This document shows positions 1-64,000 of a stretch of 64,000 nucleotides of DNA, piece after piece. Positions within the stretch are counted from its first letter, which is position 1; each line of letters starts with the position of its first letter. Origin of the DNA: Streptomyces sp. NBC_01237 (GTDB taxonomy: Bacteria > Actinomycetota > Actinomycetes > Streptomycetales > Streptomycetaceae); NCBI RefSeq assembly GCF_035917275.1, contig NZ_CP108508.1, positions 7,688,001 to 7,752,000 of the forward strand, written 5' to 3'. The notes below the pieces were generated by a model that was not told where the DNA came from, did no database searches, and saw nothing but the letters and a program-made list of their open reading frames with translations. The position numbers and the translations under genes were made by a program.

Positions 1-503
1 TCCCGGCCGACAAGGTGCAGCGCGTCTATCTGCGCCCCGACCAGACCGCCGCCGTCTTCAACGCGGGCAAGGTCGATGCCTGGGCGGTCTGGGCCACCTA
101 CGCCGTCGCCGAGATCGGCAGCGCCAAGGCGCACTTCGTCGCCGACGGCACCGCCATCGGCTCCGACAACTACAGCCTGAACGCGGTCCGTACGGCCTTC
201 GCCGAGCAGCACCCCAAGGTCGTCCAGGCGCTCTACCAGTACCTCCACGACGCCAGTGCCGAGGAGAAGAAGAACCCGGCCGCGTATCTGAACGTCTTCA
301 CCGACGTCGGCCCCACCGCCGTCACCGGCAAGGCGGCGGAAGTCCAGACCGGCTTCACCGCCCAGGGCGGCACGGTCGATCCGATCGGCCCCGAGGACAT
401 CGCACGCTTCAAGGCGGTCGCCGCGTTCTACGCCGAGCAGAAGGTCACCAAGACGCAGGTCGACGTCGCGGCCCATCTGCTCGACGTCGAGAAGCTGACA
501 TGA
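1..503 (+). CDS. ssuA: Alkanesulfonate ABC transporter substrate-binding protein, 3' part
   Basis: Partial: the frame is open from the first bases of the window, so the N-terminus and any lipoprotein signal lie outside. About 166 C-terminal residues are visible. They hold the second lobe of an SsuA/NMT1-type periplasmic binding protein, including the stretch AVFNAGKVDAWAVW that forms part of the ligand cleft in this family. It would capture aliphatic sulfonates outside the membrane for the SsuBC transporter. The stop overlaps the next start by ATGA, so it is translationally coupled to the permease. The substrate is inferred from the ssuD-like gene downstream; taurine or another sulfonate is equally possible. 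Confidence 0.85.
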   Translation, partial: PADKVQRVYLRPDQTAAVFNAGKVDAWAVWATYAVAEIGSAKAHFVADGTAIGSDNYSLNAVRTAFAEQHPKVVQALYQYLHDASAEEKKNPAAYLNVFTDVGPTAVTGKAAEVQTGFTAQGGTVDPIGPEDIARFKAVAAFYAEQKVTKTQVDVAAHLLDVEKLT

Positions 504-1327
504 GCGACACCGCGACCACCTCACTCGTCCCCCCGCGCCCGCAGCTGCGCAAGGCCCGCGGCCGTACCTACGCCCTGACCGTACGGGCACTGGGCCCCGT
601 GGCGCTGCTCGCCCTGTGGTGGACGGCCTCCGCGACCGGAGTCCTGACCGCGGACGTGCTGGCCTCGCCCGCCGAAGTCATCCGCGCCGTGGGCGAGCTG
701 TGGGGGAACGGGCAGCTGCCCGATGCCCTCACCACCTCCCTCACCCGCTCCGGTCTCGGCCTGCTCATCGGGCTGGCCGCCGGACTGACGCTCGGCATCA
801 CCACCGGATTCACCCGCCTGGGCGACGAACTCCTCGACTCCTCGCTCCAGACCCTGCGCACCATCCCCTTCCTCTCCCTGGTGCCGCTGTTCATGGTCTG
901 GTTCGGCATCAACGAGACCGCCAAGATCCTGCTCATCGCCGTCGCCACCACCTTCCCGATGTACGTCTCGACGTCGAGCGGCGTGCGCAACACCGACCCC
1001 AAACTCATCGAGGCGATGCGCAGCTTCGGCATGAGCCGCCTCGGTATCGTCCGCGAGGTCGTGCTGCCCGGCGCGCTGCCGTCCCTGCTCGCCGGACTGC
1101 GCCTGTCGATGACCCTCAGCGTCATCGCGCTCATCGCCGCCGAGGAGATCAACGCCACCGCGGGCATCGGCTATCTGATGTCGCAGGCCCAGAGCTACGC
1201 CCGCACCGACATCCTCGCCGTCTGCATCCTGGTCTACGGCCTGCTGGGCCTGGGCGCCGACATCGCCGTACGGCTGCTGGAGCGGGTCCTGATGCCGTGG
1301 CGTACCCCGCAGGGAGCCTCCCGATGA
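500..1327 (+). CDS. ssuC: Alkanesulfonate ABC transporter permease
   Basis: 275 residues, the usual SsuC/TauC length. About six hydrophobic segments are visible. The cytoplasmic loop around residues 175-200, with MRSFGMSRLGIVREVVLPGA, matches the EAA motif that docks the ATPase in BPD-type permeases. It forms the membrane channel for sulfonate uptake. The ATG at 500 overlaps the upstream stop (ATGA), and its own stop overlaps the ATPase start in the same way, so ssuA, ssuC and ssuB are coupled in one transcript. Confidence 0.93.
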   Translation: MSDTATTSLVPPRPQLRKARGRTYALTVRALGPVALLALWWTASATGVLTADVLASPAEVIRAVGELWGNGQLPDALTTSLTRSGLGLLIGLAAGLTLGITTGFTRLGDELLDSSLQTLRTIPFLSLVPLFMVWFGINETAKILLIAVATTFPMYVSTSSGVRNTDPKLIEAMRSFGMSRLGIVREVVLPGALPSLLAGLRLSMTLSVIALIAAEEINATAGIGYLMSQAQSYARTDILAVCILVYGLLGLGADIAVRLLERVLMPWRTPQGASR

Positions 1328-2118
1328 CCGACCACGGAACGACGACGCCCGCCGTACGGGTACGGGGGCTGCGCCGCGTCTTCGGCGCCCGCGCCGTACT
1401 GGACGATCTGGAACTGGACATCGCACGCGGCGAGTTCGTCGCCCTGCTCGGCGCGAGCGGCAGCGGGAAGACCACCCTGCTGCGCATCCTGGGGGCACTG
1501 GACGGCGCCGACGGGGGAGAGGTCCTGGTACCCGAGGCCCGCACCGTCGTCTTCCAGGAACCCCGCCTCGTACCGTCCAAGAAGGTCCTCGCCAATGTGA
1601 CCGTCGCCCTGCCGCGAAGCCGCTCCGAGGACGGCATCCGGGCCCTGGCGGAGGTCGGTCTGGAACGGCACGCACAGGCGTGGCCCGCCACCCTCTCCGG
1701 CGGTGAGGCCCAGCGCGTCGCCCTCGCCCGCGCCCTGGTCCGTGAGCCCGAACTGCTGCTGCTGGACGAGCCGTTCGCCGCACTGGACGCGCTGACCCGG
1801 CTGAAGATGCAGGACCTGGTCGGTGAACTGTGCCGGAAGCACCGCCCCGCCGTCCTCCTCGTCACCCACGACGTGGACGAAGCGGTACGGCTCGCCGACC
1901 GGGTCGCCGTCCTGCGGGACGGGCGGCTCGTCACGGACGAGCCGGTCGACGTCGACCGGCCGCGCGAACCCGGAGACCCGGCGTTCGTCGCCCTGCGCCG
2001 CCGTCTGCTCCAGGACCTCGGGGTCCACACGCCCCCACCGCCCGCCCCCGCCCAGCCCGCCGCGCCTGCCACCGTCCCCGCGCCGGCTACCGAACGCACC
2101 GAAATCGGAGTGATCTGA
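1324..2118 (+). CDS. ssuB: Alkanesulfonate ABC transporter ATPase
   Basis: 264 residues. Walker A is GASGSGKT, the Q-loop is VFQEPRL, the signature is LSGGEAQRVALARAL, Walker B is LLLLDEPFAALD and the switch histidine lies in VTHDVDEA. This is a complete BPD/nitrate-sulfonate type ATPase that energises SsuC. The C-terminus has a Pro/Ala-rich tail of about 30 residues that the family does not need. The start overlaps the permease stop by ATGA; in-frame sequence upstream of it is open but is only the shadow of ssuC. The next gene starts directly after its stop. Confidence 0.93.
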   Translation: MTDHGTTTPAVRVRGLRRVFGARAVLDDLELDIARGEFVALLGASGSGKTTLLRILGALDGADGGEVLVPEARTVVFQEPRLVPSKKVLANVTVALPRSRSEDGIRALAEVGLERHAQAWPATLSGGEAQRVALARALVREPELLLLDEPFAALDALTRLKMQDLVGELCRKHRPAVLLVTHDVDEAVRLADRVAVLRDGRLVTDEPVDVDRPREPGDPAFVALRRRLLQDLGVHTPPPPAPAQPAAPATVPAPATERTEIGVI

Positions 2119-3006
2119 ATGACCATCACCATCGGAGTCCACAGCAGCAATCCGTCCCTCTACTACCTGTACCACCTCACCCGGCTCGGCTTCGCCCAGG
2201 AGGAGCTGGCCCCGCTCGGCGAGAGCGTCGTCTTCCACCCGTACACGAACGGCGTCCGCACCGGCGAACTGCTCACCCGGGGCGTCATCGACTTCGGCGG
2301 CACCGGTTCGACCCCGCCCGTCACCGCCCAGGCCGCGGGTCACGACCTCGTCTACACCGCCGTCTCCGCCCCGCGCCCGGATCACGGCGCCCTGCTGGTG
2401 CCCGTGGACAGCCCGGTCCGTACCGTCGCCGACCTCAAGGGCACGGTCGTCCATCTGGCGATCGGCTCCTGGCAGACCCACCTCATCGCCAAGGCGCTCC
2501 ACGACGCCGGGCTCTCGTACGCCGACGACATCACCGCCGTACGAGGCACCGAGGACAGCGAACAGCTCCTGCGCACCGGCGGGATCGCCGCCTGGGTCGC
2601 CCAGGGCGCCCAGCTCGCCGCCGCCCGGCGCACCGGCGGACTGCGCACCCTCGTGCCCACCGCCGACGTCATCACCGACCGCTCCGTGTTCTTCACCCGG
2701 CGCGAACTCGCCGAGGAGCGTCCCGAGATCATCGAGGCGCTGACCCGCGCCCTGCGCCACGCCGACGCATGGGTCGCCGCACACCCGCGCCGGGCTGCCG
2801 AGATCGCCGCGGCCGACCTGGGCGGGAGCGCCGACGACTGGGAGAGCGCGCTGCGCTCCCTGCCCTGGCTGATCGAGGCGGTGAGCGAGGAGTTCCTCGC
2901 CGAGCAGCAGGAGGCCGCCGACATCTTCCACCGCACCGGCTTCGTCGAACGGCCCGTCACCGTGGCCGCCGCCGTCGCCCGCCCCTCCGCGCCGAAGGCG
3001 GCCTGA
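2119..3006 (+). CDS. Cytosolic solute-binding-fold protein of the sulfonate operon
   Basis: 295 residues, starting immediately after the ssuB stop. The sequence follows the NMT1/SsuA-like binding-protein pattern: an opening beta strand ITIGVHSSNP, then GVIDFGGTGSTPP, then DLKGTVVHLAIGSWQT. However, it has no signal peptide or lipobox: the conserved domain begins at residue 3. It therefore probably stays in the cytoplasm. Known cytosolic members of this fold include the desulfinase DszB, but DszB uses a catalytic cysteine and this protein contains no cysteine at all. Its position between the transporter and a sulfonate monooxygenase suggests a substrate-holding or sulfinate-processing role. 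That function is inferred, not shown. Confidence 0.8.
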   Translation: MTITIGVHSSNPSLYYLYHLTRLGFAQEELAPLGESVVFHPYTNGVRTGELLTRGVIDFGGTGSTPPVTAQAAGHDLVYTAVSAPRPDHGALLVPVDSPVRTVADLKGTVVHLAIGSWQTHLIAKALHDAGLSYADDITAVRGTEDSEQLLRTGGIAAWVAQGAQLAAARRTGGLRTLVPTADVITDRSVFFTRRELAEERPEIIEALTRALRHADAWVAAHPRRAAEIAAADLGGSADDWESALRSLPWLIEAVSEEFLAEQQEAADIFHRTGFVERPVTVAAAVARPSAPKAA

Positions 3007-3011
3007 GCGTC

Positions 3012-4085
3012 ATGCCGAGCGAAGTCCTCTGGTACATCATCCCGCGCGAAGGCGCCTATCCCTGGGAGCAGGCCGGTCGCCGCCCCGTCGACCTCGGCTA
3101 TCTGAGCCGCCTCGCCGGAACGGTCGAACAGCTCGGCTACAGCGGGGCGTTGCTCGCCACGGATCTCTACGACGTCTGGCCGCTCGGGAGTGCGCTCGCC
3201 GCCACCACCAGCACCCGGTTCAAACCCCTGCTGGCCGTCCACCCCGGGCTGATCGCGCCGACGCTGCTGGCCAAGATGGCGCTCAGCTTCGACACCCTGT
3301 TCGGCGGGCGACTGCGCTTCAACGTGGTCAACGGCTCGACCGCGTCCCTCCGGGAGTACGGCCTCCATGTGGAGCACGACGAACGGTACGAACTGAGCGC
3401 CGAATACTGGTCGATCGTGAAGCGCCTCACCGCGGGCGAGGTCTTCGACCACAAGGGGCGCTTCTACGACCTGAAGAACGCGGGCGCTTCCTTCCGTGAG
3501 CTGAAGCCCGTCCAGGACCCGCACATCCCGCTCTGGTTCGGCGGTTCATCGGCGCCCGGTATCGAGATGGCGGCCGAGCATGTCGATGTGTTCCTGACCT
3601 GGGGCGAGCCTCCGCACCTGCTGAAGGAGAAGCTGGACCGGGTCCGTGCGCGGGCCGCCGCGTACGGCCGCACCCTGCGCATAGGGCTGCGCCTCCACCT
3701 CATCGTCCGCGACACGGAGGACCAGGCGTGGGCGGCGGCGGACCGGCTCCTCGACGTCACCAGCGACGCCACGTACGCGCGGCAGCTCGGCGACCGGGCG
3801 GGGGAGGACGGGGTCGGCTGGCAGCGTCAGTTCCGCCAGCACGGCGGCAAGGTCCCCGCCAGGGCGCGGGAGTTGGAGGTCCACCCCAATATGTGGCCGG
3901 GCATGAGCCTGTTCCGGCCGGGTCCCGGCACCGCGGTGGTCGGGTCGACGGCCCAGGTCGTCGAACGGCTCAAGGAGTTCGAGGACCTGGGCGTCGACAC
4001 CTTCATCCTGTCCGGCAACCCGCTGCTGGAGGAGGCGTACCGGGTCGCCGAGACGGTACTTCCGGCACTCGGCGTACGCCGCTGA
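3012..4085 (+). CDS. ssuD: FMNH2-dependent alkanesulfonate monooxygenase (LLM family)
   Basis: 357 residues, a bacterial luciferase-like TIM barrel typical of SsuD and related two-component flavin monooxygenases. Visible family stretches are FDTLFGGRLRFNVVNG, the linker FYDLKNAG, LWFGGSSAPGIEMAAEHVD and the C-terminal GVDTFILSGNPLLEEAYR. It would split the C-S bond of imported sulfonates with reduced FMN and O2, giving an aldehyde and sulfite. No flavin reductase gene is nearby, so FMNH2 must come from elsewhere. The ATG at 3012 lies 5 nt after the previous stop and is the last gene of the operon; 411 nt without an intact gene follow. Confidence 0.92.
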   Translation: MPSEVLWYIIPREGAYPWEQAGRRPVDLGYLSRLAGTVEQLGYSGALLATDLYDVWPLGSALAATTSTRFKPLLAVHPGLIAPTLLAKMALSFDTLFGGRLRFNVVNGSTASLREYGLHVEHDERYELSAEYWSIVKRLTAGEVFDHKGRFYDLKNAGASFRELKPVQDPHIPLWFGGSSAPGIEMAAEHVDVFLTWGEPPHLLKEKLDRVRARAAAYGRTLRIGLRLHLIVRDTEDQAWAAADRLLDVTSDATYARQLGDRAGEDGVGWQRQFRQHGGKVPARARELEVHPNMWPGMSLFRPGPGTAVVGSTAQVVERLKEFEDLGVDTFILSGNPLLEEAYRVAETVLPALGVRR

Positions 4086-4151
4086 GAAGAGACGCGCCGC
4101 ACCGCCGCAATGCTTCGGCCCGTCCGGGGAGCCGCCCCTACGCTGGGCGGC

Positions 4152-4229
4152 ATGGCACACGCGATCATCGTCGGATCAGGGCCGAACGGTCCGGCCGGGA
4201 CCGTGATGCCGCCCCGGGCGGGCGCCCCG
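4152..4229 (+). pseudogene. Remnant N-terminus of an FAD-dependent oxidoreductase
   Basis: Within the 411-nt gap 4086-4496, an ATG at 4152 opens MAHAIIVGSGPNGPAGTV, which looks like the dinucleotide-binding start of phytoene-desaturase-type flavoproteins (normally a GSGPNGLAAAV-like motif followed by an alanine-rich helix). After about 26 codons the similarity stops and the sequence becomes low-complexity. The frame happens to stay open into the VOC gene. I read this as the surviving 5' end of a deleted gene with its promoter. The rest of the gap holds nothing recognisable. Confidence 0.5.
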
Positions 4230-4496
4230 GGGCACCACCCCGCTGCCGTCCGGCGACGGCTCCTCACCCCTTCGGCCGAGCAGACCGGCGGGCCGTCGGC
4301 CGCCGTGACGCCCCCCATGGCCCACGGCCCGCGCCGGTGCGCCGAAGAGGGCCCCTCCCGTGTCCGCGTTTCACGCGGCGGACCCGGCCTCGCGCGGACT
4401 GCGGCTCTCGGTGCCCGGTGCGAGACTCGAAAAGTCAGGAGAAAGGCCCGCGCATCAGGACAAGCGAGACCATGGGACTCGCTGAAGGAGCACACC

Positions 4497-5297
4497 ATGC
4501 TCAGCCCCACTTTCGTCGACGGCATCCCCAACTGGATCGACCTCGGTACACCGGACCTCGACGGCGCCACCGCCTTCTACCACGGTCTCTTCGGCTGGGA
4601 TCTGGTTCCGGGAGGTCCCGAGGTCGGGGGCTACGGGATGTACACACTGGGCGGCCGTACCGCCGCCGGTGTGATGAAGGTCCCCGCGGAGCAGTCGAAG
4701 AGTGCCTGGTCGGTCTTCTTCCAGTCGCCCGACGCCTCCGCCACGGCCAAGAAGGTGGAGCGGGCGGGCGGCGCCGTGCTGCTGGAACCCATGGACGTCA
4801 TGGAGTTCGGCCGCATGGCCGGCTTCAAGGACAACGCCGGGGCGTACTTCGGCGTCTGGCAGCCGAAGGAGAATCCGGGCCTGGGCGTCGTCCGGGAACC
4901 GGGCTCGTTCCTCTGGGCCGAGCTCTACACCCCGCAGGTGCCCCCGGCCGCCGCGTTCTTCCAGAAGGTCTTCGGCTGGCAGACCGACGAGATGGGGTTC
5001 GGCGGCGGCGAGTACACCTACACCACGGTGCGCCCCGCGAACACCGGACCCGATTCGGCCTTCGGCGGCCTCGTGCCCTTCAAGGACTCACCGACCGAGG
5101 CGGCGGCAGGTCCGCACTGGCTGCCGTACTTCACGGTCGACGACGTCGACGCCGCGGTGGCCGCGGCGAAGCGGCTCGGCGGCAAGGAGACCCTGGCGGC
5201 CATGGACATCCCGGAGGTCGGCAGGATGGCCAATCTCGCCGACCCCTACGGCGCCGCCTTCGCGGTGATCAGGCCCGCACCGAGGCAGGCCGGCTGA
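4497..5297 (+). CDS. Two-domain VOC (glyoxalase/bleomycin-resistance fold) protein
   Basis: 266 residues. Two successive VOC domains are visible: residues about 10-125 (NWIDLGTPDLDGATAFYHGL, ending near NAGAYFGVWQP) and about 140-260 (FLWAELYTPQVPPAAAFFQ, ending AFAVIRPAP). Streptomyces genomes carry many such proteins, usually called glyoxalase or hydroxylase by similarity; substrate and metal use cannot be read from sequence. The ATG at 4497 is chosen because AAGGAG lies 7 nt upstream and homology begins directly after it. The frame is open far upstream, but that stretch is degenerate. It stands alone, with its promoter probably in the preceding gap. Confidence 0.85.
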   Translation: MLSPTFVDGIPNWIDLGTPDLDGATAFYHGLFGWDLVPGGPEVGGYGMYTLGGRTAAGVMKVPAEQSKSAWSVFFQSPDASATAKKVERAGGAVLLEPMDVMEFGRMAGFKDNAGAYFGVWQPKENPGLGVVREPGSFLWAELYTPQVPPAAAFFQKVFGWQTDEMGFGGGEYTYTTVRPANTGPDSAFGGLVPFKDSPTEAAAGPHWLPYFTVDDVDAAVAAAKRLGGKETLAAMDIPEVGRMANLADPYGAAFAVIRPAPRQAG

Positions 5298-5394
5298 CCG
5301 GGCGGTCGCGGACCGGGCCGTTCCGCCTCGGGCCGTGACCCCGATTGATGAATCGTTGATCGGTCGTTTATCGGGACCGGGCACCGTGAGGCCC

Positions 5395-5652
5395 ATGCTG
5401 ATCAACACCGTGACCGAAGACGAGACACTCGCCTGGCAGGAGAGCGCGCTGTGCGCGCAGGCCGGACCCGAGTTCTTCTTCCCCGCTCCGGGCAGCTCGA
5501 CGCGCGAGGCCAAGCAGTTGTGCAACGCCTGCGAGGGACGAGTGGCCTGCCTGGAGTACGCACTCACCAACGACGAGCGGTTCGGCGTCTGGGGCGGACT
5601 CTCCGAGAAGGAGCGCGAACGGCTGCGCCGAGCCGATCGCGACCGGGCCTGA
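5395..5652 (+). CDS. WhiB-family iron-sulfur transcriptional regulator
   Basis: 85 residues with the four cysteines that hold a [4Fe-4S] cluster (Cys20, Cys43, Cys46, Cys52, spacing CxxC then C after five residues), the G-V-W-G-G turn at 63-67 and a basic C-terminal helix for DNA or sigma-factor contact. WhiB-like proteins act with the principal sigma factor in development, redox response and resistance. Which Wbl paralogue this is cannot be settled here; synteny memory suggests the SCO6715 type. In-frame GTG codons exist at 5335 and 5386, but ATG 5395 gives the usual family N-terminus. Monocistronic. Confidence 0.9.
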   Translation: MLINTVTEDETLAWQESALCAQAGPEFFFPAPGSSTREAKQLCNACEGRVACLEYALTNDERFGVWGGLSEKERERLRRADRDRA

Positions 5653-5811
5653 ACCACCGTACCGAGGGGTCCGCGCCCGCCCGGTACGTCCGCCGTACGG
5701 AACGGCGGACCGGCCCCGCGTTACCCGTTGGCACCCCCACGCCCCCATGGCCGCCCCGGCCGGGCGGCGGACGGCCGCTTATTCGTGCGGACGCCCGGGT
5801 GACAGCTGGCC

Positions 5812-5975
5812 AAGGGCTGTCCCGTGATCCCTGGCGGGCGCACGACGACAGCTACGCCACCTCGCGGCGTTGTCGGAACGCCCGGATACATCCCGTACGC
5901 GGACGTCCCTCCGTCTTGCGATGCACCGCATCCGACGCCGTGCGCTGATTCACCAGGGATGACGGGACAGCCCTT
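5812..5975. mobile_element. MITE-like element with 23-bp terminal inverted repeats
   Basis: The ends 5812-5834 and 5953-5975 are inverted copies that match at 22 of 23 positions (outermost AAGGGCTGTCCCGT and ACGGGACAGCCCTT). The 164-bp element encodes no protein and contains a further internal stem. Ends beginning AGGGCTGTCCCGT resemble those I recall for IS5-type elements of Streptomyces, so it is probably a non-autonomous derivative mobilised in trans. It fills much of the 5653-6039 gap; the remaining 5653-5811 shows nothing recognisable. Its right end abuts TAGTAT (5975-5980), a possible -10 for the tRNA-like gene downstream. Confidence 0.75.
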
Positions 5976-6039
5976 AGTATCTCCCCATGCCCGGACGAGT
6001 CGCAGAAGCAGGCGCGTCGTCGGGGCAGGCCGCCCCCGG

Positions 6040-6112
6040 GGTCCCGTAGCGCAGAGGCAGACGCGTCCGTATGACATGCGGAGGGACGCCGGTTCGAATC
6101 CGGTCGGGACCA
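6040..6112 (+). tRNA. tRNA-Val (anticodon GAC) or tRNA-like RNA
   Basis: The 73 nt fold as a cloverleaf: 7-bp acceptor stem (GGTCCCG with CGGGACC), T arm GCCGG-TTCGAAT-CCGGT, anticodon stem TCCGT/GCGGA with loop ATGACAT, anticodon GAC (Val), a five-base variable loop and discriminator A. CCA is not encoded. Odd points: the D stem has only three Watson-Crick pairs plus a C-A mismatch, position 21 is G rather than the near-invariant A, and the loop has A32/T38. Its 3' end lies 16 nt before the next start codon, and that gene's ribosome site GGGGAG begins one base after the tRNA. It may be a functional isoacceptor or a tRNA mimic. Confidence 0.75.
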
Positions 6113-6128
6113 CGGGGAGCGCAGACGC

Positions 6129-7574
6129 ATGCACCACGAAGCGACGTACCGCCATGACGGACCGGCCGGGGGCCGGACCCCGGGCGGAAGCGCGCGCCCC
6201 GCGTCCGCGGACCCGCACGGGGCGGGCCCCGGACGGACCGTCACCGAAGCGGAGTCGGCCGACTTCGACCGGCTCGTCGCCCGGTTTCGCGCACTGCCCG
6301 CCGACGACCCCGTCCGCCTCCGCGCCGAACAGGTCGCCGCGTCGTTCACCCGCGACGGCCGCGGCAAGCGCCGCAGGGCGAGCGGCGAGCGGCGCGCCGC
6401 CGCGGACGCCACCGTCCTGGCGGCCACCGCGACCGGCGCCGAGAACCGGCGGGAGGACGCCCCGCTCGACCCCGCGGGTGCGGCCCCGGCCCCCGCGGGC
6501 ACTCTGGCCCGGCCCCGACGCTGCTACATCTGCAAGGCGGGGTACCGCCGGGTCGACTCCTTCTACCACCTCCTGTGCCCGCAGTGCGCGACGGAGAACA
6601 GGGCCCGGCGCACCAGCCGTACGGATCTGTCGGGGCGGCGCGCCCTGCTGACCGGAGGGCGCGTCAAGATCGGATTCCAGCTGGCGCTGATGATGCTCAG
6701 GGACGGTGCCGACCTTCTCGTCACCACCCGCTTCCCGCACGATCTGCTGCGCCGGTTCCGGGCCGAGGCGGACAGCCCGCAGTGGCTGGAACGGCTCACC
6801 GTGCTCGCCGTGGACCTGCGCGACCCGCGCCAGGTCCTGGGCCTGTGCGAGCAGCTGCGGGAAGCCGGTGAACCGCTCGACATCCTCGTCAACAACGCGG
6901 CCCAGACCGTGCGTCGGCCACCCGGTGCGTACGCCCTGCTGACCGCGGGGGAGCACGGCGCGCTGCCCACCGGCGCGCTGCGCGCACCCGGCTACACACC
7001 GATGTCCGCCGTCGAGGGCACCGTCGCCCCCGGGGCGCTGGCCCTCCTGCTGCCCGACGCGGACGAGGCGGGTCTGCTGCCCGACACCTCACCCGTGAAC
7101 TCCTGGTCGGCGCGGCTCGGTTCGCTCGACCCCGCCGAGGTTCTGGAGACCCAGCTGGTCAACGCGCTGGCCCCGGCACTGCTCTGCGACCGGCTGCTCC
7201 CGTTGCTCCTGGCCTCGCCGGGGCCGCGTCGCTACATCGTCAATGTGACGGCGGTGGAGGGCCGGTTCGCGGTGCGCAACAAGACGGGCGGCCACCCGCA
7301 CACCAATATGGCCAAGGCGGCACTCAACATGCTCACCCGTACCAGCGGCGCCGAACTCTCCGAACAGGGCGTCCATATGTGTGCCGTCGACACCGGTTGG
7401 ATCACGGACGAGAACCCGGCCCCGAAGAAGCGAAGGCTCGCCGCCGGAGGTTTCCGGACGCCCCTCGACACAGTCGACGGGGCGGCCCGCGTCTACGACC
7501 CGATCGTCCGGGGCGAGGCCGGATCCCCCGTCTCCGGTGTGTTCCTCAAGGACTACCGGGAGGCGTCGTGGTGA
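6129..7574 (+). CDS. Zinc-finger/SDR protein with altered active site
   Basis: 481 residues. Residues 1-125 are low-complexity and charged. Residues 130-156 form a Cys4 finger (CYIC ... CPQC; Cys132, 135, 150, 153). From about 168 on there is a short-chain dehydrogenase Rossmann domain: TGGRVKIG at 175-182 in place of the usual TGxxxGIG, then NNAA at 255-258. The catalytic YxxxK is replaced by TNMAK (392-396), so the tyrosine is missing, and the usual serine lies in a changed NVTA context. The stretch HPHTNMAKAALNML looks strongly conserved rather than decayed. It probably binds a nucleotide or RNA-type ligand rather than acting as a standard dehydrogenase. ATG 6129 has GGGGAG upstream. Coupled to the LRR gene. 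Confidence 0.85.
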   Translation: MHHEATYRHDGPAGGRTPGGSARPASADPHGAGPGRTVTEAESADFDRLVARFRALPADDPVRLRAEQVAASFTRDGRGKRRRASGERRAAADATVLAATATGAENRREDAPLDPAGAAPAPAGTLARPRRCYICKAGYRRVDSFYHLLCPQCATENRARRTSRTDLSGRRALLTGGRVKIGFQLALMMLRDGADLLVTTRFPHDLLRRFRAEADSPQWLERLTVLAVDLRDPRQVLGLCEQLREAGEPLDILVNNAAQTVRRPPGAYALLTAGEHGALPTGALRAPGYTPMSAVEGTVAPGALALLLPDADEAGLLPDTSPVNSWSARLGSLDPAEVLETQLVNALAPALLCDRLLPLLLASPGPRRYIVNVTAVEGRFAVRNKTGGHPHTNMAKAALNMLTRTSGAELSEQGVHMCAVDTGWITDENPAPKKRRLAAGGFRTPLDTVDGAARVYDPIVRGEAGSPVSGVFLKDYREASW

Positions 7575-8866
7575 CCCCCGGAACGCCCCCGCCCCCGCCC
7601 CCGCCCGCGCCCCAGCCCATGCCCGTGCCACCGTCCTCGCCGGCCGTGCCCGCCTCGCCGTCCTCCCCGGGCTCCGCGTCGGTCACGTCCTCGCCCCCGT
7701 ACGCGGGAGTGCCCCCGGTGCTGCCCCGCTCGGTCGCGGAACTCGGCCCGTTGCTGGGCTGGTTGCACTCCGGCGTGAGCGCCGGCGAACGGCTGGACTT
7801 CCCGTCGGGCACCGCGCTGCCCGACGGTCGTCTGGACCTGTGCAAACAGGCGCTCGGCCCCCGGGGAGCCGCACTGGTGGCCGGTGCCCTGCGCCCCCGT
7901 GCGGCGGACGGCGGACCCGCCCCCGTACGGCATCTGCTGCTCGGCACCGACGGGCTGGGTGACGAGGGTGCCGGAGCCGTCGCGGACCGCAGCGCGGGAA
8001 CCGGTGTGGAGACCCTCTACCTGGGCTGCAACCGGATCACCGCGGGCGGCGCCTGCCGGATCGCTGACAGCCTGCGCGCCTCGGAGCACCTGGTGACCGG
8101 GGTCTGGCTCAAGCGGAACCCGCTCGGCACCGGAGGCGGACAGGCGGCGGCCCAGCTCGTCGAGGCCGCCGCCACGCTCCGTACCCTCGACCTCGTTCAG
8201 ACCGGACTCGACGCGGCGGGCACCGCCGTCCTCGCCGAGGCGATGCTCACCGCGGCAGTGGCGGGGCGGCCCGTGGAGCGGCTGTTCATCGGCGGCAACG
8301 CGCTCGGACCCGTCGGCGCGGCACCGCTGGCGGCACTCCTGGCCGCCGGGGCGATCACCGAACTCTACGTATCGGCGGCCCGGTTGGGGGACGAGGGGGC
8401 CGATGTGCTCGCAGCCGGCCTGGCCCGCGCGCCGTACGGCCGTACCGCCCGGATCTCCGTCGCCAGCAACGGGATCGGGCCCCGCGCCGCGGCCCGGCTG
8501 GTGACGGCGGCCGCGACGGCGGGTGTGCGCCTGCTCGACCTGGGCCGGGTCCGGGCCGCCGGGACGCTCGGAGCGCCGGACAACCACATCGACACCGAGG
8601 CCGCCGCACGGATCGGGTCCTCTCTCGCGGCGCTCCCGCACCTGCTGACCCACCTCGTCCTCAGCCACACGGGCATGCGCAGCCGGGAGGCCCACCGCAT
8701 CCTGGACACCGCGGCGGACGCGAGCACGGCGACCCGCTACGTCCTGGGCAAGGGCATCGCGACCAGTGTCCGGCGTCGGCTCGACGCGTTCAGCGCGCAC
8801 CTGCCGCGTCCCACGGCGCACGCCGATGTCGCCGCGGTGCGCAGCGTCCACCGGACCGTCGGATAG
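7571..8866 (+). CDS. Leucine-rich-repeat (ribonuclease-inhibitor type) protein
   Basis: 431 residues. A Pro/Ser-rich leader (about residues 1-60) is followed by at least six repeats of roughly 28 residues in the RI/RanGAP style, for example LYLGCNRITAGGACRIADSL, VWLKRNPLGTGGGQAAAQL, LFIGGNALGPVGAAPLAAL and ISVASNGIGPRAAARLV. Such solenoids bind protein or RNA partners; no enzymatic domain or signal peptide is seen. The GTG at 7571 overlaps the SDR stop (GTGA), with GGAGG 7 nt upstream; GTG 7568 is also possible. The tight coupling implies that it works together with the SDR protein. A strong hairpin follows its stop. Confidence 0.85.
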   Translation: MTPGTPPPPPPPAPQPMPVPPSSPAVPASPSSPGSASVTSSPPYAGVPPVLPRSVAELGPLLGWLHSGVSAGERLDFPSGTALPDGRLDLCKQALGPRGAALVAGALRPRAADGGPAPVRHLLLGTDGLGDEGAGAVADRSAGTGVETLYLGCNRITAGGACRIADSLRASEHLVTGVWLKRNPLGTGGGQAAAQLVEAAATLRTLDLVQTGLDAAGTAVLAEAMLTAAVAGRPVERLFIGGNALGPVGAAPLAALLAAGAITELYVSAARLGDEGADVLAAGLARAPYGRTARISVASNGIGPRAAARLVTAAATAGVRLLDLGRVRAAGTLGAPDNHIDTEAAARIGSSLAALPHLLTHLVLSHTGMRSREAHRILDTAADASTATRYVLGKGIATSVRRRLDAFSAHLPRPTAHADVAAVRSVHRTVG

Positions 8867-8870
8867 GGGG

Positions 8871-8900
8871 CCGCGGCCGGTCGGCGGCGTCCGGCCGCGG
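8871..8900 (+). terminator. Hairpin after the SDR-LRR operon
   Basis: CCGCGGCCGG (8871-8880), a 10-nt loop and CCGGCCGCGG (8891-8900) give a perfect 10-bp stem starting 5 nt after the LRR stop. There is no U-tract, which is normal for Streptomyces terminators. It separates the helical-repeat gene downstream, which then needs its own promoter in 8901-8968. Confidence 0.6.
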
Positions 8901-8968
8901 CGGGGCCGTTGTGGATACGCTCCGTAAACTTCTGGGGTGATCCTGTCCGTACACGGCAGAATCGCTCC

Positions 8969-11900
8969 ATGACCGACGCTCAGCCGCTCGTCCTCGCCTG
9001 CACCCTGCTCGACGCCCTGGAGCCGCTCCCGTACCACCGGCGCATGCGGGAACTCGCCGTGCGCGCCCGGCGCCTGGCCGCGGACGGGGTACTTCGGCCC
9101 GTCCTGGAGGAACTGGCGGGCGGCGACCCCTACGAGCGTCACCTCGCCGTCGTCGCCGCGGCCGTCGCCCACGACACGGGGTGGATCGAGGACCGCATCG
9201 CCGACGAGGACCCCCGCGTCAGGGGCGTGGCCCTGCGGGTGGCGCGCGGTCTCGGCGTACCGGACACCGCGTACGAGGCGGCCCTCGACGACGCGCCGGC
9301 GGCCGTACGCCGCCAGTTGATCCGGGCGGTCGTCGCCGACCGCCGCACCGCACTGGCCGACCGGCTGATCGAACCCCTGCGCCGGACCTGGGGCGACGCC
9401 GAGGCGTCCCGGCTGCTGCCCGGCTGTTCGTCCGAGGTGGTGGACCGGCTGCTGCCCGAACTGTTCCGTTCGGTGAGCTGCTGGTCCTCCCTCGGCACCC
9501 ACCACCCCCGCCCGTTCCTCGACGCCGCGGAACGCGACCTGGCGTCGCAGCCCAGGACGCGACGTGACGCCTGGTGGCAGTGGTACGGCCATGAACGCGG
9601 GGTCGCCGCGGCGGCGGCGACCCACCCGCACCGGGTCCTCGACCTCCTGGAGCGGTACGGCCCTTCGGCACTTCCGGTGCGCCAAGGGCTCGGCGAGCTC
9701 CTCGCGGCCGACCCGGTCCGCTTCGCGCGTCTGTTCCTCGGCCCCGAAGGCTTTCGGCCGCCACGCGGCAGAGTGCTCAGCAAGGTGCTGCTGCGGCGCC
9801 TTGCCCGTACGGTGCCCGACGAGCTCCTCGTCGAACTCGGCCGGTCCGTCGCGGACTTCGGGGAGCTGCTCGCCGGGCTGGTCCTGGCCCTTCCGCCGGG
9901 CCGTCGTGGCGCCTTCTACGACGCGGTCGTGGAGGGCCGGGGCGACGGCGCGTCCGGCACCGTCGACACCACGGTGCTGGACGCGCTGCCCCGCAGCCAT
10001 GTGGCGCCCGTGGCCCGGCGGATGGCGGCGAGAGCCCGTGACCGAGGAGCCGGCCGGGACACGGTCCTGCTCGCCGAGTCGTATCTGCCGGTCGCCGAGG
10101 TACGCGAACGGCTCCTGGCGGCGACGCGCAGGCCCGCCGCCGACGACCGGGCCGAAGCCTGGTCGCTGCTCATCCGCAACGCGGGCCGCTCCGCGGACCC
10201 GGCCGCCGTCGCCACCGTGCTCGACGACATGCTGCGGCTGCGCAACGAACAGGACCCGGTCCGCTCCGCCGCGCTGCGCGCCCTGCTCACCGTCCCGCCC
10301 GCGCTCTGCACCGACGCCGTGGAACCCCTGCTGGACCGGATAGCCGCGGACGCGGTGGAGGCCCGCGACTCGTCGGCGGCCACCCGCTCCGCACTCAGCG
10401 CGCTCGCCGTGGGCGTCCTGCGCGAACACGCGGTCACCGGGCAGCGCGCCCTGCTGAACTGGGCCCTGCGCACCCTGGTCCGGATCTCCGGGAACAGCGG
10501 GAGCGCGGACCTCGGCCGGCTCGACCGGACCCTGCGCCGGGGCCAGGAGCACACCGTGCTCGAAGCGCTCAGGCCCTGGCTGGAGGCGGGGGCCGAACGG
10601 TCGGACTACGGCCTCGTCCTCGCCCTGGCACGGGCCGTCGGCCGCCGCGCCACGGCCATGCCGGACCTTCAGGAAATGCTCCGGCAGGCGGTTCTCTACG
10701 GCAACAGCTCCACCGCCGGTGCCGCGATCGGCTTCCGGCTGGAGCCTCCCGCGCACCGGGACGAACGCGTCGAGAGCATTCTGACCCGCGATCCGTCGGC
10801 CATCGGCCTGCCCGCCGTGCGGCAGGTGGTCACCGGGCGCCGCACCGATCTGCTCGACCGGTTCCTCGGCGAGACACCGCCGTGGGGAAGGTTCCTCGCC
10901 GCGGGCACCCCATGGACCGTGCCCGTCGACAACGACGTGATCCGCTGGGTGCCGCGGCAGCACCGGGCCGCCGGCCGGGACCTGGAACGGGTCGTGCGGG
11001 ACGAGAAGCTGCCGCTGTACTCCCGGGCCTCGGCCCTCGGGCAACTGGCCCGGCTGCCGGGCATCGGCGCCGAAGCCGTACGCCCCTGGACCGGCTCGGC
11101 CGACATCGTGCTCGCCGAGGCGGCCCTCGCCGCGCTCGCCCGCACCGACAGGCCCGCCGAGGTGCTGCCCGATCTGCTCGCGCACACCGGTGACGACCGC
11201 GCCCGCGTCGCCGTGTACGCGGCGGGCCGCGTCTCCCTGTTCGTGCGGCCTTCCCAGCTGGCCGGGTCGCTGGCCGCGCGGGTGGCCCCCGGCTCCGGCA
11301 AGGTGACCAGCCGCAAGGAGGTGGTGCGGCTCGCCGCGCTCCGGCTGCCCATCACCCACGCGGCGGGGCTGCTCGCCCACGCGTACGCCCTGCCGGACCA
11401 GCATCCGGACGTGCGGGCCGCCTGTGTGGCCTTCGGCGTCCCCCTCCTCGACGACGAGCGGATATGGGACGTGATGGCCGACGCGGCGAGCGGTGCCGGT
11501 GCACCGCGTTCCGCCGTGCTGCGGGCGGACCCGGCGGAGCTGGCCGCCGGACACCGGCAGCGGTACGCCGGGCTGGTCCAGCGGGTGTGCGACACCGACG
11601 ACGAGGAGCTCGCCGCCCTCGCCCACCACGCGGTGGCCCGCTGGCTGCCGTGGGCGCCCGGCGCGTGCGAGGTCCTGGTGGGCGCGCTCACCGACCTGGA
11701 CCGGCGAGGCACCTGGCGGTCCGCGGCGGACGCGCTGATCGGGGCGGCCATGGCGGCCCCGGAGGCGGTGGACGCGCTCAACCGGGTACTGACGGCCCTG
11801 GCCACCGGCGACACGGCGGACGAGGCGGGCGCCGAGCGGGACCGGCCCGCCCGGCAGCGGGTGGTGTACATGGCCGAGGCGCTCGGCCGGCGGGGCCCGG

Positions 11901-12352
11901 GCCGCGGCCCGCAGGCACGGGCCGTGCTCGGCGCCACCGGGGAAGTACTCGCCGGATTCCGGGACTTCGTGCCGCAGGCGGCCGGTCTGCTCGCGCACGC
12001 CGTGGATCTCGACGCGGACGCGGAGCCCCTGCACTCCGCGCTGGTCCGGCTCGCCGGACTGCACCACGGGCGGCCGGTGCTCGCCGCCCGTACCGCGCAG
12101 AGTGTCGGCCTGCGGGCAGGTGCTGCGGACGGTCCGGCCGTCGGCGGCCTCGACACGCTGCTCGTCGTCACCGCACGCCTCACGGACAGCGGCGACCCGG
12201 CCGAAGGGCTGTTCGCCGCCGGGCTGACCGTGGCGGGAGGCCGCCGCACGGGATGGACGGGGCCCTGGCGCACCCAGCTGCGCATGCTGCGCCAGCACCC
12301 GGCCGCCGATGTGCGGGACGCCGCGTACGCGGAGGTGACGGCGCGCGAGTGA
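8969..12352 (+). CDS. Large helical-repeat (HEAT-like) protein
   Basis: 1127 residues made almost wholly of alternating amphipathic helices rich in Ala, Leu and Arg, such as the opening LVLACTLLDALEPLPYHRRM and later blocks RVSLFVRPSQLAG and LAALAHHAVARWLPW. The pattern fits HEAT/ARM-type solenoids, which act as scaffolds for protein or nucleic acid. No catalytic motif, signal peptide or membrane segment is visible. The ATG at 8969 is chosen because the helical pattern begins there. The possible -10 CAGAAT ends 6 nt before it, so the mRNA may be leaderless. It lies 102 nt after the LRR gene on the same strand, and I infer a functional link with the SDR/LRR pair. Confidence 0.8.
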   Translation: MTDAQPLVLACTLLDALEPLPYHRRMRELAVRARRLAADGVLRPVLEELAGGDPYERHLAVVAAAVAHDTGWIEDRIADEDPRVRGVALRVARGLGVPDTAYEAALDDAPAAVRRQLIRAVVADRRTALADRLIEPLRRTWGDAEASRLLPGCSSEVVDRLLPELFRSVSCWSSLGTHHPRPFLDAAERDLASQPRTRRDAWWQWYGHERGVAAAAATHPHRVLDLLERYGPSALPVRQGLGELLAADPVRFARLFLGPEGFRPPRGRVLSKVLLRRLARTVPDELLVELGRSVADFGELLAGLVLALPPGRRGAFYDAVVEGRGDGASGTVDTTVLDALPRSHVAPVARRMAARARDRGAGRDTVLLAESYLPVAEVRERLLAATRRPAADDRAEAWSLLIRNAGRSADPAAVATVLDDMLRLRNEQDPVRSAALRALLTVPPALCTDAVEPLLDRIAADAVEARDSSAATRSALSALAVGVLREHAVTGQRALLNWALRTLVRISGNSGSADLGRLDRTLRRGQEHTVLEALRPWLEAGAERSDYGLVLALARAVGRRATAMPDLQEMLRQAVLYGNSSTAGAAIGFRLEPPAHRDERVESILTRDPSAIGLPAVRQVVTGRRTDLLDRFLGETPPWGRFLAAGTPWTVPVDNDVIRWVPRQHRAAGRDLERVVRDEKLPLYSRASALGQLARLPGIGAEAVRPWTGSADIVLAEAALAALARTDRPAEVLPDLLAHTGDDRARVAVYAAGRVSLFVRPSQLAGSLAARVAPGSGKVTSRKEVVRLAALRLPITHAAGLLAHAYALPDQHPDVRAACVAFGVPLLDDERIWDVMADAASGAGAPRSAVLRADPAELAAGHRQRYAGLVQRVCDTDDEELAALAHHAVARWLPWAPGACEVLVGALTDLDRRGTWRSAADALIGAAMAAPEAVDALNRVLTALATGDTADEAGAERDRPARQRVVYMAEALGRRGPGRGPQARAVLGATGEVLAGFRDFVPQAAGLLAHAVDLDADAEPLHSALVRLAGLHHGRPVLAARTAQSVGLRAGAADGPAVGGLDTLLVVTARLTDSGDPAEGLFAAGLTVAGGRRTGWTGPWRTQLRMLRQHPAADVRDAAYAEVTARE

Positions 12353-12450
12353 GCCGGGGGCCGGCCTGGCACGGGCGCGCGAGTGAGCGGGGCCCGACCT
12401 CACACGAGTGCGGGGCTGAGCGCGGGAGCCGACCGGGGCCGGAGCGACGC

Positions 12451-12491
12451 GAGCGCCGGACGGTCCGTGGTGTCGGGCCCGTCCGGCGCTC
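12451..12491. terminator. Bidirectional terminator hairpin
   Basis: GAGCGCCGGACGG (12451-12463) and CCGTCCGGCGCTC (12479-12491) form a perfect 13-bp stem with a 15-nt loop between the convergent helical-repeat and desaturase genes. Confidence 0.65.
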
Positions 12492-12543
12492 GGTGCCGGT
12501 GCTCGCTGTCGTGTGCGGGGGTGTCAGTCCCGCACGGGGAGGG

Positions 12544-13518
12544 TCAGGCCCGGCCGCGCGCGACCATGCGTGCCTTGCGGGCCGCCAGCTTCTCGTCGAA
12601 CTTCGACGCCTCGCTGTCCAGGCCGCCCATGTACAGGCCCAGTTCGTCCTGTGCCTTCAGACCCTCCGGGCCGAGCCCGTCGATGTCGAGGACCTTCAGG
12701 TAGCGCAGGACCGGCTGGATCACGTCGTCGTGGTGGATACGCATGTTGTAGATCTCACCGATCGCCATCTGCGCGGCGGCCCGCTCGAAGCCCGGCATGC
12801 CGTGTCCCGGCATCCGGAAGTTCACGACGACATCGCGCACGGACTGCATCGTCAGATCCGGGGCGAGTTCGAAGGCGGCGCCCAGGAGGTTGCGGTAGAA
12901 GACCATGTGGAGGTTCTCGTCGGTCGCGATCCGGGCCAGCATCCGGTCGCAGACCGGGTCGCCCGACTGGTGGCCGGTGTTGCGGTGCGAGACCCGGGTC
13001 GCCAGCTCCTGGAAGGCGACGTACGCGACGGAGTGCAGCATCGAGTGGCGGTTGTCCGACTCGAAGCCCTCCGCCATGTGCGCCATGCGGAACTGCTCCA
13101 GCTTGTCCGGGTCCACGGCGCGCGAGGTGAGCAGATAGTCGCGCATCACGATGCCGTGCCGGCCCTCCTCCGCGGTCCAGCGGTGCACCCAGGTGCCCCA
13201 GGCGCCGTCACGGCCGAAGAGCGAGGCGATCTCGTGGTGGTAGCTGGGGAGGTTGTCCTCGGTCAGCAGATTCACGACCAGCGCGATCTTGCCGATGTCG
13301 GTCACCTTGGACTGCTCCGGCGCCCAGGCGTCGCCGTCCGCGAAGACACCGGGGAAATTCCGGCCGTCGGAGAACGGGACGTACTCGTGCGGCATCCAGT
13401 CCTTGGCGACCTTGAGATGGCGGTTGAGTTCCTTCTCCACCACCTCTTCCAGCGCGTACAGCAGCTGGGCGTCGGTCCACGCCTTCGAACTGCCGAGGTG
13501 GGGAGAGGTGATCGTCAC
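12544..13518 (-). CDS. Acyl-ACP desaturase (soluble di-iron, type 2)
   Basis: 324 residues. The ligands of the di-iron centre are visible in EDNLPSYHHE, EEGRHG and the second-half ATDENLH, the arrangement of soluble stearoyl-ACP-type desaturases (DesA1/DesA2 in actinobacteria). It introduces a double bond into acyl chains carried by acyl carrier protein, adjusting membrane fluidity, with electrons from a ferredoxin system not encoded here. Start is GTG 13518 with AGGAG 7-8 nt upstream. A palindrome sits 27-59 nt upstream, suggesting repression by a TetR-type lipid regulator. It lies downstream of the DDAH gene, separated by 117 nt. Confidence 0.92.
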   Translation of the reverse strand: MTITSPHLGSSKAWTDAQLLYALEEVVEKELNRHLKVAKDWMPHEYVPFSDGRNFPGVFADGDAWAPEQSKVTDIGKIALVVNLLTEDNLPSYHHEIASLFGRDGAWGTWVHRWTAEEGRHGIVMRDYLLTSRAVDPDKLEQFRMAHMAEGFESDNRHSMLHSVAYVAFQELATRVSHRNTGHQSGDPVCDRMLARIATDENLHMVFYRNLLGAAFELAPDLTMQSVRDVVVNFRMPGHGMPGFERAAAQMAIGEIYNMRIHHDDVIQPVLRYLKVLDIDGLGPEGLKAQDELGLYMGGLDSEASKFDEKLAARKARMVARGRA

Positions 13519-13544
13519 GGGGAGCTCCTGGGGACGGGAGAATT

Positions 13545-13577
13545 ACCTACGGCTTCGTAGGTTACGTGACCGTAGGT
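13545..13577 (-). promoter_or_regulatory. Putative operator upstream of the desaturase gene
   Basis: ACCTACG-GCTT-CGTAGGT (13545-13562) is a perfect inverted repeat with 7-bp arms, and a third copy of the half-site CGTAGGT follows at 13571-13577. The sites lie 27-59 nt upstream of the GTG, where a repressor would block the promoter. The form suits a TetR-family regulator of fatty-acid genes; no such gene is adjacent, so the regulator is unknown. Confidence 0.6.
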
Positions 13578-13635
13578 TAAAGCGACGTTAAGGCCCAAGC
13601 CAAGCCCGTCCCTCCGGGCATCCGCTTACGTACCG

Positions 13636-14412
13636 TTATGTGTGCAGGTCACGGAGGCGTACGGAGAGGCACGTCACGCAGCCTTCCAGTTTTTCGAACT
13701 CGCTGATATCGACCGCGACGGGCCGGAATCCGAGCTCCCGGAACAGTTCCGCGGACTTCGGGGCGCTCGCCGCCAGCAGCAGATCGCCACCCCCGAGCAG
13801 CACCACATGTGCGCCCGCCTCCTCCGGCACCGGCAGGAACCGTCCGAACACCGAGGGCTCGTCGACCAGGGGCGGGTACCCGATGACCGTCCCGTCGGGG
13901 AGCGCCGTCACCGCGGACTTCAGATGCAGAACCTTGCTGACCGGCACCGCCACGACACAGGCGCCCAAGGGCTCGAAGGCGGCCCGGAGCTGCCGGACCC
14001 CCTCCGCGTTCGTCCGCCCGCCGCACCCGACGTACACCGTGTCGCCGATCTTCAGGACATCGCCGCCGTCGAGCGTGCCGGGCTCGCGGATCCGGTTGAC
14101 CGAGCAGCCGAGCCGCACCAGCGCCTCCTCGACGCCCGGGGTCTCGCCCCGGCGGGACTCCGCCCCGGACCGGGCGATCAGCGCCACGTTGCGGAACATC
14201 ACGACGGCGTCCTCGACGAACACCCCGTCCGGGCAGTCGTCGGCCCGGTCCGCCTCGACCGTGTCCCAGCCGTGCTCGGCGAGCACGGCGACGTACCGCT
14301 CCCACTGCTCCGCGGCCAGTCCGACATCGACGGGTATGCGCTCGGCATGGGTCACGAGCCCCTCGCTGAGTCGCGGGCTCGCACGGCGGACCAGGGCTGT
14401 TCTGCTGGGCAC
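13636..14412 (-). CDS. Dimethylarginine dimethylaminohydrolase (DDAH)
   Basis: 258 residues, matching the family length. The pentein fold signatures are present: the substrate aspartate/glutamate stretch CPDGVFVEDAVVMF, the catalytic-histidine region PGTLDGGDVLKIGDTVYVG with HLKSAVTALPDG, and the C-terminal nucleophile Cys in EKLEGCVTCLS. It hydrolyses methylated arginine to citrulline and a methylamine. Start is taken as GTG 14412, with GGAG 8 nt upstream; a longer frame to 14472 is only low-complexity sequence overlapping the upstream gap. It follows the UvrA-like gene after 38 nt and may be co-transcribed with it. Confidence 0.9.
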   Translation of the reverse strand: MPSRTALVRRASPRLSEGLVTHAERIPVDVGLAAEQWERYVAVLAEHGWDTVEADRADDCPDGVFVEDAVVMFRNVALIARSGAESRRGETPGVEEALVRLGCSVNRIREPGTLDGGDVLKIGDTVYVGCGGRTNAEGVRQLRAAFEPLGACVVAVPVSKVLHLKSAVTALPDGTVIGYPPLVDEPSVFGRFLPVPEEAGAHVVLLGGGDLLLAASAPKSAELFRELGFRPVAVDISEFEKLEGCVTCLSVRLRDLHT

Positions 14413-14450
14413 GAGGGCTCTCCAGGGGCGTGGCGGCGGTCGGGCCGCCA

Positions 14451-16739
14451 TCATGCCCCGCGGCCTCGCCATTGCTCCAGATCCCGGCGCAGATACGCGG
14501 CGGTGAACGAGGTGCGATGCGCCGCCAGCGCCGCTGGGGTGCCCTCGAAGACCAGCTCGCCGCCGTTCCTGCCGCCGTCGGGGCCGAGGTCGATCACCCA
14601 GTCCGCCCGCTTGACCACATCCAGGTTGTGCTCGACGCAGATGACGGTGTTGCCCGCGTCGACCAGCCGGTCCAGCAGATCCACCAGTGTGCCGGTGTCG
14701 GCCATGTGCAGTCCGGTCGTCGGCTCGTCCAGGACGTACACACTGCCCGTACGGTGCAGCCGCGTCGCGAACTTGATGCGCTGGAGCTCACCGCCCGAGA
14801 GCGAACTGAGGGGCCGGCCCAGCGTGAGGTACCCGAGCCCGACCTCGTCCAGCGTGCGCAACTTCCGCAGCAGAGCAGGGTCGTCGAACAGCCCGACGGC
14901 CTGAGCGGCCGTCATGTCCAGTACGTCGACGATGGACTTGCCGCCGACCCGGTGCGCGAGGACGTGGTCCTGGAAGCGCCGCCCCTCGCACATCCGGCAG
15001 GTCGTGGTGACCGGATCCATGAACGCGAGATCGGTGATGATCACGCCTCGTCCCGCACACGCGGCGCAGGCCCCCGAGGAGTTGAAGCTGAACAGTCCCG
15101 GATCGACACCGTTCTCCTTGGCGAAGACCTTGCGGATGGTGTCGAGCGCGCCGAGGTACGAGGCCGGGGTGGAACGGGACGAGGCGGTGATCGCCGTCTG
15201 GTCGACGACCACCGCGTCCGGGTACGCCGCCGTGAATACCCGCGACACCAGAGTCGACTTGCCGGACCCGGCCACCCCGGTCACCGCCGTCAGCACCCCG
15301 ACGGGGAACGACACGTCCACGCCCTTGAGGTTGTGCAGGTCGGCGCCGGACACCGGGAGCCACCCGGTCGGGGAGCGGAACGCCTCCTTCACCGGGGTGC
15401 GCCGGCGCAGACACCGGCCGGTGAGCGTACCGGCCTCGCGCAGCCGGTCGAAGGACCCCTCGAAGACGACGCGCCCGCCGTCGGTGCCGGCGCCCGGCCC
15501 CATGTCGACGACATGGTCGGCGACGGCCATCACATCCGGGTCGTGTTCCACCACCAGCACGGTGTTGCCCTTGTCCCGGAGCCGTACCAGCAGATCGTTG
15601 AGCCTGCCGACGTCGCGCGGATGCAGTCCGACGCTCGGTTCGTCGAAGACGAAGGTCAGGCCGGTGAGTGAACTGCCCAGATGGCGCACCATCTTGAGCC
15701 GCTGTCCCTCACCGCCCGACAGCGTGGTGGTCTCCCGGTCCAGACTGAGATAGCCGAGGCCGATGCCGACCAGACGCTCCAGCCGTTCGCGGGCGGCCAC
15801 CGCGATCGGACCCGCCACCGGATCGTCGATCTTCGCCAGTACGCCGACGAGGTCGGCCACCTCCATCCTCGCGTAGTCGGCGGGGGAGTGCCCGTCGATA
15901 CGGGTGGCGAGCGCCGCCGCGTTGAGCCGCGCACCGTCGCAGGAGCCGCACACCGTCTCGACGGTGAACCGGCGGGCGGCCTCGCGCCGTTTCTCGGAGA
16001 GCGACTCCGTGTCCCGCTTGAGGTAGAGCCGCTCGAAGCGTTCCACGACGCCCTCGAACCGCATGTCCGCCGAGGCGGTCCGCAGCTCCAGGCGGACCGT
16101 GAACCCCTTGCCGTGCAGCAGGAGGCGGCGCTCCTCCTCGGTGTAGTCCGCCAGCGGCCGGTCGTTGTCGAAGCGCCCCGAACCGGCGTACAGGTTCCAC
16201 TCCCAGCTGCCGACCGAGAGGCCGGGCAGCAGGAGAGCCCCTTCGTTGAGCGACTTCGACCAGTCGACCGCCCGGTCGAGGTCCAGCCGGACCGTGCGGC
16301 CCACGCCGTCGCACTCGGGGCACATACCGCCGGGATCGTTGAACGAGTACGCGGTCGCCGGCCCGGCGCTCGGCGTGCCGTGCCGGGAGAACAGCACCCG
16401 GATCACTGACCAGATGTCGGTCATCGTGCCGACGGTGGAGCGCACATTGCCGCCCACGGGCTTCTGGTCGACGATGATCGCCACCGACAGGTCCTCGACG
16501 GACTCGACGTGCGGCCGCTCGTACTTCGGCAGCCGGTTCCTGAGGAACGAGGTGAAGGTCTCGTTCAGCTGCCGCCGCGATTCGACGGCGATGGTGTCGA
16601 AGACGATCGAGGACTTGCCCGACCCGGACACCCCGGTGAAGACGGTGATGCGGCCCTTGGGGAGAGTGAGGGAGACGTCGCGGAGGTTGTTCTCGCGCGC
16701 GCCGGTGATGATGATGCTCCGGTCCATGTTCCGATCCAT
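14451..16739 (-). CDS. UvrA-like ABC ATPase (probable drug-resistance paralogue)
   Basis: 762 residues, clearly shorter than housekeeping UvrA (about 950). Two ATPase halves are complete: Walker A GVSGSGKS and GVAGSGKS, signatures LSGGEGQRLKM and LSGGELQRIKF, Walker B VFDEPSVGLH and LDEPTTGLH. Zinc pairs are kept (CPEC, CGSC, CAAC, CRMC). Paralogues of this size, such as DrrC of daunorubicin producers, protect against DNA-binding drugs rather than taking part in full nucleotide-excision repair. The reduced N-terminal region suggests loss of the UvrB-docking part. A 13-bp palindrome upstream suggests regulated expression. ATG 16739 is used; ATG at codon 5 is an alternative. Confidence 0.9.
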   Translation of the reverse strand: MDRNMDRSIIITGARENNLRDVSLTLPKGRITVFTGVSGSGKSSIVFDTIAVESRRQLNETFTSFLRNRLPKYERPHVESVEDLSVAIIVDQKPVGGNVRSTVGTMTDIWSVIRVLFSRHGTPSAGPATAYSFNDPGGMCPECDGVGRTVRLDLDRAVDWSKSLNEGALLLPGLSVGSWEWNLYAGSGRFDNDRPLADYTEEERRLLLHGKGFTVRLELRTASADMRFEGVVERFERLYLKRDTESLSEKRREAARRFTVETVCGSCDGARLNAAALATRIDGHSPADYARMEVADLVGVLAKIDDPVAGPIAVAARERLERLVGIGLGYLSLDRETTTLSGGEGQRLKMVRHLGSSLTGLTFVFDEPSVGLHPRDVGRLNDLLVRLRDKGNTVLVVEHDPDVMAVADHVVDMGPGAGTDGGRVVFEGSFDRLREAGTLTGRCLRRRTPVKEAFRSPTGWLPVSGADLHNLKGVDVSFPVGVLTAVTGVAGSGKSTLVSRVFTAAYPDAVVVDQTAITASSRSTPASYLGALDTIRKVFAKENGVDPGLFSFNSSGACAACAGRGVIITDLAFMDPVTTTCRMCEGRRFQDHVLAHRVGGKSIVDVLDMTAAQAVGLFDDPALLRKLRTLDEVGLGYLTLGRPLSSLSGGELQRIKFATRLHRTGSVYVLDEPTTGLHMADTGTLVDLLDRLVDAGNTVICVEHNLDVVKRADWVIDLGPDGGRNGGELVFEGTPAALAAHRTSFTAAYLRRDLEQWRGRGA

Positions 16740-16764
16740 GGTCGCGAAGCTAACCGTAATACCG

Positions 16765-16777
16765 GACAGGTCCTGTC
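16765..16777 (-). promoter_or_regulatory. Palindrome upstream of the uvrA-like gene
   Basis: GACAGG-T-CCTGTC is a perfect 13-bp palindrome 26-38 nt upstream of the ATG, in the region expected to hold the promoter. A repressor site is likely. The rest of the gap to 16948 is GC-rich without a gene. Confidence 0.5.
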
Positions 16778-16948
16778 GTGATTTATCGGGCTCCTGGGCC
16801 GGGCTCCCGAGCCGGGCTTTCGGACCGGGCCCGGCCCGGCCCGGGAACCCGCGAGACCGCGGGCCCCCGGTGCTGATTTCCGCTCAGAGTGGTCGGCGTA
16901 CTCGGAGCGCCGGGCACGGGGGCACGGGGCGTTCGCAGGGGCGAGGGG

Positions 16949-17140
16949 TCAGAGCAGATGGTCCGCGGCGCCGGACTTCACCGCGGCGATCAGCGCGCGC
17001 ATCGCCTCGATGGAGTCGGTGATGTACGTGGCGGTGTCGGTGGTGGACCCGATGTAGGCCCTTCCCTGGTCGTCCTGGCCGAAGCGGAAGCAGTTCGCGC
17101 CCTCGCTGCAGAAGGCTTCGTCCCAGCGGATATCGGTCAT
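16949..17140 (-). CDS. Small DUF397-like partner of the XRE regulator
   Basis: 63 residues: an early Trp-containing motif (IRWDEAFCSEGANCFRFG), a short beta hairpin AYIGSTTDT and a C-terminal helix ALIAAVKSGAADHLL. This is the general layout of DUF397 proteins, which nearly always sit downstream of XRE/DUF5753 regulators in Streptomyces, though the central motif is divergent. The ATG at 17140 is preferred to the in-frame start at 17173, which lies inside the upstream gene, because GAGGAGAG lies just before it. It lies 11 nt after the regulator stop, in one operon. Such pairs behave as regulator and antagonist; that is inference here. Confidence 0.75.
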   Translation of the reverse strand: MTDIRWDEAFCSEGANCFRFGQDDQGRAYIGSTTDTATYITDSIEAMRALIAAVKSGAADHLL

Positions 17141-17151
17141 GGTCTCTCTCC

Positions 17152-18003
17152 TCAGAGGTCCTGGGCTATGCACCTGATGAAGTCGCGCGACTCCTGGACG
17201 GGCAGTGCGAGCGTCCGCAGTCGTTCCAGCAGGCCCCGGTAGCGGCGCAGTTGCATGTCCGCGTCCAGCAGCATCGAACCGTGCGAGGAGTCGAGCTGCA
17301 CGGTGTCGAGCTGAGGAACCGCGGCGCCCACATAGGTGAAGGACTGTCCCGCTCCGGGGAAGCCGCCGGCCGTGAACGGGATCACCCGGACCGTCGTCCG
17401 GTCCCGTTCGGACTGCTCCAGGATGTGGGCCAGCTGGGCGCCGCTCACCTTGGGTCCGCCGAACTGCATGCGCAGCGCCGCTTCATGGATCACCGCCTCG
17501 TACAACGGGGGCCGGTCCCGGTCCAGAACCTCCTGGCGACGCAGCCGGAGCGAGAGCCGGGCTTGCAGATCCGGCCCCGGCAGCCGGGGGTCGGCGGTGT
17601 CGAACACCGCTCGCGCGTGCTCCTCCGTCTGGAGGAGACCGGGGATGTGCGTGGTGGTCGAAGTGTTCAACTCCACTGCATGGTATTCGAGTTCGGCGAT
17701 GTCGAGCAGGCTCGGAAGCAGGAGTCCGCGGTGCTCCTCCCACCAGCCCCTGGCCCGCTCCTGGGCGATTTCGGCGAGCAGGTCGATCAGGCCGGTGTCG
17801 GGGCAGCCGTAGTTGAAGGCCAGCGTCCGCACCCGTTCGGAACTTATGCCGAACCGACCCGACTCGATGTTCGGGATGCGGGTGCGGTCGACGCCCAGCA
17901 GGGCGGCGGCCTGCTGGGCCGACATTCCGGATTGTTCCCGCAGCTTGCGCAGCTCGTAGCCGAGGCGCTGCTGCCTGGCTGTCGGGGTGCTCCTGGGGGG
18001 CAC
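17152..18003 (-). CDS. XRE-family regulator with DUF5753 ligand domain
   Basis: 283 residues. A helix-turn-helix of the XRE type spans about residues 10-70 (LGYELRKLREQSGMSAQQAA, then LLGVDRTRIPNIESGR). The rest is a DUF5753 domain, typified by the block TSTTTHIPGLLQTEEHARAV. Members control development, secondary metabolism and cell-envelope genes (BldB-associated and WhiJ-like systems). GTG 18003 is chosen for its AAGGAGG site 6 nt upstream. It is divergent from the ATPase-fold gene at 18178 and followed by the DUF397-like gene, the standard three-gene arrangement of Streptomyces. Confidence 0.9.
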   Translation of the reverse strand: MPPRSTPTARQQRLGYELRKLREQSGMSAQQAAALLGVDRTRIPNIESGRFGISSERVRTLAFNYGCPDTGLIDLLAEIAQERARGWWEEHRGLLLPSLLDIAELEYHAVELNTSTTTHIPGLLQTEEHARAVFDTADPRLPGPDLQARLSLRLRRQEVLDRDRPPLYEAVIHEAALRMQFGGPKVSGAQLAHILEQSERDRTTVRVIPFTAGGFPGAGQSFTYVGAAVPQLDTVQLDSSHGSMLLDADMQLRRYRGLLERLRTLALPVQESRDFIRCIAQDL

Positions 18004-18076
18004 TGTGGCCTCCTTCCGGTTGGGCGGTCGGCGAAATGACCGGAACAGCACAAGTAGTAGCACTGTGCTCCGGTGT

Positions 18077-18095
18077 GCGCTACGGTCGGTAGCGC
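18077..18095. promoter_or_regulatory. Inverted repeat in the divergent promoter region
   Basis: GCGCTAC-GGTCG-GTAGCGC has perfect 7-bp arms and lies between the XRE gene and the divergent ATPase-fold gene. A second shorter pair, AGCACA/TGTGCT, occurs just to its left. Both are plausible binding sites for the adjacent XRE regulator. Confidence 0.5.
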
Positions 18096-18177
18096 AAGTC
18101 TCACACGGGGCGACCGTGCCTGTGTGTGATCGTCCCCACATGTACCGAGAAATGTGAGTACCTGGATGAAGGGCGCC

Positions 18178-18627
18178 ATGTGTTGCCTCCCGGCACCCGT
18201 ACCCGCGGGACCCCGCCCGCCGGTGCCGGACAATCTCAGCTATTCCTTCGCCCTGCCGGGCGGCGCGTATTGCGCGGGGCTCGCCCGCGAAGCCGTGCAC
18301 GGACTCCTGGAGCGGCACGGACTCGCCGGACTGCGGGACCCGGCAGTCCTGGCGGCCTCCGAACTGGTGGCGGCCGCCTACCGGTTCACCCCCGACCGGG
18401 AGATGCTGCTGAAGGTCCACTGGCAGTTCGACGCGCTGCGCATCGTCCTCTACGACCAGCACCCGGCGCACGAGGAGGCCGAGCGGTCCGAGGAGTGCCG
18501 GGAACGACGCAGCGCGAGCATGTGGCTGCTGGCCGCCGCGGTCGACGAACACGGCGGGGACTGGGGACTGGCTCCGGCGCTGACACCCTCCGGCGGCTCC
18601 AAGACCTGGGCGTTACTTCACCCGTAG
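18178..18627 (+). CDS. Degenerate HATPase-fold (anti-sigma-like) protein
   Basis: 149 residues with the RsbW/SpoIIAB-like histidine-kinase ATPase pattern, normally a partner of XRE/DUF397 loci. The ATP-binding boxes look eroded: the N-box ELVTNAxxH is ELVAAAYRFT, so the Mg-binding Asn is lost, and the glycine-rich lid GRGL is replaced by ASMWLLAAAVD. It may bind a partner without hydrolysing ATP. ATG 18178 is chosen because GAAGGG lies 6 nt upstream; GTG 18154 and ATG 18166 are in frame but weaker. Its stop is 2 nt from the convergent ssgD stop. Confidence 0.75.
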   Translation: MCCLPAPVPAGPRPPVPDNLSYSFALPGGAYCAGLAREAVHGLLERHGLAGLRDPAVLAASELVAAAYRFTPDREMLLKVHWQFDALRIVLYDQHPAHEEAERSEECRERRSASMWLLAAAVDEHGGDWGLAPALTPSGGSKTWALLHP

Positions 18628-18629
18628 CG

Positions 18630-19046
18630 TCAACAGGCCCCACCGAGCAGGTCGGTCAGACTGCGGTCGAGGTCCATGAACCGGTGTTCGTCACCGACCG
18701 GCACCATCTCCTGGGCCCGGTCGAGGAACTGCCGCAGCTCCGCCGTCCGCACGTGCACCATCGCGACACCCTCGACGGCATGGAACTCCAGCACGGTCCG
18801 CTCGAAACCGAACGGCCGCACCCGGACGTCGCCGACACCGGCCGGTGCGTCGATCCCCGTGGCGAGCAGCTCGCGCGAGAACTCCCACGACACCTCGGTG
18901 CCCTCCAGGGTCGCCGGGCCGGGGAACGCCATGCGTACGGCGAACGGGTCCTCGCGGTCGTACTGCAGGGTGGCGGGCAGGGTCTCCATCTGCGGAGCGG
19001 ATGCGACCATGCGGGCCTGCACGGACTGCTCGATAACGCTGGACAA
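18630..19046 (-). CDS. ssgD: SsgA-like sporulation/cell-division protein, SsgD type
   Basis: 138 residues with the SsgA-family core: YDREDPFAVRMAFPGPAT, the GDVRVRPFG turn, TVLEFHAVEG and the C-terminal EHRFMDLDRSL. SsgA-like proteins position the division and peptidoglycan machinery in sporulating actinomycetes; SsgD is linked to lateral-wall integrity. The assignment to SsgD rests on the N-terminus SSVIEQSVQAR and remembered synteny. TTG 19046 is chosen because GGGAG lies 7 nt upstream and the family start coincides; the frame is open to 19121 but without homology. Promoter shared with the divergent BNR gene. Confidence 0.85.
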   Translation of the reverse strand: MSSVIEQSVQARMVASAPQMETLPATLQYDREDPFAVRMAFPGPATLEGTEVSWEFSRELLATGIDAPAGVGDVRVRPFGFERTVLEFHAVEGVAMVHVRTAELRQFLDRAQEMVPVGDEHRFMDLDRSLTDLLGGAC

Positions 19047-19230
19047 GACCTGCTCCCTCTCACGGCTGGGTGAACGGCTCCCGGCATGGGAGTAGACGAC
19101 GGATCTCCTCGATCCGTGCACTGGCGGGTGGCGTGAGCTGCGTCACCGAAGAACACGTCGCCGTACGGATGCCCGGTTCCGGACGCCGGACCCTGGACGG
19201 CCCGCTGCCGGTGGGCTAGCTTCCAGCGCC

Positions 19231-20376
19231 ATGAGGGCCTTGGGGAAGACGAGACGACTGATGTCGCTGGTGCTGTGCGGGGCGGCAGTGACTGCCGCAC
19301 TGGCCGCACCAACAGCGCACGCAACATCAGCAGCAGACACAGCAACGGCAGCAGACACAACATCGGCAACACCCGCCGCGCCGGCAACGCGCGGCGCACA
19401 CACCGCACCGGGATGGGTACTCACCGACACCGGCACCGACGCCCGGTTCCGCGGACTCGCCGCTGTCGACCGGCGTACCGCCTGGGTCGCCGGATCGAAG
19501 GGCACGGTCCTGCGGACGACCGACGGCGGCCGGAACTGGCGCACCGTGTCACCGCCCGGCGCGGCAGATCTGGAGTTCCGCGACATCGAGGCATTCGACA
19601 GCCGCCGCGCGGTGGTGCTGGCCATCGGCGAGGGAGAGGCGTCCCGGGTCCTGCGCACCGACGACGGCGGCGCCACCTGGACCGAATCGTTCCGCAACAC
19701 CGACGCCCGCGCCTTCTACGACTGCCTGACCTTCTTCGACAGCCGGCACGGGCTCGCCATGAGCGATCCGGTGGACGGCAAGTTCCGCATCCTGTCCACG
19801 GCGGACGGCGGCCGCAGCTGGAATGTCCTGCCCGATGCCGGGATGCCGGCGGCACAGACCGGGGAGGCGGGCTTCGCCGCGAGCGGCCAGTGCCTGGTCA
19901 GCTCGGGGCCCAGGGACGTCTGGCTGACCACCGGCGGTGCCGCCACCGCACGGGTGCTGCACTCCGGGGACCGTGGCCTGACCTGGACGGCGACCGCGTC
20001 CACGATCCCGGCGGGGGACCCGGCGCGGGGCGTCTTCGGCGTCGCGTTCCGCGACCGCACGCACGGCATCGCGGTCGGCGGCGACTACCGCGCCGACCAG
20101 GCGTCGCCGAACGCCTCGGCCGTCACCGCCGACGGCGGCCGCAGGTGGCGGCAGTCCGCCACCCCGCCCGCCGCCTACCGCTCGGGTGTCGCCTGGCTGC
20201 CGCACAGCAGGTCCGCCGCGCTGGCGGTCGGCCCGACGGGCACCGATCTCACCCGTGACGGCGGCCGTACCTGGCGCACGGTCGACACGGGCTCCTACGA
20301 CACCGTCGACTGCACATCCGACTTCGGCTGCTGGGCCGCCGGAGAGCGGGGCCGGGTGGCACGGCTCGGCTTCTAG
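19231..20376 (+). CDS. Secreted BNR/Asp-box repeat beta-propeller protein
   Basis: 381 residues. The N-terminus has a basic start, a hydrophobic core (MSLVLCGAAVTAALA) and an AHA cleavage site, so it is exported. A short Ala/Thr/Asp-rich linker of lower GC content follows (residues about 31-55). The body contains repeated Asp boxes such as TTDGGRNWRT, TDDGGATWTE, TADGGRSWNV, SGDRGLTWTA and TRDGGRTWRT, forming a sialidase-like or YCF48-like propeller. No sialidase catalytic set is recognisable, so an enzymatic name is not justified. Transcribed alone, divergent from ssgD. Confidence 0.85.
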   Translation: MRALGKTRRLMSLVLCGAAVTAALAAPTAHATSAADTATAADTTSATPAAPATRGAHTAPGWVLTDTGTDARFRGLAAVDRRTAWVAGSKGTVLRTTDGGRNWRTVSPPGAADLEFRDIEAFDSRRAVVLAIGEGEASRVLRTDDGGATWTESFRNTDARAFYDCLTFFDSRHGLAMSDPVDGKFRILSTADGGRSWNVLPDAGMPAAQTGEAGFAASGQCLVSSGPRDVWLTTGGAATARVLHSGDRGLTWTATASTIPAGDPARGVFGVAFRDRTHGIAVGGDYRADQASPNASAVTADGGRRWRQSATPPAAYRSGVAWLPHSRSAALAVGPTGTDLTRDGGRTWRTVDTGSYDTVDCTSDFGCWAAGERGRVARLGF

Positions 20377-20419
20377 GCCGCCCCGCCCCCGTTCGCGCAC
20401 AGGGGTGGCGGGAGAGCCC

Positions 20420-20719
20420 TCAGCCGGGCAACCGCTGCTTGTACGAGGCCAGTTCGGGCGACGTCTTGGTCGCGATGAACTCCGTGATCCGGTACGCGCA
20501 CACGGCGTGCACCACGAAGGGGTCGGCCGCCGCGATCCTCTCGATCCGCGCGCGGTCGTCCCCGACGGCCAGGATCACCCCGCCGTCCCGGGGGTCCTTG
20601 CGGCCCGAGGCGATGAACACCCCGGCCGCGTACTGCGCGTCCAGCCAGGCGACGTGGTCCTGCAGCAGCGCGTCCACCCGCTCGACCGGAGCGGTATAGG
20701 TCAATTCGAGTACGAACAT
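20420..20719 (-). CDS. YciI-family protein
   Basis: 99 residues with the dimeric ferredoxin-like YciI fold. The family's conserved His-Asp pair appears as LLQDHVAWLDAQYAAG, followed by GVILAVGDDRARIE and DPFVVHAVCAYRITEF. The biochemical role of YciI proteins is generally unknown. Start ATG 20719, where homology begins; the frame continues far upstream only as a shadow of the endonuclease gene. It is divergent from nfi and convergent with the BNR gene. Confidence 0.85.
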   Translation of the reverse strand: MFVLELTYTAPVERVDALLQDHVAWLDAQYAAGVFIASGRKDPRDGGVILAVGDDRARIERIAAADPFVVHAVCAYRITEFIATKTSPELASYKQRLPG

Positions 20720-20884
20720 GATCGTCAGGCTACCGGGGCGCCCGCCGCCCGCAGAATCCGTTGCCCCGCCCGCGCCGATCCGTCGCGCCCCCGCCCCGGC
20801 CCGCCCGGGGGCGCTCCCGCCGTGCGGCCCCGGACCCGCCCGCCGCGCCTCTTCCCCCGGCCGTTCCCTATGGTGGACCTCACT

Positions 20885-21622
20885 ATGACGAAGCCCCCCA
20901 TGCCGGCCGACGGGATGCCCGACGACGGGCTGCCCGCCGACGAGATGCCCGCAGTGACGATGCCCGCCGACGAGTCCGAGGCCCGCGCGATCCAGGAGAC
21001 CCTGCGCTCGCGCGTGGTGCTCGACGAGCCGGGACCGGCGCCCGGCACCGGCCTGGTGACCGGGGTGGACGTCGCCTACGACGAGGAACGCAACGTCGTC
21101 GTCGCGGCGGCCGTGGTCCTGGACGCCGCGACCCTGGACGTGGTCGAGGAGGCCACCTCCGTCGGCAAGGTCACCTTCCCGTACATTCCCGGGCTGCTCG
21201 CCTTCCGCGAGATGCCCACGGTCCTGGCGGCGCTGGAGTCGCTCTCCGTCGATCCCGGCCTCGTGGTCTGCGACGGCTACGGGCTGGCGCACCCGCGCCG
21301 CTTCGGGCTGGCCAGCCACCTGGGAGTCCTCACCGGGCTGCCGGTCATCGGCGTCGGCAAGAACCCGTTCACCTTTTCGTACGAAGCCCCCGGACCCCTG
21401 CGCGGTGGCTCCTCGCCGCTGCTCGACGGCGACGAGGTGGTGGGCCGGGCCCTGCGCACCCAGGTCGGCACGAATCCGGTCTTCGTCTCGGTCGGCCACC
21501 GGATCAGCCTGGACAACGCCTGCGCCCACACCCTGCGGCTGGCCCGTCGCTTCCGGCAGCCGGAGACGACCCGCAAGGCCGACGCGCTGTGCAGGCGGGC
21601 CCTGCGCGAGGAGACCGCCTGA
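20885..21622 (+). CDS. nfi: Endonuclease V
   Basis: 245 residues. The RNase H-like active-site motifs are intact: GVDVAYD (first catalytic Asp), FPYIPGLLAFRE and VCDGYGLAHPRRFGLASHLG, the family hallmark. It nicks DNA, or RNA, one base 3' of deaminated bases such as inosine. The N-terminus has an unusual five-fold repeat of five residues before the conserved domain (see repeat at 20900). ATG 20885 is chosen: TATGGT 15 nt upstream looks like a -10, so the transcript may be nearly leaderless; an ATG at 20870 is in frame. Confidence 0.92.
   Translation: MTKPPMPADGMPDDGLPADEMPAVTMPADESEARAIQETLRSRVVLDEPGPAPGTGLVTGVDVAYDEERNVVVAAAVVLDAATLDVVEEATSVGKVTFPYIPGLLAFREMPTVLAALESLSVDPGLVVCDGYGLAHPRRFGLASHLGVLTGLPVIGVGKNPFTFSYEAPGPLRGGSSPLLDGDEVVGRALRTQVGTNPVFVSVGHRISLDNACAHTLRLARRFRQPETTRKADALCRRALREETA
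20900..20974 (+). repeat. Five tandem 15-bp coding repeats in nfi
   Basis: The units encode MPADG, MPDDG, LPADE, MPAVT and MPADE in frame. Units 1 and 5 are nearest to the consensus; the fourth is diverged. Copy number could vary by slippage without a frameshift. Confidence 0.85.
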
Positions 21623-21671
21623 GTACGCGTACGGATAGCGCCTGCCGGTCATGATCGGCAGGCTGGTACGT

Positions 21672-21815
21672 ATGAACACTTCTCGTACGGCTGTCCGTAC
21701 GGCACCTCTGCACCCCGCTCAGCGCCGGATCGCGGTGGGCATGGCCCTCGGCAGTGCCGTGGGGCTCGTCTGGCTCGGCGCGATGCTCTACACCCTGGCC
21801 GCCTGGCTCCTGTGA
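21672..21815 (+). CDS. Small single-pass membrane protein (47 aa)
   Basis: A 47-codon ORF: a basic N-terminal half (MNTSRTAVRTAPLHPAQRR) followed by one hydrophobic helix of about 24 residues (VGMALGSAVGLVWLGAMLYT). Arg residues before the helix predict the N-terminus inside. There is no clear Shine-Dalgarno sequence, but codon use is typical of the genome. It lies 49 nt after nfi on the same strand. Function unknown; small membrane proteins of this shape are common and often conserved in Streptomyces. Confidence 0.65.
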   Translation: MNTSRTAVRTAPLHPAQRRIAVGMALGSAVGLVWLGAMLYTLAAWLL

Positions 21816-21868
21816 ACGGTGGCCACCGGAAGAGACGGTGGCCACCGGACCGAACGGGGCGCAGGCGC

Positions 21869-23059
21869 TCAGCGGACCGCCGCGACCCGGAAGCCCAGAC
21901 CGGCCGCCCTGAGCCGTCCCAGCAGCGCGTCACCCATCGCCACCGCCGTGGTGACCTGCCCGGACGTCGCCGGAAGCTCGTCCAGGGCCAGGCAGAGCGC
22001 CGACTCGGCCAGCATCTTCGCCGTCTCCCCGTAGCCGGGATCGCCGCCGGACACCTCCGTGAAGACCCGGCGTCCGCCGCCCTCCCCGACGAAGCGCACC
22101 GTGAACCAGCTCCGCTTCCTGCGCTCCGCGTCGGGCCCCTCGCCCGGCTCGTATCGGCTCATCAGCCACTCGCGTACGGACGGGAGTTGGGCGGCCGTGA
22201 CCAGCGCGCCGAGAGCCGCCGTCGAGCCGATGGCCACCGGCAGGTGCTTCACCGAGGCGAAGTGCCGGTACTGGAAGTCGGGGCCGTAACGCTCCAGCGC
22301 CCGCGCGGAACGGCCGATGATCCCGGCGTCCACGGTCGGCAGCGGGAGCGCCCAGGTGCCGGTCGCGGCGCTGAAGTGCGGGGTGCCCAGCGGGGCCCGC
22401 ACGCGTCGGCCGACCAGCCGGGGTTCGTGCAGACGCCGCTCCTTGGCCGCCTGGAGCATCTGGGGGCCGCGCCCCATCGCCGTCAGGGCGGAGGCGAACG
22501 TGCCGCCGGAGAACGCGGCGTTGCTCCGGACGAAGCCGTCGATGACGAGCGGTACGTCGCGGGGCAGCTGCTGAACGGTGAAGTACGCGCCCAGGTCGTG
22601 CGGTACGGAGTCGAATCCGCAGGCGTGCACGATGCGTGCCCCCGTCTCGCGCGCCCGGGTGTCGTGCTCCAGGTACACCCGGTCGATGAACTCCGCCTCA
22701 CCGGTGAGGTCCACATAGTCCGTTCCCGCCTCGGCGCAGGCGGCGACCAGTTTCTCGCCGTACCAGACGTACGGACCCACCGTCGTGGCCACCACCCGCG
22801 CCGACTCGGCCAGCGCGCGCAGCGCGTCGGCGTCGTCGGCGTCCGCCTGCACCAGGGGCAGTTCGGCGCAGCGCGGCTCGATGGCGGTCAGCCGCTCGCG
22901 CAGCCGTTCCAGCTTGGTGCGATCGCGGCCGGCCAGTGCCCAGCGGCAGTCGGCGGGCGCGTTCGCGGCCAGATATTCGGCGGTGAGTACCCCCACGAAT
23001 CCGGTGGCACCGAAAAGGACGACGTCATAGGGGCGTTTCGCCCCGCTCTGCCTGTTCAC
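21869..23059 (-). CDS. Saccharopine-dehydrogenase-like reductase
   Basis: 396 residues. The Rossmann start YDVVLFGATGFVGVLTAEYL is followed by TVGPYVWYGEKLVAACAEAGTDYVDLTGE, characteristic of the family that includes mycobacterial trans-acting enoyl reductases (Rv2953 type) and human SCCPDH. Such proteins reduce lipid or polyketide intermediates with NAD(P)H; true saccharopine dehydrogenase activity is unlikely. GTG 23059 has GGAGGT about 6 nt upstream. It is divergent from the CoA transferase gene, with a palindrome between them. Confidence 0.85.
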   Translation of the reverse strand: MNRQSGAKRPYDVVLFGATGFVGVLTAEYLAANAPADCRWALAGRDRTKLERLRERLTAIEPRCAELPLVQADADDADALRALAESARVVATTVGPYVWYGEKLVAACAEAGTDYVDLTGEAEFIDRVYLEHDTRARETGARIVHACGFDSVPHDLGAYFTVQQLPRDVPLVIDGFVRSNAAFSGGTFASALTAMGRGPQMLQAAKERRLHEPRLVGRRVRAPLGTPHFSAATGTWALPLPTVDAGIIGRSARALERYGPDFQYRHFASVKHLPVAIGSTAALGALVTAAQLPSVREWLMSRYEPGEGPDAERRKRSWFTVRFVGEGGGRRVFTEVSGGDPGYGETAKMLAESALCLALDELPATSGQVTTAVAMGDALLGRLRAAGLGFRVAAVR

Positions 23060-23225
23060 GAGTACCTCCGCAGGGAGCCGGTGCCGATGTGGCAGGCAGA
23101 GGCTAGCGGAGCGGGACGCGGCGGGGCACGGCCGGGCGGCGACTTTGAGGGAGGATCGGGAGGGAGAACTAAGCGCTTGCTCGGTCCTAGGGGTTGTGCG
23201 GAGCGTGACGCGTTCTTAGCATCAT

Positions 23226-23238
23226 CGATGTTACATCG
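23226..23238. promoter_or_regulatory. 13-bp palindrome upstream of the CoA-transferase gene
   Basis: CGATGT-T-ACATCG is perfect and ends 25 nt before the ATG at 23264. It is a candidate operator for the fatty-acid-type operon or for the divergent reductase gene. Confidence 0.5.
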
Positions 23239-23263
23239 GTTGTGTCACACCGCTGGGGGCTTG

Positions 23264-24484
23264 ATGGCAAGGACAGAGCACAGCCCGCGAGGCCCGCTGA
23301 CGGGGGTGCGCGTCGTCGAGCTGGCGGGGATCGGGCCCGGTCCGTTCGCCGCGATGCTGCTGGCCGACCTCGGGGCCGACGTGGTGCGGGTCGACCGCCC
23401 CGGCGGCTCGGGTCTGGGCATCGACCCCGCGTACGACCTCACCAACCGCAACAAGCGCTCGGTCCTCGTCGACCTCAAGGCCGAGGGCGGGCCCGGCCGG
23501 GTCCTGGACCTCGCCGAACGTGCCGACATCCTCATCGAGGGATACCGGCCGGGTGTCGCCGAACGTCTCGGGGTCGGGCCCGCGAGCTGTCTGGCCCGCA
23601 ATCCGCGACTCGTCTACGGGCGGATGACCGGCTGGGGACAGGACGGCCCCCTCGCGGAGCGGGCCGGGCACGACATCGCGTACATCGCCCTCACCGGCAC
23701 CCTCTCCATGATCGGCAGACCCGGTGAGCCGCCCACCGTCCCCGCCAACCTGGTCGGCGACTACGCCGGCGGCTCGCTGTATCTCGTCGTCGGCGTCCTC
23801 GCCGCCCTCCAGCACGCCCGCACGCCCGGCGGGGCGGGCCAGGTCGTGGACGCCGCGATCGTCGACGGCGCCGCCCACCTCGCGACGATGATCCACGGAA
23901 TGCTGGCGGCCGGCGGCTGGCAGGACCGGCGCGGCTCCAACCTCCTCGACGGCGGCTGCCCGTTCTACGGCTCGTACGAGACCGCCGACGGGCAGTACAT
24001 GGCGGTGGGGCCGCTGGAGCAGCGGTTCTACGACGAGTTCATCACCCTGCTCGGTATCGCGGACCGGGCCCCGGACCGCAAGGACCTCACCCGCTGGGAC
24101 GACCTGCGCACCGCTGTCGCCGAGCGGTTTCTGACCCGGACGCGCGAGGAGTGGACCGAGGTGTTCGAGGGCACGGACGCCTGCGTCGCCCCGGTGCTCT
24201 CGCTCCGCGAGGCCCCGCACCATCCGCATCTCGCCGCCCGCGGCACCTTCGTCGAGCACGGCGGCCTCACCCAGCCCGCGCCGGCCCCCCGCTTCTCGGT
24301 GACCCCGGTCTCCGTACGCGGCGGACCCGCGCGGCCCGGTGCGGACACCGAGGCGGTCGCCGCCGACTGGGACGTACCGGGCCTGCGGGCCGCACGGACG
24401 CCGGGAACGGACGCCGCCGGGGCGGAAACGGCCGGAACGGACACCACCGGAACAGCCGCCACACGCAAGGGCGCCACCGGCTGA
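23264..24484 (+). CDS. CaiB/BaiF-family CoA transferase or alpha-methylacyl-CoA racemase
   Basis: 406 residues, family III CoA-transferase fold: LTGVRVVELAGIGPGPFAAM, LADLGADVVRVDRPGG, RNKRSVLVDLK and LVYGRMTGWGQDGPLAERAG. The HDIAYIALTG stretch is closer to alpha-methylacyl-CoA racemases than to formyl-CoA transferases, so it probably epimerises 2-methylacyl-CoA in branched-chain fatty-acid breakdown. The last 25 residues form a low-complexity Ala/Gly/Thr tail beyond the domain. ATG 23264 follows a GGGGG site. It is the first gene of a degradation operon with acyl-CoA dehydrogenase, thiolase and FadB. Confidence 0.88.
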   Translation: MARTEHSPRGPLTGVRVVELAGIGPGPFAAMLLADLGADVVRVDRPGGSGLGIDPAYDLTNRNKRSVLVDLKAEGGPGRVLDLAERADILIEGYRPGVAERLGVGPASCLARNPRLVYGRMTGWGQDGPLAERAGHDIAYIALTGTLSMIGRPGEPPTVPANLVGDYAGGSLYLVVGVLAALQHARTPGGAGQVVDAAIVDGAAHLATMIHGMLAAGGWQDRRGSNLLDGGCPFYGSYETADGQYMAVGPLEQRFYDEFITLLGIADRAPDRKDLTRWDDLRTAVAERFLTRTREEWTEVFEGTDACVAPVLSLREAPHHPHLAARGTFVEHGGLTQPAPAPRFSVTPVSVRGGPARPGADTEAVAADWDVPGLRAARTPGTDAAGAETAGTDTTGTAATRKGATG

Positions 24485-24585
24485 TGGGGCGCGCACTCCG
24501 CGACGCGGGCGTCAGCACACCCACCGTCACGCCGGGCGGCCCCGAGGCCGCCCGGCCGACCTCCACCGTCAAGAACCGGCTCTAG
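24484..24585 (+). CDS. Possible coupled small ORF (33 aa)
   Basis: An ATG at 24484 overlaps the CoA-transferase stop (ATGA) and opens 33 codons (MGRALRDAGVSTPTV ... STVKNRL) ending 8 nt before the next gene. No homology is recognised and no separate ribosome site is seen. It could be a translated linker that keeps ribosomes moving to the dehydrogenase gene, or chance. Confidence 0.3.
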   Translation: MGRALRDAGVSTPTVTPGGPEAARPTSTVKNRL

Positions 24586-24593
24586 GGGGCCCC

Positions 24594-25736
24594 GTGCAGC
24601 GGCAGATCTTCACCGAGGAGCACCACGCGTTCCGCGAGACCGTCCGGACCTTCCTGGCCAAGGAGGTCCTCCCGCACTACGAGCAGTGGGAGAAGGACGG
24701 CATCGTCTCCCGCGAGGCATGGCTCGCCGCCGGACGGCAGGGCCTGCTCGGCTTCGCCGTCCCCGAGGAGTACGGCGGCGGGGGCAACGCCGACTTCCGC
24801 TACAGCGCCGTTCTCGCCGAGGAGTTCACCCGGGCCGGGGCGCCCGGATTCGCCGTAGGTCTGCACAACGACATCATCGGCCCCTACCTCACGGGCCTGG
24901 CCACCGAGGAGCAGAAGCGCCGCTGGCTGCCCGGCTTCTGCAGCGGCGGGACCATCACCGCGATCGCCATGACCGAACCGGGCGCGGGCTCCGACCTCCA
25001 GGGCATCCGCACCACGGCCGAGGACAGGGGCGACCACTGGCTGCTCAACGGCTCGAAGACCTTCATCTCCAACGGGGTCCTCGCCGATCTGGTGATCGTC
25101 GTCGCGAAGACCACGGCCGAGGGCGGCGCGAAGGGACTCTCCCTGATCGTCGTCGAACGCGGCGCGGAGGGCTTCGAGCGGGGCCGCAATCTCGACAAGA
25201 TCGGCCAGAAGTCCCAGGACACCGCCGAGCTGTTCTTCCACGACGTCCGGGTGCCCAAGGAGAACCTCCTCGGTGAGCGGGACGGCGCCTTCGTCCACCT
25301 GATGACCAACCTCGCCCAGGAGCGGATGGGCATCGCGGTCGCCGGGATCGCCGCCGCCGAACACCTTCTGGAGATCACCACGCAGTACGTCAAGGAGCGC
25401 GAGGCGTTCGGGCGGCCGCTCTCCAAGCTCCAGCACATCCGGTTCGAGATCGCCGAGATGGCCACCGAGTGCGCCGTCACCAGGACCTTCCTGGACCGGT
25501 GCATCGTCGACCACTCGGAGGGCGTCCTCGACGCGGTACACGCCTCCATGGCGAAGTGGTGGGCCACCGAACTGCAAAAGCGCGTCGCCGACCGGTGCCT
25601 CCAACTGCACGGCGGCTACGGCTACATGGCGGAGTACCGGGTCGCCAAGGCGTTCACCGACGGCCGTATCCAGACCATCTACGGCGGTACGACCGAGATC
25701 ATGAAGGAGATCATCGGCCGCTCGCTGCTCGCCTGA
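24594..25736 (+). CDS. Acyl-CoA dehydrogenase
   Basis: 380 residues, complete. Family landmarks: FAVPEEYGGGG, AIAMTEPGAGSDLQG (FAD/substrate loop), LNGSKTFISNG, FGRPLSKLQHIRFEIAEMA and the C-terminal LQLHGGYGYMAEYRV-YGGTTEIMKEIIGRSL. The catalytic base Glu is in IYGGTTEIMKE. It oxidises acyl-CoA to trans-2-enoyl-CoA, passing electrons to ETF. GTG 24594 has GGGGG just upstream. It is followed after 51 nt by the thiolase gene and is part of the same degradation operon. Confidence 0.93.
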   Translation: MQRQIFTEEHHAFRETVRTFLAKEVLPHYEQWEKDGIVSREAWLAAGRQGLLGFAVPEEYGGGGNADFRYSAVLAEEFTRAGAPGFAVGLHNDIIGPYLTGLATEEQKRRWLPGFCSGGTITAIAMTEPGAGSDLQGIRTTAEDRGDHWLLNGSKTFISNGVLADLVIVVAKTTAEGGAKGLSLIVVERGAEGFERGRNLDKIGQKSQDTAELFFHDVRVPKENLLGERDGAFVHLMTNLAQERMGIAVAGIAAAEHLLEITTQYVKEREAFGRPLSKLQHIRFEIAEMATECAVTRTFLDRCIVDHSEGVLDAVHASMAKWWATELQKRVADRCLQLHGGYGYMAEYRVAKAFTDGRIQTIYGGTTEIMKEIIGRSLLA

Positions 25737-25787
25737 TCCTCCCCGTCCGACCCCTCGTCGCCCAACCACCCCCGAAAGGCAGCTGTC

Positions 25788-27002
<1,215 letters not shown>

Positions 27003-27040
27003 CCGTCCCCGGCCACCCCTGCTTACGGAGAAGAAGAGCA

Positions 27041-29212
27041 ATGACCGAGAGCACGACCATCCGCTGGGAACAGGACGAGACCGGCGTCGTCACCCTCGTC
27101 CTCGACGACCCCGACCAGTCCGCCAACACGATGAACCAGGCGTTCAAGGACTCCATCGCCGCCGTCGCCGACCGCGCCGAGGCCGAGAAGGACTCCATCC
27201 GCGGCATCATCTACACCTCCGCCAAGAAGACCTTCTTCGCGGGCGGCGACCTCAAGGACATGATCAAGGTCGGCCCCGAGAACGCCCGGGCCGCCTTCGA
27301 CACCGGCACCGCCATCAAGAGGTCGCTGCGCCGCATCGAGACCCTCGGCAAGCCCGTCGTCGCCGCCATCAACGGCGCCGCCCTCGGCGGCGGTTACGAG
27401 ATCGCGCTCGCCTCCCACCACCGGGTCGCCCTCGACGCGCCCGGCTCCCGCATCGGCCTGCCCGAGGTCACCCTCGGACTGCTGCCCGCGGGCGGCGGTG
27501 TCACCCGCACCGTACGCCTCATGGGCATCGCCGACGCGCTCCTGAAGGTGCTTCTCCAGGGCACCCAGTACACGCCCGCGCGCGCCCTGGAGAACGGTCT
27601 GGTCCACGAGGTCGCGGCCACCCGCGAGGAGATGCTCACCAAGGCCCGCGCCTTCATCGACGCGCACCCCGAGTCGCAGCAGCCCTGGGACGTCAAGGGT
27701 TACAAGATCCCCGGCGGCACCCCGTCCAACCCGCGGTTCGCCGCCAATCTGCCCGCCTTCCCGTCCAACCTGAAGAAGCAGATCGCCGGCGCCCCCATGC
27801 CCGCGCCCCGCAACATCCTGGCCGCCGCGGTCGAGGGCTCACAGGTCGACTTCGAGACCGCGCTGACCATCGAGGCCCGCTACTTCACCGAGCTGGTCAC
27901 CGGCCAGGTCGCGAAGAACATGATCCAGGCGTTCTTCTTCGACCTCCAGGCCGTCAACTCCGGCGCCAACCGTCCCAAGGGCGTCCCGGAGCGCCCGGTC
28001 CGCAGGGTCGCCGTCCTCGGAGCCGGGATGATGGGCGCCGGAATCGCGTACTCCTGCGCCCGCGCGGGCATCGACGTCGTCCTGAAGGACGTCTCCGCGG
28101 AGGCGGCGGCCAAGGGCAAGGCGTACAGCGAGAAGCTCCTCGCCAAGGCGCTCTCGCGGGGCCGCACGACCGAGGCGAAGCGCGACGAGCTGCTGGCCCG
28201 CATCACCCCGACCGGTGACGCGGCCGATCTGGCGGGCTGCGACGCCGTGATCGAGGCGGTCTTCGAGGACACCTCGCTCAAGCACAAGGTGTTCCAGGAG
28301 ATCCAGGACGTCATCGAGCCCGACGCCCTGCTCTGCTCCAACACCTCCACGCTGCCGATCACGGTCCTCGCCGAAGGTGTGTCACGGCCGGCCGACTTCA
28401 TCGGCCTCCACTTCTTCTCTCCCGTCGACAAGATGCCGCTCGTCGAGATCATCAAGGGGGAGCGGACCGGCGACGAGGCCCTGGCCCGCGCCTTCGACCT
28501 GGTCCGCCGGATCAAGAAGACGCCGATCGTGGTCAACGACTCACGCGGCTTCTTCACCTCGCGCGTCATCGGCCAGTTCATCAACGAGGGCGTCGCCATG
28601 GTCGGCGAGGGCGTCGAGCCCGCTTCGGTCGAGCAGGCCGCCGCGCAGTCCGGCTACCCGGCCAAGGTGCTCTCCCTGATGGACGAGCTGACCCTCACCC
28701 TGCCGCGCAAGATCCGCGACGAGACCCGGCGGGCCGTCGAGGAGGCGGGCGGCACCTGGGCCGGGCACCCCTCCGACGAGGTCATCGACCGGATGGTCGA
28801 CGAGTTCGGGCGGCCGGGACGCAGTGGCGGCGCGGGCTTCTACGAGTACGACGAGGACGGCAAGCGGGCCCGCCTGTGGCCGGGGCTGCGCGAGCACTTC
28901 ACGAAGCCGGACGCCGATGTGCCCTTCATCGACATGAAGGAGCGGATGCTGTTCTCCGAGGCGCTGGACAGCGTCCGCTGCCTGGAGGAGAACGTCCTGA
29001 TCTCCGTCGCGGACGCCAACATCGGCTCCATCATGGGCATCGGATTCCCGCCGTGGACCGGCGGTGTGCTCCAGTACATCAACGGGTACGAGGGCGGCCT
29101 GCCCGGTTTCGTGGCCCGCGCCCGCGAACTCGCCGAGCGCTACGGGGACCGGTTCCTGCCGCCCGCACTGCTCGTGGAGATGGCCGGGAAGGGCGAGACC
29201 TTCCACGACTGA
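27041..29212 (+). CDS. fadB: Enoyl-CoA hydratase / 3-hydroxyacyl-CoA dehydrogenase
   Basis: 723 residues. The N-terminal crotonase domain (about 1-300) keeps the oxyanion loop FFAGGDLKDM and acidic residues in GGGYEIALA and GLPEVTLG. The dehydrogenase part starts near 325 with the NAD motif VAVLGAGMMGAGIAYSCA and has the catalytic His in IGLHFFSPVDKMPLVEII, then two C-terminal helical domains. It hydrates enoyl-CoA and oxidises the 3-hydroxy product. ATG 27041 follows an ACGGAG site. It ends the beta-oxidation operon and is convergent with a MerR regulator gene. Confidence 0.95.
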   Translation: MTESTTIRWEQDETGVVTLVLDDPDQSANTMNQAFKDSIAAVADRAEAEKDSIRGIIYTSAKKTFFAGGDLKDMIKVGPENARAAFDTGTAIKRSLRRIETLGKPVVAAINGAALGGGYEIALASHHRVALDAPGSRIGLPEVTLGLLPAGGGVTRTVRLMGIADALLKVLLQGTQYTPARALENGLVHEVAATREEMLTKARAFIDAHPESQQPWDVKGYKIPGGTPSNPRFAANLPAFPSNLKKQIAGAPMPAPRNILAAAVEGSQVDFETALTIEARYFTELVTGQVAKNMIQAFFFDLQAVNSGANRPKGVPERPVRRVAVLGAGMMGAGIAYSCARAGIDVVLKDVSAEAAAKGKAYSEKLLAKALSRGRTTEAKRDELLARITPTGDAADLAGCDAVIEAVFEDTSLKHKVFQEIQDVIEPDALLCSNTSTLPITVLAEGVSRPADFIGLHFFSPVDKMPLVEIIKGERTGDEALARAFDLVRRIKKTPIVVNDSRGFFTSRVIGQFINEGVAMVGEGVEPASVEQAAAQSGYPAKVLSLMDELTLTLPRKIRDETRRAVEEAGGTWAGHPSDEVIDRMVDEFGRPGRSGGAGFYEYDEDGKRARLWPGLREHFTKPDADVPFIDMKERMLFSEALDSVRCLEENVLISVADANIGSIMGIGFPPWTGGVLQYINGYEGGLPGFVARARELAERYGDRFLPPALLVEMAGKGETFHD

Positions 29213-29245
29213 GGCCGGGCGGCGCGGGCCGTGTGCACGGCGTGC

Positions 29246-29974
29246 TCACTCCGCCGTGAACGCGGCCCGCAGCTCCTGCTTCAACGACCGCTGGAACGCG
29301 GTCACCAGCGCCTGGACCACCATCGGCTGCATATGGGCCGACAACGACTTCATCGCCGCGACGTGTTCCGGGTCCGACTCGCGCTCACGGTAGGGATTCC
29401 ACACCTCGTCCCGGAACAGCCGTGTCAGCTCCTGGGAGGCCGACCGGGTGTGCTCCAGCAGGACCGTGCGCGCCGCCAGGATCGTCTCGTGCGCGATCGG
29501 CACGTCCAGCAGTTCCACGCCGAGCCGCAGCAGCCCGGGGTCCACCCGGTAGGTGCCCCCGGCCACCTCGGGACGCTCCAGCACCTCCATCGCGGCCAGC
29601 CGGTCCAGGTCCCCCTCGGTCAGGGCCCGGCCCGCCCGGCGCTCCAGCTCGGCCCTGGTCGTCTCCTCCGCCTTGTCCGGAGCCCAGGACGCCACGAGGG
29701 CCCGGTGGATCGCCAGGTCACGGGCGCTCAGATCCGGCGGCAGCTGCTCCAGATACCGTTCGATGGCGGCCAGCGTCATGCCCTGGTGCTGGAGCTCCTC
29801 GATCAGGGCGAGACGGGACAGGTGCTCGCGCCCGTAGTGCCCGACCCGGCGCGGACCGATGACCGGAGGCGGCAGCAGGCCCCGGGTGCTGTAGAAGCGC
29901 ACCGTACGCACGGTGACTCCGGCGCGTGCCGCCAGCTCGTCGACGGTCAGCGTCGGCTCGTCGGTCCCGGTCAC
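29246..29974 (-). CDS. MerR-family transcriptional regulator
   Basis: 242 residues. The winged-helix reads LTVDELAARAGVTVRTVRFY with the wing PPPVIGPRRVGHYG. A coiled region follows, and the long C-terminal domain (about 100-242) has no metal-binding cysteines, so it is not a metal sensor. Given the convergent fad operon it may respond to an acyl-CoA or similar ligand, but this is only positional inference. GTG 29974 has AAGGAG 8 nt upstream. It is divergent from the macrodomain gene; TCAC-N7-GTGA in the spacer may be its operator. Confidence 0.88.
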   Translation of the reverse strand: MTGTDEPTLTVDELAARAGVTVRTVRFYSTRGLLPPPVIGPRRVGHYGREHLSRLALIEELQHQGMTLAAIERYLEQLPPDLSARDLAIHRALVASWAPDKAEETTRAELERRAGRALTEGDLDRLAAMEVLERPEVAGGTYRVDPGLLRLGVELLDVPIAHETILAARTVLLEHTRSASQELTRLFRDEVWNPYRERESDPEHVAAMKSLSAHMQPMVVQALVTAFQRSLKQELRAAFTAE

Positions 29975-30109
29975 GATGTCTGCTCCTTGCGTCCCACGGC
30001 TGTACCCGTGCGCCGATCCGGTTCATCAGTATTGCTGTCTCACCACTGTTGTGAAAGTGGTCGCCGACGTCGGAAAGCGATTGTCAGTGGTGGTCCGTAC
30101 GGTGGTGAC

Positions 30110-30625
30110 ATGCTGGAGATCACGTATGTACGGGGGGACGCCACCGCTCCGCAGGGCAAGGGTGTCAAGCTGATCGCGCACGTCTGCAACGACCTGGGCG
30201 GCTGGGGCAAGGGCTTCGTCCTGGCCCTCTCGCGCCGCTGGCCCGAGCCGGAGCGGGAGTACCGCCGCTGGCACCGGGAGCGCGCGGGGAACGACTTCGC
30301 CCTGGGGGCCGTGCAGTTCGTGCAGGTCGGTCCGTACCTCTGGGTGGCGAACATGATCGGGCAGCGGGGAATGCGTACGGGCAGCAAGGGGGTGCCCATA
30401 CGGTACGAGGCGGTGGACGCGGCCCTGGGCTCCGTGGCCGAACGGGCGGCGGAGCTGGGGGCATCGGTCCATATGCCGCGGATCGGCTGCGGTCTGGCGG
30501 GGGGCAAGTGGTCCAGGATCGAGCCGCTGATCGGACAACGGCTCGTCGGCAAGGACATACCCGTGACGGTGTACGACCACGGCTCGGACCGACCTCGCGG
30601 CGGAAGCTTCCGGAAGGCTGCCTGA
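30110..30625 (+). CDS. Macrodomain (ADP-ribose-binding) protein
   Basis: 171 residues, one stand-alone macrodomain of the Poa1/TARG1-like class: ITYVRGDATAPQGKGVKLIA, the ligand loop HVCNDLGGWGKGF and the second loop VHMPRIGCGLAGGKW. Proteins of this class remove ADP-ribose from proteins or nucleic acids, or hydrolyse ADP-ribose 1''-phosphate. No DarT-type toxin gene is adjacent. The frame is open upstream but homology starts at ATG 30110. It is divergent from the MerR gene and 89 nt before a TetR gene on the same strand. Confidence 0.88.
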   Translation: MLEITYVRGDATAPQGKGVKLIAHVCNDLGGWGKGFVLALSRRWPEPEREYRRWHRERAGNDFALGAVQFVQVGPYLWVANMIGQRGMRTGSKGVPIRYEAVDAALGSVAERAAELGASVHMPRIGCGLAGGKWSRIEPLIGQRLVGKDIPVTVYDHGSDRPRGGSFRKAA

Positions 30626-30714
30626 GCGGGGGAGAGTTACGGGGTGACGGATCATGTCGCTCTGTCCCGGCATGGCTATGGTGGAGTCGGACCGCAGTGA
30701 CGGGGGGAGGGCTC

Positions 30715-31347
30715 ATGCCGACGCAGGACACCAACGAGGCGCTGCTCGCGGGGGCGCTCACGCAGACCCCGCCGTCCGACGCGCTCAGCGAACAGATCCT
30801 CGACGCGGCGCGCGAGCAGTTCATCACGTTCGGACTGCGCCGTTCGACCGTGGACGATGTCGCCAAACGGGCCAAGGTCTCGCGTGTGACCGTCTACCGG
30901 CGGATCGGCAACAAGGACGGCCTCGTCTCGGCCTGTCTGCTGCGTGAGTACCGGCGCTTCCTGGTGGAGGTGGACGACGCGGTCGCCATGCTGCCCACCA
31001 TCGAGGACCGGATGGTCGAGGGGTTTGTCGCCGTCCTCAGGCACATCCGTGAACACCCGCTCGTCGGCGGACTGCTGAGGCTCGAACCGGAGATCATGCT
31101 TCCTTTCCTCACCCTGGAGAGCGGGCCGGCCTTTCTCGCCATGCGTGGATATCTGGCCGACCGGCTGCGCGAGGCACGACGGGCCGAAGGCAGACCGGAG
31201 AGCGATCCGACACCCGTCGCCGAGCTGATGGTGCGGATCACCGTCTCGTTCCTGCTCAACCCGGTCAGCTGTTTCGCGCTGGACGACGACGCGCAGGTCC
31301 GGTCCTTCGCGCGCCGCTACTTCGTGCCGCTGCTCGCCGCCGGATAG
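30715..31347 (+). CDS. TetR-family transcriptional regulator
   Basis: 210 residues. The HTH is at about residues 25-70: ILDAAREQFITFGLRRSTVD, then DVAKRAKVSRVTVYRRIGNK. The C-terminal ligand domain contains VAMLPTIEDRMVEGFVAVLR and a short C-terminal tail. ATG 30715 has GGGGGGAGG about 6 nt upstream. It is convergent with the MpaB-like oxygenase gene, its likely target judging from position and the shared TetR-MpaB arrangement I recall in actinomycetes. Confidence 0.9.
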   Translation: MPTQDTNEALLAGALTQTPPSDALSEQILDAAREQFITFGLRRSTVDDVAKRAKVSRVTVYRRIGNKDGLVSACLLREYRRFLVEVDDAVAMLPTIEDRMVEGFVAVLRHIREHPLVGGLLRLEPEIMLPFLTLESGPAFLAMRGYLADRLREARRAEGRPESDPTPVAELMVRITVSFLLNPVSCFALDDDAQVRSFARRYFVPLLAAG

Positions 31348-31432
31348 CCGGTCAGCCGGTCCGTCGGTCAGCCTCCGCTGCCGGGGCTCGGCCGGGCGTC
31401 CGGTGCCGGGCGTCCCCGGCCCGGACGGGTGC

Positions 31433-32341
31433 TCACGACGGTTCCCGGGCCGGGGGCGCCGCCGCCCGGACCTCGTCGGGCAGGGGCTCCAGGGGACGGT
31501 TGCGGGCCCAGTGGGGACCGAGATCATCCAGCCGCCAGCCGAACGGGTACGAGCGGGGCTGCGGGCGTGAGGGCAGCCACCGCGGCCGGGCCGGCAGCAG
31601 CCGCACCAGCCGGGACCGTGCCCTCAGGGCACCTGCGGCCGCCGACCGGACCGGGAGGGGCTGCACGCGGAAGCCCAGCGCCCGCAGCAGCGGCTCGTCC
31701 AGCAGCGCGAGCGAGAAGCGTGCGGTCAGCGGGCGGACCGGGCGCGGATACCAGCTCGCCATCGTCCGGAACGTGGCGCTCGCGACCCGCCGGTTCGCCG
31801 GGTCGTACGCGAACATCCGCTCCTCGTAGGCATCGAGGAGCAGCTCGAAGCCCTCGTAGGTGGCGGGGGCTCCCTCGATGCCCATCATGGCCGCCGTCTT
31901 CCGCGCGACCTGCGTCAGCGCCTCGACCTCCTGGACGCACAGGGGCCGCCAGCCGAACCGGTCGATCCAGCGCTTCGGTCCCACGACCGTCGTGGCCAGC
32001 ACATAGAGAAAGTCCTCGTTCGGAATGCGGTATTTGCCGTGGATCCGGTTCAGATGGCGGGCGGCGGCCCGGCCGCGCGCCGAGTCGAAGCCGTCCGCGG
32101 ACATCTCGTACCCGATCAGGACGGTGTCGTCGTACCGCTTCTGCCCGGACCGCTCGAACTCCTGGGTGCGGTCCAGGAGTACGGAGATCCGGGGGACCCC
32201 GAAGTCACGGAGGAACGCGATGCTCACGCCCTGCCGGTAGTCCCAGGGGAACTCGTACTGCGTGATCAGCCGGAGGATCTCGGCATAGTCGCGGCTGGGA
32301 TCCATCTGGCGGATCTCGCGGAGACGGCTGTAGCGGCCCAT
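31433..32341 (-). CDS. MpaB/Lcp-like oxygenase (DUF2236)
   Basis: 302 residues. The family block is RGRAAARHLNRIHGKYRIPN, then EDFLYVLATTVVGPKRWIDRFGW, with helical flanks. It belongs to the b-type haem or haem-free oxygenases related to latex-clearing protein and fungal MpaB, which cleave terpenoid or polyprenyl chains; the substrate here is unknown. ATG 32341 is chosen for GGAGGG 6-7 nt upstream; the longer frame to 32437 has no family match. No signal peptide is visible, unlike secreted Lcp. Convergent with the TetR gene. Confidence 0.82.
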   Translation of the reverse strand: MGRYSRLREIRQMDPSRDYAEILRLITQYEFPWDYRQGVSIAFLRDFGVPRISVLLDRTQEFERSGQKRYDDTVLIGYEMSADGFDSARGRAAARHLNRIHGKYRIPNEDFLYVLATTVVGPKRWIDRFGWRPLCVQEVEALTQVARKTAAMMGIEGAPATYEGFELLLDAYEERMFAYDPANRRVASATFRTMASWYPRPVRPLTARFSLALLDEPLLRALGFRVQPLPVRSAAAGALRARSRLVRLLPARPRWLPSRPQPRSYPFGWRLDDLGPHWARNRPLEPLPDEVRAAAPPAREPS

Positions 32342-32526
32342 GGTGCACCCTCCTGTGCGAGCGGTGACGATGATCTTCCGGCTCAACTCCCATGATGCGG
32401 ACGGCTTCTGAGGAGACATCTGTTCCACGGGAGTCAATGTTACAAAGACTATCGACTTGTTTCATGAGTCGCGTCAACACTGCTGACACATATTCCAGGA
32501 AGGGGTGGGGCGGCCGTCGGCGGGCA

Positions 32527-32570
32527 TCCCGTCGGCCCGCGTCCCGGGAGCGGGAAGCGGGCCGACGGGA
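32527..32570. terminator. Strong 14-bp hairpin
   Basis: TCCCGTCGGCCCGC (32527-32540) pairs perfectly with GCGGGCCGACGGGA (32557-32570). It lies downstream of the lacI-type gene at 32619 on the minus strand and would terminate it before the MpaB promoter. The rest of 32342-32618 holds the AT-richer MpaB promoter region and no gene. Confidence 0.65.
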
Positions 32571-32618
32571 GGAGGAAGGGAAGAGGAGAGGAGAGTAGAC
32601 GGAGGCGGTCGGCGGGGA

Positions 32619-33656
32619 TCAGGCCGAGGCGCGGTGGATCAGCTCGGTCGGGGTGATCACGGACTCGACCCCGTCGCCCGAGGCGCCGTTCAGCCGCTCC
32701 ATCAGCAGCCGCACCATCAACCTGCCCATACCCTCGACATCCTGACGCACCGTCGTCAGGGGCGGCTGTGTGGCCTCCGCGACGGACGTCATGTCGTCGA
32801 AGCCCACCAGAGCCACGTCCTCGGGCACCTGCCTGCCGTTCTCCCGCAGCACCCGCAGGGCCCCCGAGGCCATCAGGTCGTTGGAGACGAAGACGGCGTC
32901 CAGATCGGGGTGGCGCTCCAGCAGTTCCGTCATGGCCCGTGCGCCGCCCTCGGCGGTGAAGTCGGCGTCCACGATCAGGCCGGGATCGCCGTCGGGCAGT
33001 ACATCGAGGTAACCGTCGATGCGGTCCAGCGCCGAGGTCTGGTCGCGCGGTCCTGCGATGTGTGCGATCCGCCGTCGGCCGAGCGAGACCAGATGGCGCA
33101 CGGCCTCGCGCGCACCGCCCCGGTTGTCGCAGTCGACATAGGGCACCGCCGGTCCGGAACCCGCCCCGGGGCGGCCGCCGTACACCGTGGGGACATGGAA
33201 CCGGCGGATGATCGCGGGCAGTTCGTCGTCGGTGTGCAGCGAGAACGCCAGCACGCCATCGACGTGGCCACCGGCGAGATAGCGCGTGACCCGGTCGAAG
33301 TCACCGCTGCCCTCCACGAGGAGGAGAACCAGCTGGGCGTCGTGCAGATTCAGTTCGCGGCTGATGCCGCGAATCTGCCGGGAGAAGAACGGATCGGAGA
33401 AGATGCGGAACTCGGGCTCGTCGATGATCACCGCGACCGCCCCGTTGCGCCGGGTGACCAGCGTCCGCGCGGCGTGGTTCGGTATGTAGCCGAGCTCCTC
33501 GACGGCCTTGCGTACCTGATCCACCAGCGGCTGCCGCACCCCGGCGCCACCGTTGACGACCCGGGAGGCCGTCGCCCGGGAGACTCCCGCACGGGCCGCC
33601 ACCGCCTCCAGGGTGGGCCGGGCGGCACGCAGGGAATCGGGGCTCGGACCGGACAA
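32619..33656 (-). CDS. LacI-family transcriptional regulator
   Basis: 345 residues. The HTH is TLEAVAARAGVSRATASRVV with the hinge YIPNHAARTLVTRR, followed by a periplasmic-binding-like sugar domain (VAVIIDEPEF, PYVDCDNRGGAREAVRHLV, DAVFVSNDLMASGALRVL, VALVGFDDM). It probably senses a sugar, but no sugar transporter or glycosidase gene adjoins it, so the target is elsewhere or is itself. TTG 33656 has AGGAG 7 nt upstream. Confidence 0.92.
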   Translation of the reverse strand: MSGPSPDSLRAARPTLEAVAARAGVSRATASRVVNGGAGVRQPLVDQVRKAVEELGYIPNHAARTLVTRRNGAVAVIIDEPEFRIFSDPFFSRQIRGISRELNLHDAQLVLLLVEGSGDFDRVTRYLAGGHVDGVLAFSLHTDDELPAIIRRFHVPTVYGGRPGAGSGPAVPYVDCDNRGGAREAVRHLVSLGRRRIAHIAGPRDQTSALDRIDGYLDVLPDGDPGLIVDADFTAEGGARAMTELLERHPDLDAVFVSNDLMASGALRVLRENGRQVPEDVALVGFDDMTSVAEATQPPLTTVRQDVEGMGRLMVRLLMERLNGASGDGVESVITPTELIHRASA

Positions 33657-33837
33657 GGGACGCTCCTCGTACGCACGGGAATCCGGCCGGGAACAGCCGG
33701 GGACTGGCGGAACTGCTCGAACACCGCCAGCCTATCCGCCGCCCCTTGCCGGGTGCCGGAGCGCCGTCCCTCCCCCGGAAGCCCGGCGCCGTCCCTCACG
33801 GGAAGCGTGGAGCCGTTTTTCGCCGGAGGACGGAACA

Positions 33838-33873
33838 GGGCGCCGCCGTCGTCGGGTGACGGCGGCGGCGCCC
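33838..33873. terminator. GC-rich terminator hairpin
   Basis: GGGCGCCGCCGTC (33838-33850) pairs with GACGGCGGCGGCGCCC (33858-33873) with one 3-nt bulge. It lies 19 nt after the stop of the minus-strand M1 peptidase gene. Confidence 0.6.
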
Positions 33874-33891
33874 GGAGCGTACCGGTGAGGG

Positions 33892-35430
33892 TCAGCGGTG
33901 GTCGTGGATGGTGTTCGTCGCCGCGATCTTCTTCCAGGAGGCGGGCCGCTCCGGGCTCGCCACCTCACGGGCGGCCCTGCGCGCGGCCTCCCGCGCGGCC
34001 GGTGCCTGGGTCCGTGCGCCCGCGGAGGCGTCGGCCGCCGGGGACTTGGGCCGTGACGGCTGGTACAGCCAGGTGTCGAAGAAGGCGGCGAGCGGCTTGC
34101 CCGAGACCCGCTCCGCGTACCGTACGAAGTCGCCCACGCTCGCGTTGCCGTGGGCGTGCTCGGCCGGCCAGCCCTTCAGCAGTTCGAAGAACGTCTCGTC
34201 GCCGACCTTGTTGCGCAGTGCCTGGAGCGCCAGCGCACCCCGGTCGTAGACGGCCCCGGCGAACTGGTTGTCCGGGCCCGGGTCGCCCGGCTTCACGGTC
34301 CAGAAGCTGTCGTCGGCCGGGTGCTGGGCGTAGGTGTAGTCGGCCAGCTCCTGCGCCGTGCCCTCGCCCTCCTTCTCCGACCACAGCCACTGGCTGTAGC
34401 GGGCGAAGCCCTCGTTGATCCAGATGTCCTTCCAGCCCTCGACCGACACGCTGTCGCCGTACCACTGGTGCGCCAGCTCATGCACGACGACCGACACATT
34501 GGCGCCGTTCGCGAACTGCTTCGGGCTGTAGAACGGGCGGGTCTGGGTCTCCAGGGCGAATCCGCTGGTCACATTGGGGACGTAGCCGCCGAGCGCGTTG
34601 AACGGATACGGCCCGAACACCTCGGTCAGCCACTCGGCGACCTCGCCCGTGCGCTCGATGCTGGCGCGCGCGGCACCGTCGTTGTCGCCGAGGTCCTTGC
34701 TGTACGCGTTCAGGACCGGCAGACCGTCCGCCGTCTTGTCCGTCGTGATGTCGAACTTGCCGACCGCGAGCGTCGTCAGATAGGTCGCCTGCGGCTTGTT
34801 CGAACGCCAGTTGAAGCGGGTCCAGCCGAGCTTCGAGCTCTGCGACTGGAGGACCCCGTTGCTGATCGCCTGGGTGCCGTCCGGCACGGAAACCGACACG
34901 TCGTACGTCGCCTTGTCCAACGGGTGGTCGTTGCTCGGGAACCACCACACCGCCGAGTCCGGCTCCTGCGCGGCGACGCCGCCGTCCGGGGTACGGGCCC
35001 AGGCGGTCCAGCCGTTGACCTTCACCTCGGAGGGCTTTCCGGCGTAGCGGACGACGACCGAGACCGGCCTGCCCTTGGTGAGGGCGGCCGACGGGGTGAT
35101 CTCCAGCTCCTGCTCCCCGGTCTTCGTGAAGCGCGCCTTCTTGCCGTTCACCCGTACCTCGGAGACGGCGAGTGCGAAGTCGAGGTTGAAGCGGGACAAC
35201 TGCTGCGTGGGGGTGGCGACCAGCGTCGCCGTGCCCTCCAGCAGATCGGTCGCGGGCTGATACTTCAGCCGCAGGTCGTAGTGGGACACGTCGTAGCCAC
35301 CGTTTCCGCTGGCCGGGTAGTAGGGGTCGCCGATACCCGGGGCGCCCACGGTGCCTTCGGCGGCCGATGCCGGGATCGCCAGCACGAGGGTGGCCGCGAG
35401 TGCGCTGGGGACGATGAGTCTGCGGTGCAC
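33892..35430 (-). CDS. Secreted M1-family metallopeptidase
   Basis: 512 residues. A signal peptide (LIVPSALAATLVLAIPASA) is followed by the N-terminal beta domain and the gluzincin site HELAHQWYGD with the downstream NEGFARY glutamate, so the zinc site is complete. It is shorter than cytosolic aminopeptidase N (about 850 residues), lacks its C-terminal helical domain and ends in a basic Ala/Arg tail. It would trim peptides outside the cell. GTG 35430 has GGAG 7 nt upstream. Divergent from the M14 peptidase gene; the 239-nt spacer holds both promoters. Confidence 0.92.
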   Translation of the reverse strand: MHRRLIVPSALAATLVLAIPASAAEGTVGAPGIGDPYYPASGNGGYDVSHYDLRLKYQPATDLLEGTATLVATPTQQLSRFNLDFALAVSEVRVNGKKARFTKTGEQELEITPSAALTKGRPVSVVVRYAGKPSEVKVNGWTAWARTPDGGVAAQEPDSAVWWFPSNDHPLDKATYDVSVSVPDGTQAISNGVLQSQSSKLGWTRFNWRSNKPQATYLTTLAVGKFDITTDKTADGLPVLNAYSKDLGDNDGAARASIERTGEVAEWLTEVFGPYPFNALGGYVPNVTSGFALETQTRPFYSPKQFANGANVSVVVHELAHQWYGDSVSVEGWKDIWINEGFARYSQWLWSEKEGEGTAQELADYTYAQHPADDSFWTVKPGDPGPDNQFAGAVYDRGALALQALRNKVGDETFFELLKGWPAEHAHGNASVGDFVRYAERVSGKPLAAFFDTWLYQPSRPKSPAADASAGARTQAPAAREAARRAAREVASPERPASWKKIAATNTIHDHR

Positions 35431-35669
35431 GAATGCTCCAAGTCGTCGGGACGGATGATCTTCCGACCGGTCGTTGGTGAGACTAATCAGGCGCGACCGC
35501 TTTTGACCGGCTCATGGCCATTTCTGTCACACGATCGCCATCCGGCTGTCACGGTGGCCAGGTGATCGCCCCCTGTTGCACAGGAGTTCACCGGGGTACC
35601 TTCCGCACACGCCGACAGGCCGGCGGGTACCCCCGTGCCCGTCCTCCGCATCCCGGGAGGCAGTCGCTG

Positions 35670-37052
35670 ATGACCCCTCGCATCGCCCGAGCTCTCCGCA
35701 TCCTCACCCGTCGCCCGGCCCCCATGCCGGGCGACGGGCGACGGACGAGCGCACCGGGGCTCCCACGCCGTCGCACGGCCCTGCGCCAAGTGGCGCTGGC
35801 GGCCTCGGTCGCCGCACTCGCCGTACCGTTCGCCACCGTCCCCGCCGAGGCCGCGCACCCGCCGCCCCGCACCGGCTTCGAGCTCAGCGACGGGGCCCGC
35901 TGGACCGGGCAGCCGGAGGAGCGGTCCTTCCTCGCCGCCGTCGACCGGGGCAGCGACCGGGTCTCCATCGACCGGATCGGCACGACCGAGCAGGGCCGGC
36001 CGCTCCAGCTCGTCCGCATCGGTGGTCACCGCCCCACGGCGAACACGATGCTGCTGATCTGCAGTCAGCACGGCAATGAACCCTCCGGCCGCGAGGCGTG
36101 TCTGTCCACGGTCCGCGATCTCGCCTTCGCCGAGGACCGCGCGACCCGTGCCTTCCTGTCCCGCACGACGGTGCTGGTCCTGCCGACGGCCAACCCCGAC
36201 GGGCGCGCCGCCAACACCCGGGGCAACTCGGACGGCGTCGACATCAACCGCGACCACATCGCCCTGCGGACCGCCGAGGGCCGCGCCATGGCCGCGGTGA
36301 TCCGTGACCAACGGCCCGACGTCATCTACGACTTGCACGAGTACGGTGCGACGCCTCCGTACTACGACAAGGACCTCTTCGTCCTGTGGCCGCGCAACCT
36401 CAATGTCGACGACGGGGTGCACGACGCCTCGCAGACCCTCTCCGACCGCTATGTCAGGACGGCGGCCACGGCGGCCGGGTACAGCAGCGGTCTGTACGGC
36501 ATCTGGACGGACCCGGTCACCGGTGACCCCATCAAGCAGACGGCGGGCGACGGCCAGGAGCGCATCCTGCGCAACACCTCGGGCATCAAGCACGCGGTCG
36601 GCCTCCTCATCGAGTCCCGGGTCGACGCGCTCTCCGACGCGGAGAAGGCCGACCACCCGCTCAACCAGCGGCGCCGGGTCCAGTCGCAGCAGGCGGCGCT
36701 CGACGGTCTGTTCGCCTTCACCGGTGAACAGCGCGGCCGGATCGAGGCCGCCACCACCGCCTCGCGCCTCGCGGGGTTCAGCGACCGCGGTCCCATCCAC
36801 CTCGGCGGGGCGGACAACGACCCGGCGGAGCCGGACGAGGTGCTTCAGGATCCGCCGTGCGGCTACCGGCTCGACGCCGCCCAGTACGCCGATGTCAAGG
36901 ACGAACTGGCCCTGCACGGTGTCACCTCCCGGCGCGACGGTGACGGAGCGTACGTACCCCTGCGTCAGTCGGCGCGGGACCTGGTTCCCCTGCTGCTGGA
37001 CGAGCGGGCGACATATCACCTCACAAACGGTCAAGCCGATACCGCTTGTTGA
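35670..37052 (+). CDS. Secreted M14-family zinc carboxypeptidase
   Basis: 460 residues. The N-terminus PRRRTALRQVALAASVAALA ending AEAA has adjacent arginines and could use the Tat route. Zinc ligands are in SQHGNEPSG (HxxE) and DLHEYG, and the catalytic Glu is probably in LLIESRVD; substrate-binding NPDGR and INRDH are kept. It releases C-terminal residues from peptides or cell-wall peptides. ATG 35670 has GGGAGG 9 nt upstream; upstream frame to 35514 is dismissed. Paired head-to-head with the M1 peptidase gene, suggesting shared extracellular peptide use. Confidence 0.9.
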   Translation: MTPRIARALRILTRRPAPMPGDGRRTSAPGLPRRRTALRQVALAASVAALAVPFATVPAEAAHPPPRTGFELSDGARWTGQPEERSFLAAVDRGSDRVSIDRIGTTEQGRPLQLVRIGGHRPTANTMLLICSQHGNEPSGREACLSTVRDLAFAEDRATRAFLSRTTVLVLPTANPDGRAANTRGNSDGVDINRDHIALRTAEGRAMAAVIRDQRPDVIYDLHEYGATPPYYDKDLFVLWPRNLNVDDGVHDASQTLSDRYVRTAATAAGYSSGLYGIWTDPVTGDPIKQTAGDGQERILRNTSGIKHAVGLLIESRVDALSDAEKADHPLNQRRRVQSQQAALDGLFAFTGEQRGRIEAATTASRLAGFSDRGPIHLGGADNDPAEPDEVLQDPPCGYRLDAAQYADVKDELALHGVTSRRDGDGAYVPLRQSARDLVPLLLDERATYHLTNGQADTAC

Positions 37053-37125
37053 TCCCCTGAGTTGTGCGGCCGATGTGGTACTGCCTACGGAGAGCGATTT
37101 TCGGACTCCGTGAAAGGTGCCATTT

Positions 37126-38859
37126 GTGTCGCAGGACGATGAGAGAACGGGTGGGCGGGGAGATCTGTCGGTCACGGCGGACCTCCCCGCCGAGTCGCCC
37201 CACGGCAGGCGCCCCACGACCGACCGGGTGGTGTTCGGTGTCACGGCGGTCCTCACCCTCGCTTTTGTGCTCTGGGGTTCGATCGCCACCGACTCGCTGG
37301 AAAGGGTGTCCAGCCGACTGCTCAACGGGCTGATCCACAACGGTGGTTGGGCCTTCATGCTCGCGGCCTCCGGCTTCGTGGTCTTCGCGCTGTGGCTCGC
37401 CATCAGCCGCTACGGGAAGATCTCGCTGGGCCAGGAGGGCGAGAAGCCCGAATTCCGTACGGTCTCCTGGGTCGCGATGATGTTCAGCGCCGGGATGGGC
37501 ATCGGTCTGATGTTCTACGGAGTGAGTGAGCCGCTGGCCCACTTCATCGATCCGCCGCCGGGCACCCACCCCGCCGACGCGGCCGAGGCCATGCAGACGG
37601 CCATGGCCACCACCCTCTTCCACTGGACGCTGCACCCCTGGGCGATCTACGCGGTCGTCGGGCTGGCCATCGCGTACAGCACCTACCGGCGGCGCAGGCG
37701 GCAGACGATCAGCGCGGTCTTCGAGCCGCTGATCGGCGAACGGCACGCCCACGGAGGCGTCGGCCGGTTCATCGACATCCTCGCGATCTTCGCGACCCTC
37801 TTCGGCTCGGCCGCCTCCCTGGGCCTGGGCGCCCTCCAGATCGGCAGTGGATTTCACGAGCTGAACTGGAAGGAGAAGACCGGCACGGGACTGCTGGTCA
37901 CCATCATCGCGGTCCTGACCGTCGCCTTCGTCGCCTCCGCCGTGTCCGGCGTGGAAAAGGGCATTCAGTGGCTGTCCAACACCAATATGGTGCTCGCCCT
38001 GGTCCTGGTCGTGTTCGTCTTCATCGCCGGTCCCACCATCATCGTGCTGGACCTGCTGCCCACCTCGCTGGCCGCGTACTTCGGCGACCTCGCACAGCTC
38101 GCCGGACGCACCGAGGCGACCGGCAAGGGTGAGGTGGCCACCTGGCTCGGCGACTGGACGGTCTTCTACTGGGCCTGGTGGATCTCCTGGACGCCCTTCG
38201 TCGGCATGTTCATCGCCCGGATCAGCCGCGGCCGGACGATCCGGCAGTTCATCGGCGGCGTCATCCTGGTGCCCAGCACCGTCAGCCTGGTCTGGTTCGC
38301 GGTGTTCGGAGGCTCGGCCATCAAGCTCCAGGAGGCCGGGAAGCTCAACGACGCCAACACTCCGGAGGCCCAGCTCTTCGGTGTCCTCCAGGAATTCCCG
38401 ATCGCCACCGCGATGAGCGTCCTGGTCATGGTCCTCGTCGGCATCTTCTTCGTCTCCGGCGCGGACGCCGCCTCCATCGTGATGGGCACGCTCTCCCAGA
38501 AGGGCGTTCTCGAACCGGCCAAGTGGGTCGTGATCTTCTGGGGCGTCGTCACCGGCGCCGTCGCCGCGGTCATGCTGCTCATCGGCGACGGCAAGGGCGA
38601 TGCGCTGGCCGGGCTCCAGAACCTCACCATCCTGGTGGCCGCGCCGTTCACCATCGTGATGATCGGGATGTGTGTGTCCCTGATGCGGGACCTGCGGCAG
38701 GACCCGATGATCGTCCGGCAGGAGTTCGGGGTCGAAGCGGTCGAGTCCGCCGTGATCGAGGGCCACGCCAAGTACGACGGGGACTTCGAGATCCGGATCG
38801 GTCCGGGGACCACCCAGATCACCACGGACCGGCGCCACACGTCCGGCCCCACCGACTGA
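37126..38859 (+). CDS. BCCT-family betaine/carnitine/choline transporter
   Basis: 577 residues with twelve hydrophobic segments. The BCCT signature is WAWWISWTPFVGMFIARISR, and the Gly-rich sodium-coupling helix reads MFSAGMGIGLMFYGVSEPL. It imports compatible solutes such as glycine betaine, driven by sodium or protons, for osmotic protection or as a carbon/nitrogen source. The cytosolic tails are short, without the long osmosensing C-terminus of BetP. GTG 37126 is preferred to GTG 37117 because GAAAGG lies 8 nt before it. It starts 73 nt after the M14 gene on the same strand. Confidence 0.92.
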   Translation: MSQDDERTGGRGDLSVTADLPAESPHGRRPTTDRVVFGVTAVLTLAFVLWGSIATDSLERVSSRLLNGLIHNGGWAFMLAASGFVVFALWLAISRYGKISLGQEGEKPEFRTVSWVAMMFSAGMGIGLMFYGVSEPLAHFIDPPPGTHPADAAEAMQTAMATTLFHWTLHPWAIYAVVGLAIAYSTYRRRRRQTISAVFEPLIGERHAHGGVGRFIDILAIFATLFGSAASLGLGALQIGSGFHELNWKEKTGTGLLVTIIAVLTVAFVASAVSGVEKGIQWLSNTNMVLALVLVVFVFIAGPTIIVLDLLPTSLAAYFGDLAQLAGRTEATGKGEVATWLGDWTVFYWAWWISWTPFVGMFIARISRGRTIRQFIGGVILVPSTVSLVWFAVFGGSAIKLQEAGKLNDANTPEAQLFGVLQEFPIATAMSVLVMVLVGIFFVSGADAASIVMGTLSQKGVLEPAKWVVIFWGVVTGAVAAVMLLIGDGKGDALAGLQNLTILVAAPFTIVMIGMCVSLMRDLRQDPMIVRQEFGVEAVESAVIEGHAKYDGDFEIRIGPGTTQITTDRRHTSGPTD

Positions 38860-39038
38860 CGGCCCCCTCCGGGAAGCGAGTACCGGGAACCGCGCGCAGG
38901 GGTGCGGCGGCGGCCCGGCCCACCGTACGGGAGCCGCCGCGCACCGGTCCCGGCGCGCGGCGGGGACCCGTCGAGGACCGGCCATCGGGCCGGGCCGGGC
39001 TGACCGGCGGCCCGGTCGCGGATTACTATCGACCCCTG

Positions 39039-40676
39039 ATGACTGCCACTCTCGTCGCCAAGGACCTCGCCGCCGGACACGGCGACCGCACGCTCTTCGC
39101 CGGGCTCGACCTCGTGGTCGCACCCGGTGATGTGATCGGTCTCGTCGGAGTCAACGGCGCCGGTAAATCGTCCCTCCTCCGGCTGTTCGCCGGGCTCGAC
39201 CGGCCGGAGGAGGGGGAGCTGAAGCTCTCCCCGCCCACCGCCACGGTCGGGCACCTCCCGCAGGAACCCGAGCGGCGCCCGGGGGAGACCGTGCGGGAGT
39301 TCCTGGCCCGCCGTACGGGGGTCGCCGACGCCCAGAGAGCGATGGACGCCGCGACGCAGGGCCTGGTCGACGGGGCGCCGGGCGCGGACGACGCGTACTC
39401 CGACACCCTGGAGCGCTGGCTCGCCCTCGGCGGGGCCGACCTGGACGAGCGGGCCGAGGAGACCGCCGCCGACCTGGGACTGACCATCGGCCTCGATCTC
39501 CCGATGACGGCACTCTCCGGCGGCCAGGCGGCCCGCGCCGGACTCGCCTCGCTCCTCCTGTCCCGCTACGACATCTTCCTGCTCGACGAGCCCACCAACG
39601 ATCTCGACCTGGACGGTCTGGAACGCCTCGAACGCTTCGTGGCCGGACTGCGCGCGGGTACGGTCGTCATCAGCCACGACCGCGAGTTCCTGCTGCGTAC
39701 GGTCACCAAGGTCCTCGAACTCGACCTCGCCCAGCAGCAGATCAACCTGTACGGCGGTGGCTACGAGGCATACTTGGAGGAGCGCGAGACGGCCCGCAGG
39801 CACGCCCGCGAGGGATACGAGGAGTACGCCGGCAAGCGGTCCGCCCTCGAAGCTCGCGGCCACATGCAGCGTTCCTGGATGGACAAGGGTGTCAAGAACG
39901 CCCGGCGCAAGGCCACCGACGGCGACAAGCTCGGCCGCAACGCGCGCAGCGAGGCGAGCGAGAAGCAGGCGGCGAAGGCCCGGCAGACGCAGCGCATGAT
40001 CGAGCGGCTCGATGTCGTCGACGAGCCGCGCAAGGAGTGGGAGCTGCGGATGGAGATCGCCACCGCACCCCGCTCCGGATCGGTCGTCGCCACCCTGCGC
40101 GACGCACAGGTCGTGCGCGGCGACTTCACGTTCGGCCCGGCATCACTCCAGATCGACTGGGCGGACCGGGTCGCCATCACCGGGGCCAACGGCGCCGGCA
40201 AGTCCACCCTCCTCGCCGCCCTCCTGGGCCGGCTGCCGCTGGATTCCGGGTACGCCACGCTCGGCTCGGGAGTGGTGGTCGGTGAGGTCGACCAGGCACG
40301 GAAGCTGTTCCTCGGCGCGGAGTCGCTGCTGGAGGCGTTCTGCGCGGCGGTCCCCGACACCGAGCCGGCCGAGGTCCGCACCCTGCTCGCCAAGTTCGGC
40401 CTGCGCGCGGACCATGTGATGCGCCCGGCGACGACCCTGTCCCCGGGCGAACGCACCCGGTCGGCCCTCGCCCTCCTCCAGGGCCGGGGCGTCAATCTCC
40501 TGGTCCTCGACGAGCCGACGAACCACCTGGACCTGCCCGCGATCGAGCAGCTGGAGTCGGCGCTGGAGTCGTACACCGGCACGCTGCTGCTGGTCACGCA
40601 CGACCGGCGGATGCTGGAAGCGGTGCGGACGACCCGGCGGGTCGAGGTGGCCGACGGCGGCGTCAGGGAACTCTGA
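39039..40676 (+). CDS. ABC-F family ATPase (ribosome-associated)
   Basis: 545 residues with two ATPase domains and no membrane part. Domain 1 has Walker A GVNGAGKS, signature LSGGQAARAGLA and Walker B FLLDEPTNDLD; domain 2 has GANGAGKS, LSPGERTRSALAL and LVLDEPTNHLD. The charged linker between them (about 240-320) is the ribosome-reaching arm. ABC-F proteins rescue stalled or drug-bound ribosomes; some Streptomyces members give antibiotic resistance, but nothing here decides that. ATG 39039 follows TACTAT at -15, so the mRNA is probably nearly leaderless; the long upstream frame is a shadow. Confidence 0.93.
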   Translation: MTATLVAKDLAAGHGDRTLFAGLDLVVAPGDVIGLVGVNGAGKSSLLRLFAGLDRPEEGELKLSPPTATVGHLPQEPERRPGETVREFLARRTGVADAQRAMDAATQGLVDGAPGADDAYSDTLERWLALGGADLDERAEETAADLGLTIGLDLPMTALSGGQAARAGLASLLLSRYDIFLLDEPTNDLDLDGLERLERFVAGLRAGTVVISHDREFLLRTVTKVLELDLAQQQINLYGGGYEAYLEERETARRHAREGYEEYAGKRSALEARGHMQRSWMDKGVKNARRKATDGDKLGRNARSEASEKQAAKARQTQRMIERLDVVDEPRKEWELRMEIATAPRSGSVVATLRDAQVVRGDFTFGPASLQIDWADRVAITGANGAGKSTLLAALLGRLPLDSGYATLGSGVVVGEVDQARKLFLGAESLLEAFCAAVPDTEPAEVRTLLAKFGLRADHVMRPATTLSPGERTRSALALLQGRGVNLLVLDEPTNHLDLPAIEQLESALESYTGTLLLVTHDRRMLEAVRTTRRVEVADGGVREL

Positions 40677-40736
40677 GGGCCCGGCCCCCGTCCCGTGGAG
40701 GAACGCGGGGGGCGAAGGAACGCGGGGGCGACCGAG

Positions 40737-40780
40737 CGGGGTGGGGACGGTGCCGCGCGCAGCGGCCCGTCCCCACCCCG
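40737..40780. terminator. Bidirectional terminator between abcF and tex
   Basis: An outer 14-bp stem (40737-40750 with 40767-40780) and an inner 5-bp stem GCCGC/GCGGC with a 5-nt loop lie between two convergent genes. Confidence 0.75.
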
Positions 40781-40792
40781 TCCCCGTCAGGC

Positions 40793-43279
40793 TCAGCGCT
40801 TCCGGCCGCCCTGCTGCGGATCCGTCAGCCCGGCCCGCCGCAGTGCGTCGGCCATCGCGCTGTTGGCCGGAGCGGGAGCCCCCGTGCCACCACGAGCGGC
40901 ACCGCCCCCGCCACGAGGCGCACCGCCACCACCGCGCCGGTCCCGGCCGCCCTGGCCGTCCCGGCCGCGCTCACCGCGCGCCGCCTGACCGCCGGCCTGC
41001 TGCTGCCCCTGCGCCTGTCCCTGCCGCTGCTTCGGCGGCCGGCCGCCCCGGCCACCGCCCTGTCCCGACTGCCCGGACCCGGCGCCCGCGGCCGGCCGGT
41101 CCTCGTCGTCCAGCCGCAGCGTCAACGAGATCCGCTTGCGCGGAATGTCGACGTCCATGACCTTGACCTTCACGATGTCCCCGGGCTTCACGACATCCCG
41201 GGGGTCCTTCACGAAGGTCTTCGACAGAGCCGAGACATGCACCAGACCGTCCTGGTGGACGCCGATGTCGACGAACGCGCCGAACGCGGCGACGTTCGTG
41301 ACGACGCCCTCCAGCACCATCCCGGGAGACAGATCGCCGAGCTTCTCGACGCCCTCCTTGAACGTGGCCGTCCGGAACGCCGGGCGCGGGTCGCGGCCCG
41401 GCTTCTCCAGCTCCTTCAGGATGTCGGTCACCGTGGGCAGACCGAAGGTGTCGTCCACGAAGTCGGCCGCCCGCAGCGACTTCAGCGCGGTCGCGTTCCC
41501 GATCAGGGAGGCGACCTCGCCGCCCGTCGTCCTCACCATCCGCCGCACCACGGGGTACGCCTCGGGGTGCACGCTCGACCCGTCCAGCGGGTCGTCGCCG
41601 TCACGGATCCGGAGGAAGCCCGCACACTGCTCGTACGCCTTCGGGCCGAGCCGCGCCACGTCCTTGAGCGCCTTGCGGGACCGGAAGGGGCCGTTGCCGT
41701 CCCGGTGCGCGACGATGTTCTCGGCGAGCCCGGAGCTGATCCCCGAGACCCGCGAAAGCAGGGGCGCCGAGGCGGTGTTGACGTCGACTCCGACACCGTT
41801 CACACAGTCCTCGACCACCGCGTCCAGCGAACGCGACAGCTTCACCTCGGACAGGTCGTGCTGGTACTGGCCGACCCCGATCGACTTCGGGTCGATCTTC
41901 ACCAGCTCGGCCAGCGGGTCCTGCAGTCGCCGTGCGATCGAGACGGCGCCGCGCAACGACACGTCCATGTCGGGCAGTTCCTGCGAGGCGAACGCCGAAG
42001 CGGAGTAGACGGAGGCACCCGCCTCCGACACCATCACCTTGGTGAGCTTCAACTCCGGGTGCTTGTCGATGAGTTCACCGGCGAGCTTGTCCGTCTCGCG
42101 GGACGCCGTGCCGTTGCCGATCGCGATCAGATCGACGTCGTGCGCCTTCGCCAGCCGCTCCAGCTGCGCCAGCGACCGGTCCCACTTGTTGGCCGGGACA
42201 TGCGGGTGGATGACGTCGGTGGCCACGACCTTGCCGGTCGCGTCGACCACGGCGACCTTGACCCCCGTACGGAAACCGGGGTCGAGCCCCAGCGTGGCCC
42301 GCGTCCCGGCCGGGGCGGCGAGCAGCAGATCGCGCAGGTTCGACGCGAAGACGCGTACCGCCTCGTCCTCCGCCGCCGTACGCAGCCGCAGCCGCACATC
42401 GATGCCGAGGTGCACCAGGATCCGGGTCCGCCACGCCCAGCGCACCGTGTCACCGAGCCACTTGTCGCCGGGGCGGCCGCGGTCGGCGACGCCGAAGCGG
42501 CGGGCGATCATGTTCTCGTAGGCGGACGCACCGGGCCGGTCCGCCTCCGAGGGCTCCTCGGGTTCCAGGACCAGGTCGAGCACGTCCTCCTTCTCGCCCC
42601 GCAGCATCGCGAGGATCCGGTGCGAGGGCAGCGCGGTGAACGGCTCCGAGAAGGCGAAGTAGTCGGCGAACTTCGCGCCCGCCTCCTCCTTGCCGTCCCG
42701 GACCTTCGCCGCGAGCCGCCCGCGCGACCACATGCGCTCGCGCAGCTCACCGGTCAGATCGGCGTCCTCGGAGAAGCGCTCGGTGAGGATGGAGCGGGCG
42801 CCCTCCAGTGCCGCCGCCGGGTCCGTGACCCCCTTGTCGGCGTCGACGAACGCGGCGGCGGACACGAGCGGGTCCACCGACGGGTCGCCGAGCAGTCCGT
42901 CCGCCAGCGGTTCGAGCCCCGCCTCCCGGGCGATCTGTGCCTTCGTGCGGCGCTTCGGCTTGAACGGCAGATAGATGTCCTCAAGACGCGCCTTGGTGTC
43001 GGCGGCCCGGATCCGCGCCTCCAGCGCCTCGTCGAGCTTGCCCTGCTCACGTACGGAGTCGAGGATCGACGTGCGCCGCTCCTCCAGCTCCCGCAGATAC
43101 CGCAGCCGCTCCTCCAACGTGCGCAACTGCGCGTCGTCGAGCATCTCGGTCGCTTCCTTGCGGTAGCGCGCGATGAACGGCACGGTCGACCCGCCGTCGA
43201 GCAGCTCGACGGCCGCCTTCACCTGGCGCTCACGTACGCCGAGCTCCTCGGCGATCCTGCCTTCGATGGACGTCGTCAC
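40793..43279 (-). CDS. tex: Tex-family S1 RNA-binding protein
   Basis: 828 residues. Order: N-terminal helical region with VPFIARYRKEATEMLDD, YqgF-like domain LGLDPGFRTGVKVAVVDATG, helix-hairpin-helix NTASAPLLSRVSGISSGLAE, HhH region and an S1 domain GMVLEGVVTNVAAFGAFVDI. Tex binds nucleic acids and affects transcription and toxin expression in other bacteria. The last 90 residues form an Arg/Gly/Gln-rich disordered tail (GGGRGGRPPKQRQG and similar) beyond the usual end near 740. GTG 43279 follows GGGAAAAC. Monocistronic. Confidence 0.93.
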   Translation of the reverse strand: MTTSIEGRIAEELGVRERQVKAAVELLDGGSTVPFIARYRKEATEMLDDAQLRTLEERLRYLRELEERRTSILDSVREQGKLDEALEARIRAADTKARLEDIYLPFKPKRRTKAQIAREAGLEPLADGLLGDPSVDPLVSAAAFVDADKGVTDPAAALEGARSILTERFSEDADLTGELRERMWSRGRLAAKVRDGKEEAGAKFADYFAFSEPFTALPSHRILAMLRGEKEDVLDLVLEPEEPSEADRPGASAYENMIARRFGVADRGRPGDKWLGDTVRWAWRTRILVHLGIDVRLRLRTAAEDEAVRVFASNLRDLLLAAPAGTRATLGLDPGFRTGVKVAVVDATGKVVATDVIHPHVPANKWDRSLAQLERLAKAHDVDLIAIGNGTASRETDKLAGELIDKHPELKLTKVMVSEAGASVYSASAFASQELPDMDVSLRGAVSIARRLQDPLAELVKIDPKSIGVGQYQHDLSEVKLSRSLDAVVEDCVNGVGVDVNTASAPLLSRVSGISSGLAENIVAHRDGNGPFRSRKALKDVARLGPKAYEQCAGFLRIRDGDDPLDGSSVHPEAYPVVRRMVRTTGGEVASLIGNATALKSLRAADFVDDTFGLPTVTDILKELEKPGRDPRPAFRTATFKEGVEKLGDLSPGMVLEGVVTNVAAFGAFVDIGVHQDGLVHVSALSKTFVKDPRDVVKPGDIVKVKVMDVDIPRKRISLTLRLDDEDRPAAGAGSGQSGQGGGRGGRPPKQRQGQAQGQQQAGGQAARGERGRDGQGGRDRRGGGGAPRGGGGAARGGTGAPAPANSAMADALRRAGLTDPQQGGRKR

Positions 43280-43452
43280 GGTTTTCCCGACTCGCCTTCT
43301 CGTACTGGCTGTACTGGCTGTGCTGGCCGTGCACAGAGCTTTCCGCTCCTACCGCTGCACGCTGTTTCGGGGGTGGTCCCCTTCGCCTGCATTGTGCCGG
43401 GTGGCCGGGGGCCGTGTCGCGCGCCCTCCACGAACACGGCCCGGAGGCAGGC

Positions 43453-44316
43453 TCAGCCCTTGCCGGTCAGGTCCTCGGGGAACGCGCCCGCCGTGGCCGC
43501 CGCGAACAGGAAGCCGCGCCCCAGCTCCGTCAGACGCTCCACACCGGCCGCGCCCAGGTGCTCGTACGGTGCGGCGTCCATCCGGTCCGTCGCCTCCTCC
43601 AGCTCCGCCCGCAGGGCCGCGCCGGACTCGGTCAACCCGCCCTCGCCGTCCAGCAGCCCGCGGCCGCGCAGCCGCTCGGCCGCGGCGTCCCAGTCGTCGC
43701 GGCGCCAGCCCCGGGTGGCGAGGATCCAGCGCGGCGGCATGCCCTTGCCGGTCGCGGTGTGGCTGACCAGGGCCTCGACCGGGTCGAGACCGGCGGCGAG
43801 CAGGGCGGCGACATGGGCGTCGCCGCGGTGTTCGCGCAGCAGGGTCGCGGCGTGCCAGTACGCCAGATGCGGCTGCTCGGGCACCGGCAGATCCGCGTGG
43901 GCGGCGTACAACGGCCGGGCGTGTCGGGTGCACGCCTCGGTGGCGCGCAGCGCGAGCCGGGCCGCCTCGGCCAGCTCGGCGGAGGCGAGGGTCTCCTCCC
44001 CGAGCAGCCGGCGCAGCGTCGAGTCGACGGCCCGCAGCCGGGCGTCGAGGACCGCCGCGGGCGTGGCGGCCGACCAGACGGCGGGCACATGACGGGCCAC
44101 CAGCTCATGGTTGAAGTTGTAGAAGGTCGCCGTGACCGTGCCCGCGCCGACCGCGCCCAGCGCGGCGCCGCGGGCGGCGAAGTAGGCGGCGCTCGCATTG
44201 TCGATGCCGAGCTCCCCGAACTCCTTGCCGAGGTCGGGGGAGAAGTAGACGGTCGAGTGGAACGGGTTGAGGGCGTGGTGACAGCGGCGTCCGGCGCGGG
44301 GCGGCAGAGTACTCAT
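43453..44316 (-). CDS. SCO6745-like protein
   Basis: 287 residues, mostly helical, with no signal peptide or transmembrane segment. Conserved-looking blocks are HALNPFHSTVYFSPDLGKEF, SAAYFAARGAALGAVGAGTV and TATFYNFNHELVARHVPAVW. The C-terminal part (GWRRDDWDAAAERLRGRGLL) resembles a winged helix of MarR type. I recognise it as the actinomycete family named after SCO6745, of unknown function. It is divergent from the GlxA-type regulator gene, with 145 nt between them. Confidence 0.7.
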   Translation of the reverse strand: MSTLPPRAGRRCHHALNPFHSTVYFSPDLGKEFGELGIDNASAAYFAARGAALGAVGAGTVTATFYNFNHELVARHVPAVWSAATPAAVLDARLRAVDSTLRRLLGEETLASAELAEAARLALRATEACTRHARPLYAAHADLPVPEQPHLAYWHAATLLREHRGDAHVAALLAAGLDPVEALVSHTATGKGMPPRWILATRGWRRDDWDAAAERLRGRGLLDGEGGLTESGAALRAELEEATDRMDAAPYEHLGAAGVERLTELGRGFLFAAATAGAFPEDLTGKG

Positions 44317-44461
44317 GCCCGCACGTTACCGACTGGTTAGTACGTTGCGGAACCCCCGGGAGAGCCCGGCGCCGCCGCCCGGCGCGGGCCGTTTTGCCGT
44401 GGCAGGAAAGGTGGGGAACACGTCATTGCGGCCATCCGGCACGTCGCCCAGGATGGCACCC

Positions 44462-45424
44462 ATGAAGCAGCGATCCGTGCTCGTCGTTCTCTTCGACGGC
44501 GTCCAGAGCCTCGATGTGAGCGGTCCGGTGGAGGTCTTCGCCGGAGCCTCCCTCGTCACCGGGATTCCGTACGAGCTGCGCACCGCCTCGCTCGACGGCG
44601 GCCCGGTCCGCTGCACCAGCGGACTCACCCTCCTTCCCGACAGCCGCCTGGCCGATGCCGCCGTGCCGCACACCCTCCTGGTCCCCGGCGGACACGGCAC
44701 CCGCGCCGCCGACCCGGCCCTGACCGACTGGCTGCGCACGACGGCACCGCACGCGGAGCGGCTCGTCTCGGTATGCACCGGCGCCCTGCTGCTGGCCGGG
44801 GCGGGCCTGCTGGACGGCCACCGGGTGACCACGCACTGGAACTACTGCGAGCAGCTGGCCCGTGACTTCCCGGCCGTCCGGGTGGACCCGGACCCGATCT
44901 TCGTGCGTGACGGGAAGCTGGCCACATCGGCGGGCGTCACCGCGGGCATCGACCTCGCACTCGCCCTGGTCGAGGAGGACCACGGCCGCGACGTCGCACT
45001 CACCGTCGCCCGCCATCTCGTGGTGTTCCTGCGGCGACCGGGCAATCAGGCCCAGTTCAGCGCCCAGCTCACCGCCCAGACGGCCGGCCGCGAGCCCCTG
45101 CGGGACGTCCAGCACTGGATCACCGAGAACCCCGACGGCGATCTCTGCGTGGAGGCGCTCGCGCACCGGGCCAGTCTCTCGCCCCGCCACTTCGCCCGCG
45201 CCTTCCGGGCGGAGACCGGTCTGACACCCGGCCGGTACGTGGACCAAGTGCGCCTGGAGCACGCCCGACGGCTCCTGGAGGACACCGCGGAAGGCGTCAC
45301 CCAAGTCTCGCGGGCCAGCGGGTACGGCACCCCGGAAGCCATGCGCCGCGCCTTCGTCAAAGCCCTCGGAACGACGCCGTCCGAATACCGCCGCCGCTTC
45401 CGCACCTCAGCAGCCACCGACTGA
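44462..45424 (+). CDS. GlxA-type regulator: DJ-1/PfpI domain fused to AraC HTH
   Basis: 320 residues. The N-terminal class I amidotransferase-like domain (about 1-190) has the cysteine elbow SVCTGALLLAGAGLLDG. The C-terminal AraC double HTH (about 225-315) reads LCVEALAHRASLSPRHFARA and GVTQVSRASGYGTPEAMRRA. Such proteins regulate catabolic genes; the DJ-1 part serves as sensor. ATG 44462 is used, ATG 44453 is also possible. The next gene, 20 nt away, encodes a free-standing DJ-1/PfpI protein that is probably its target or the source of the domain. Confidence 0.9.
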   Translation: MKQRSVLVVLFDGVQSLDVSGPVEVFAGASLVTGIPYELRTASLDGGPVRCTSGLTLLPDSRLADAAVPHTLLVPGGHGTRAADPALTDWLRTTAPHAERLVSVCTGALLLAGAGLLDGHRVTTHWNYCEQLARDFPAVRVDPDPIFVRDGKLATSAGVTAGIDLALALVEEDHGRDVALTVARHLVVFLRRPGNQAQFSAQLTAQTAGREPLRDVQHWITENPDGDLCVEALAHRASLSPRHFARAFRAETGLTPGRYVDQVRLEHARRLLEDTAEGVTQVSRASGYGTPEAMRRAFVKALGTTPSEYRRRFRTSAATD

Positions 45425-45444
45425 CAGATCGAAAGGCCACGACC

Positions 45445-46080
45445 GTGCAGATCGCCATCCTGCTCTTCGACCGCTTCACCGCCCTGGACGCGGTGGGACC
45501 GTACGAGATCCTCAGCCGCACCCCCGGCGCCGAAACCGTGTTCGTCGCCGAGCGGACCGGTCCCGTGCGCAACGACAGCGGAAGCCTCGAACTCGTCGCG
45601 GCGAAGACCCTCGCCGAGGTCCCCGCACCCGATGTCGTGATCGTGCCCGGCGGGCCCGGCCAGAGCGACCAGATGGAGAACGAGGCGCTGCTCGGCTGGC
45701 TGCGCGCCGCCGATGCCACCAGCACCTGGACGACCTCCGTGTGCACCGGCTCGCTGCTGCTGGCGGCGGCCGGTCTGCTGACGGGGCGGCGGGCCACCTC
45801 GCACTGGCTCGCCCTGGACATCCTGAAGGAGTTCGACGTCGAGCCGACCGGTGAACGCGTCGTCCTCGACGGCAAGTACGTCACCGCCGCGGGGGTCTCC
45901 TCCGGGATCGACATGGGCCTCACCCTGCTCGGCCGGATCGCGGGCGACGAGCACGCCCGGGCTGTACAGCTGCTCACCGAGTACGACCCGCAGCCGCCCT
46001 ACGACGCCGGATCGCCGGACAAGGCCCCGGCCGCGCTGGTCGCGGAGTTCCGCGCCAACAGCCGGTTCACCTTCCGGTAG
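45445..46080 (+). CDS. DJ-1/PfpI family protein (isonitrile-hydratase-like)
   Basis: 211 residues. The nucleophile elbow is TTSVCTGSLLLAAAG and the start QIAILLFDRFTALDAVGPYE is typical of the InhA/GlxA-like subgroup, which includes isonitrile hydratases and uncharacterised hydrolases. GTG 45445 has GAAAGG about 8 nt upstream. It is in operon with the AraC-type regulator, with which it shares its whole fold. Its last 14 bases overlap the end of the convergent enoyl-CoA hydratase gene. Confidence 0.87.
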   Translation: MQIAILLFDRFTALDAVGPYEILSRTPGAETVFVAERTGPVRNDSGSLELVAAKTLAEVPAPDVVIVPGGPGQSDQMENEALLGWLRAADATSTWTTSVCTGSLLLAAAGLLTGRRATSHWLALDILKEFDVEPTGERVVLDGKYVTAAGVSSGIDMGLTLLGRIAGDEHARAVQLLTEYDPQPPYDAGSPDKAPAALVAEFRANSRFTFR

Positions 46081-46876
46081 GAGCACCTCCGGCAGCCCCT
46101 GTCGTCCAGGTGAACCGGGGCGTGCGGCGTTCCAGGAAAGCGGCGACCCCCTCCGCGGTGTCGCCGCTTCCGCGTGCCTGCTCCGCCCAGTACCCGTCAC
46201 GGTCCTGGCGCCCCGCGGCGAACTCCTTCGCCGCCGCCTGCGTCAGCCGCGAGCGGGACGTCAGGATCCCTGCGTACGCCTCGACCCGCCGGTCCAGCCC
46301 GCCGGGCGGCAGCACCTCGTCGACGAGACCGGACCCCAGCGCCCGCCGCGTATCGATCAGTTCGCCGGAGAACAGCAGGTGCTTGGTGGCGGCCGGCCCG
46401 ATCAGGGAGACCAGCCGTCGCGTGGACGACGAGGGGTAGACGATTCCGAGCTTGGCCGGGGTGACCCCGAACGACGCGCCCTCCTCGGCGAACCGCAGGT
46501 CGCAGGCGGCAGCCAGCTGGCTGCCGCCCCCCACGCAGAACCCGCGCACCGCGGCGAGCGTCGGCAGCGGGAACGCGGCCAGCGCCTCCTCGGCCGCCAC
46601 GGCGAGCACCTGCGGATCACCGGAGGAGTCCCGGAGCGAGGAGATGTCCGCCCCGGCGCAGAAGGTGTCCCCGGCCCCCGTCAGCACCAGGACCCGCACC
46701 GCGGGATCGGCCGCCAGCCGCTCCAGCAGATCCGGCAGGGCCCGCCACATGGCGGCCGTCATCGCATTGCGCTTGGCGGGGTTGCTGATGACGACGGTGG
46801 CGACGCCGTCGGCGACACCGTGCTCCAGCCGCGCCTCCGGCCGGGTCCCGCGTTCCCCGCTGTCCATACGGTCCAT
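46067..46876 (-). CDS. Enoyl-CoA hydratase/isomerase family protein
   Basis: 269 residues. Crotonase fold with oxyanion loops FCAGADISSLRD and VRGFCVGGGSQLAAACDLRF; the position that holds the second Glu in hydratases reads GVTPAKLGIVYP, so it carries no Glu there and may be an isomerase-like or other crotonase rather than a true hydratase. ATG 46876 is used; ATG 46867 is an alternative. It is divergent from the DUF308 gene and overlaps the PfpI gene tail to tail. Confidence 0.88.
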   Translation of the reverse strand: MDRMDSGERGTRPEARLEHGVADGVATVVISNPAKRNAMTAAMWRALPDLLERLAADPAVRVLVLTGAGDTFCAGADISSLRDSSGDPQVLAVAAEEALAAFPLPTLAAVRGFCVGGGSQLAAACDLRFAEEGASFGVTPAKLGIVYPSSSTRRLVSLIGPAATKHLLFSGELIDTRRALGSGLVDEVLPPGGLDRRVEAYAGILTSRSRLTQAAAKEFAAGRQDRDGYWAEQARGSGDTAEGVAAFLERRTPRFTWTTGAAGGAPTGR

Positions 46877-46956
46877 GCGCCGGATGCTATCCGTACCGTT
46901 CGAACCTATGATCAGGAAGGGGTCACGAAGCGGGCACGCACCGTAGGGAGCTGTCG

Positions 46957-47571
46957 ATGGCCGGTCCCGGAGTCGAAGGCAAGAAGCTCAGCCGGAGTTT
47001 CAGCTGGCTCGCCCTGCTCGGGGCCGTGCTCGTCGTCGCGGGGATCGTCGGCCTCGTCTACACCGGCGTCGCCACCCTCACCTCGATGCTGCTCTTCGGG
47101 TGGCTGCTGCTCGTCGGCGGTCTGGTCGGACTGCTGCACGCGGTCCAGTCCCGCGGCACCAACTACTTCTGGTTGGGTGTCGTGGTGGCCGCGCTGAACC
47201 TCGCGGCCGGAGTCGTCGTGATCCGCCATCCGCACGGCACGGCCGAGGCGCTGACCATGTTCGCCGCGCTGCTCTTCCTCACCGGAGGGGTGTTCCGGCT
47301 GGTCGGCAGCGTCGTGGTGCGCGGCCCGCAGTTCGGCTGGACGCTGCTGCAGGGCGCGTTCGGGCTGCTGCTGGGTCTGCTGGTGCTGTTCGACTGGCCG
47401 CACAGCAGCCTGTACGTGCTGGGCTGTTTCTTCTCGCTGGCCCTGCTGTTCGACGGTCTCGGCCTGATCGCCATCGGAGTGGGCGGCCGGCGCATCGTCG
47501 GTCTTGTCTCGGAGCAGATGGCACCGGAGACGGACCGGGACGGTCCGGGCAAGACATCGGAAAAAGACTAA
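46957..47571 (+). CDS. HdeD/DUF308 membrane protein
   Basis: 204 residues with six hydrophobic helices (LALLGAVLVVAGIVGLVY, LLFGWLLLVGGLVGLLHA, FWLGVVVAALNLAAGVVV and three more) and a charged C-terminal tail. This is the HdeD-like duplicated three-helix arrangement; HdeD supports acid resistance in E. coli but the Streptomyces role is unknown. ATG 46957 follows AGGGAG. The 153-nt spacer after it is AT-rich for this genome and contains a TAGTCGACTA palindrome (47623-47632). Confidence 0.87.
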   Translation: MAGPGVEGKKLSRSFSWLALLGAVLVVAGIVGLVYTGVATLTSMLLFGWLLLVGGLVGLLHAVQSRGTNYFWLGVVVAALNLAAGVVVIRHPHGTAEALTMFAALLFLTGGVFRLVGSVVVRGPQFGWTLLQGAFGLLLGLLVLFDWPHSSLYVLGCFFSLALLFDGLGLIAIGVGGRRIVGLVSEQMAPETDRDGPGKTSEKD

Positions 47572-47724
47572 AAATAGTCCCGCAGCTGTCACTGTCCTCC
47601 GCATTCGATCAAATGACGTCGATAGTCGACTACTTCTGATCAGTGGCATGGGTCGGACCGTGCGATTCCGAACACTCTTTACTCGACGGTCAGTGATGTG
47701 CGAGTCGAGAGCGGGTGCCGGTCT

Positions 47725-48180
47725 ATGGAGAGCCGCGGGAGTGTCCCGGCCCGTCCCGCGTCGTACGAAGGGGTGTGGCGTTTCACCGCCCCCGCCGTCG
47801 ACGTGTCCGTGCCGCAGTCCCGGCACGCCGTGCGCGACCTGCTGGACCGGCAGGGCGTGCCGCTCGGCGACGACACCCTCCAGGGGCTGCTGCTCATCGT
47901 CTCGGAACTGGTCACCAACGCGGTCAAGCACGCCGCGCTGCTCTCGCCCGAGCTGGCCGTCGAGGTGGCGATCGGTGCCGACTGGATCAGGGTGTCGGTG
48001 GAGGACAACCATCCCTACCGGCCCACCGCGCTGGAGACCGACCACGCCCAGACGGGCGGCCGGGGGCTGCTGCTGGTCAGGGAGATCACCGCGGAGGCGG
48101 GCGGGACCTGCGACGTGGAGCACACCGCGGGCGGCGGCAAGATCATCTGGGCGGCGCTGCCGTTGAGGACGCAGCTCTGA
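47725..48180 (+). CDS. RsbW-like HATPase (anti-sigma factor-type kinase)
   Basis: 151 residues with an intact HATPase site: N-box SELVTNAVKHA, G1 box VEDNHPYRP and lid GGRGLLLVREI. Streptomyces carries many such proteins, working as anti-sigma kinases or partners of development regulators. ATG 47725 is preferred; GTG 47698 is in frame but lacks a ribosome site. Compare with the eroded paralogue at 18178. It is convergent with idi, 22 nt away. Confidence 0.87.
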   Translation: MESRGSVPARPASYEGVWRFTAPAVDVSVPQSRHAVRDLLDRQGVPLGDDTLQGLLLIVSELVTNAVKHAALLSPELAVEVAIGADWIRVSVEDNHPYRPTALETDHAQTGGRGLLLVREITAEAGGTCDVEHTAGGGKIIWAALPLRTQL

Positions 48181-48202
48181 CCGCCCCGTACCGCGCGGGG
48201 TG

Positions 48203-48796
48203 TCACCAGCCCGCGGACGGCCCCGTCAGCTCTCTGATCGCGGGCCGCGCCGCGTCGAGCACCGTCATGAACCAGGCCGAGAACGGCGCCTCGGCGTGCT
48301 GTGCGGTCAGCTCCGCGGCGGTCACGAAGGCCGTCTCGCCGACCTCCTCCGGATCCGGCTTCGGCGGCTCCTGGGCCATCCCCACGAAGAGATGGTTGAA
48401 CTCCTGCTCCACCAGACCCGAGGCCGGGTCGGGGTGGTTGTAGCGGACGGTGCCCGCCTCGGCGAGGAGCGAGGGCGAGATCCCCAGCTCCTCGTACGTG
48501 CGCCGGGCGGCCGCCGCGAACGGCGCCTCACCCGGGTACGGATGGCCGCAGCAGGTGTTCGACCAGACACCGGGGGAGTGGTACTTGCCGAGCGCGCGGC
48601 GCTGGAGCAGCAGCCGCCCCTTCTCGTCGAAGAGGAACACGGAGAACGCGCGGTGCAGCTGACCGGGAGCCTGATGAGCGGCGAGCTTCTCCGCGGTGCC
48701 GATGGTGGTGCCGTTCTCGTCGACCAGTTCGAGCATGATCGCTTCTGCTGTGCCGTTCGACGAGCTGTGCGTCGCGGTGGCTGGTGTGGTCGGCAT
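48203..48796 (-). CDS. idi: Isopentenyl-diphosphate delta-isomerase, type 1
   Basis: 197 residues. The Nudix-like fold keeps the catalytic Cys in WSNTCCGHPYPGE, metal-binding HRAFSVFLFD and the Glu-rich TYEELG; the catalytic Glu lies in LVEQEFNH. It interconverts IPP and DMAPP and so supports the hopanoid operon at the window's end. ATG 48796 is chosen because AAGGA lies 7 nt upstream; an ATG two codons earlier and a longer frame to 48853 are possible. Confidence 0.94.
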   Translation of the reverse strand: MPTTPATATHSSSNGTAEAIMLELVDENGTTIGTAEKLAAHQAPGQLHRAFSVFLFDEKGRLLLQRRALGKYHSPGVWSNTCCGHPYPGEAPFAAAARRTYEELGISPSLLAEAGTVRYNHPDPASGLVEQEFNHLFVGMAQEPPKPDPEEVGETAFVTAAELTAQHAEAPFSAWFMTVLDAARPAIRELTGPSAGW

Positions 48797-48944
48797 ACCC
48801 ATCCTTCGCTTTGGTCCCCGGCCTCGTGCGCCGGACCCCTGGAGTCCGGTCAAGTCTGCCGCACAAAAGCCGCTTGTCCGTACTGCGGGTCCCGCATGTC
48901 CGCCCCCGCCGTGCCAGGACGGCGCGGCGGGGGCGGACGAGGCG

Positions 48945-50225
48945 TCAGACGCCGAAGGGCGCCGGGTAGCGGATCACGCCCGCCGGCACGGGCACCGCTT
49001 CGTCGAGGACCAGGGCCATCATCGCCTCGTCGGGCACCTCGAAGGCCGGCGCGATCCCGTAGCGGGACGCCGGTACGAAACCGAACTCCGGGTAGTACTC
49101 GGGATGGCCGAGCACCAGCACGAGTGCTTCGCCCCGCACCCGGGCCGCGTCCAGCACGGCCCGCACCACGGCCCGGCCCGCGCCCTGCCGCTGGTACGCG
49201 GGCGAGGTCGCGACCGGGGCCAGCGCGAGCGCCGGAGCGTCACCGACCCGGCACCGGGTCAGCAGGGCGTACGCGGCGACCTGACCGTCCTGGCTCTCGG
49301 CGACGTACGACAGGCCCGGCAGCCACGCGTCGGCGTCGGCCCGCAGGGCGTCCACCAGATCGGCCTCGGCCCGGGTCTCGAACGCCGCCGCGTTGACCGC
49401 GTGCACCGCCGCACGGTCCGCCGCCGACTCGGGACGGACCGGCCAGCGCGGATCGGCGGGGCGCAGCACATAGGCGGCATAGCCGTACTCCGTGCCGTGC
49501 TCGCGCCGCATGTCCAGCTCCTCGCGGGTGGACGCCAGCGCCCACGCCATGCCGGGAGCCGCGGGATCGGCGGCCGCGACCCGCTCGGCGAGCGGGACGT
49601 AGTACTCGTCCCAGTCGCTCCCGGGCTGGATGAGGGCCGCCAGGACATGGCAGCCGGCGTCGACGGCCGCCGCCGCGGTGGCCGGTGCCTGGCGCAGCGT
49701 CGTACCGTGCCGCTCCCAGAAGGCACGTGCCCGCCCGGTGGGCGCATCGGTGGTCCAGACACATTCGGAGACCACCAGGGTGCCGCCGGGGGCGAGCAGC
49801 CGCTGCCAGTCCCGTACGGCGTTGTCGAAGCCGATGCAGTACGCCGAGCCCTCGGCCCAGACCAGGTCGAAGGAGCCGGCCGGGAAGTCGGGACCGGTGA
49901 GGTCGCCCATATCGGCCTTGACGGTACGCACCCGGTCACCGAGACCGCGGGCCTCGGCCGCGGTGCGCAGCTCGTCGAGGAACGGCTCGTGCAGGTCCAC
50001 CGCGGTCACCTCGGCGCCCGCCTCGGCGGCGAGCAGCAGGGCGGCCCGGCCGGGGCCGCAGCCCAGGTCGAGGACGCGCGGACGGGCGGGCAGGGGGCCG
50101 GCCAGGCCCAGGAGCCGGCGCGTGGTGGCGTCGGAGCCGGGGCTCTGCCGGGGAAGACGGTGGTGCAGGGAGAAGAACGCCTCGGTACGCGCGTCATCGC
50201 GCGAGGCGTCGGTGTGGTCGGTCAA
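48945..50225 (-). CDS. Methyltransferase-GNAT acetyltransferase fusion
   Basis: 426 residues. Residues about 1-250 are a class I SAM methyltransferase (VLDLGCGPGRAALLLAAEAG, then VTAVDLHEPF, ADMGDL). Residues about 265-426 are a GNAT domain with the acetyl-CoA loop YQRQGAGRAVVRAVLDAA and GHPEYYPEFGFVPASRYGI, of the YhbS type. Both halves look complete. The target of either is unknown; a two-step modification of one small molecule is plausible. TTG 50225 is preceded by AAGGG. Upstream is a 22-codon ORF that may control it. Confidence 0.85.
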   Translation of the reverse strand: MTDHTDASRDDARTEAFFSLHHRLPRQSPGSDATTRRLLGLAGPLPARPRVLDLGCGPGRAALLLAAEAGAEVTAVDLHEPFLDELRTAAEARGLGDRVRTVKADMGDLTGPDFPAGSFDLVWAEGSAYCIGFDNAVRDWQRLLAPGGTLVVSECVWTTDAPTGRARAFWERHGTTLRQAPATAAAAVDAGCHVLAALIQPGSDWDEYYVPLAERVAAADPAAPGMAWALASTREELDMRREHGTEYGYAAYVLRPADPRWPVRPESAADRAAVHAVNAAAFETRAEADLVDALRADADAWLPGLSYVAESQDGQVAAYALLTRCRVGDAPALALAPVATSPAYQRQGAGRAVVRAVLDAARVRGEALVLVLGHPEYYPEFGFVPASRYGIAPAFEVPDEAMMALVLDEAVPVPAGVIRYPAPFGV

Positions 50226-50282
50226 CGTGGGAAACCCTTGTGAGGGGGCTCCGGCCGACGCGGCGACGTGGTGACGCCGGGG

Positions 50283-50351
50283 TCAGCCGGGAACCCGGGA
50301 GATGAGGAAGGACCGATCGCTGCGCCGGGCAGCCGTCGTCGCGACAGTCAT
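50283..50351 (-). CDS. Possible 22-aa leader ORF before the fusion gene
   Basis: ATG at 50351, preceded by GAGAGGAGCTGAGG, opens 22 codons (MTVATTAARRSDRSF ... VPG). It ends 57 nt before the TTG of the methyltransferase-GNAT gene. The ribosome site is better than that of the main gene. It does not match the actinobacterial cysteine-attenuator peptides I know. The 50226-50572 gap holds this, the palindrome cluster and promoter sequence only. Confidence 0.45.
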   Translation of the reverse strand: MTVATTAARRSDRSFLISRVPG

Positions 50352-50445
50352 CAACCTCAGCTCCTCTCGGGAAAGGGTTTCGCTCCACTGCGAAAACGTG
50401 AACGCGAGACTCGAAACGTCCCACCCCGGAACCGTAGCACCGCCG

Positions 50446-50503
50446 CCCCCGGCTACCCGGGGGCCCGGCCCCCGGGTACCCGGGGGCCCGGGTACCCGGG
50501 GGC
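50446..50503. repeat. Tandem GC palindromes
   Basis: Three copies of a palindromic unit: 50446-50463 (one mismatch), 50469-50486 (perfect, CCCCCGGGTACCCGGGGG) and about 50485-50502. It lies downstream of the CDF gene on the minus strand, so it may terminate that transcript; it may also be a slippage-prone repeat. Confidence 0.75.
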
Positions 50504-50572
50504 GGCGACAGCCCCGGCCCCGGCCCTACGGCGGCCTCGGCGACCTCGCCTGCCCCGGTGCGCTCAGCGGCC

Positions 50573-51514
50573 TCAGAGACAGAGCTTCGCCTCGTGCTCC
50601 GCATGGCCGCTCGGCTCCAGCTGGAAGGTGCAGTGCTCCACGTCGAAGTGATCGCCGAGGCAGCCCTGCAGATCGTGCAGCAGCTTCTCGTGTCCGATCG
50701 AGTCCAGCATCTCCTGGTGCACCACCACATGGGCGGAGAGCACCGGCATCCCCGAAGTGATCGTCCAGGCGTGCAGGTCATGGACGCCCAGTACGCCGGG
50801 CAGCGCGGTGATGTGGGCGCGCACCTCGCCCATGTCCACGCCCTTGGGGGCCGCCTCCAGCAGCACGTTCAGGGTCTCCCGCAGCAGTTTGACGGTACGG
50901 GGGACGATCATGAGGCCGATGACGAGTGAGGCGATCGGGTCGGCCGGCTGCCAGCCGGTGGCCATGATGATGCCCGCGGACACGAGCACCGTGACCGAAC
51001 CGAGGGTGTCGGCGAGGACCTCCAGATAGGCGCCCCGCACATTGAGACTCTCCTGTTGTCCGCGCATCAGCAGGGACAGGGAGATCAGGTTGGCCACCAT
51101 GCCGACCGCGGCGAAGGCGATGGCCAGGCCGCCCTTGGTGTCGGCCGGGGTGATGAACCGCTCGACGGCCTCGAAGACCAGGAACCCGCCGACGCCGAGC
51201 AGCAGCAGACAGTTGGCCAGCGCCGCCAGGATCTCGGCGCGGGCGAAGCCGAAGGTGCGGTTGAGACCGGCCGGCTTGTTGGCGAAGTGGATCGCGAGCA
51301 GGGCCATGCCCAGGCCCAGTGCGTCGGTCGCCATATGCGCCGCGTCGGCGATCAGGGCGAGCGAGTCGGACAGCACCCCGCCGACGATTTCCATGACCAT
51401 CACGCTCAGCGTGATCCCCAGGGCGATCCGCAGCCGCCCCTGGTACGCGGCGGCCGCCGTGCCCGTCGGGGGCGGCCCGCCGTGCGTGTGTCCGTGATCG
51501 TGGCCAGCCCCCAT
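50573..51514 (-). CDS. Cation diffusion facilitator (zinc-type efflux)
   Basis: 313 residues. A His-rich N-terminus (GHDHGHTHGG), six hydrophobic helices and a cytosolic C-terminal domain ending EHEAKLCL mark a CDF transporter. TM2 has the metal pair ADAAHMATD. In TM5 the usual HxxxD reads EVLAD, so the first His is Glu, which may shift metal preference. It exports Zn(II) or a similar ion. ATG 51514 is used. The upstream 51515-51624 stretch (with CAAC/GTTG half-sites and ATATGACAAC-like sequence) is its probable promoter. Confidence 0.9.
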   Translation of the reverse strand: MGAGHDHGHTHGGPPPTGTAAAAYQGRLRIALGITLSVMVMEIVGGVLSDSLALIADAAHMATDALGLGMALLAIHFANKPAGLNRTFGFARAEILAALANCLLLLGVGGFLVFEAVERFITPADTKGGLAIAFAAVGMVANLISLSLLMRGQQESLNVRGAYLEVLADTLGSVTVLVSAGIIMATGWQPADPIASLVIGLMIVPRTVKLLRETLNVLLEAAPKGVDMGEVRAHITALPGVLGVHDLHAWTITSGMPVLSAHVVVHQEMLDSIGHEKLLHDLQGCLGDHFDVEHCTFQLEPSGHAEHEAKLCL

Positions 51515-51624
51515 GAAAACGCCTCCAGGTCAGTGCTGCGACGCGGACGCGGATCGCCCGGTGCAGCCAGTGAACTACGGGTGGGGGGTATCCGGCAACA
51601 CGGGACTGAACACCGTTGTCATAT

Positions 51625-51659
51625 GCTCTGACCTGCGCAAATGCTTCCCAGGTCAGAGC
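51625..51659. terminator. 11-bp hairpin between galE and the CDF gene
   Basis: GCTCTGACCTG (51625-51635) pairs perfectly with CAGGTCAGAGC (51649-51659). It lies 22 nt after the galE stop, as expected for a terminator, but its loop is large and an operator function for the CDF promoter cannot be excluded. Confidence 0.5.
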
Positions 51660-51680
51660 CGTGACCTGATCGTTCGCGGG

Positions 51681-52676
51681 TTACTGGGCGCGGGCCTCCG
51701 GGTGGCGCAGGCACCAGCCCTCCCAGGCCGACTCGACCATCTCGCGCACTCCGTGGCGCGCCGTCCACCCCAGCTCCTCGGTCATCCGGGCGGCCGAGGC
51801 CACGGCCCTCGCCGCGTCGCCGGGCCGCGGCGGTTCGACCACCGGCTCCACCCGGTGACCGGTGACCTCCGCGACCAGGGTGGTGAGCTCCCGCACCGAG
51901 ACGCCCTCGCCCCGGCCGATGTTCACCGTCAGATCGCCGCCCTCGGGCCCGCCCGGACTCCGCGCGTCCAGGTGCCGCGCGACGGCGAGATGCGCCTCGG
52001 CCAGATCGGCGACATGGATGTAGTCACGGACGCCGGTGCCGTCCGGCGTCGGATAGCCGTCGCCGAAGATCCGCGGAGCCTCGCCGCGCGTCAGCCGGTC
52101 GAAGAACATCGGGATGACATTGGAGACCCCGGTGTCCGAGAGCTCCGGTTCGGCCGCCCCCGCCACGTTGAAGTACCGCAGACAGGCGGTCGAGATCCCG
52201 TGCGCCCGGCCCGTCGCCCGCACCAGCCACTCGCCGGTGAGCTTGGTCTCGCCGTACGGGTTGATCGGGGAGCACGGCGTCTCCTCGGTGATGAGGCCGA
52301 CATCCGGAACGCCGTAGACCGCGGCCGAGGAGGAGAAGAGGAAGCGCCGCACGCCCGCCGCGACCACGGCCTCCAGCAGGACGGTCAGCCCGGCGACGTT
52401 GTCCCGGTAGTACAGCAGCGGCTTCTCGACGGACTCACCCACCTGCTTCCGCGCGGCGAGATGCACCACACCGCTCACCGCGTGCTCCGTGAGCACCCGG
52501 TCCATCAGCGCCCGGTCCGCGAACGAGCCGCGCACCAGCGGGATGTCCGCGGGAAGCCGCCCCGCGATGCCCGTCGACATGTCGTCGAGGGCGACGACCC
52601 GTTCCCCCGCCGAGGCCATGGCCCTCGCCACATGTGCCCCGATGTACCCCGCTCCGCCTGTGATCAGCCACGTCAT
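51681..52676 (-). CDS. galE: UDP-glucose 4-epimerase
   Basis: 331 residues. NAD motif TGGAGYIG, serine in FSSSAAVYG and the catalytic pair NPYGETK (YxxxK) are intact, followed by RYFNVAGA and the sugar-nucleotide region GDGYPTPDGTGVRDYIHV. It interconverts UDP-glucose and UDP-galactose, and could supply sugar for the glycosyltransferase in the divergent envelope operon. ATG 52676 is the family start; the frame open to 52817 lies in the divergent promoter region. Confidence 0.93.
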   Translation of the reverse strand: MTWLITGGAGYIGAHVARAMASAGERVVALDDMSTGIAGRLPADIPLVRGSFADRALMDRVLTEHAVSGVVHLAARKQVGESVEKPLLYYRDNVAGLTVLLEAVVAAGVRRFLFSSSAAVYGVPDVGLITEETPCSPINPYGETKLTGEWLVRATGRAHGISTACLRYFNVAGAAEPELSDTGVSNVIPMFFDRLTRGEAPRIFGDGYPTPDGTGVRDYIHVADLAEAHLAVARHLDARSPGGPEGGDLTVNIGRGEGVSVRELTTLVAEVTGHRVEPVVEPPRPGDAARAVASAARMTEELGWTARHGVREMVESAWEGWCLRHPEARAQ

Positions 52677-52904
52677 GGCCGTCAGCCTATGCGCTGCTCC
52701 CCGCGCGGTTTGTGGGGCGAGGCGCTGATCGACAATGATGATCGCGAACGGCGCCCCATGGTGCGGGTCCGCCCCGAACGGAGCACAAACGGGCGGTGAA
52801 CTCGGTCTTCCGTTCATCCGATAGCCTCAGCCGACGCGCCGCCGGTCCGCCTCAGGGCCGCACTGTCGCGCGCCGTCCACGCCAGTACCAAGGAGTGAGT
52901 TCGT

Positions 52905-54737
52905 CTGTCGACCGCCATCCTCACCGGTGCGCCGGTACCCGGATCGTCGCTCGCGGACGATCTGCGGTCACTCGGCTTCGAGGTACAAACAGCCACCGAC
53001 GCCACGAATGCCGCCCAGCTGCTCGCGGCGGTTCCCGCGAGCCGCCGCGTCGCGCTCGTCGACCCCCGCTTCGTCGGGCACCGCCACGCCCTCCGGCTCG
53101 GACTGACCGACCCCCGCTTCGCCGCGGCCACCGTCCCCGGCGCGCTCACCGCGCAGCCGGAGGCACGTGCCGCGCTCGTCCGGGCCCTGCACCGGACCGT
53201 CGCGGCGGTCGGCGCGGGCAGCCCCGTGGGGTCCCCCGACGACCGGCAGGACGCCGAGGACCGCAGCGTGCCCGGCCGACTCGCCGTCGCGCTGGACGCC
53301 GAAGGCATCGCCGTGCAGCGCCCCGAACTCGGTTCGCTCGCCGCCGCCGTCCCCACCGGACCCGAGCAGCGGACGGCCGCCGAGGCCGCCGTCGCCTCGG
53401 TCGACGACGAGGCCGTACGGCTGCGCAACGCGGTGAAGGCCCACGACGGCTTCTTCACCACGTTCTTCATCAGCCCGTACTCCCGCTACATCGCCCGCTG
53501 GTGCGCACGCCGCGGCCTCACCCCGAACCAGGTCACCACCGCCTCGCTGATCACCGCGCTCATCGCGGCCGGCAGCGCGGCGACCGGCACCCGGGGCGGC
53601 TATGTCGCCGCCGGAGTGCTGCTGCTCCTCTCCTTCGTCCTGGACTGCACCGACGGGCAGCTCGCCCGCTACTCGCTCCAGTACTCGACGATGGGCGCCT
53701 GGCTGGACGCCACGTTCGACCGGGCGAAGGAGTACGCGTACTACGCGGGCCTCGCCCTCGGAGCGGCCCGCGGCGGCGACGACGTCTGGGTGCTGGCACT
53801 CGGCGCGATGGTGCTCCAGGCATGCCGGCATGTCGTCGACTTCTCGTTCAACGAGGCCAATCACGACGCGGTCTCCAACACGAGCCCCACCGCCGCCCTG
53901 TCCGACAGGCTCGACAGCGTCGGCTGGACCGTCTGGCTGCGCCGGATGATAGTCCTGCCGATCGGCGAGCGATGGGCGATGATCGCCGTCCTCACGGCCG
54001 TCACCACCCCGCGGATCGTCTTCTACGCCCTGCTCATCGGCTGCGCCCTGGCCGCCTGCTACACCACGGCCGGCCGGCTGCTGCGCTCGCTGACCCGCAA
54101 GGCCCGGCGCACCGACCGTGCCGCACGGGCCCTCGCCGACCTGGCCGACTCCGGGCCGCTCGCACAGGCCGTCGGCGCCGTGATCCCCCGGCCGGGCGGC
54201 ACCTTCACCGCTCCCGCGCTCGCCCTCCTCGGCGCGCTCGTCATGGTCGGCGGAGCCCTCCTCCTCCCGTTCGGCAGCTGGCTGACCGTCGCCGCCGCCG
54301 GGATCTACACGGTCCTCTCCGGCATCGCCGTCGCCCGTCCGCTCAAGGGCGTCCTCGACTGGCTGGTCCCGCCGGTCTTCCGGGCCGCGGAGTACTGCAC
54401 GATCCTGATCCTGGCCGCCCGCAGCGACGTACCGCACGCCGTTCCCGCGGCCTTCGGCCTGGTGTCGGCCGTCGCCTACCATCACTACGACACGGTGTAC
54501 CGCATCCGCGGCGGCACCGGCGCGCCGCCCCAGTGGCTGGTGCGGACGATCGGTGGGCACGAGGGCCGGACCGCGCTGGTGGCCGTGCTCGCCGCCGTAC
54601 TGACTCAGCATTCAGGTTTCACCACGGCTCTCACCGCGCTCGCGGTGGCCGTGGCTCTGGTGGTGCTCGTGGAGTCCATCCGCTTCTGGGTGTCCTCCTC
54701 GGCCCCCGCCGTACACGACGAAGGAGAACTCGCATGA
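52905..54737 (+). CDS. DUF5941 protein with CDP-alcohol phosphotransferase domain
   Basis: 610 residues if started at CTG 52905. The first about 190 residues are a soluble domain (STAILTGAPVPGSSLADDLR onward); the rest is membrane-embedded with the CDP-alcohol phosphotransferase signature in DCTDGQLARYSL then GAWLDATFD, which supplies all the metal-binding Asp residues. It would move a phospho-alcohol from CMP to an acceptor. There is no ATG, GTG or TTG in frame between the stop at 52896 and the start of homology; AAGGAG ends 9 nt before CTG 52905. First gene of the envelope operon; its stop overlaps the next ATG. Confidence 0.82.
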   Translation: MSTAILTGAPVPGSSLADDLRSLGFEVQTATDATNAAQLLAAVPASRRVALVDPRFVGHRHALRLGLTDPRFAAATVPGALTAQPEARAALVRALHRTVAAVGAGSPVGSPDDRQDAEDRSVPGRLAVALDAEGIAVQRPELGSLAAAVPTGPEQRTAAEAAVASVDDEAVRLRNAVKAHDGFFTTFFISPYSRYIARWCARRGLTPNQVTTASLITALIAAGSAATGTRGGYVAAGVLLLLSFVLDCTDGQLARYSLQYSTMGAWLDATFDRAKEYAYYAGLALGAARGGDDVWVLALGAMVLQACRHVVDFSFNEANHDAVSNTSPTAALSDRLDSVGWTVWLRRMIVLPIGERWAMIAVLTAVTTPRIVFYALLIGCALAACYTTAGRLLRSLTRKARRTDRAARALADLADSGPLAQAVGAVIPRPGGTFTAPALALLGALVMVGGALLLPFGSWLTVAAAGIYTVLSGIAVARPLKGVLDWLVPPVFRAAEYCTILILAARSDVPHAVPAAFGLVSAVAYHHYDTVYRIRGGTGAPPQWLVRTIGGHEGRTALVAVLAAVLTQHSGFTTALTALAVAVALVVLVESIRFWVSSSAPAVHDEGELA

Positions 54738-55471
54738 TCGGCCTCGTACTGGCAGCCGGTGCAGGACGACGTCTGCGCCCCTACACGGACACGCTGCCCA
54801 AGGCGCTGGTCCCTGTGGACGGCGACAAGACGGTCCTCGACCTCACGCTGGCCAACTTCGCCGAGGTCGGGCTCACCGAGGTCGCGATCGTGGTCGGCTA
54901 CCGCAAGGAGGCGGTCTACGACCGCAAGGCGGAGTTCGAGGCCAAGTACGGCGTGACGCTCACCCTCATCGACAACGACAAGGCCGAGGAGTGGAACAAC
55001 GCCTACTCCCTGTGGTGCGCCCGTGAGGTCCTGAAGAAGGGCGTCATCCTCGCCAACGGCGACACCGTGCACCCGGTCTCCGTCGAGAAGACCCTCCTGG
55101 ACGCCCGCGGCAAGGGCCAGAAGATCATCCTCGCCCTCGACACGGTGAAGAACCTCGCCGACGAGGAGATGAAGGTCATCACCGAGGACGGCAAGGGTGT
55201 CCGCCGGATCACCAAGCTGATGGACCCGGCCACCGCGACCGGCGAGTACATCGGCGTCACGCTCATCGAGCCCGAGGCCGCCGAGGAGCTGGCCGACGCG
55301 CTGCGGACGACGTTCGAGCGCGACCCCGACCTGTACTACGAGGACGGCTACCAGGAGCTCGTCAACCGCGGCTTCACCGTCGACGTGGCCCCCATCGGCG
55401 AAGTGACGTGGGTCGAGATCGACAACCACGACGACCTCGCGAAGGGCCGTGAGATCGCGTGCCAGTACTGA
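54734..55471 (+). CDS. Sugar- or alcohol-phosphate nucleotidyltransferase
   Basis: 245 residues. The NTP-binding start LVLAAGAGRRLRPYTDTLPK is typical of the CTP/NTP transferases (including CTP:inositol-1-phosphate and choline-phosphate cytidylyltransferases); GVILANGDTV and WVEIDNHDDLAKG complete the pocket. It probably makes the CDP-alcohol used by one or both neighbouring CDP-alcohol phosphotransferases. ATG 54734 overlaps the previous stop, and AAGGAG lies 8 nt upstream. Its 3' end overlaps the next gene by 13 nt. Confidence 0.88.
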   Translation: MIGLVLAAGAGRRLRPYTDTLPKALVPVDGDKTVLDLTLANFAEVGLTEVAIVVGYRKEAVYDRKAEFEAKYGVTLTLIDNDKAEEWNNAYSLWCAREVLKKGVILANGDTVHPVSVEKTLLDARGKGQKIILALDTVKNLADEEMKVITEDGKGVRRITKLMDPATATGEYIGVTLIEPEAAEELADALRTTFERDPDLYYEDGYQELVNRGFTVDVAPIGEVTWVEIDNHDDLAKGREIACQY

Positions 55472-56520
55472 CCCGGCTCATTCCGTCCCCGGTCGTCGTC
55501 GACATCAGGCGCGGCGCCATGGACGATCTGGCGGGCCTGCTGGCCGACCAGCGGATCTCCTCCTCGGGCAAGCTCGCCGTCGCGATCAGCGACGGTTCCG
55601 GGCGCGCCCTGCGCGAGAGGCTCGCTCCGGTCCTGCCGGGTGCCGACTGGTACCCGGTGTCCGACGGCACGATCGACTCGGCGGTGAAGCTCGCCGACGG
55701 CATCAAGGGCAACCGGTACGACGCCGTGGTCGGCCTCGGCGGCGGCAAGATCATCGACGTGGCGAAGTACGCCGCGGCGCGCGTCGGACTGCCGATGGTC
55801 GCCGTCGCGACGAACCTCTCGCACGACGGTCTGTGCTCGCCGGTGGCGACGCTGGACAACGACAACGGGCGGGGCTCCTACGGGGTGCCCACCCCGATCG
55901 CCGTGGTGATCGACCTCGACATCATCCGTGAGGCGCCCGCCCGCTACGTCCGCTCCGGCATCGGCGACGCGATCTCGAACATCTCCTGCGTCGCCGACTG
56001 GGAGCTCGCCCACGAGGTCAACGGCGAGGAGATAGACGGTCTCGCGGCCGCCATGGCGCGGCAGGCCGGCGAGGCCGTGCTGCGCCACCCCGGCGGGGTC
56101 GGCGACGACGCCTTCCTGAAGGTGCTGGCCGAAGGGCTCGTGCTGACCGGTATCTCGATGTCGGTCGCGGGGGACTCCCGGCCGGCCTCCGGCGCCTGCC
56201 ACGAGATCAACCACGCCTTCGACCTGCTGTACCCCCAGCGGGCGGCCAGCCACGGCGAACAGGTCGGCCTCGGCGCCTGCTTCGCGATGCATCTGCGCGG
56301 CGCCCGTCAGGAGGCGCTGCTGATGACGTCGGTACTGCGGCGCCACGGCCTGCCGGTCCTGCCGGACGAGATCGGCTTCACGGCGGACGAGTTCGTGACC
56401 GCCGTCGAGTACGCCCCGCAGACGCGTCCGGGACGCTTCACGATCCTGGAACACCTCAACCTGTCCACCGACCAGATCAAGGACGCTTACGCAGACTATG
56501 CAAAAGCCATCGGTAGCTGA
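55459..56520 (+). CDS. Glycerol-1-phosphate dehydrogenase-like enzyme (Fe/Zn ADH family)
   Basis: 353 residues. The NAD region VVGLGGGKIIDVAKYAA and metal-binding stretch GDSRPASGACHEINHAFDLL match AraM/EgsA-type sn-glycerol-1-phosphate dehydrogenases rather than 3-dehydroquinate synthase. It would reduce dihydroxyacetone phosphate to glycerol-1-phosphate, the stereoisomer used in archaeal lipids and in a few bacterial pathways. It could supply an unusual headgroup for the neighbouring phosphotransferases. GTG 55459 overlaps the previous gene; its 3' end overlaps the next by 23 nt. Confidence 0.85.
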   Translation: MPVLTRLIPSPVVVDIRRGAMDDLAGLLADQRISSSGKLAVAISDGSGRALRERLAPVLPGADWYPVSDGTIDSAVKLADGIKGNRYDAVVGLGGGKIIDVAKYAAARVGLPMVAVATNLSHDGLCSPVATLDNDNGRGSYGVPTPIAVVIDLDIIREAPARYVRSGIGDAISNISCVADWELAHEVNGEEIDGLAAAMARQAGEAVLRHPGGVGDDAFLKVLAEGLVLTGISMSVAGDSRPASGACHEINHAFDLLYPQRAASHGEQVGLGACFAMHLRGARQEALLMTSVLRRHGLPVLPDEIGFTADEFVTAVEYAPQTRPGRFTILEHLNLSTDQIKDAYADYAKAIGS

Positions 56521-57277
56521 GCTTCGACCGGTCGTTCACCCCCCGGGTGTGAAGGACCGGCGGAGCGGCGAGCACTGGGCCGGCCGGCTCTACATGCGCG
56601 AGGTCTCCCTGCGCATCGACCGGCATCTGGTGAACACACGGGTCACGCCCAACCAGCTGACCTACGTGATGACGGTCGCGGGTGCCCTCGCGGCCCCGGC
56701 GCTGCTCGTACCGGGCATCACGGGCGCCCTGCTCGGCGTGCTGATGGTCCAGCTCTATCTGCTGCTCGACTGCGTCGACGGCGAGATCGCCCGCTGGAAG
56801 AAGCAGTACTCGCTCGCCGGGGTCTACCTGGACCGGGTCGCCGCGTATCTGTGCGACGCCGCGGTCCTGGTCGGCTTCGGCCTGCGCGCCGCCGACATCT
56901 GGGGCGAGGGGCGGATCGACTGGCTGTGGGCCTTCCTCGGAACCCTGGCCGCGCTCGGCGCGATCCTGATCAAGGCCGAGACCGACCTGGTCGGTGTCGC
57001 CCGTCACCAGGGCGGGATGCCGCCGGTGAAGGAGACGGCCTCCGAGCCGCGCTCGTCCGGAATGGCGCTGGCCCGCAGGGCCGCCGCGGCGCTGAAGTTC
57101 CACCGGCTGGTCCTCGGCGTCGAGGCGTCGCTGCTGATCCTCGCCGCGGCGATCGCGGACAGCGTCCGGGACGACCTGTTCTTCTCGCGGCTCGGCGTCG
57201 CCGTCCTGGCCGGGATCGCTCTCCTGCAGACCCTGCTCCACCTCGTGTCCGTGCTCGCTTCCAGCAGGTTGAAGTGA
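56498..57277 (+). CDS. CDP-alcohol phosphatidyltransferase family protein
   Basis: 259 residues with about six membrane helices. The signature DCVDGEIARWKKQYSLAG then VYLDRVAAYLCD has the DxxDGxxAR core; the last Asp pair reads D...CD. Homology begins near residue 25 (GEHWAGRLYMREVSLRIDRH). It transfers a phospho-alcohol from CDP-alcohol to a lipid or glycan acceptor. ATG 56498 lies inside the previous gene (23-nt overlap), so coupling is strong. Two such enzymes in one operon suggest two successive phosphodiester-forming steps. Confidence 0.88.
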   Translation: MQKPSVAELRPVVHPPGVKDRRSGEHWAGRLYMREVSLRIDRHLVNTRVTPNQLTYVMTVAGALAAPALLVPGITGALLGVLMVQLYLLLDCVDGEIARWKKQYSLAGVYLDRVAAYLCDAAVLVGFGLRAADIWGEGRIDWLWAFLGTLAALGAILIKAETDLVGVARHQGGMPPVKETASEPRSSGMALARRAAAALKFHRLVLGVEASLLILAAAIADSVRDDLFFSRLGVAVLAGIALLQTLLHLVSVLASSRLK

Positions 57278-57285
57278 GCTCTCCC

Positions 57286-58158
57286 ATGAAACTCGGCGCG
57301 GTCATCATCACCATGGGCAACCGCCCCGACGAGCTGCGCGCCCTCCTGGATTCGGTCACCGCGCAGGACGGTGACCGGATCGAGGTGGTGGTCGTCGGCA
57401 ACGGCGCCCCGGTCCCGGACGTCCCGGCCGGTGTACGGACGGTGGAGCTGCCCGAGAATCTGGGCATCCCCGGCGGCCGCAACGTCGGCATCGAGGCGTT
57501 CGGACCCTCCGGCGCCGACGTGGACGGCCTGCTCTTCCTCGACGACGACGGCCTGCTGCCGAACACCGACACCGCCGAGCTGTGCCGGCGGGCGTTCGAC
57601 ACGGACCCGAAGCTGGGCATCATCACCTTCCGGATCGCCGACCCGGACACCGGCGCCACCCAGCGCCGGCACGTGCCCAGGCTCCGTGCCTCCGACCCGA
57701 TGCGCTCCTCGCGCGTGACGACCTTCCTGGGCGGCGCCAACGCCGTACGCACCCAGGTGATCGCCGAGGTCGGCGCGCTGCCGGACGAGTTCTTCTACGC
57801 CCATGAGGAGACCGATCTGGCCTGGCGGGCGCTGGACGCCGGCTGGATGATCGACTACCGCGCGGACATGGTGCTCAACCATCCGACCACCGCACCTTCG
57901 CGGCACGCGGTCTACCACCGCATGGTGGCCCGCAACCGGGTCTGGCTCGCCCGCCGGAACCTGCCCGCGCCGCTGGTCCCCGTGTACGTCGGGGTCTGGC
58001 TGCTGCTGACCCTGCTGCGCAGACCTTCCGGGCCCGCGCTCAAGGCGTGGATCGGCGGTTTCCGGGAAGGCTGGGCGAAGCCCTGCGGGCCGCGGCGCCC
58101 CATGAAGTGGCGTACGGTATGGCGGCTGACGAGGCTGGGCCGACCTCCCGTGATCTGA
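57286..58158 (+). CDS. GT2-family glycosyltransferase
   Basis: 290 residues. GT-A fold with LGAVIITMGNRPDELRALLD, LGIPGGRNVGIEAF, the DXD-type LFLDDDGLLPN and the acceptor motif HEETDLAWRALDAGW. It resembles rhamnosyl- and galactosyltransferases that build cell-wall glycans. A C-terminal basic amphipathic region (residues about 225-290) may dock it to the membrane. ATG 57286 is used because homology starts there; GTG 57274, overlapping the previous stop (GTGA), is an in-frame alternative. Confidence 0.88.
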   Translation: MKLGAVIITMGNRPDELRALLDSVTAQDGDRIEVVVVGNGAPVPDVPAGVRTVELPENLGIPGGRNVGIEAFGPSGADVDGLLFLDDDGLLPNTDTAELCRRAFDTDPKLGIITFRIADPDTGATQRRHVPRLRASDPMRSSRVTTFLGGANAVRTQVIAEVGALPDEFFYAHEETDLAWRALDAGWMIDYRADMVLNHPTTAPSRHAVYHRMVARNRVWLARRNLPAPLVPVYVGVWLLLTLLRRPSGPALKAWIGGFREGWAKPCGPRRPMKWRTVWRLTRLGRPPVI

Positions 58159-58264
58159 GAGGCTTTCCTCTGAGAGCATGAGGCGTATTTCTTCTTTCCG
58201 GGACCTGTCCGCCTGAGCCGCGCCCGCGACTGGCTGCGCATCTTGAAGACGAGAGTTTCAACTT

Positions 58265-59194
58265 GTGAGTGACACAACCCACGACGGTGGGGTAGCCCTC
58301 GGCACCCTGTCGTCCGCCGACGAGGGGCTGAGCGCGGCCCAGACGGCCGCCAAGTACGGCCTGACCGTGAGCGGCGCCCGGCCTGGGCTGTTCGAATACA
58401 TCAGGCAGCTCTGGGGCCGACGCCACTTCATCATGGCCTTCTCCAGGGCGAAGCTGACCGCCCAGTACAGCCAGGCCAAACTCGGCCAGCTGTGGCAGGT
58501 GGCGACCCCTCTGCTGAACGCCCTGGTATACTTCCTGATCTTCGGCCTGATCCTGGGGACCCGGAAGGGGATGAGCCAGGAGATCTTCATCCCGTTCCTG
58601 GTGACCGGCGTCTTCGTCTTCACCTTCACCCAGAGCTCGGTGATGGCGGGGGTCCGGTCCATTTCCGGCAACCTCGGGCTGGTCCGGGCCCTGCACTTCC
58701 CCCGTGCCTCGCTGCCCATCTCCTTCTCGCTCCAGCAGCTCCAGCAGCTGCTGTACTCGATGATCGTCCTGGTGCTCGTGGCGGTCGGCTTCGGCAGCTA
58801 TCCCACGCTCTCCTGGCTGCTGGTCATTCCCGCGCTGGCCATGCAGTTCTTCTTCAACACCGGTCTGGCGCTGGTGATGGCCAGGCTCGGCAGCAAGACC
58901 CCCGACCTGGCGCAGCTGATGCCCTTCGTCATGCGGACGTGGATGTACGCGTCGGGCGTCATGTTCTCCATCCCCGTGATGCTGGCGGACAAGCCGGCGT
59001 GGATCGCGGACGTGCTCCAGTACAACCCGGCGGCCATCTACATGGACCTGGTCCGCTTCGCGCTGATCGACGGGTACGGCTCCGAGAACCTGCCGCAGCA
59101 CGTCTGGGCGGTCGGGCTCGGCTGGGCGCTGCTCGTGGGCATCGTGGGCTTCGTGTACTTCTGGAAGGCAGAGGAACGGTACGGCCGTGGCTGA
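58265..59194 (+). CDS. Polysaccharide/teichoic-acid ABC exporter permease (TagG-like)
   Basis: 309 residues. ABC-2 type permease with six hydrophobic segments after a soluble N-terminus of about 60 residues; RRHFIMAFSRAKLTAQYSQA and KLGQLWQVATPLLNALVYF are typical of TagG/RfbA/Wzm. With the ATPase it moves a lipid-linked polymer across the membrane. GTG 58265 is used; the 106-nt spacer from the glycosyltransferase may hold a second promoter. Its end overlaps the ATPase gene by 8 nt. Confidence 0.92.
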   Translation: MSDTTHDGGVALGTLSSADEGLSAAQTAAKYGLTVSGARPGLFEYIRQLWGRRHFIMAFSRAKLTAQYSQAKLGQLWQVATPLLNALVYFLIFGLILGTRKGMSQEIFIPFLVTGVFVFTFTQSSVMAGVRSISGNLGLVRALHFPRASLPISFSLQQLQQLLYSMIVLVLVAVGFGSYPTLSWLLVIPALAMQFFFNTGLALVMARLGSKTPDLAQLMPFVMRTWMYASGVMFSIPVMLADKPAWIADVLQYNPAAIYMDLVRFALIDGYGSENLPQHVWAVGLGWALLVGIVGFVYFWKAEERYGRG

Positions 59195-59975
59195 GGACAA
59201 CACGCAGGGACGTCATGTTCCCACCGTCATCGCCGACGACGTGCACATCGTGTACCGCGTCAACGGCGCGGGAGGCGGCAGGGGCAGCGCCACCGCCGCG
59301 CTCAGCCGCATGGTGCGCCGCGGCAAGGGCGAGCCGCGCGGGGTGAGGAAGGTGCACGCCGTACGCGGTGTCTCCTTCACCGCCTACCGGGGCGAGGCCA
59401 TCGGGCTCATCGGCACCAACGGTTCGGGCAAGTCGACCCTGCTGCGGGCCATCGCCGGACTGCTGCCGACCGAGTCCGGCATGGTGTACACGGACGGTCA
59501 GCCCTCGCTGCTCGGTGTGAACGCGGCGCTGATGAGCGACCTGACCGGCGAGCGCAACGTGGTGCTCGGCGGACTCGCCATGGGCATGAGCCGCGAGGAG
59601 ATCCGCGAGCGCTACCGGAGCATCGTGGACTTCTCCGGCATCAACGAGAAGGGTGACTTCATCACCCTGCCGATGCGGACGTACTCCTCCGGGATGGCCG
59701 CGCGGCTGCGCTTCTCGATCGCCGCCGCCAAGAACCACGACGTCCTCATGATCGACGAGGCGCTGGCCACCGGTGACCGCAAGTTCCGGATCCGTTCGGA
59801 GGAGCGGATCCGTGAACTGCGCAAGGAGGCGGGCACCGTCTTCCTGGTCAGCCACAACAACAAGTCGATCAGGGACACCTGCGACCGGGTGCTGTGGCTG
59901 GAGAAGGGCGAGCTCCTGATGGACGGCCCGACCGAGGAAGTCCTCAAGGCGTACGAGCGCGAGACCGGCAAGTAG
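59187..59975 (+). CDS. Polysaccharide/teichoic-acid ABC exporter ATPase (TagH-like)
   Basis: 262 residues. Walker A GTNGSGKST, the coupling region FITLPMRTYSSGMAARLRFS (a YSSGM signature rather than LSGGQ, standard in TagH/Wzt) and Walker B VLMIDEALATGD, with the switch His in VSHNNKS. There is no C-terminal carbohydrate-binding extension as in Wzt of O9a type, so export is probably not tied to a terminal cap. GTG 59187 overlaps the permease stop. A hairpin follows its own stop. Confidence 0.93.
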   Translation: MAEDNTQGRHVPTVIADDVHIVYRVNGAGGGRGSATAALSRMVRRGKGEPRGVRKVHAVRGVSFTAYRGEAIGLIGTNGSGKSTLLRAIAGLLPTESGMVYTDGQPSLLGVNAALMSDLTGERNVVLGGLAMGMSREEIRERYRSIVDFSGINEKGDFITLPMRTYSSGMAARLRFSIAAAKNHDVLMIDEALATGDRKFRIRSEERIRELRKEAGTVFLVSHNNKSIRDTCDRVLWLEKGELLMDGPTEEVLKAYERETGK

Positions 59976-59988
59976 TCTCCCGCACTCC

Positions 59989-60026
59989 CCGTGGCCTCCT
60001 CCGGAACACTCCGGCGGAGGCCACGG
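59989..60026 (+). terminator. Terminator of the envelope operon
   Basis: CCGTGGCCTCC (59989-59999) pairs with GGAGGCCACGG (60016-60026), with an inner CCGG/CCGG stem and AACACT loop, 13 nt after the ATPase stop. Confidence 0.75.
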
Positions 60027-60208
60027 CGGTGTCCGCGGTGTCCGTGCCGGCCGCCACGGCGACGCGCACCGGTCCGGGAGACCATACGCAGTACGGTTCC
60101 CGGACGATCTCCTCCCGCCGGATGAGGTCAATTCCCTTGAGTACGGGGAAGGTTGACGGGCGGAGAGGTGCACGCGCCGGGCGTGCCGCACCCCGGCGCC
60201 GCTCTGTG

Positions 60209-60230
60209 AGCTGTACAACGTAAGCTGTAC
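60209..60230 (+). promoter_or_regulatory. Direct repeat in the hpn promoter region
   Basis: AGCTGTAC occurs at 60209-60216 and 60223-60230, 14 bp apart, in the 452-nt spacer 59976-60427. It could be an activator site or part of a promoter. The spacer otherwise holds the terminator at 59989 and two possible leader ORFs (60314, 60369). Confidence 0.4.
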
Positions 60231-60313
60231 CGGTGCTGATTCGTGGCAAGTGGGGCGATACCCCCTCGGCACGACACCCGCGGTGCGCCTGTGCACTCGG
60301 GAGGAGCAGCGGC

Positions 60314-60349
60314 GTGTCCGAAAAGGGATGTTTTGGGTCGGCAGTGTAG
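60314..60349 (+). CDS. Possible 11-aa leader ORF
   Basis: GTG at 60314 is preceded by GGGAGGAG, the best ribosome site in the spacer, and reads MSEKGCFGSAV then TAG. No homologue is recognised. A regulatory leader is possible; translation is unproved. Confidence 0.35.
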   Translation: MSEKGCFGSAV

Positions 60350-60368
60350 AACGGGAGATGTGACGGCA

Positions 60369-60431
60369 ATGACGGAAGATCTCCAGCTCCGACGTGGTTC
60401 GGCCGTCTCCGCGCCGGGCGGTACGCGGTGA
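60369..60431 (+). CDS. Possible 20-aa ORF coupled to hpnC
   Basis: ATG 60369, with GGGAG about 12 nt upstream, reads MTEDLQLRRGSAVSAPGGTR; its TGA overlaps the hpnC GTG start (GTGA). hpnC itself has only a weak site, so coupling through this ORF would explain its translation. Confidence 0.45.
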   Translation: MTEDLQLRRGSAVSAPGGTR

Positions 60432-61348
60432 CGCGTACCCGGCAGGCGCGCCACGACGCCGCCGCCACCGGCACCCTCGACAAGGCCGCGGACGAGAACT
60501 TCCCCGTGGCCCCCTTCTTCCTGCCCCGCGCCTGGCGCGACGATCTGATGGCGGTCTACGGATACGCCCGGCTCGTCGACGACATCGGCGACGGCGATCT
60601 CGCCCCCGGCGGTGCCGACGCCCGCCACCTCGGCCTCGACCCCGCGCAGACCGACGACCGGCTCGCCATGCTCGACGCCTTCGAGGCCGATCTGCACCGG
60701 GTCTTCGCCACCACGGGCGACGGTCCGCGCCACCCGCTGCTGCGTGCCCTGCGCCCCACCGTGCGGCGCCGCGCGCTCACCCCCGAGCCCTTCCTCGGCC
60801 TCATCGAGGCCAACCGGCAGGACCAGAAGATCCGCCGCTACGGGACGTACGAGGAGCTCAGCGCGTACTGCGAGCTCTCCGCCAACCCCGTCGGCCGCCT
60901 GGTCCTCGCGATCACCGGAACCGCCAGTCCCGAACGGATCCGCCGCTCCGACGCCGTCTGCACCGCCCTGCAGATCGTCGAGCACCTCCAGGACGTCGCC
61001 GAGGACCTCGGCCGTGACCGGATCTATCTGCCCGCCGAGGACATGGCCCGGTTCCATGTCAGCGAATCCGACCTGGCGCTGCCCTCCGCGGGCGCATCGG
61101 TACGTGCCCTGGTCGCCTACGAAGCGGAACGTGCGCGAGAACTGCTGGACGAGGGCGCCCCGCTGGTGGGCAGCGTCCACGGCAGACTCAAGCTGCTCCT
61201 CGCCGGATTCGTCGCCGGAGGGCGCTCCGCCCTCACGGCGATCTCGGCCGCCGGGTTCGACGTACTGCCCGGACCGCCCAGACCCACCAAGCCCAGCCTG
61301 CTGCGCGAAGTGGGAGTCGTCTTGCGAAGAGCGCGTGGAGAGGGATGA
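60428..61348 (+). CDS. hpnC: Squalene synthase HpnC (hydroxysqualene synthase)
   Basis: 306 residues. All-alpha trans-isoprenyl synthase with the first Asp-rich motif VDDIGDGDL and the second EHLQDVAEDLGRDRIYLP. In the three-enzyme bacterial route HpnD makes presqualene diphosphate, HpnC turns it to hydroxysqualene and HpnE reduces that to squalene. GTG 60428 overlaps a small upstream ORF; homology begins near residue 15. The stop overlaps the hpnD start (ATGA), so the two are coupled. Confidence 0.93.
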   Translation: MTRTRQARHDAAATGTLDKAADENFPVAPFFLPRAWRDDLMAVYGYARLVDDIGDGDLAPGGADARHLGLDPAQTDDRLAMLDAFEADLHRVFATTGDGPRHPLLRALRPTVRRRALTPEPFLGLIEANRQDQKIRRYGTYEELSAYCELSANPVGRLVLAITGTASPERIRRSDAVCTALQIVEHLQDVAEDLGRDRIYLPAEDMARFHVSESDLALPSAGASVRALVAYEAERARELLDEGAPLVGSVHGRLKLLLAGFVAGGRSALTAISAAGFDVLPGPPRPTKPSLLREVGVVLRRARGEG

Positions 61349-62298
61349 GCCGGACCGTGGAGGGACAGACGACGTACATGTCGGCACCGGTACAGGCCGC
61401 ATACAGCTACTGCGAGGCCGTCACCGGACAGCAGGCGCGTAACTTCGCGTACGGCATCAGGCTGCTGCCGTACGAGAAGCGGCAGGCCATGTCGGCGCTG
61501 TACGCCTTCTCCCGTCGGGTCGACGACATCGGCGACGGTGAGCTGGCCCCGGAGATCAAGCGGACCCGGCTGGAGAGCACCCGCGGGCTGCTCGACCGGA
61601 TCCGCAACGGCGCCGTCGACGAGGACGACACCGACCCGGTGGCCGTCGCGCTCGCCGACGCCGCCCGGCGCTTCCCGCTGCCCCTGGGCGGTCTCGACGA
61701 GCTGATCGACGGCGTGCTGATGGATGTGCGCGGCGCGACGTACGAGACCTGGGACGACCTGAAGATCTACTGCCGCTGTGTCGCGGGCGCCATCGGGCGG
61801 CTCAGCCTGGGCGTCTTCGGTACCGAGCCGGGCGCACCCGGCGCCGACCGCGCCGCGGAGTACGCCGACACCCTCGGCCTCGCCCTCCAGCTCACCAACA
61901 TCCTGCGCGACGTCCGCGAGGACGCCGGCAACGGGCGCACCTACCTGCCCGCCGACGACCTCGCCAAGTTCGGCTGCTCCGCGGGATTCCACCGGGCCAC
62001 TCCGCCGCCCGGCTCGGACTTCGCGGGTCTGATCCACTTCGAGGTCCGCCGGGCCCGCGCCCTGTTCGCCGAGGGCTACCGGCTGCTGCCGATGCTGGAC
62101 CGCCGCAGCGGAGCCTGTGTGGCCGCCATGGCCGGGATCTACCGCCGCCTCCTGGACCGGATCGAACGCGACCCCGAGGCCGTGCTCCGCGGCCGGGTCT
62201 CGCTGCCCGGCCACGAGAAGGCGTATGTCGCGGTGCGCGGTCTGTCGGGCCTCGACGCCCGCCACATCTCGAAGCTCACGGCCAGGGGGCGGACCTGA
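61345..62298 (+). CDS. hpnD: Presqualene diphosphate synthase HpnD
   Basis: 317 residues. Motifs VDDIGDGEL and LTNILRDVREDAGNGRTYLP are complete and the YCEAVTGQQARNFAYGI N-terminal block is typical. It joins two farnesyl diphosphates into presqualene diphosphate. It is clearly a paralogue of HpnC in the same fold. ATG 61345 overlaps the hpnC stop by ATGA; a 130-nt spacer without a gene precedes hpnE. Confidence 0.94.
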   Translation: MSRTVEGQTTYMSAPVQAAYSYCEAVTGQQARNFAYGIRLLPYEKRQAMSALYAFSRRVDDIGDGELAPEIKRTRLESTRGLLDRIRNGAVDEDDTDPVAVALADAARRFPLPLGGLDELIDGVLMDVRGATYETWDDLKIYCRCVAGAIGRLSLGVFGTEPGAPGADRAAEYADTLGLALQLTNILRDVREDAGNGRTYLPADDLAKFGCSAGFHRATPPPGSDFAGLIHFEVRRARALFAEGYRLLPMLDRRSGACVAAMAGIYRRLLDRIERDPEAVLRGRVSLPGHEKAYVAVRGLSGLDARHISKLTARGRT

Positions 62299-62428
62299 TG
62301 GACCGCACCGGGCCCGGCCACCGGGCAACCCTCCGGTGGCCCGGCGCGTCCCTGACTGCGACGATCTGGATGCCGATGTTCCGGCCGACGGCGCCCGATG
62401 CGGCGACGAGGTCACGAAAGGGGGACGC

Positions 62429-63814
62429 ATGAGCGACGAGAGCCCGCGCTCCCGCGCGGTGGTCGTCGGCGGCGGTATCGCGGGGATCACAGCGGCCCTC
62501 CGGCTGGCCGATGCCGGACTTGACGTGACCCTGCTCGAAGGGCGGCCCCGGCTCGGCGGACTCGCCTTCTCCTTCCAGCGCGGCGAGCTGACCGTCGACA
62601 ACGGCCAGCACGTCTATCTGCGCTGCTGCACCGGCTACCGCTGGTTCCTGGACCGGGTCGGAGGCGCCCATCTGGCGCCCCTCCAGGACCGCCTCGACGT
62701 GCCCGTGCTCGATGTCGGGCGGGCCGCGGGCCCCCGCCTGGGACGGCTGCGCCGCAACAACCTCCCCGTACCCCTGCACCTGGCCGCCGGGCTCGCGGCC
62801 TACCCGCACCTCTCGCTCGCCGAGAAGGCGAGCGTCGGGCGGGCGGCGCTGGCGCTCGGGCGGCTGGATCCGGCCGACCCCGCGCTCGACGAGATCGACT
62901 TCGCCACCTGGCTGCGACAGCACGGCCAGTCGCAGCGGACCATCGAAGCGCTCTGGGACCTCGTCGGCGTGGCCACCCTGAACGCGACCGCGCCGAACGC
63001 CTCCATGGCACTCGCCGCGAAGGTCTTCAAGACCGGTCTGCTCTCCGAGCCCGGCGCCGCCGACATCGGCTGGGCCGTCGTGCCGCTCGGCGAACTGCAC
63101 GACACCCTCGCCCGCAAGGCGCTCGACTCCGCGGGGGTACGGACCGAGCTGCGCGCCAAGGTGGGCTCCCTGAGCCGCACCGAGGACGGCGGCTGGGCCG
63201 TCGAGAGCGGCGGGGAACGGATCGTGGCGGACACCGTCGTCCTGGCCGTGCCGCAGACCGAGACCCACGGCCTGCTGCCCGAAGGCGCGCTGGACGAGCC
63301 GGAGCTGCTGCTCGACATCGACTCCGCGCCGATCCTCAACGTGCACGTCGTCTACGACCGCAAGGTCCTGCGCCGGCCGTTCTTCGCCGCGCTCGGCTCC
63401 CCGGTCCAGTGGGTCTTCGACCGCACCGAATCCTCCGGCCTCACCGGCGGCGGACAGTATCTGGCGGTCTCCCAGTCCGCGGCCCAGGACGAGATCGACC
63501 TGCCCGTCGCCGAGCTGCGCGCCCGCTATCTGCCCGAACTGGAACGGCTCCTGCCGGCCGCCCGGGGGGCCGGTATCCGCGACTTCTTCGTCACCCGCGA
63601 ACGCACCGCGACCTTCGCGCCCGCGCCGGGCGTCGGCCGGCTGCGACCCGGACCCCGCACCCGTGCCCCCGGCCTGCACCTGGCGGGCGCGTGGACCGCC
63701 ACCGGCTGGCCCGCGACGATGGAGGGCGCCGTGCGCAGTGGCGTCAGCGCCGCCGACGCCGCGCTCGTGGACCTCGGTCGCACCCTTGGACATCCGCTGC
63801 AGGAGGCGGCATGA
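62429..63814 (+). CDS. hpnE: Hydroxysqualene dehydroxylase HpnE
   Basis: 461 residues, FAD-dependent amine-oxidase fold: VVVGGGIAGITAALRLADAG, LEGRPRLGGLAFSF, DNGQHVYLRCCTGY, and the C-terminal LHLAGAWTATGWPATMEGAV that contacts FAD. It reduces hydroxysqualene to squalene in the HpnCDE route. ATG 62429 has AAAGGGGG 5 nt upstream; the frame is open upstream but the GGGIAG motif sits 13 residues in. Its stop overlaps the next start by ATGA. Confidence 0.93.
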   Translation: MSDESPRSRAVVVGGGIAGITAALRLADAGLDVTLLEGRPRLGGLAFSFQRGELTVDNGQHVYLRCCTGYRWFLDRVGGAHLAPLQDRLDVPVLDVGRAAGPRLGRLRRNNLPVPLHLAAGLAAYPHLSLAEKASVGRAALALGRLDPADPALDEIDFATWLRQHGQSQRTIEALWDLVGVATLNATAPNASMALAAKVFKTGLLSEPGAADIGWAVVPLGELHDTLARKALDSAGVRTELRAKVGSLSRTEDGGWAVESGGERIVADTVVLAVPQTETHGLLPEGALDEPELLLDIDSAPILNVHVVYDRKVLRRPFFAALGSPVQWVFDRTESSGLTGGGQYLAVSQSAAQDEIDLPVAELRARYLPELERLLPAARGAGIRDFFVTRERTATFAPAPGVGRLRPGPRTRAPGLHLAGAWTATGWPATMEGAVRSGVSAADAALVDLGRTLGHPLQEAA

Positions 63815-64000
63815 GCAGTACCACCGGAACAAGAGGAGAGTCAGTGACCCCGGCGAATCCGGCTTTCGACACCGTGGCAGACACCGCGGACGTCACCGCG
63901 CTTCTGGAGCGTGGACGGGCCCTGTCAGCGCCGGTGCTGCGGGCTGCCGTGGACCGGCTCGCGCCGCCCATGGACACCGTCGCCGCCTACCACTTCGGCT
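63811..64000 (+). CDS. Polyprenyl diphosphate synthase, 5' part
   Basis: Partial; the window ends after about 63 codons. The visible N-terminus (VTALLERGRALSAPVLRAAV, then RLAPPMDTVAAYHFG) is the usual lead-in of class I (E)-prenyl synthases that follow hpnE in Streptomyces hopanoid operons and make farnesyl or geranylgeranyl diphosphate. The Asp-rich motifs lie beyond the window. ATG 63811 couples it to hpnE; GTG 63844 with a strong AGAGGAGAG site 5 nt upstream is a real alternative start. Confidence 0.75.
   Translation, partial: MSSTTGTRGESVTPANPAFDTVADTADVTALLERGRALSAPVLRAAVDRLAPPMDTVAAYHFG

Follow-up and report, generated by a model that had tools for sequence, protein, structure and literature searches.

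A tRNA-like RNA family with a near-constant body and a hypervariable anticodon loop recurs beside a Cys4-SDR gene in several genera

In bacteria, Y RNA, a tRNA-like RNA, is held by Rsr (Ro60), a protein with helical repeats and a vWA fold, and type III toxin-antitoxin loci place tandem structured RNAs 5' of a protein gene. The cassette described here resembles the Y RNA/Rsr particle in bringing a tRNA-like RNA together with helical-repeat and vWA proteins, but its RNA is a full cloverleaf with a variable anticodon, and no TROVE domain was found in the Pfam-scanned cassette proteins. With type III systems it shares tandem structured RNAs preceding a protein gene; it differs in that no nuclease toxin was recognized, the RNA is tRNA-like, and the SDR protein is not obligately paired with RNA. 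Like canonical tRNA (RF00005), the RNAs have a cloverleaf with covarying stems, a T-loop, conserved D-loop bases, and mostly a 7-nt anticodon loop, yet they share one body over 18 anticodons, turn over their anticodons quickly, carry an extra D-stem base, and have acceptor-end determinants that are mostly not those of the isoacceptor. The SDR protein keeps the Rossmann-type sequence of a classical SDR oxidoreductase but lacks the catalytic Ser and the Tyr of YxxxK.

As regards the protein partners, the closest described systems are the MoxR-vWA ternary conflict systems, in which a MoxR-vWA pair is reported to capture a peptide and remodel a partner (Kaur et al. 2020, PMC7159879). Both they and the cassette set an ATPase and a vWA protein beside extra partners (in the cassette, the LRR and SDR proteins), and both are patchily distributed in multicellular bacteria. 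The cassette core, by contrast, has RNAs and a pseudo-SDR, and its ATPase matches Pfam AAA_5; a term search of PMC7159879 gave neither DUF2201 nor a leucine-rich part, while its matches to tRNA and dehydrogenase were confined to the reference list. Phage tRNAs have been proposed to evade anticodon nucleases, withstanding cleavage and sustaining translation, and their anticodon loops are hypothesized to be altered under anticodon-nuclease pressure (PMC10264068); unlike them, the cassette mimics are chromosomal, have a common body, and lack any clear ability to be charged.

We analyzed a 64,000-nt stretch of Streptomyces sp. NBC_01237 (contig NZ_CP108508.1), hereafter the window, which carries the following features:

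6040..6112, + strand: tRNA-like RNA with the body of the family (D-arm GTAGCGCAGAGGCAGNCGC, T-arm GCCGGTTCGAATCCGG); CCA not encoded
6071..6077, + strand: anticodon loop AUGACAU with GAC (6073-6075) as the anticodon; this segment is hypervariable in the RNA family
6129..7574, + strand: ORF of the Cys4-SDR protein, 481 aa, starting 16 nt past RNA position 73
6522..6587, + strand: Cys4 zinc-finger-like motif CYIC-x14-CPQC, its four Cys kept in 37 of 37 relatives
6624..7571, + strand: SDR domain without the canonical Ser and Tyr (Ala251 and Thr268 of the 357-aa core; Lys272 retained)
7571..8866, + strand: leucine-rich-repeat (LRR) protein, GTG start at 7571 (7568 also possible)
8969..12352, + strand: ORF of a probable helical-repeat protein, 1127 aa, a sporadic accessory of the site

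ARAGORN called the window RNA a tRNA-Val(GAC) (6040-6113), and Rfam RF00005 matched it with 53.1 bits (6040-6112); its position 73 is base 6112, 16 nt before the SDR ATG at 6129. With model R1, whose training included this RNA, it scored 83.5 bits, compared to at most 66.7 for the ordinary tRNAs examined from its own genome. The SDR ORF matched both adh_short (PF00106) and adh_short_C2 (PF13561) above cut-off. The four finger Cys were invariant in its 37 relatives, and the finger is expected from its sequence to bind zinc. With catalytic positions assigned by motif, TNMAK stands in place of YxxxK and Ala in place of the Ser in all 37, and TGxxxGxG is altered to TGGR[VA]KIG, with TGAR in one (L079); the oxidoreductase is probably inactive. 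The SDR genes of the cassette are annotated "SDR family oxidoreductase." The LRR ORF matched LRR_6 (E 1.4e-6), and its GTG at 7571 overlaps the SDR stop at 7572-7574 (GTGA). The initial annotation had described a tRNA-shaped gene 16 nt ahead of an SDR-fold protein with a Cys4 finger and an altered catalytic motif, overlapped by an LRR protein, and each of these elements was borne out.

The D- and T-arms are near-invariant across the RNA family, which occurs as one to three tandem copies per locus just 5' of the Cys4-SDR gene. The family covaries as a cloverleaf: paired cells amounted to 93.7%, compared to 75.8% in shuffled alignments, and double-change cells numbered 156 as opposed to 50.6, a value reached in 0 of 500 shuffles. 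All 18 anticodons carry C35 or C36; membership for the counts was set by a sequence pattern, and the 11 further members that it missed in the same loci keep this rule as well. When RNAs of close relatives were compared, differences fell on 22 of 91 loop positions but only 42 of 845 positions elsewhere (13 comparisons hand-picked from the tree, with some rows reused and three others dropped for unequal length; binomial p 7e-8, assuming independent positions). Mapped onto the SDR tree, the anticodon changed at least 11 times among 23 RNA-2 loci. The anticodon is not stable under inheritance in this family, except in the Trp type adjoining the vWA gene, where it was constant in 21 of 21. One clade of seven loci (L043-L049) has a long, almost invariant arm with an un-tRNA-like loop.

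We then considered how closely RNA and protein genes are linked. Among the matches listed from 293 genomes searched, the RNA lay directly 5' of the group-A SDR gene in 39 of the 53 genomes carrying that gene, and 11 of the 53 had no intact RNA at the locus; since the SDR is kept in these 11, it has some RNA-independent role. Across 41 loci the median distance from the end of the RNA to the earliest possible SDR start was 29 nt, the gaps of 188 nt at L042 and L078 having been measured from the second-nearest RNA because the membership pattern missed members. Given that the RNA covaries and the arrangement recurs in tens of genomes, the placement exceeds chance. The RNA and SDR gene are probably co-transcribed. 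Eighteen of the 27 loci with SDR identity of at least 59% (L058-L084) had an upstream RNA; no RNA was found at eight (L067, L071, L074-L077, L080, and L083), and L061 had an intact RNA downstream and a decayed copy upstream. Decayed copies were also present at L319 and at L038, a group-A locus without intact RNA that holds two of them at the expected place. The LRR gene was the recurrent next gene after the SDR; of the RNA-bearing loci fetched, 25 of 34 had it, versus 0 of 11 loci without intact RNA. Several genera share this tandem, same-strand arrangement at near-constant distance. In Streptomyces, the cassette comes and goes at a recurrent site with glyoxalase-like and WhiB-like genes on one flank and a desaturase on the other, and its distribution is compact and patchy. 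The other SDR form, group B, was found in nearly all Streptomyces of one comparison set; ordinary tRNA-Leu genes lay 5' of it at L085, L089, L115, L126, and L136, and a family RNA adjoined it at L134 only.

The 1127-residue protein behaved differently from the LRR protein. It is a real ORF with nine near-full-length homologues (38-58% identity); it had no Pfam match itself, and the two homologues scanned gave one sub-threshold HEAT and one sub-threshold PDS5 match, so that its helical-repeat nature is weakly supported. It was found in 21 of 61 genomes, its own included, and among these 61 it was SDR-adjacent in the window alone, though it adjoins the cassette at three further loci (L060, L262, and L267). 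ARAGORN made one tRNA call, not of the family by eye, at 22 loci of this protein with flanks of about 1.5 kb. A general linkage between this protein and the RNA was rejected, as it is mostly unlinked and a sporadic partner. The initial annotation had suggested comparing the SDR neighborhood across actinomycete genomes, and had pictured an RNA-centred complex for tRNA sensing, repair, or modification held by two solenoids, one of them this helical-repeat protein. The comparison upheld the link of RNA, SDR, and LRR, which recur together as a unit, making an RNA-centred complex a reasonable idea; the 1127-residue protein drops out as a regular member, and a role in tRNA repair or modification found no direct support.

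In its fuller form the cassette adds two genes to RNA(s), SDR, and LRR, one for an AAA_5-type ATPase and one for a DUF2201/vWA protein, and a further RNA is often present; such copies adjoin the vWA gene on the opposite strand. The vWA gene was found in 32 of 293 genomes. Among the matches listed, 28 of these 32 carry the group-A SDR and all 28 also the RNA, and no vWA match occurred in the 11 group-A genomes without intact RNA at the locus; three genomes had ATPase and vWA genes without SDR or RNA. ATPase-vWA adjacency was seen by tblastn, and Pfam scans of the ATPase, the vWA protein, and a small helical protein covered one or two loci each: the L060 ATPase matched AAA_5 above cut-off and its partner DUF2201_N above and VWA-like DUF2201 below cut-off, and the L045 vWA protein fell below cut-off. 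The window genome has no vWA gene, and the window is a reduced form with one RNA, SDR, LRR, and the optional helical-repeat protein. Neither the ATPase and vWA protein as usual partners nor the anticodon variation between species had figured in the initial annotation. Current records label the partners "hypothetical protein" or "DUF2201 family," and the gene finder calls the RNAs assorted tRNAs. Cluster c4 by the cassette was discarded because it is a spurious ORF on the strand opposite the AAA gene, and clusters c31, c26, and c9 (one clade) proved ordinary (quinone oxidoreductase-like, HelR-like, and MFS). Rfam, PADLOC, and NCBIfam showed nothing resembling the system, PADLOC giving weak generic ATPase matches only and none for the other scanned cassette proteins; none of the cassette proteins was recognized as belonging to a defence, toxin, or nuclease family; and full-text literature searches, with subscription journals and preprints mostly outside their scope, listed no paper whose title or abstract describes such RNAs or cassette.

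Related RNAs also occur alone, in unrelated neighborhoods. No gene family was common to most of the 14 non-SDR loci; an MFS cluster recurs beside the RNAs of L238-L240, and in L239 and L240 (one clade) tandem RNAs follow a protein weakly like main-cassette c16. Phage records gave no match to the window RNA, and four IMG/VR stretches matched the D-arm pattern. Two of these, near-identical, are a viral tRNA array with tRNA-Thr genes of 75-77 bits with R1, whose anticodons (GGT and CGT) violate the C35/C36 rule; the other two were neither R1 matches nor tRNAs. Four plasmid matches were found; of the three regions examined, two contain ordinary-looking tRNAs and one (L283, Ala-GGC) is family-like.

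We tentatively favor, at somewhat less than even confidence, the view that the unit is a surveillance ribonucleoprotein built on tRNA mimics, in which host-like anticodon arms would act as exchangeable bait. The Cys4-SDR, with its LRR and helical-repeat partners, would bind the constant RNA body, and the exposed host-style arm would lure enzymes or toxins directed at tRNA anticodons; once bound or cut, the bait might trigger sensing, with the ATPase/vWA pair remodeling the complex to an active state. The hypervariable loop would be the recognition part, its change driven by an arms race. In favor of this view are the covariation, the linkage of the RNA to the SDR and vWA genes, the variable loop, the host-like anticodon arms with acceptor ends that are not host-like, and the action of MoxR-vWA pairs in known systems. 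Against it stand the lack of any recognized defence, toxin, or nuclease family, the retention of the SDR without intact RNA, the departure of the window RNA from the mimicry trend, the L043-L049 arm, the constant Trp-type anticodon, the solitary related RNAs, and the ATPase and vWA genes in genomes with neither SDR nor RNA. That this amounts to a kind of RNA-containing surveillance system not described before, a ribonucleoprotein formed with a dead SDR, partnered by LRR/solenoid and ATPase/vWA proteins, that senses agents attacking host tRNAs through swappable anticodon arms on a constant tRNA-like chassis, is a possibility we advance with a little more reserve. Taking one host genome as reference, we observed modest anticodon-arm mimicry by class: the class-averaged rank of host-like arms was 0.26, compared to 0.37 with permuted labels, and 39 of 5000 permutations reached the value. 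The permuted-label test is the fair one because a first scoring had set the best same-anticodon score against the mean of other anticodons. Exact 17-nt copies of a host anticodon arm occurred among the Ala(GGC), Asp(GTC), and Trp(CCA) types, and no trend was seen against this genome for the Gly(CCC) and Val(CAC and GAC) classes. The Val-GAC RNA of the window departs from the trend, its loop being unlike host tRNA-Val (rank 0.88-0.89) and looking like the arm that L058 carries in its Ala(GGC) type, apart from an altered anticodon; it has N73 (A) and pairs 1-72 and 2-71 in common with host tRNA-Val(GAC).

The same RNAs might be real extra tRNAs, charged perhaps by anticodon-reading synthetases and decoding GNN/NGN codons conditionally, as would fit their full tRNA fold with T-loop and U33 (107 of 124), loop bases that partly match those of host isoacceptors, and the true-looking viral tRNA-Thr genes with the same D-arm. 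Synthetases also have needs at the acceptor end, and there the likeness mostly fails: relative to the one host genome, N73 was that of the isoacceptor in 38 of 118 family RNAs and pairs 1-72, 2-71, and 3-70 in 31, 68, and 47 of 118, and G3-U70 was present in three of 26 Ala-type RNAs. The long variable arm is missing from all 12 Ser-type RNAs, one of 124 RNAs encodes CCA (although it can be added after transcription), all 21 Trp-type RNAs on the vWA side have C in the register of position 73, where host tRNA-Trp has G, and the loop of the L043-L049 allele is unlike that of a tRNA. Since anticodon arms tend to be host-like and acceptor ends do not, the RNAs are, by their sequences, probably not spare tRNAs, and we consider the extra-tRNA explanation unlikely, if still of appreciable weight. 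Use of charged RNAs as aminoacyl donors, with the SDR or another enzyme passing the group to a metabolite, has precedent in tRNA-dependent peptide and lanthipeptide chemistry, and dedicated tRNA-like genes do adjoin a Rossmann-type protein in an actinobacterial setting; as no aminoacyl-tRNA-using domain was recognized in the scanned cassette proteins, the SDR has lost Ser and Tyr in 37 of 37, identity elements are poor, and anticodon variation would go unexplained, we give this little credence.

An RNA antidote restraining a cassette protein in type III style would suit tandem RNAs directly 5' of a protein gene and a compact, patchy distribution. Among the matches listed, 11 of 53 genomes retain the SDR with no intact RNA at the locus, so the SDR is not an obligate toxin, and no nuclease-like domain was recognized in the scanned proteins; the restrained protein could still be the LRR protein, which these 11 loci lack. 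We regard this idea as improbable, slightly less so than aminoacyl donation. On a par with the latter, and thus also doubtful, is a cis-acting leader or processing signal, whereby the tRNA fold sets SDR expression via RNase P or tRNA-like sensing: the short median distance of 29 nt to the first possible SDR start speaks for it, but copies also adjoin the vWA gene, on the opposite strand, or stand by themselves at other places, up to three stand in tandem, and loop turnover is left without a reason. Least probable, and very much so, is hitch-hiking, tRNA genes being insertion sites for mobile DNA beside which the cassette could have landed; gain and loss at the recurrent Streptomyces site and decayed RNAs in L038, L061, and L319 are as expected from it, whereas a single special RNA family that several genera carry in tandem, on the same strand and with nearly constant spacing, its loops changing on a body that stays, is not.

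If the surveillance reading is true, bacteria keep tRNA mimics with module-like swaps of the anticodon arm, coupled to a protein machine; such bait by mimicry would be a mode of RNA-based recognition not known before. It would provide a handle on the tRNA-targeting weapons that actinomycetes face, and would account for genes now filed as "SDR family oxidoreductase," "hypothetical protein," and "DUF2201 family." Leaving immunity aside, a constant body that carries a hypervariable anticodon is not what tRNA biology leads one to expect of an RNA family, and these RNAs are directly testable in culturable Streptomyces.

The window lies at G000:C1:7688001-7752000 in a genome of 10.2 Mb (G000), which belongs to a Streptomyces judging by the closest matches of its proteins. 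The elements that the initial annotation had placed at 6040-12352, namely a tRNA-like gene, a zinc-finger SDR, a leucine-rich-repeat (LRR) protein and a 1127-residue helical-repeat protein, all exist there, while the helical-repeat label of the last remains weak. With their upstream neighbor, they are as follows:

5394-5652, + strand: short protein rich in Cys, judged WhiB-like by eye; lies immediately before the RNA
6040-6112: tRNA-shaped gene, Val-GAC by ARAGORN, RF00005 by Rfam
6129-7574: Cys4-SDR protein, 481 aa, starting 16 nt past the tRNA-shaped gene
7571-8866: LRR protein, its start overlapped by the SDR stop
8969-12352: 1127-aa protein, next after the LRR gene

The cluster of the short Cys-rich protein was found again at the same chromosomal site in several relatives. 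Farther along, a match to Rfam ASdes, a mycobacterial antisense sRNA (66 bits; 13100-13167, + strand), runs antisense to the gene of a fatty-acid desaturase (12544-13518, - strand) and may merely reflect conserved coding sequence; a 762-aa ATPase, UvrA-like by eye (14451-16739, - strand), adjoins a dimethylargininase-like gene (13636-14472, - strand).

We scanned genomes of 84,980 species with the SDR and used the best 80 loci. Among these, one to three tRNA-shaped genes closely preceded the SDR on its own strand in 18 of the 27 loci with an SDR identity of at least 59%, the 18 belonging to Streptomyces, Kitasatospora, Streptacidiphilus, Actinospica, Kutzneria, Amycolatopsis, Lentzea, Murinocardiopsis and Kibdelosporangium. 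The bodies of these RNAs are near-identical, yet ARAGORN types them as Val, Ala, Gly, Asp, Glu, Ser, Cys, Trp or Arg. An alignment of 48 RNAs supported a cloverleaf whose stems covary strongly: 93.7% of cells were paired, compared with 75.8% after shuffling and at most 49.5% when the pairing was slid, and double changes occurred at 16 pairs, with none of 500 shuffles equally good. Next to an invariant G, the D stem has one extra base, which varies. A model, R1, built from these 48 RNAs, scored the window RNA (itself in the model) at 83.5 bits and the ordinary tRNAs looked at in its genome at 66.7 or less; members seen later reached 88.7 bits, mostly above 73, with a few at 60-68. In a phylum-wide draw, 2 of 296 genomes passed E 1e-12, both of the window's genus. 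The family pattern fits 184 (130 distinct) of the 281 ARAGORN calls in all loci fetched by then, and missed 11 further members. A second member in the window's own genome (G000:C1:4585929-4586003, or L237:9930-10004; Trp-CCA type, 73.4 bits by R1) has the variant D-arm GAGGTCGTCGC and adjoins an ordinary tRNA-Ser, with no SDR hit beside it.

To quantify linkage, RNA coordinates from the genome-wide search were compared with the fetched loci, and R1 was run on seemingly empty ones. The SDR was hit at E <= 1e-95 in 64 of 293 genomes of the order, 11 of them with solely a more distant form (55-60%) and 53 with a closer form (>=65%), G081 being included despite a partial hit. The RNA lies directly upstream of the SDR in 39 of these 53, comprising 38 from the genome search plus G090, whose copy contains an insertion and was recognized at the fetched locus and by R1. 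An intact copy is found only downstream in G104 and G170, the latter having a decayed copy upstream (40.3 bits); G081 has one RNA 9.4 kb upstream and another adjoining its vWA gene, a further cassette member. In the other 11 genomes the locus lacks an intact RNA, although in one, G013 (L038), the expected position is taken by two decayed copies (35.3 and 26.7 bits). R1 also gave weak matches (26.7-44.9 bits) where the RNA usually stands before the SDR, in L038:8422-8571, L061:7552-7622 and L319:7772-7841; these are probably decayed copies, so some lineages are losing the RNAs. The first possible SDR start falls 4-188 nt past position 73 (median 29) in 41 loci that have the RNA upstream, two pairs of them being the same genome fetched twice. 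In one Micromonospora, two tRNA-likes (Ala-AGC and Ser-GCT; L134:5522-5679) precede SDR genes of the other form.

The LRR gene follows the SDR in 25 of 34 fetched RNA-bearing loci and in none of 11 loci without intact RNA, a count leaving out six unfetched RNA-bearing genomes and two on short contigs; both short-contig loci have the LRR, one of them cut. The next genes encode an ATPase with an AAA_5 match and a protein with a DUF2201_N match and a sub-threshold VWA-like one, and a small, probably helical protein also occurs with the cassette. The vWA gene has a further RNA beside it, of Trp-CCA type in Streptomyces and of Ala or Arg type in Kutzneria, Amycolatopsis and Streptacidiphilus. The vWA gene is present in 32 of 293 genomes, 28 of which have the closer SDR, and all 28 have the RNA. 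G048 (77% complete) has vWA and RNA with no SDR hit; G147, G214 and G281 have vWA and ATPase with no SDR, LRR or RNA within 20 kb; and the window's genome gave no vWA hit. At the Streptomyces cassette site, window included, one flank is a glyoxalase-like gene paired with a gene that looks WhiB-like by eye and the other flank is a desaturase gene; in related genomes the SDR stands alone at this site. The 1127-aa protein is an occasional addition to the cassette: homologues occur in 21 of 61 genomes, its own included, adjoin the SDR in the window only, and are also found at the cassette in L060, L262 and L267.

The anticodon loop is the fastest-changing part of the family RNAs. For 23 distinct upstream RNAs with the D-arm AGAGC...ACTCG, mean entropy in the D-arm, T-arm and anticodon stem was 0.04, 0.07 and 0.14 bits, and that at positions 34, 35 and 36 was 1.0, 0.97 and 0 bits; variability also extended to the acceptor stem (0.5-0.7) and to position 73 (1.57). 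On an SDR tree of 37 loci, this type needs at least 11 anticodon changes over its 23 rows, and the CCGG type at least 16 over 26. Thirteen RNA comparisons from ten near-relative pairs, hand-picked from the tree, gave differences at 22/91 loop positions versus 42/845 elsewhere (p 7e-8); one RNA differs between L062 and L274 at 3/7 loop positions and 0/65 others, and the loop was unchanged in 3 of the 13. The Trp-type RNA adjoining the vWA gene kept CCA in 21/21.

Every one of the 128 distinct members whose anticodon has three letters (18 anticodons in total) carries C at position 35 or 36, as do the 11 pattern-missed members, compared with 20/44 anticodons among the own genome's other tRNAs; this restricts the set to GNN or NGN codons. 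The rule is broken by two viral tRNA-Thr genes that share the family's unusual D-arm (850-925 and 2513-2588 of L277, a piece of a 145-kb viral contig with 16 tRNA genes), and such genes are a possible source of the family chassis. Separate tandem tRNA-like arrays follow proteins weakly resembling c16, a protein cluster of the main cassette, at L239:9601-9841 (Arg, Glu, Arg) and L240:9967-10376 (Trp, Asp, Arg, Cys). UCA-anticodon members occur in L219 and L222, and in one clade (L043-L049) the anticodon arm is long, hardly varies and is unlike that of a tRNA.

We then compared 81 distinct arms, anticodon excluded, with tRNAs of the window's own genome. The best same-anticodon host tRNA matched at 9.5 of 14 positions, versus a mean of 6.1 for the others; the class-wise rank fraction was 0.26 versus 0.37 with permuted labels, reached in 39 of 5000 (13 classes). 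Some Ala-GGC, Asp-GTC and Trp-CCA arms are exact host copies, and classes CCC, CAC and GAC fall outside the trend. The window RNA, of class GAC, matches tRNA-Val badly (rank 0.88-0.89), its arm resembling the Ala-type arm of L058 with an altered anticodon.

Synthetases have requirements at the acceptor end of tRNAs, and this end of host tRNAs is mostly not mimicked. N73 equals that of the host isoacceptor in 38/118 family RNAs, and pairs 1-72, 2-71 and 3-70 do so in 31, 68 and 47 of 118; G3-U70 occurs in 3/26 Ala types, the long variable arm is missing in 12/12 Ser types, and CCA is encoded in 1/124. That the RNAs are extra tRNAs with special decoding seems to us unlikely, and an RNA antidote, donor chemistry and leader control are each quite improbable. 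Weighing the decayed copies left the odds of these explanations, and of the bait reading given below, unchanged.

The 37 aligned SDR relatives, drawn from both forms, all keep the four Cys and Lys272 and carry Thr and Ala in place of the expected catalytic Tyr and Ser; the glycine motif is TGGR[VA]KIG, with TGAR in one. The nearest solved structures by sequence are ordinary SDRs (E 5e-8 or weaker). We infer that the Cys4-SDR is a nucleotide-binding scaffold rather than an enzyme.

Searches of Rfam, PADLOC, NCBIfam and full-text literature found neither the RNA family nor the cassette described; preprints and most subscription papers fall outside that literature, so this absence is no proof. 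The likeliest reading, held tentatively, is a surveillance system with the anticodon arm as bait on a constant RNA body. The body would be gripped by the cassette proteins and the arm displayed outward, luring agents that attack anticodons, a reading suggested because the arm resembles host anticodon arms and turns over quickly. A phage-host contest over anticodon loops has been proposed as a hypothesis (PMC10264068). Known MoxR-vWA pairs perform ATP-driven remodeling (PMC7159879), and the ATPase-vWA pair of the cassette would do likewise.
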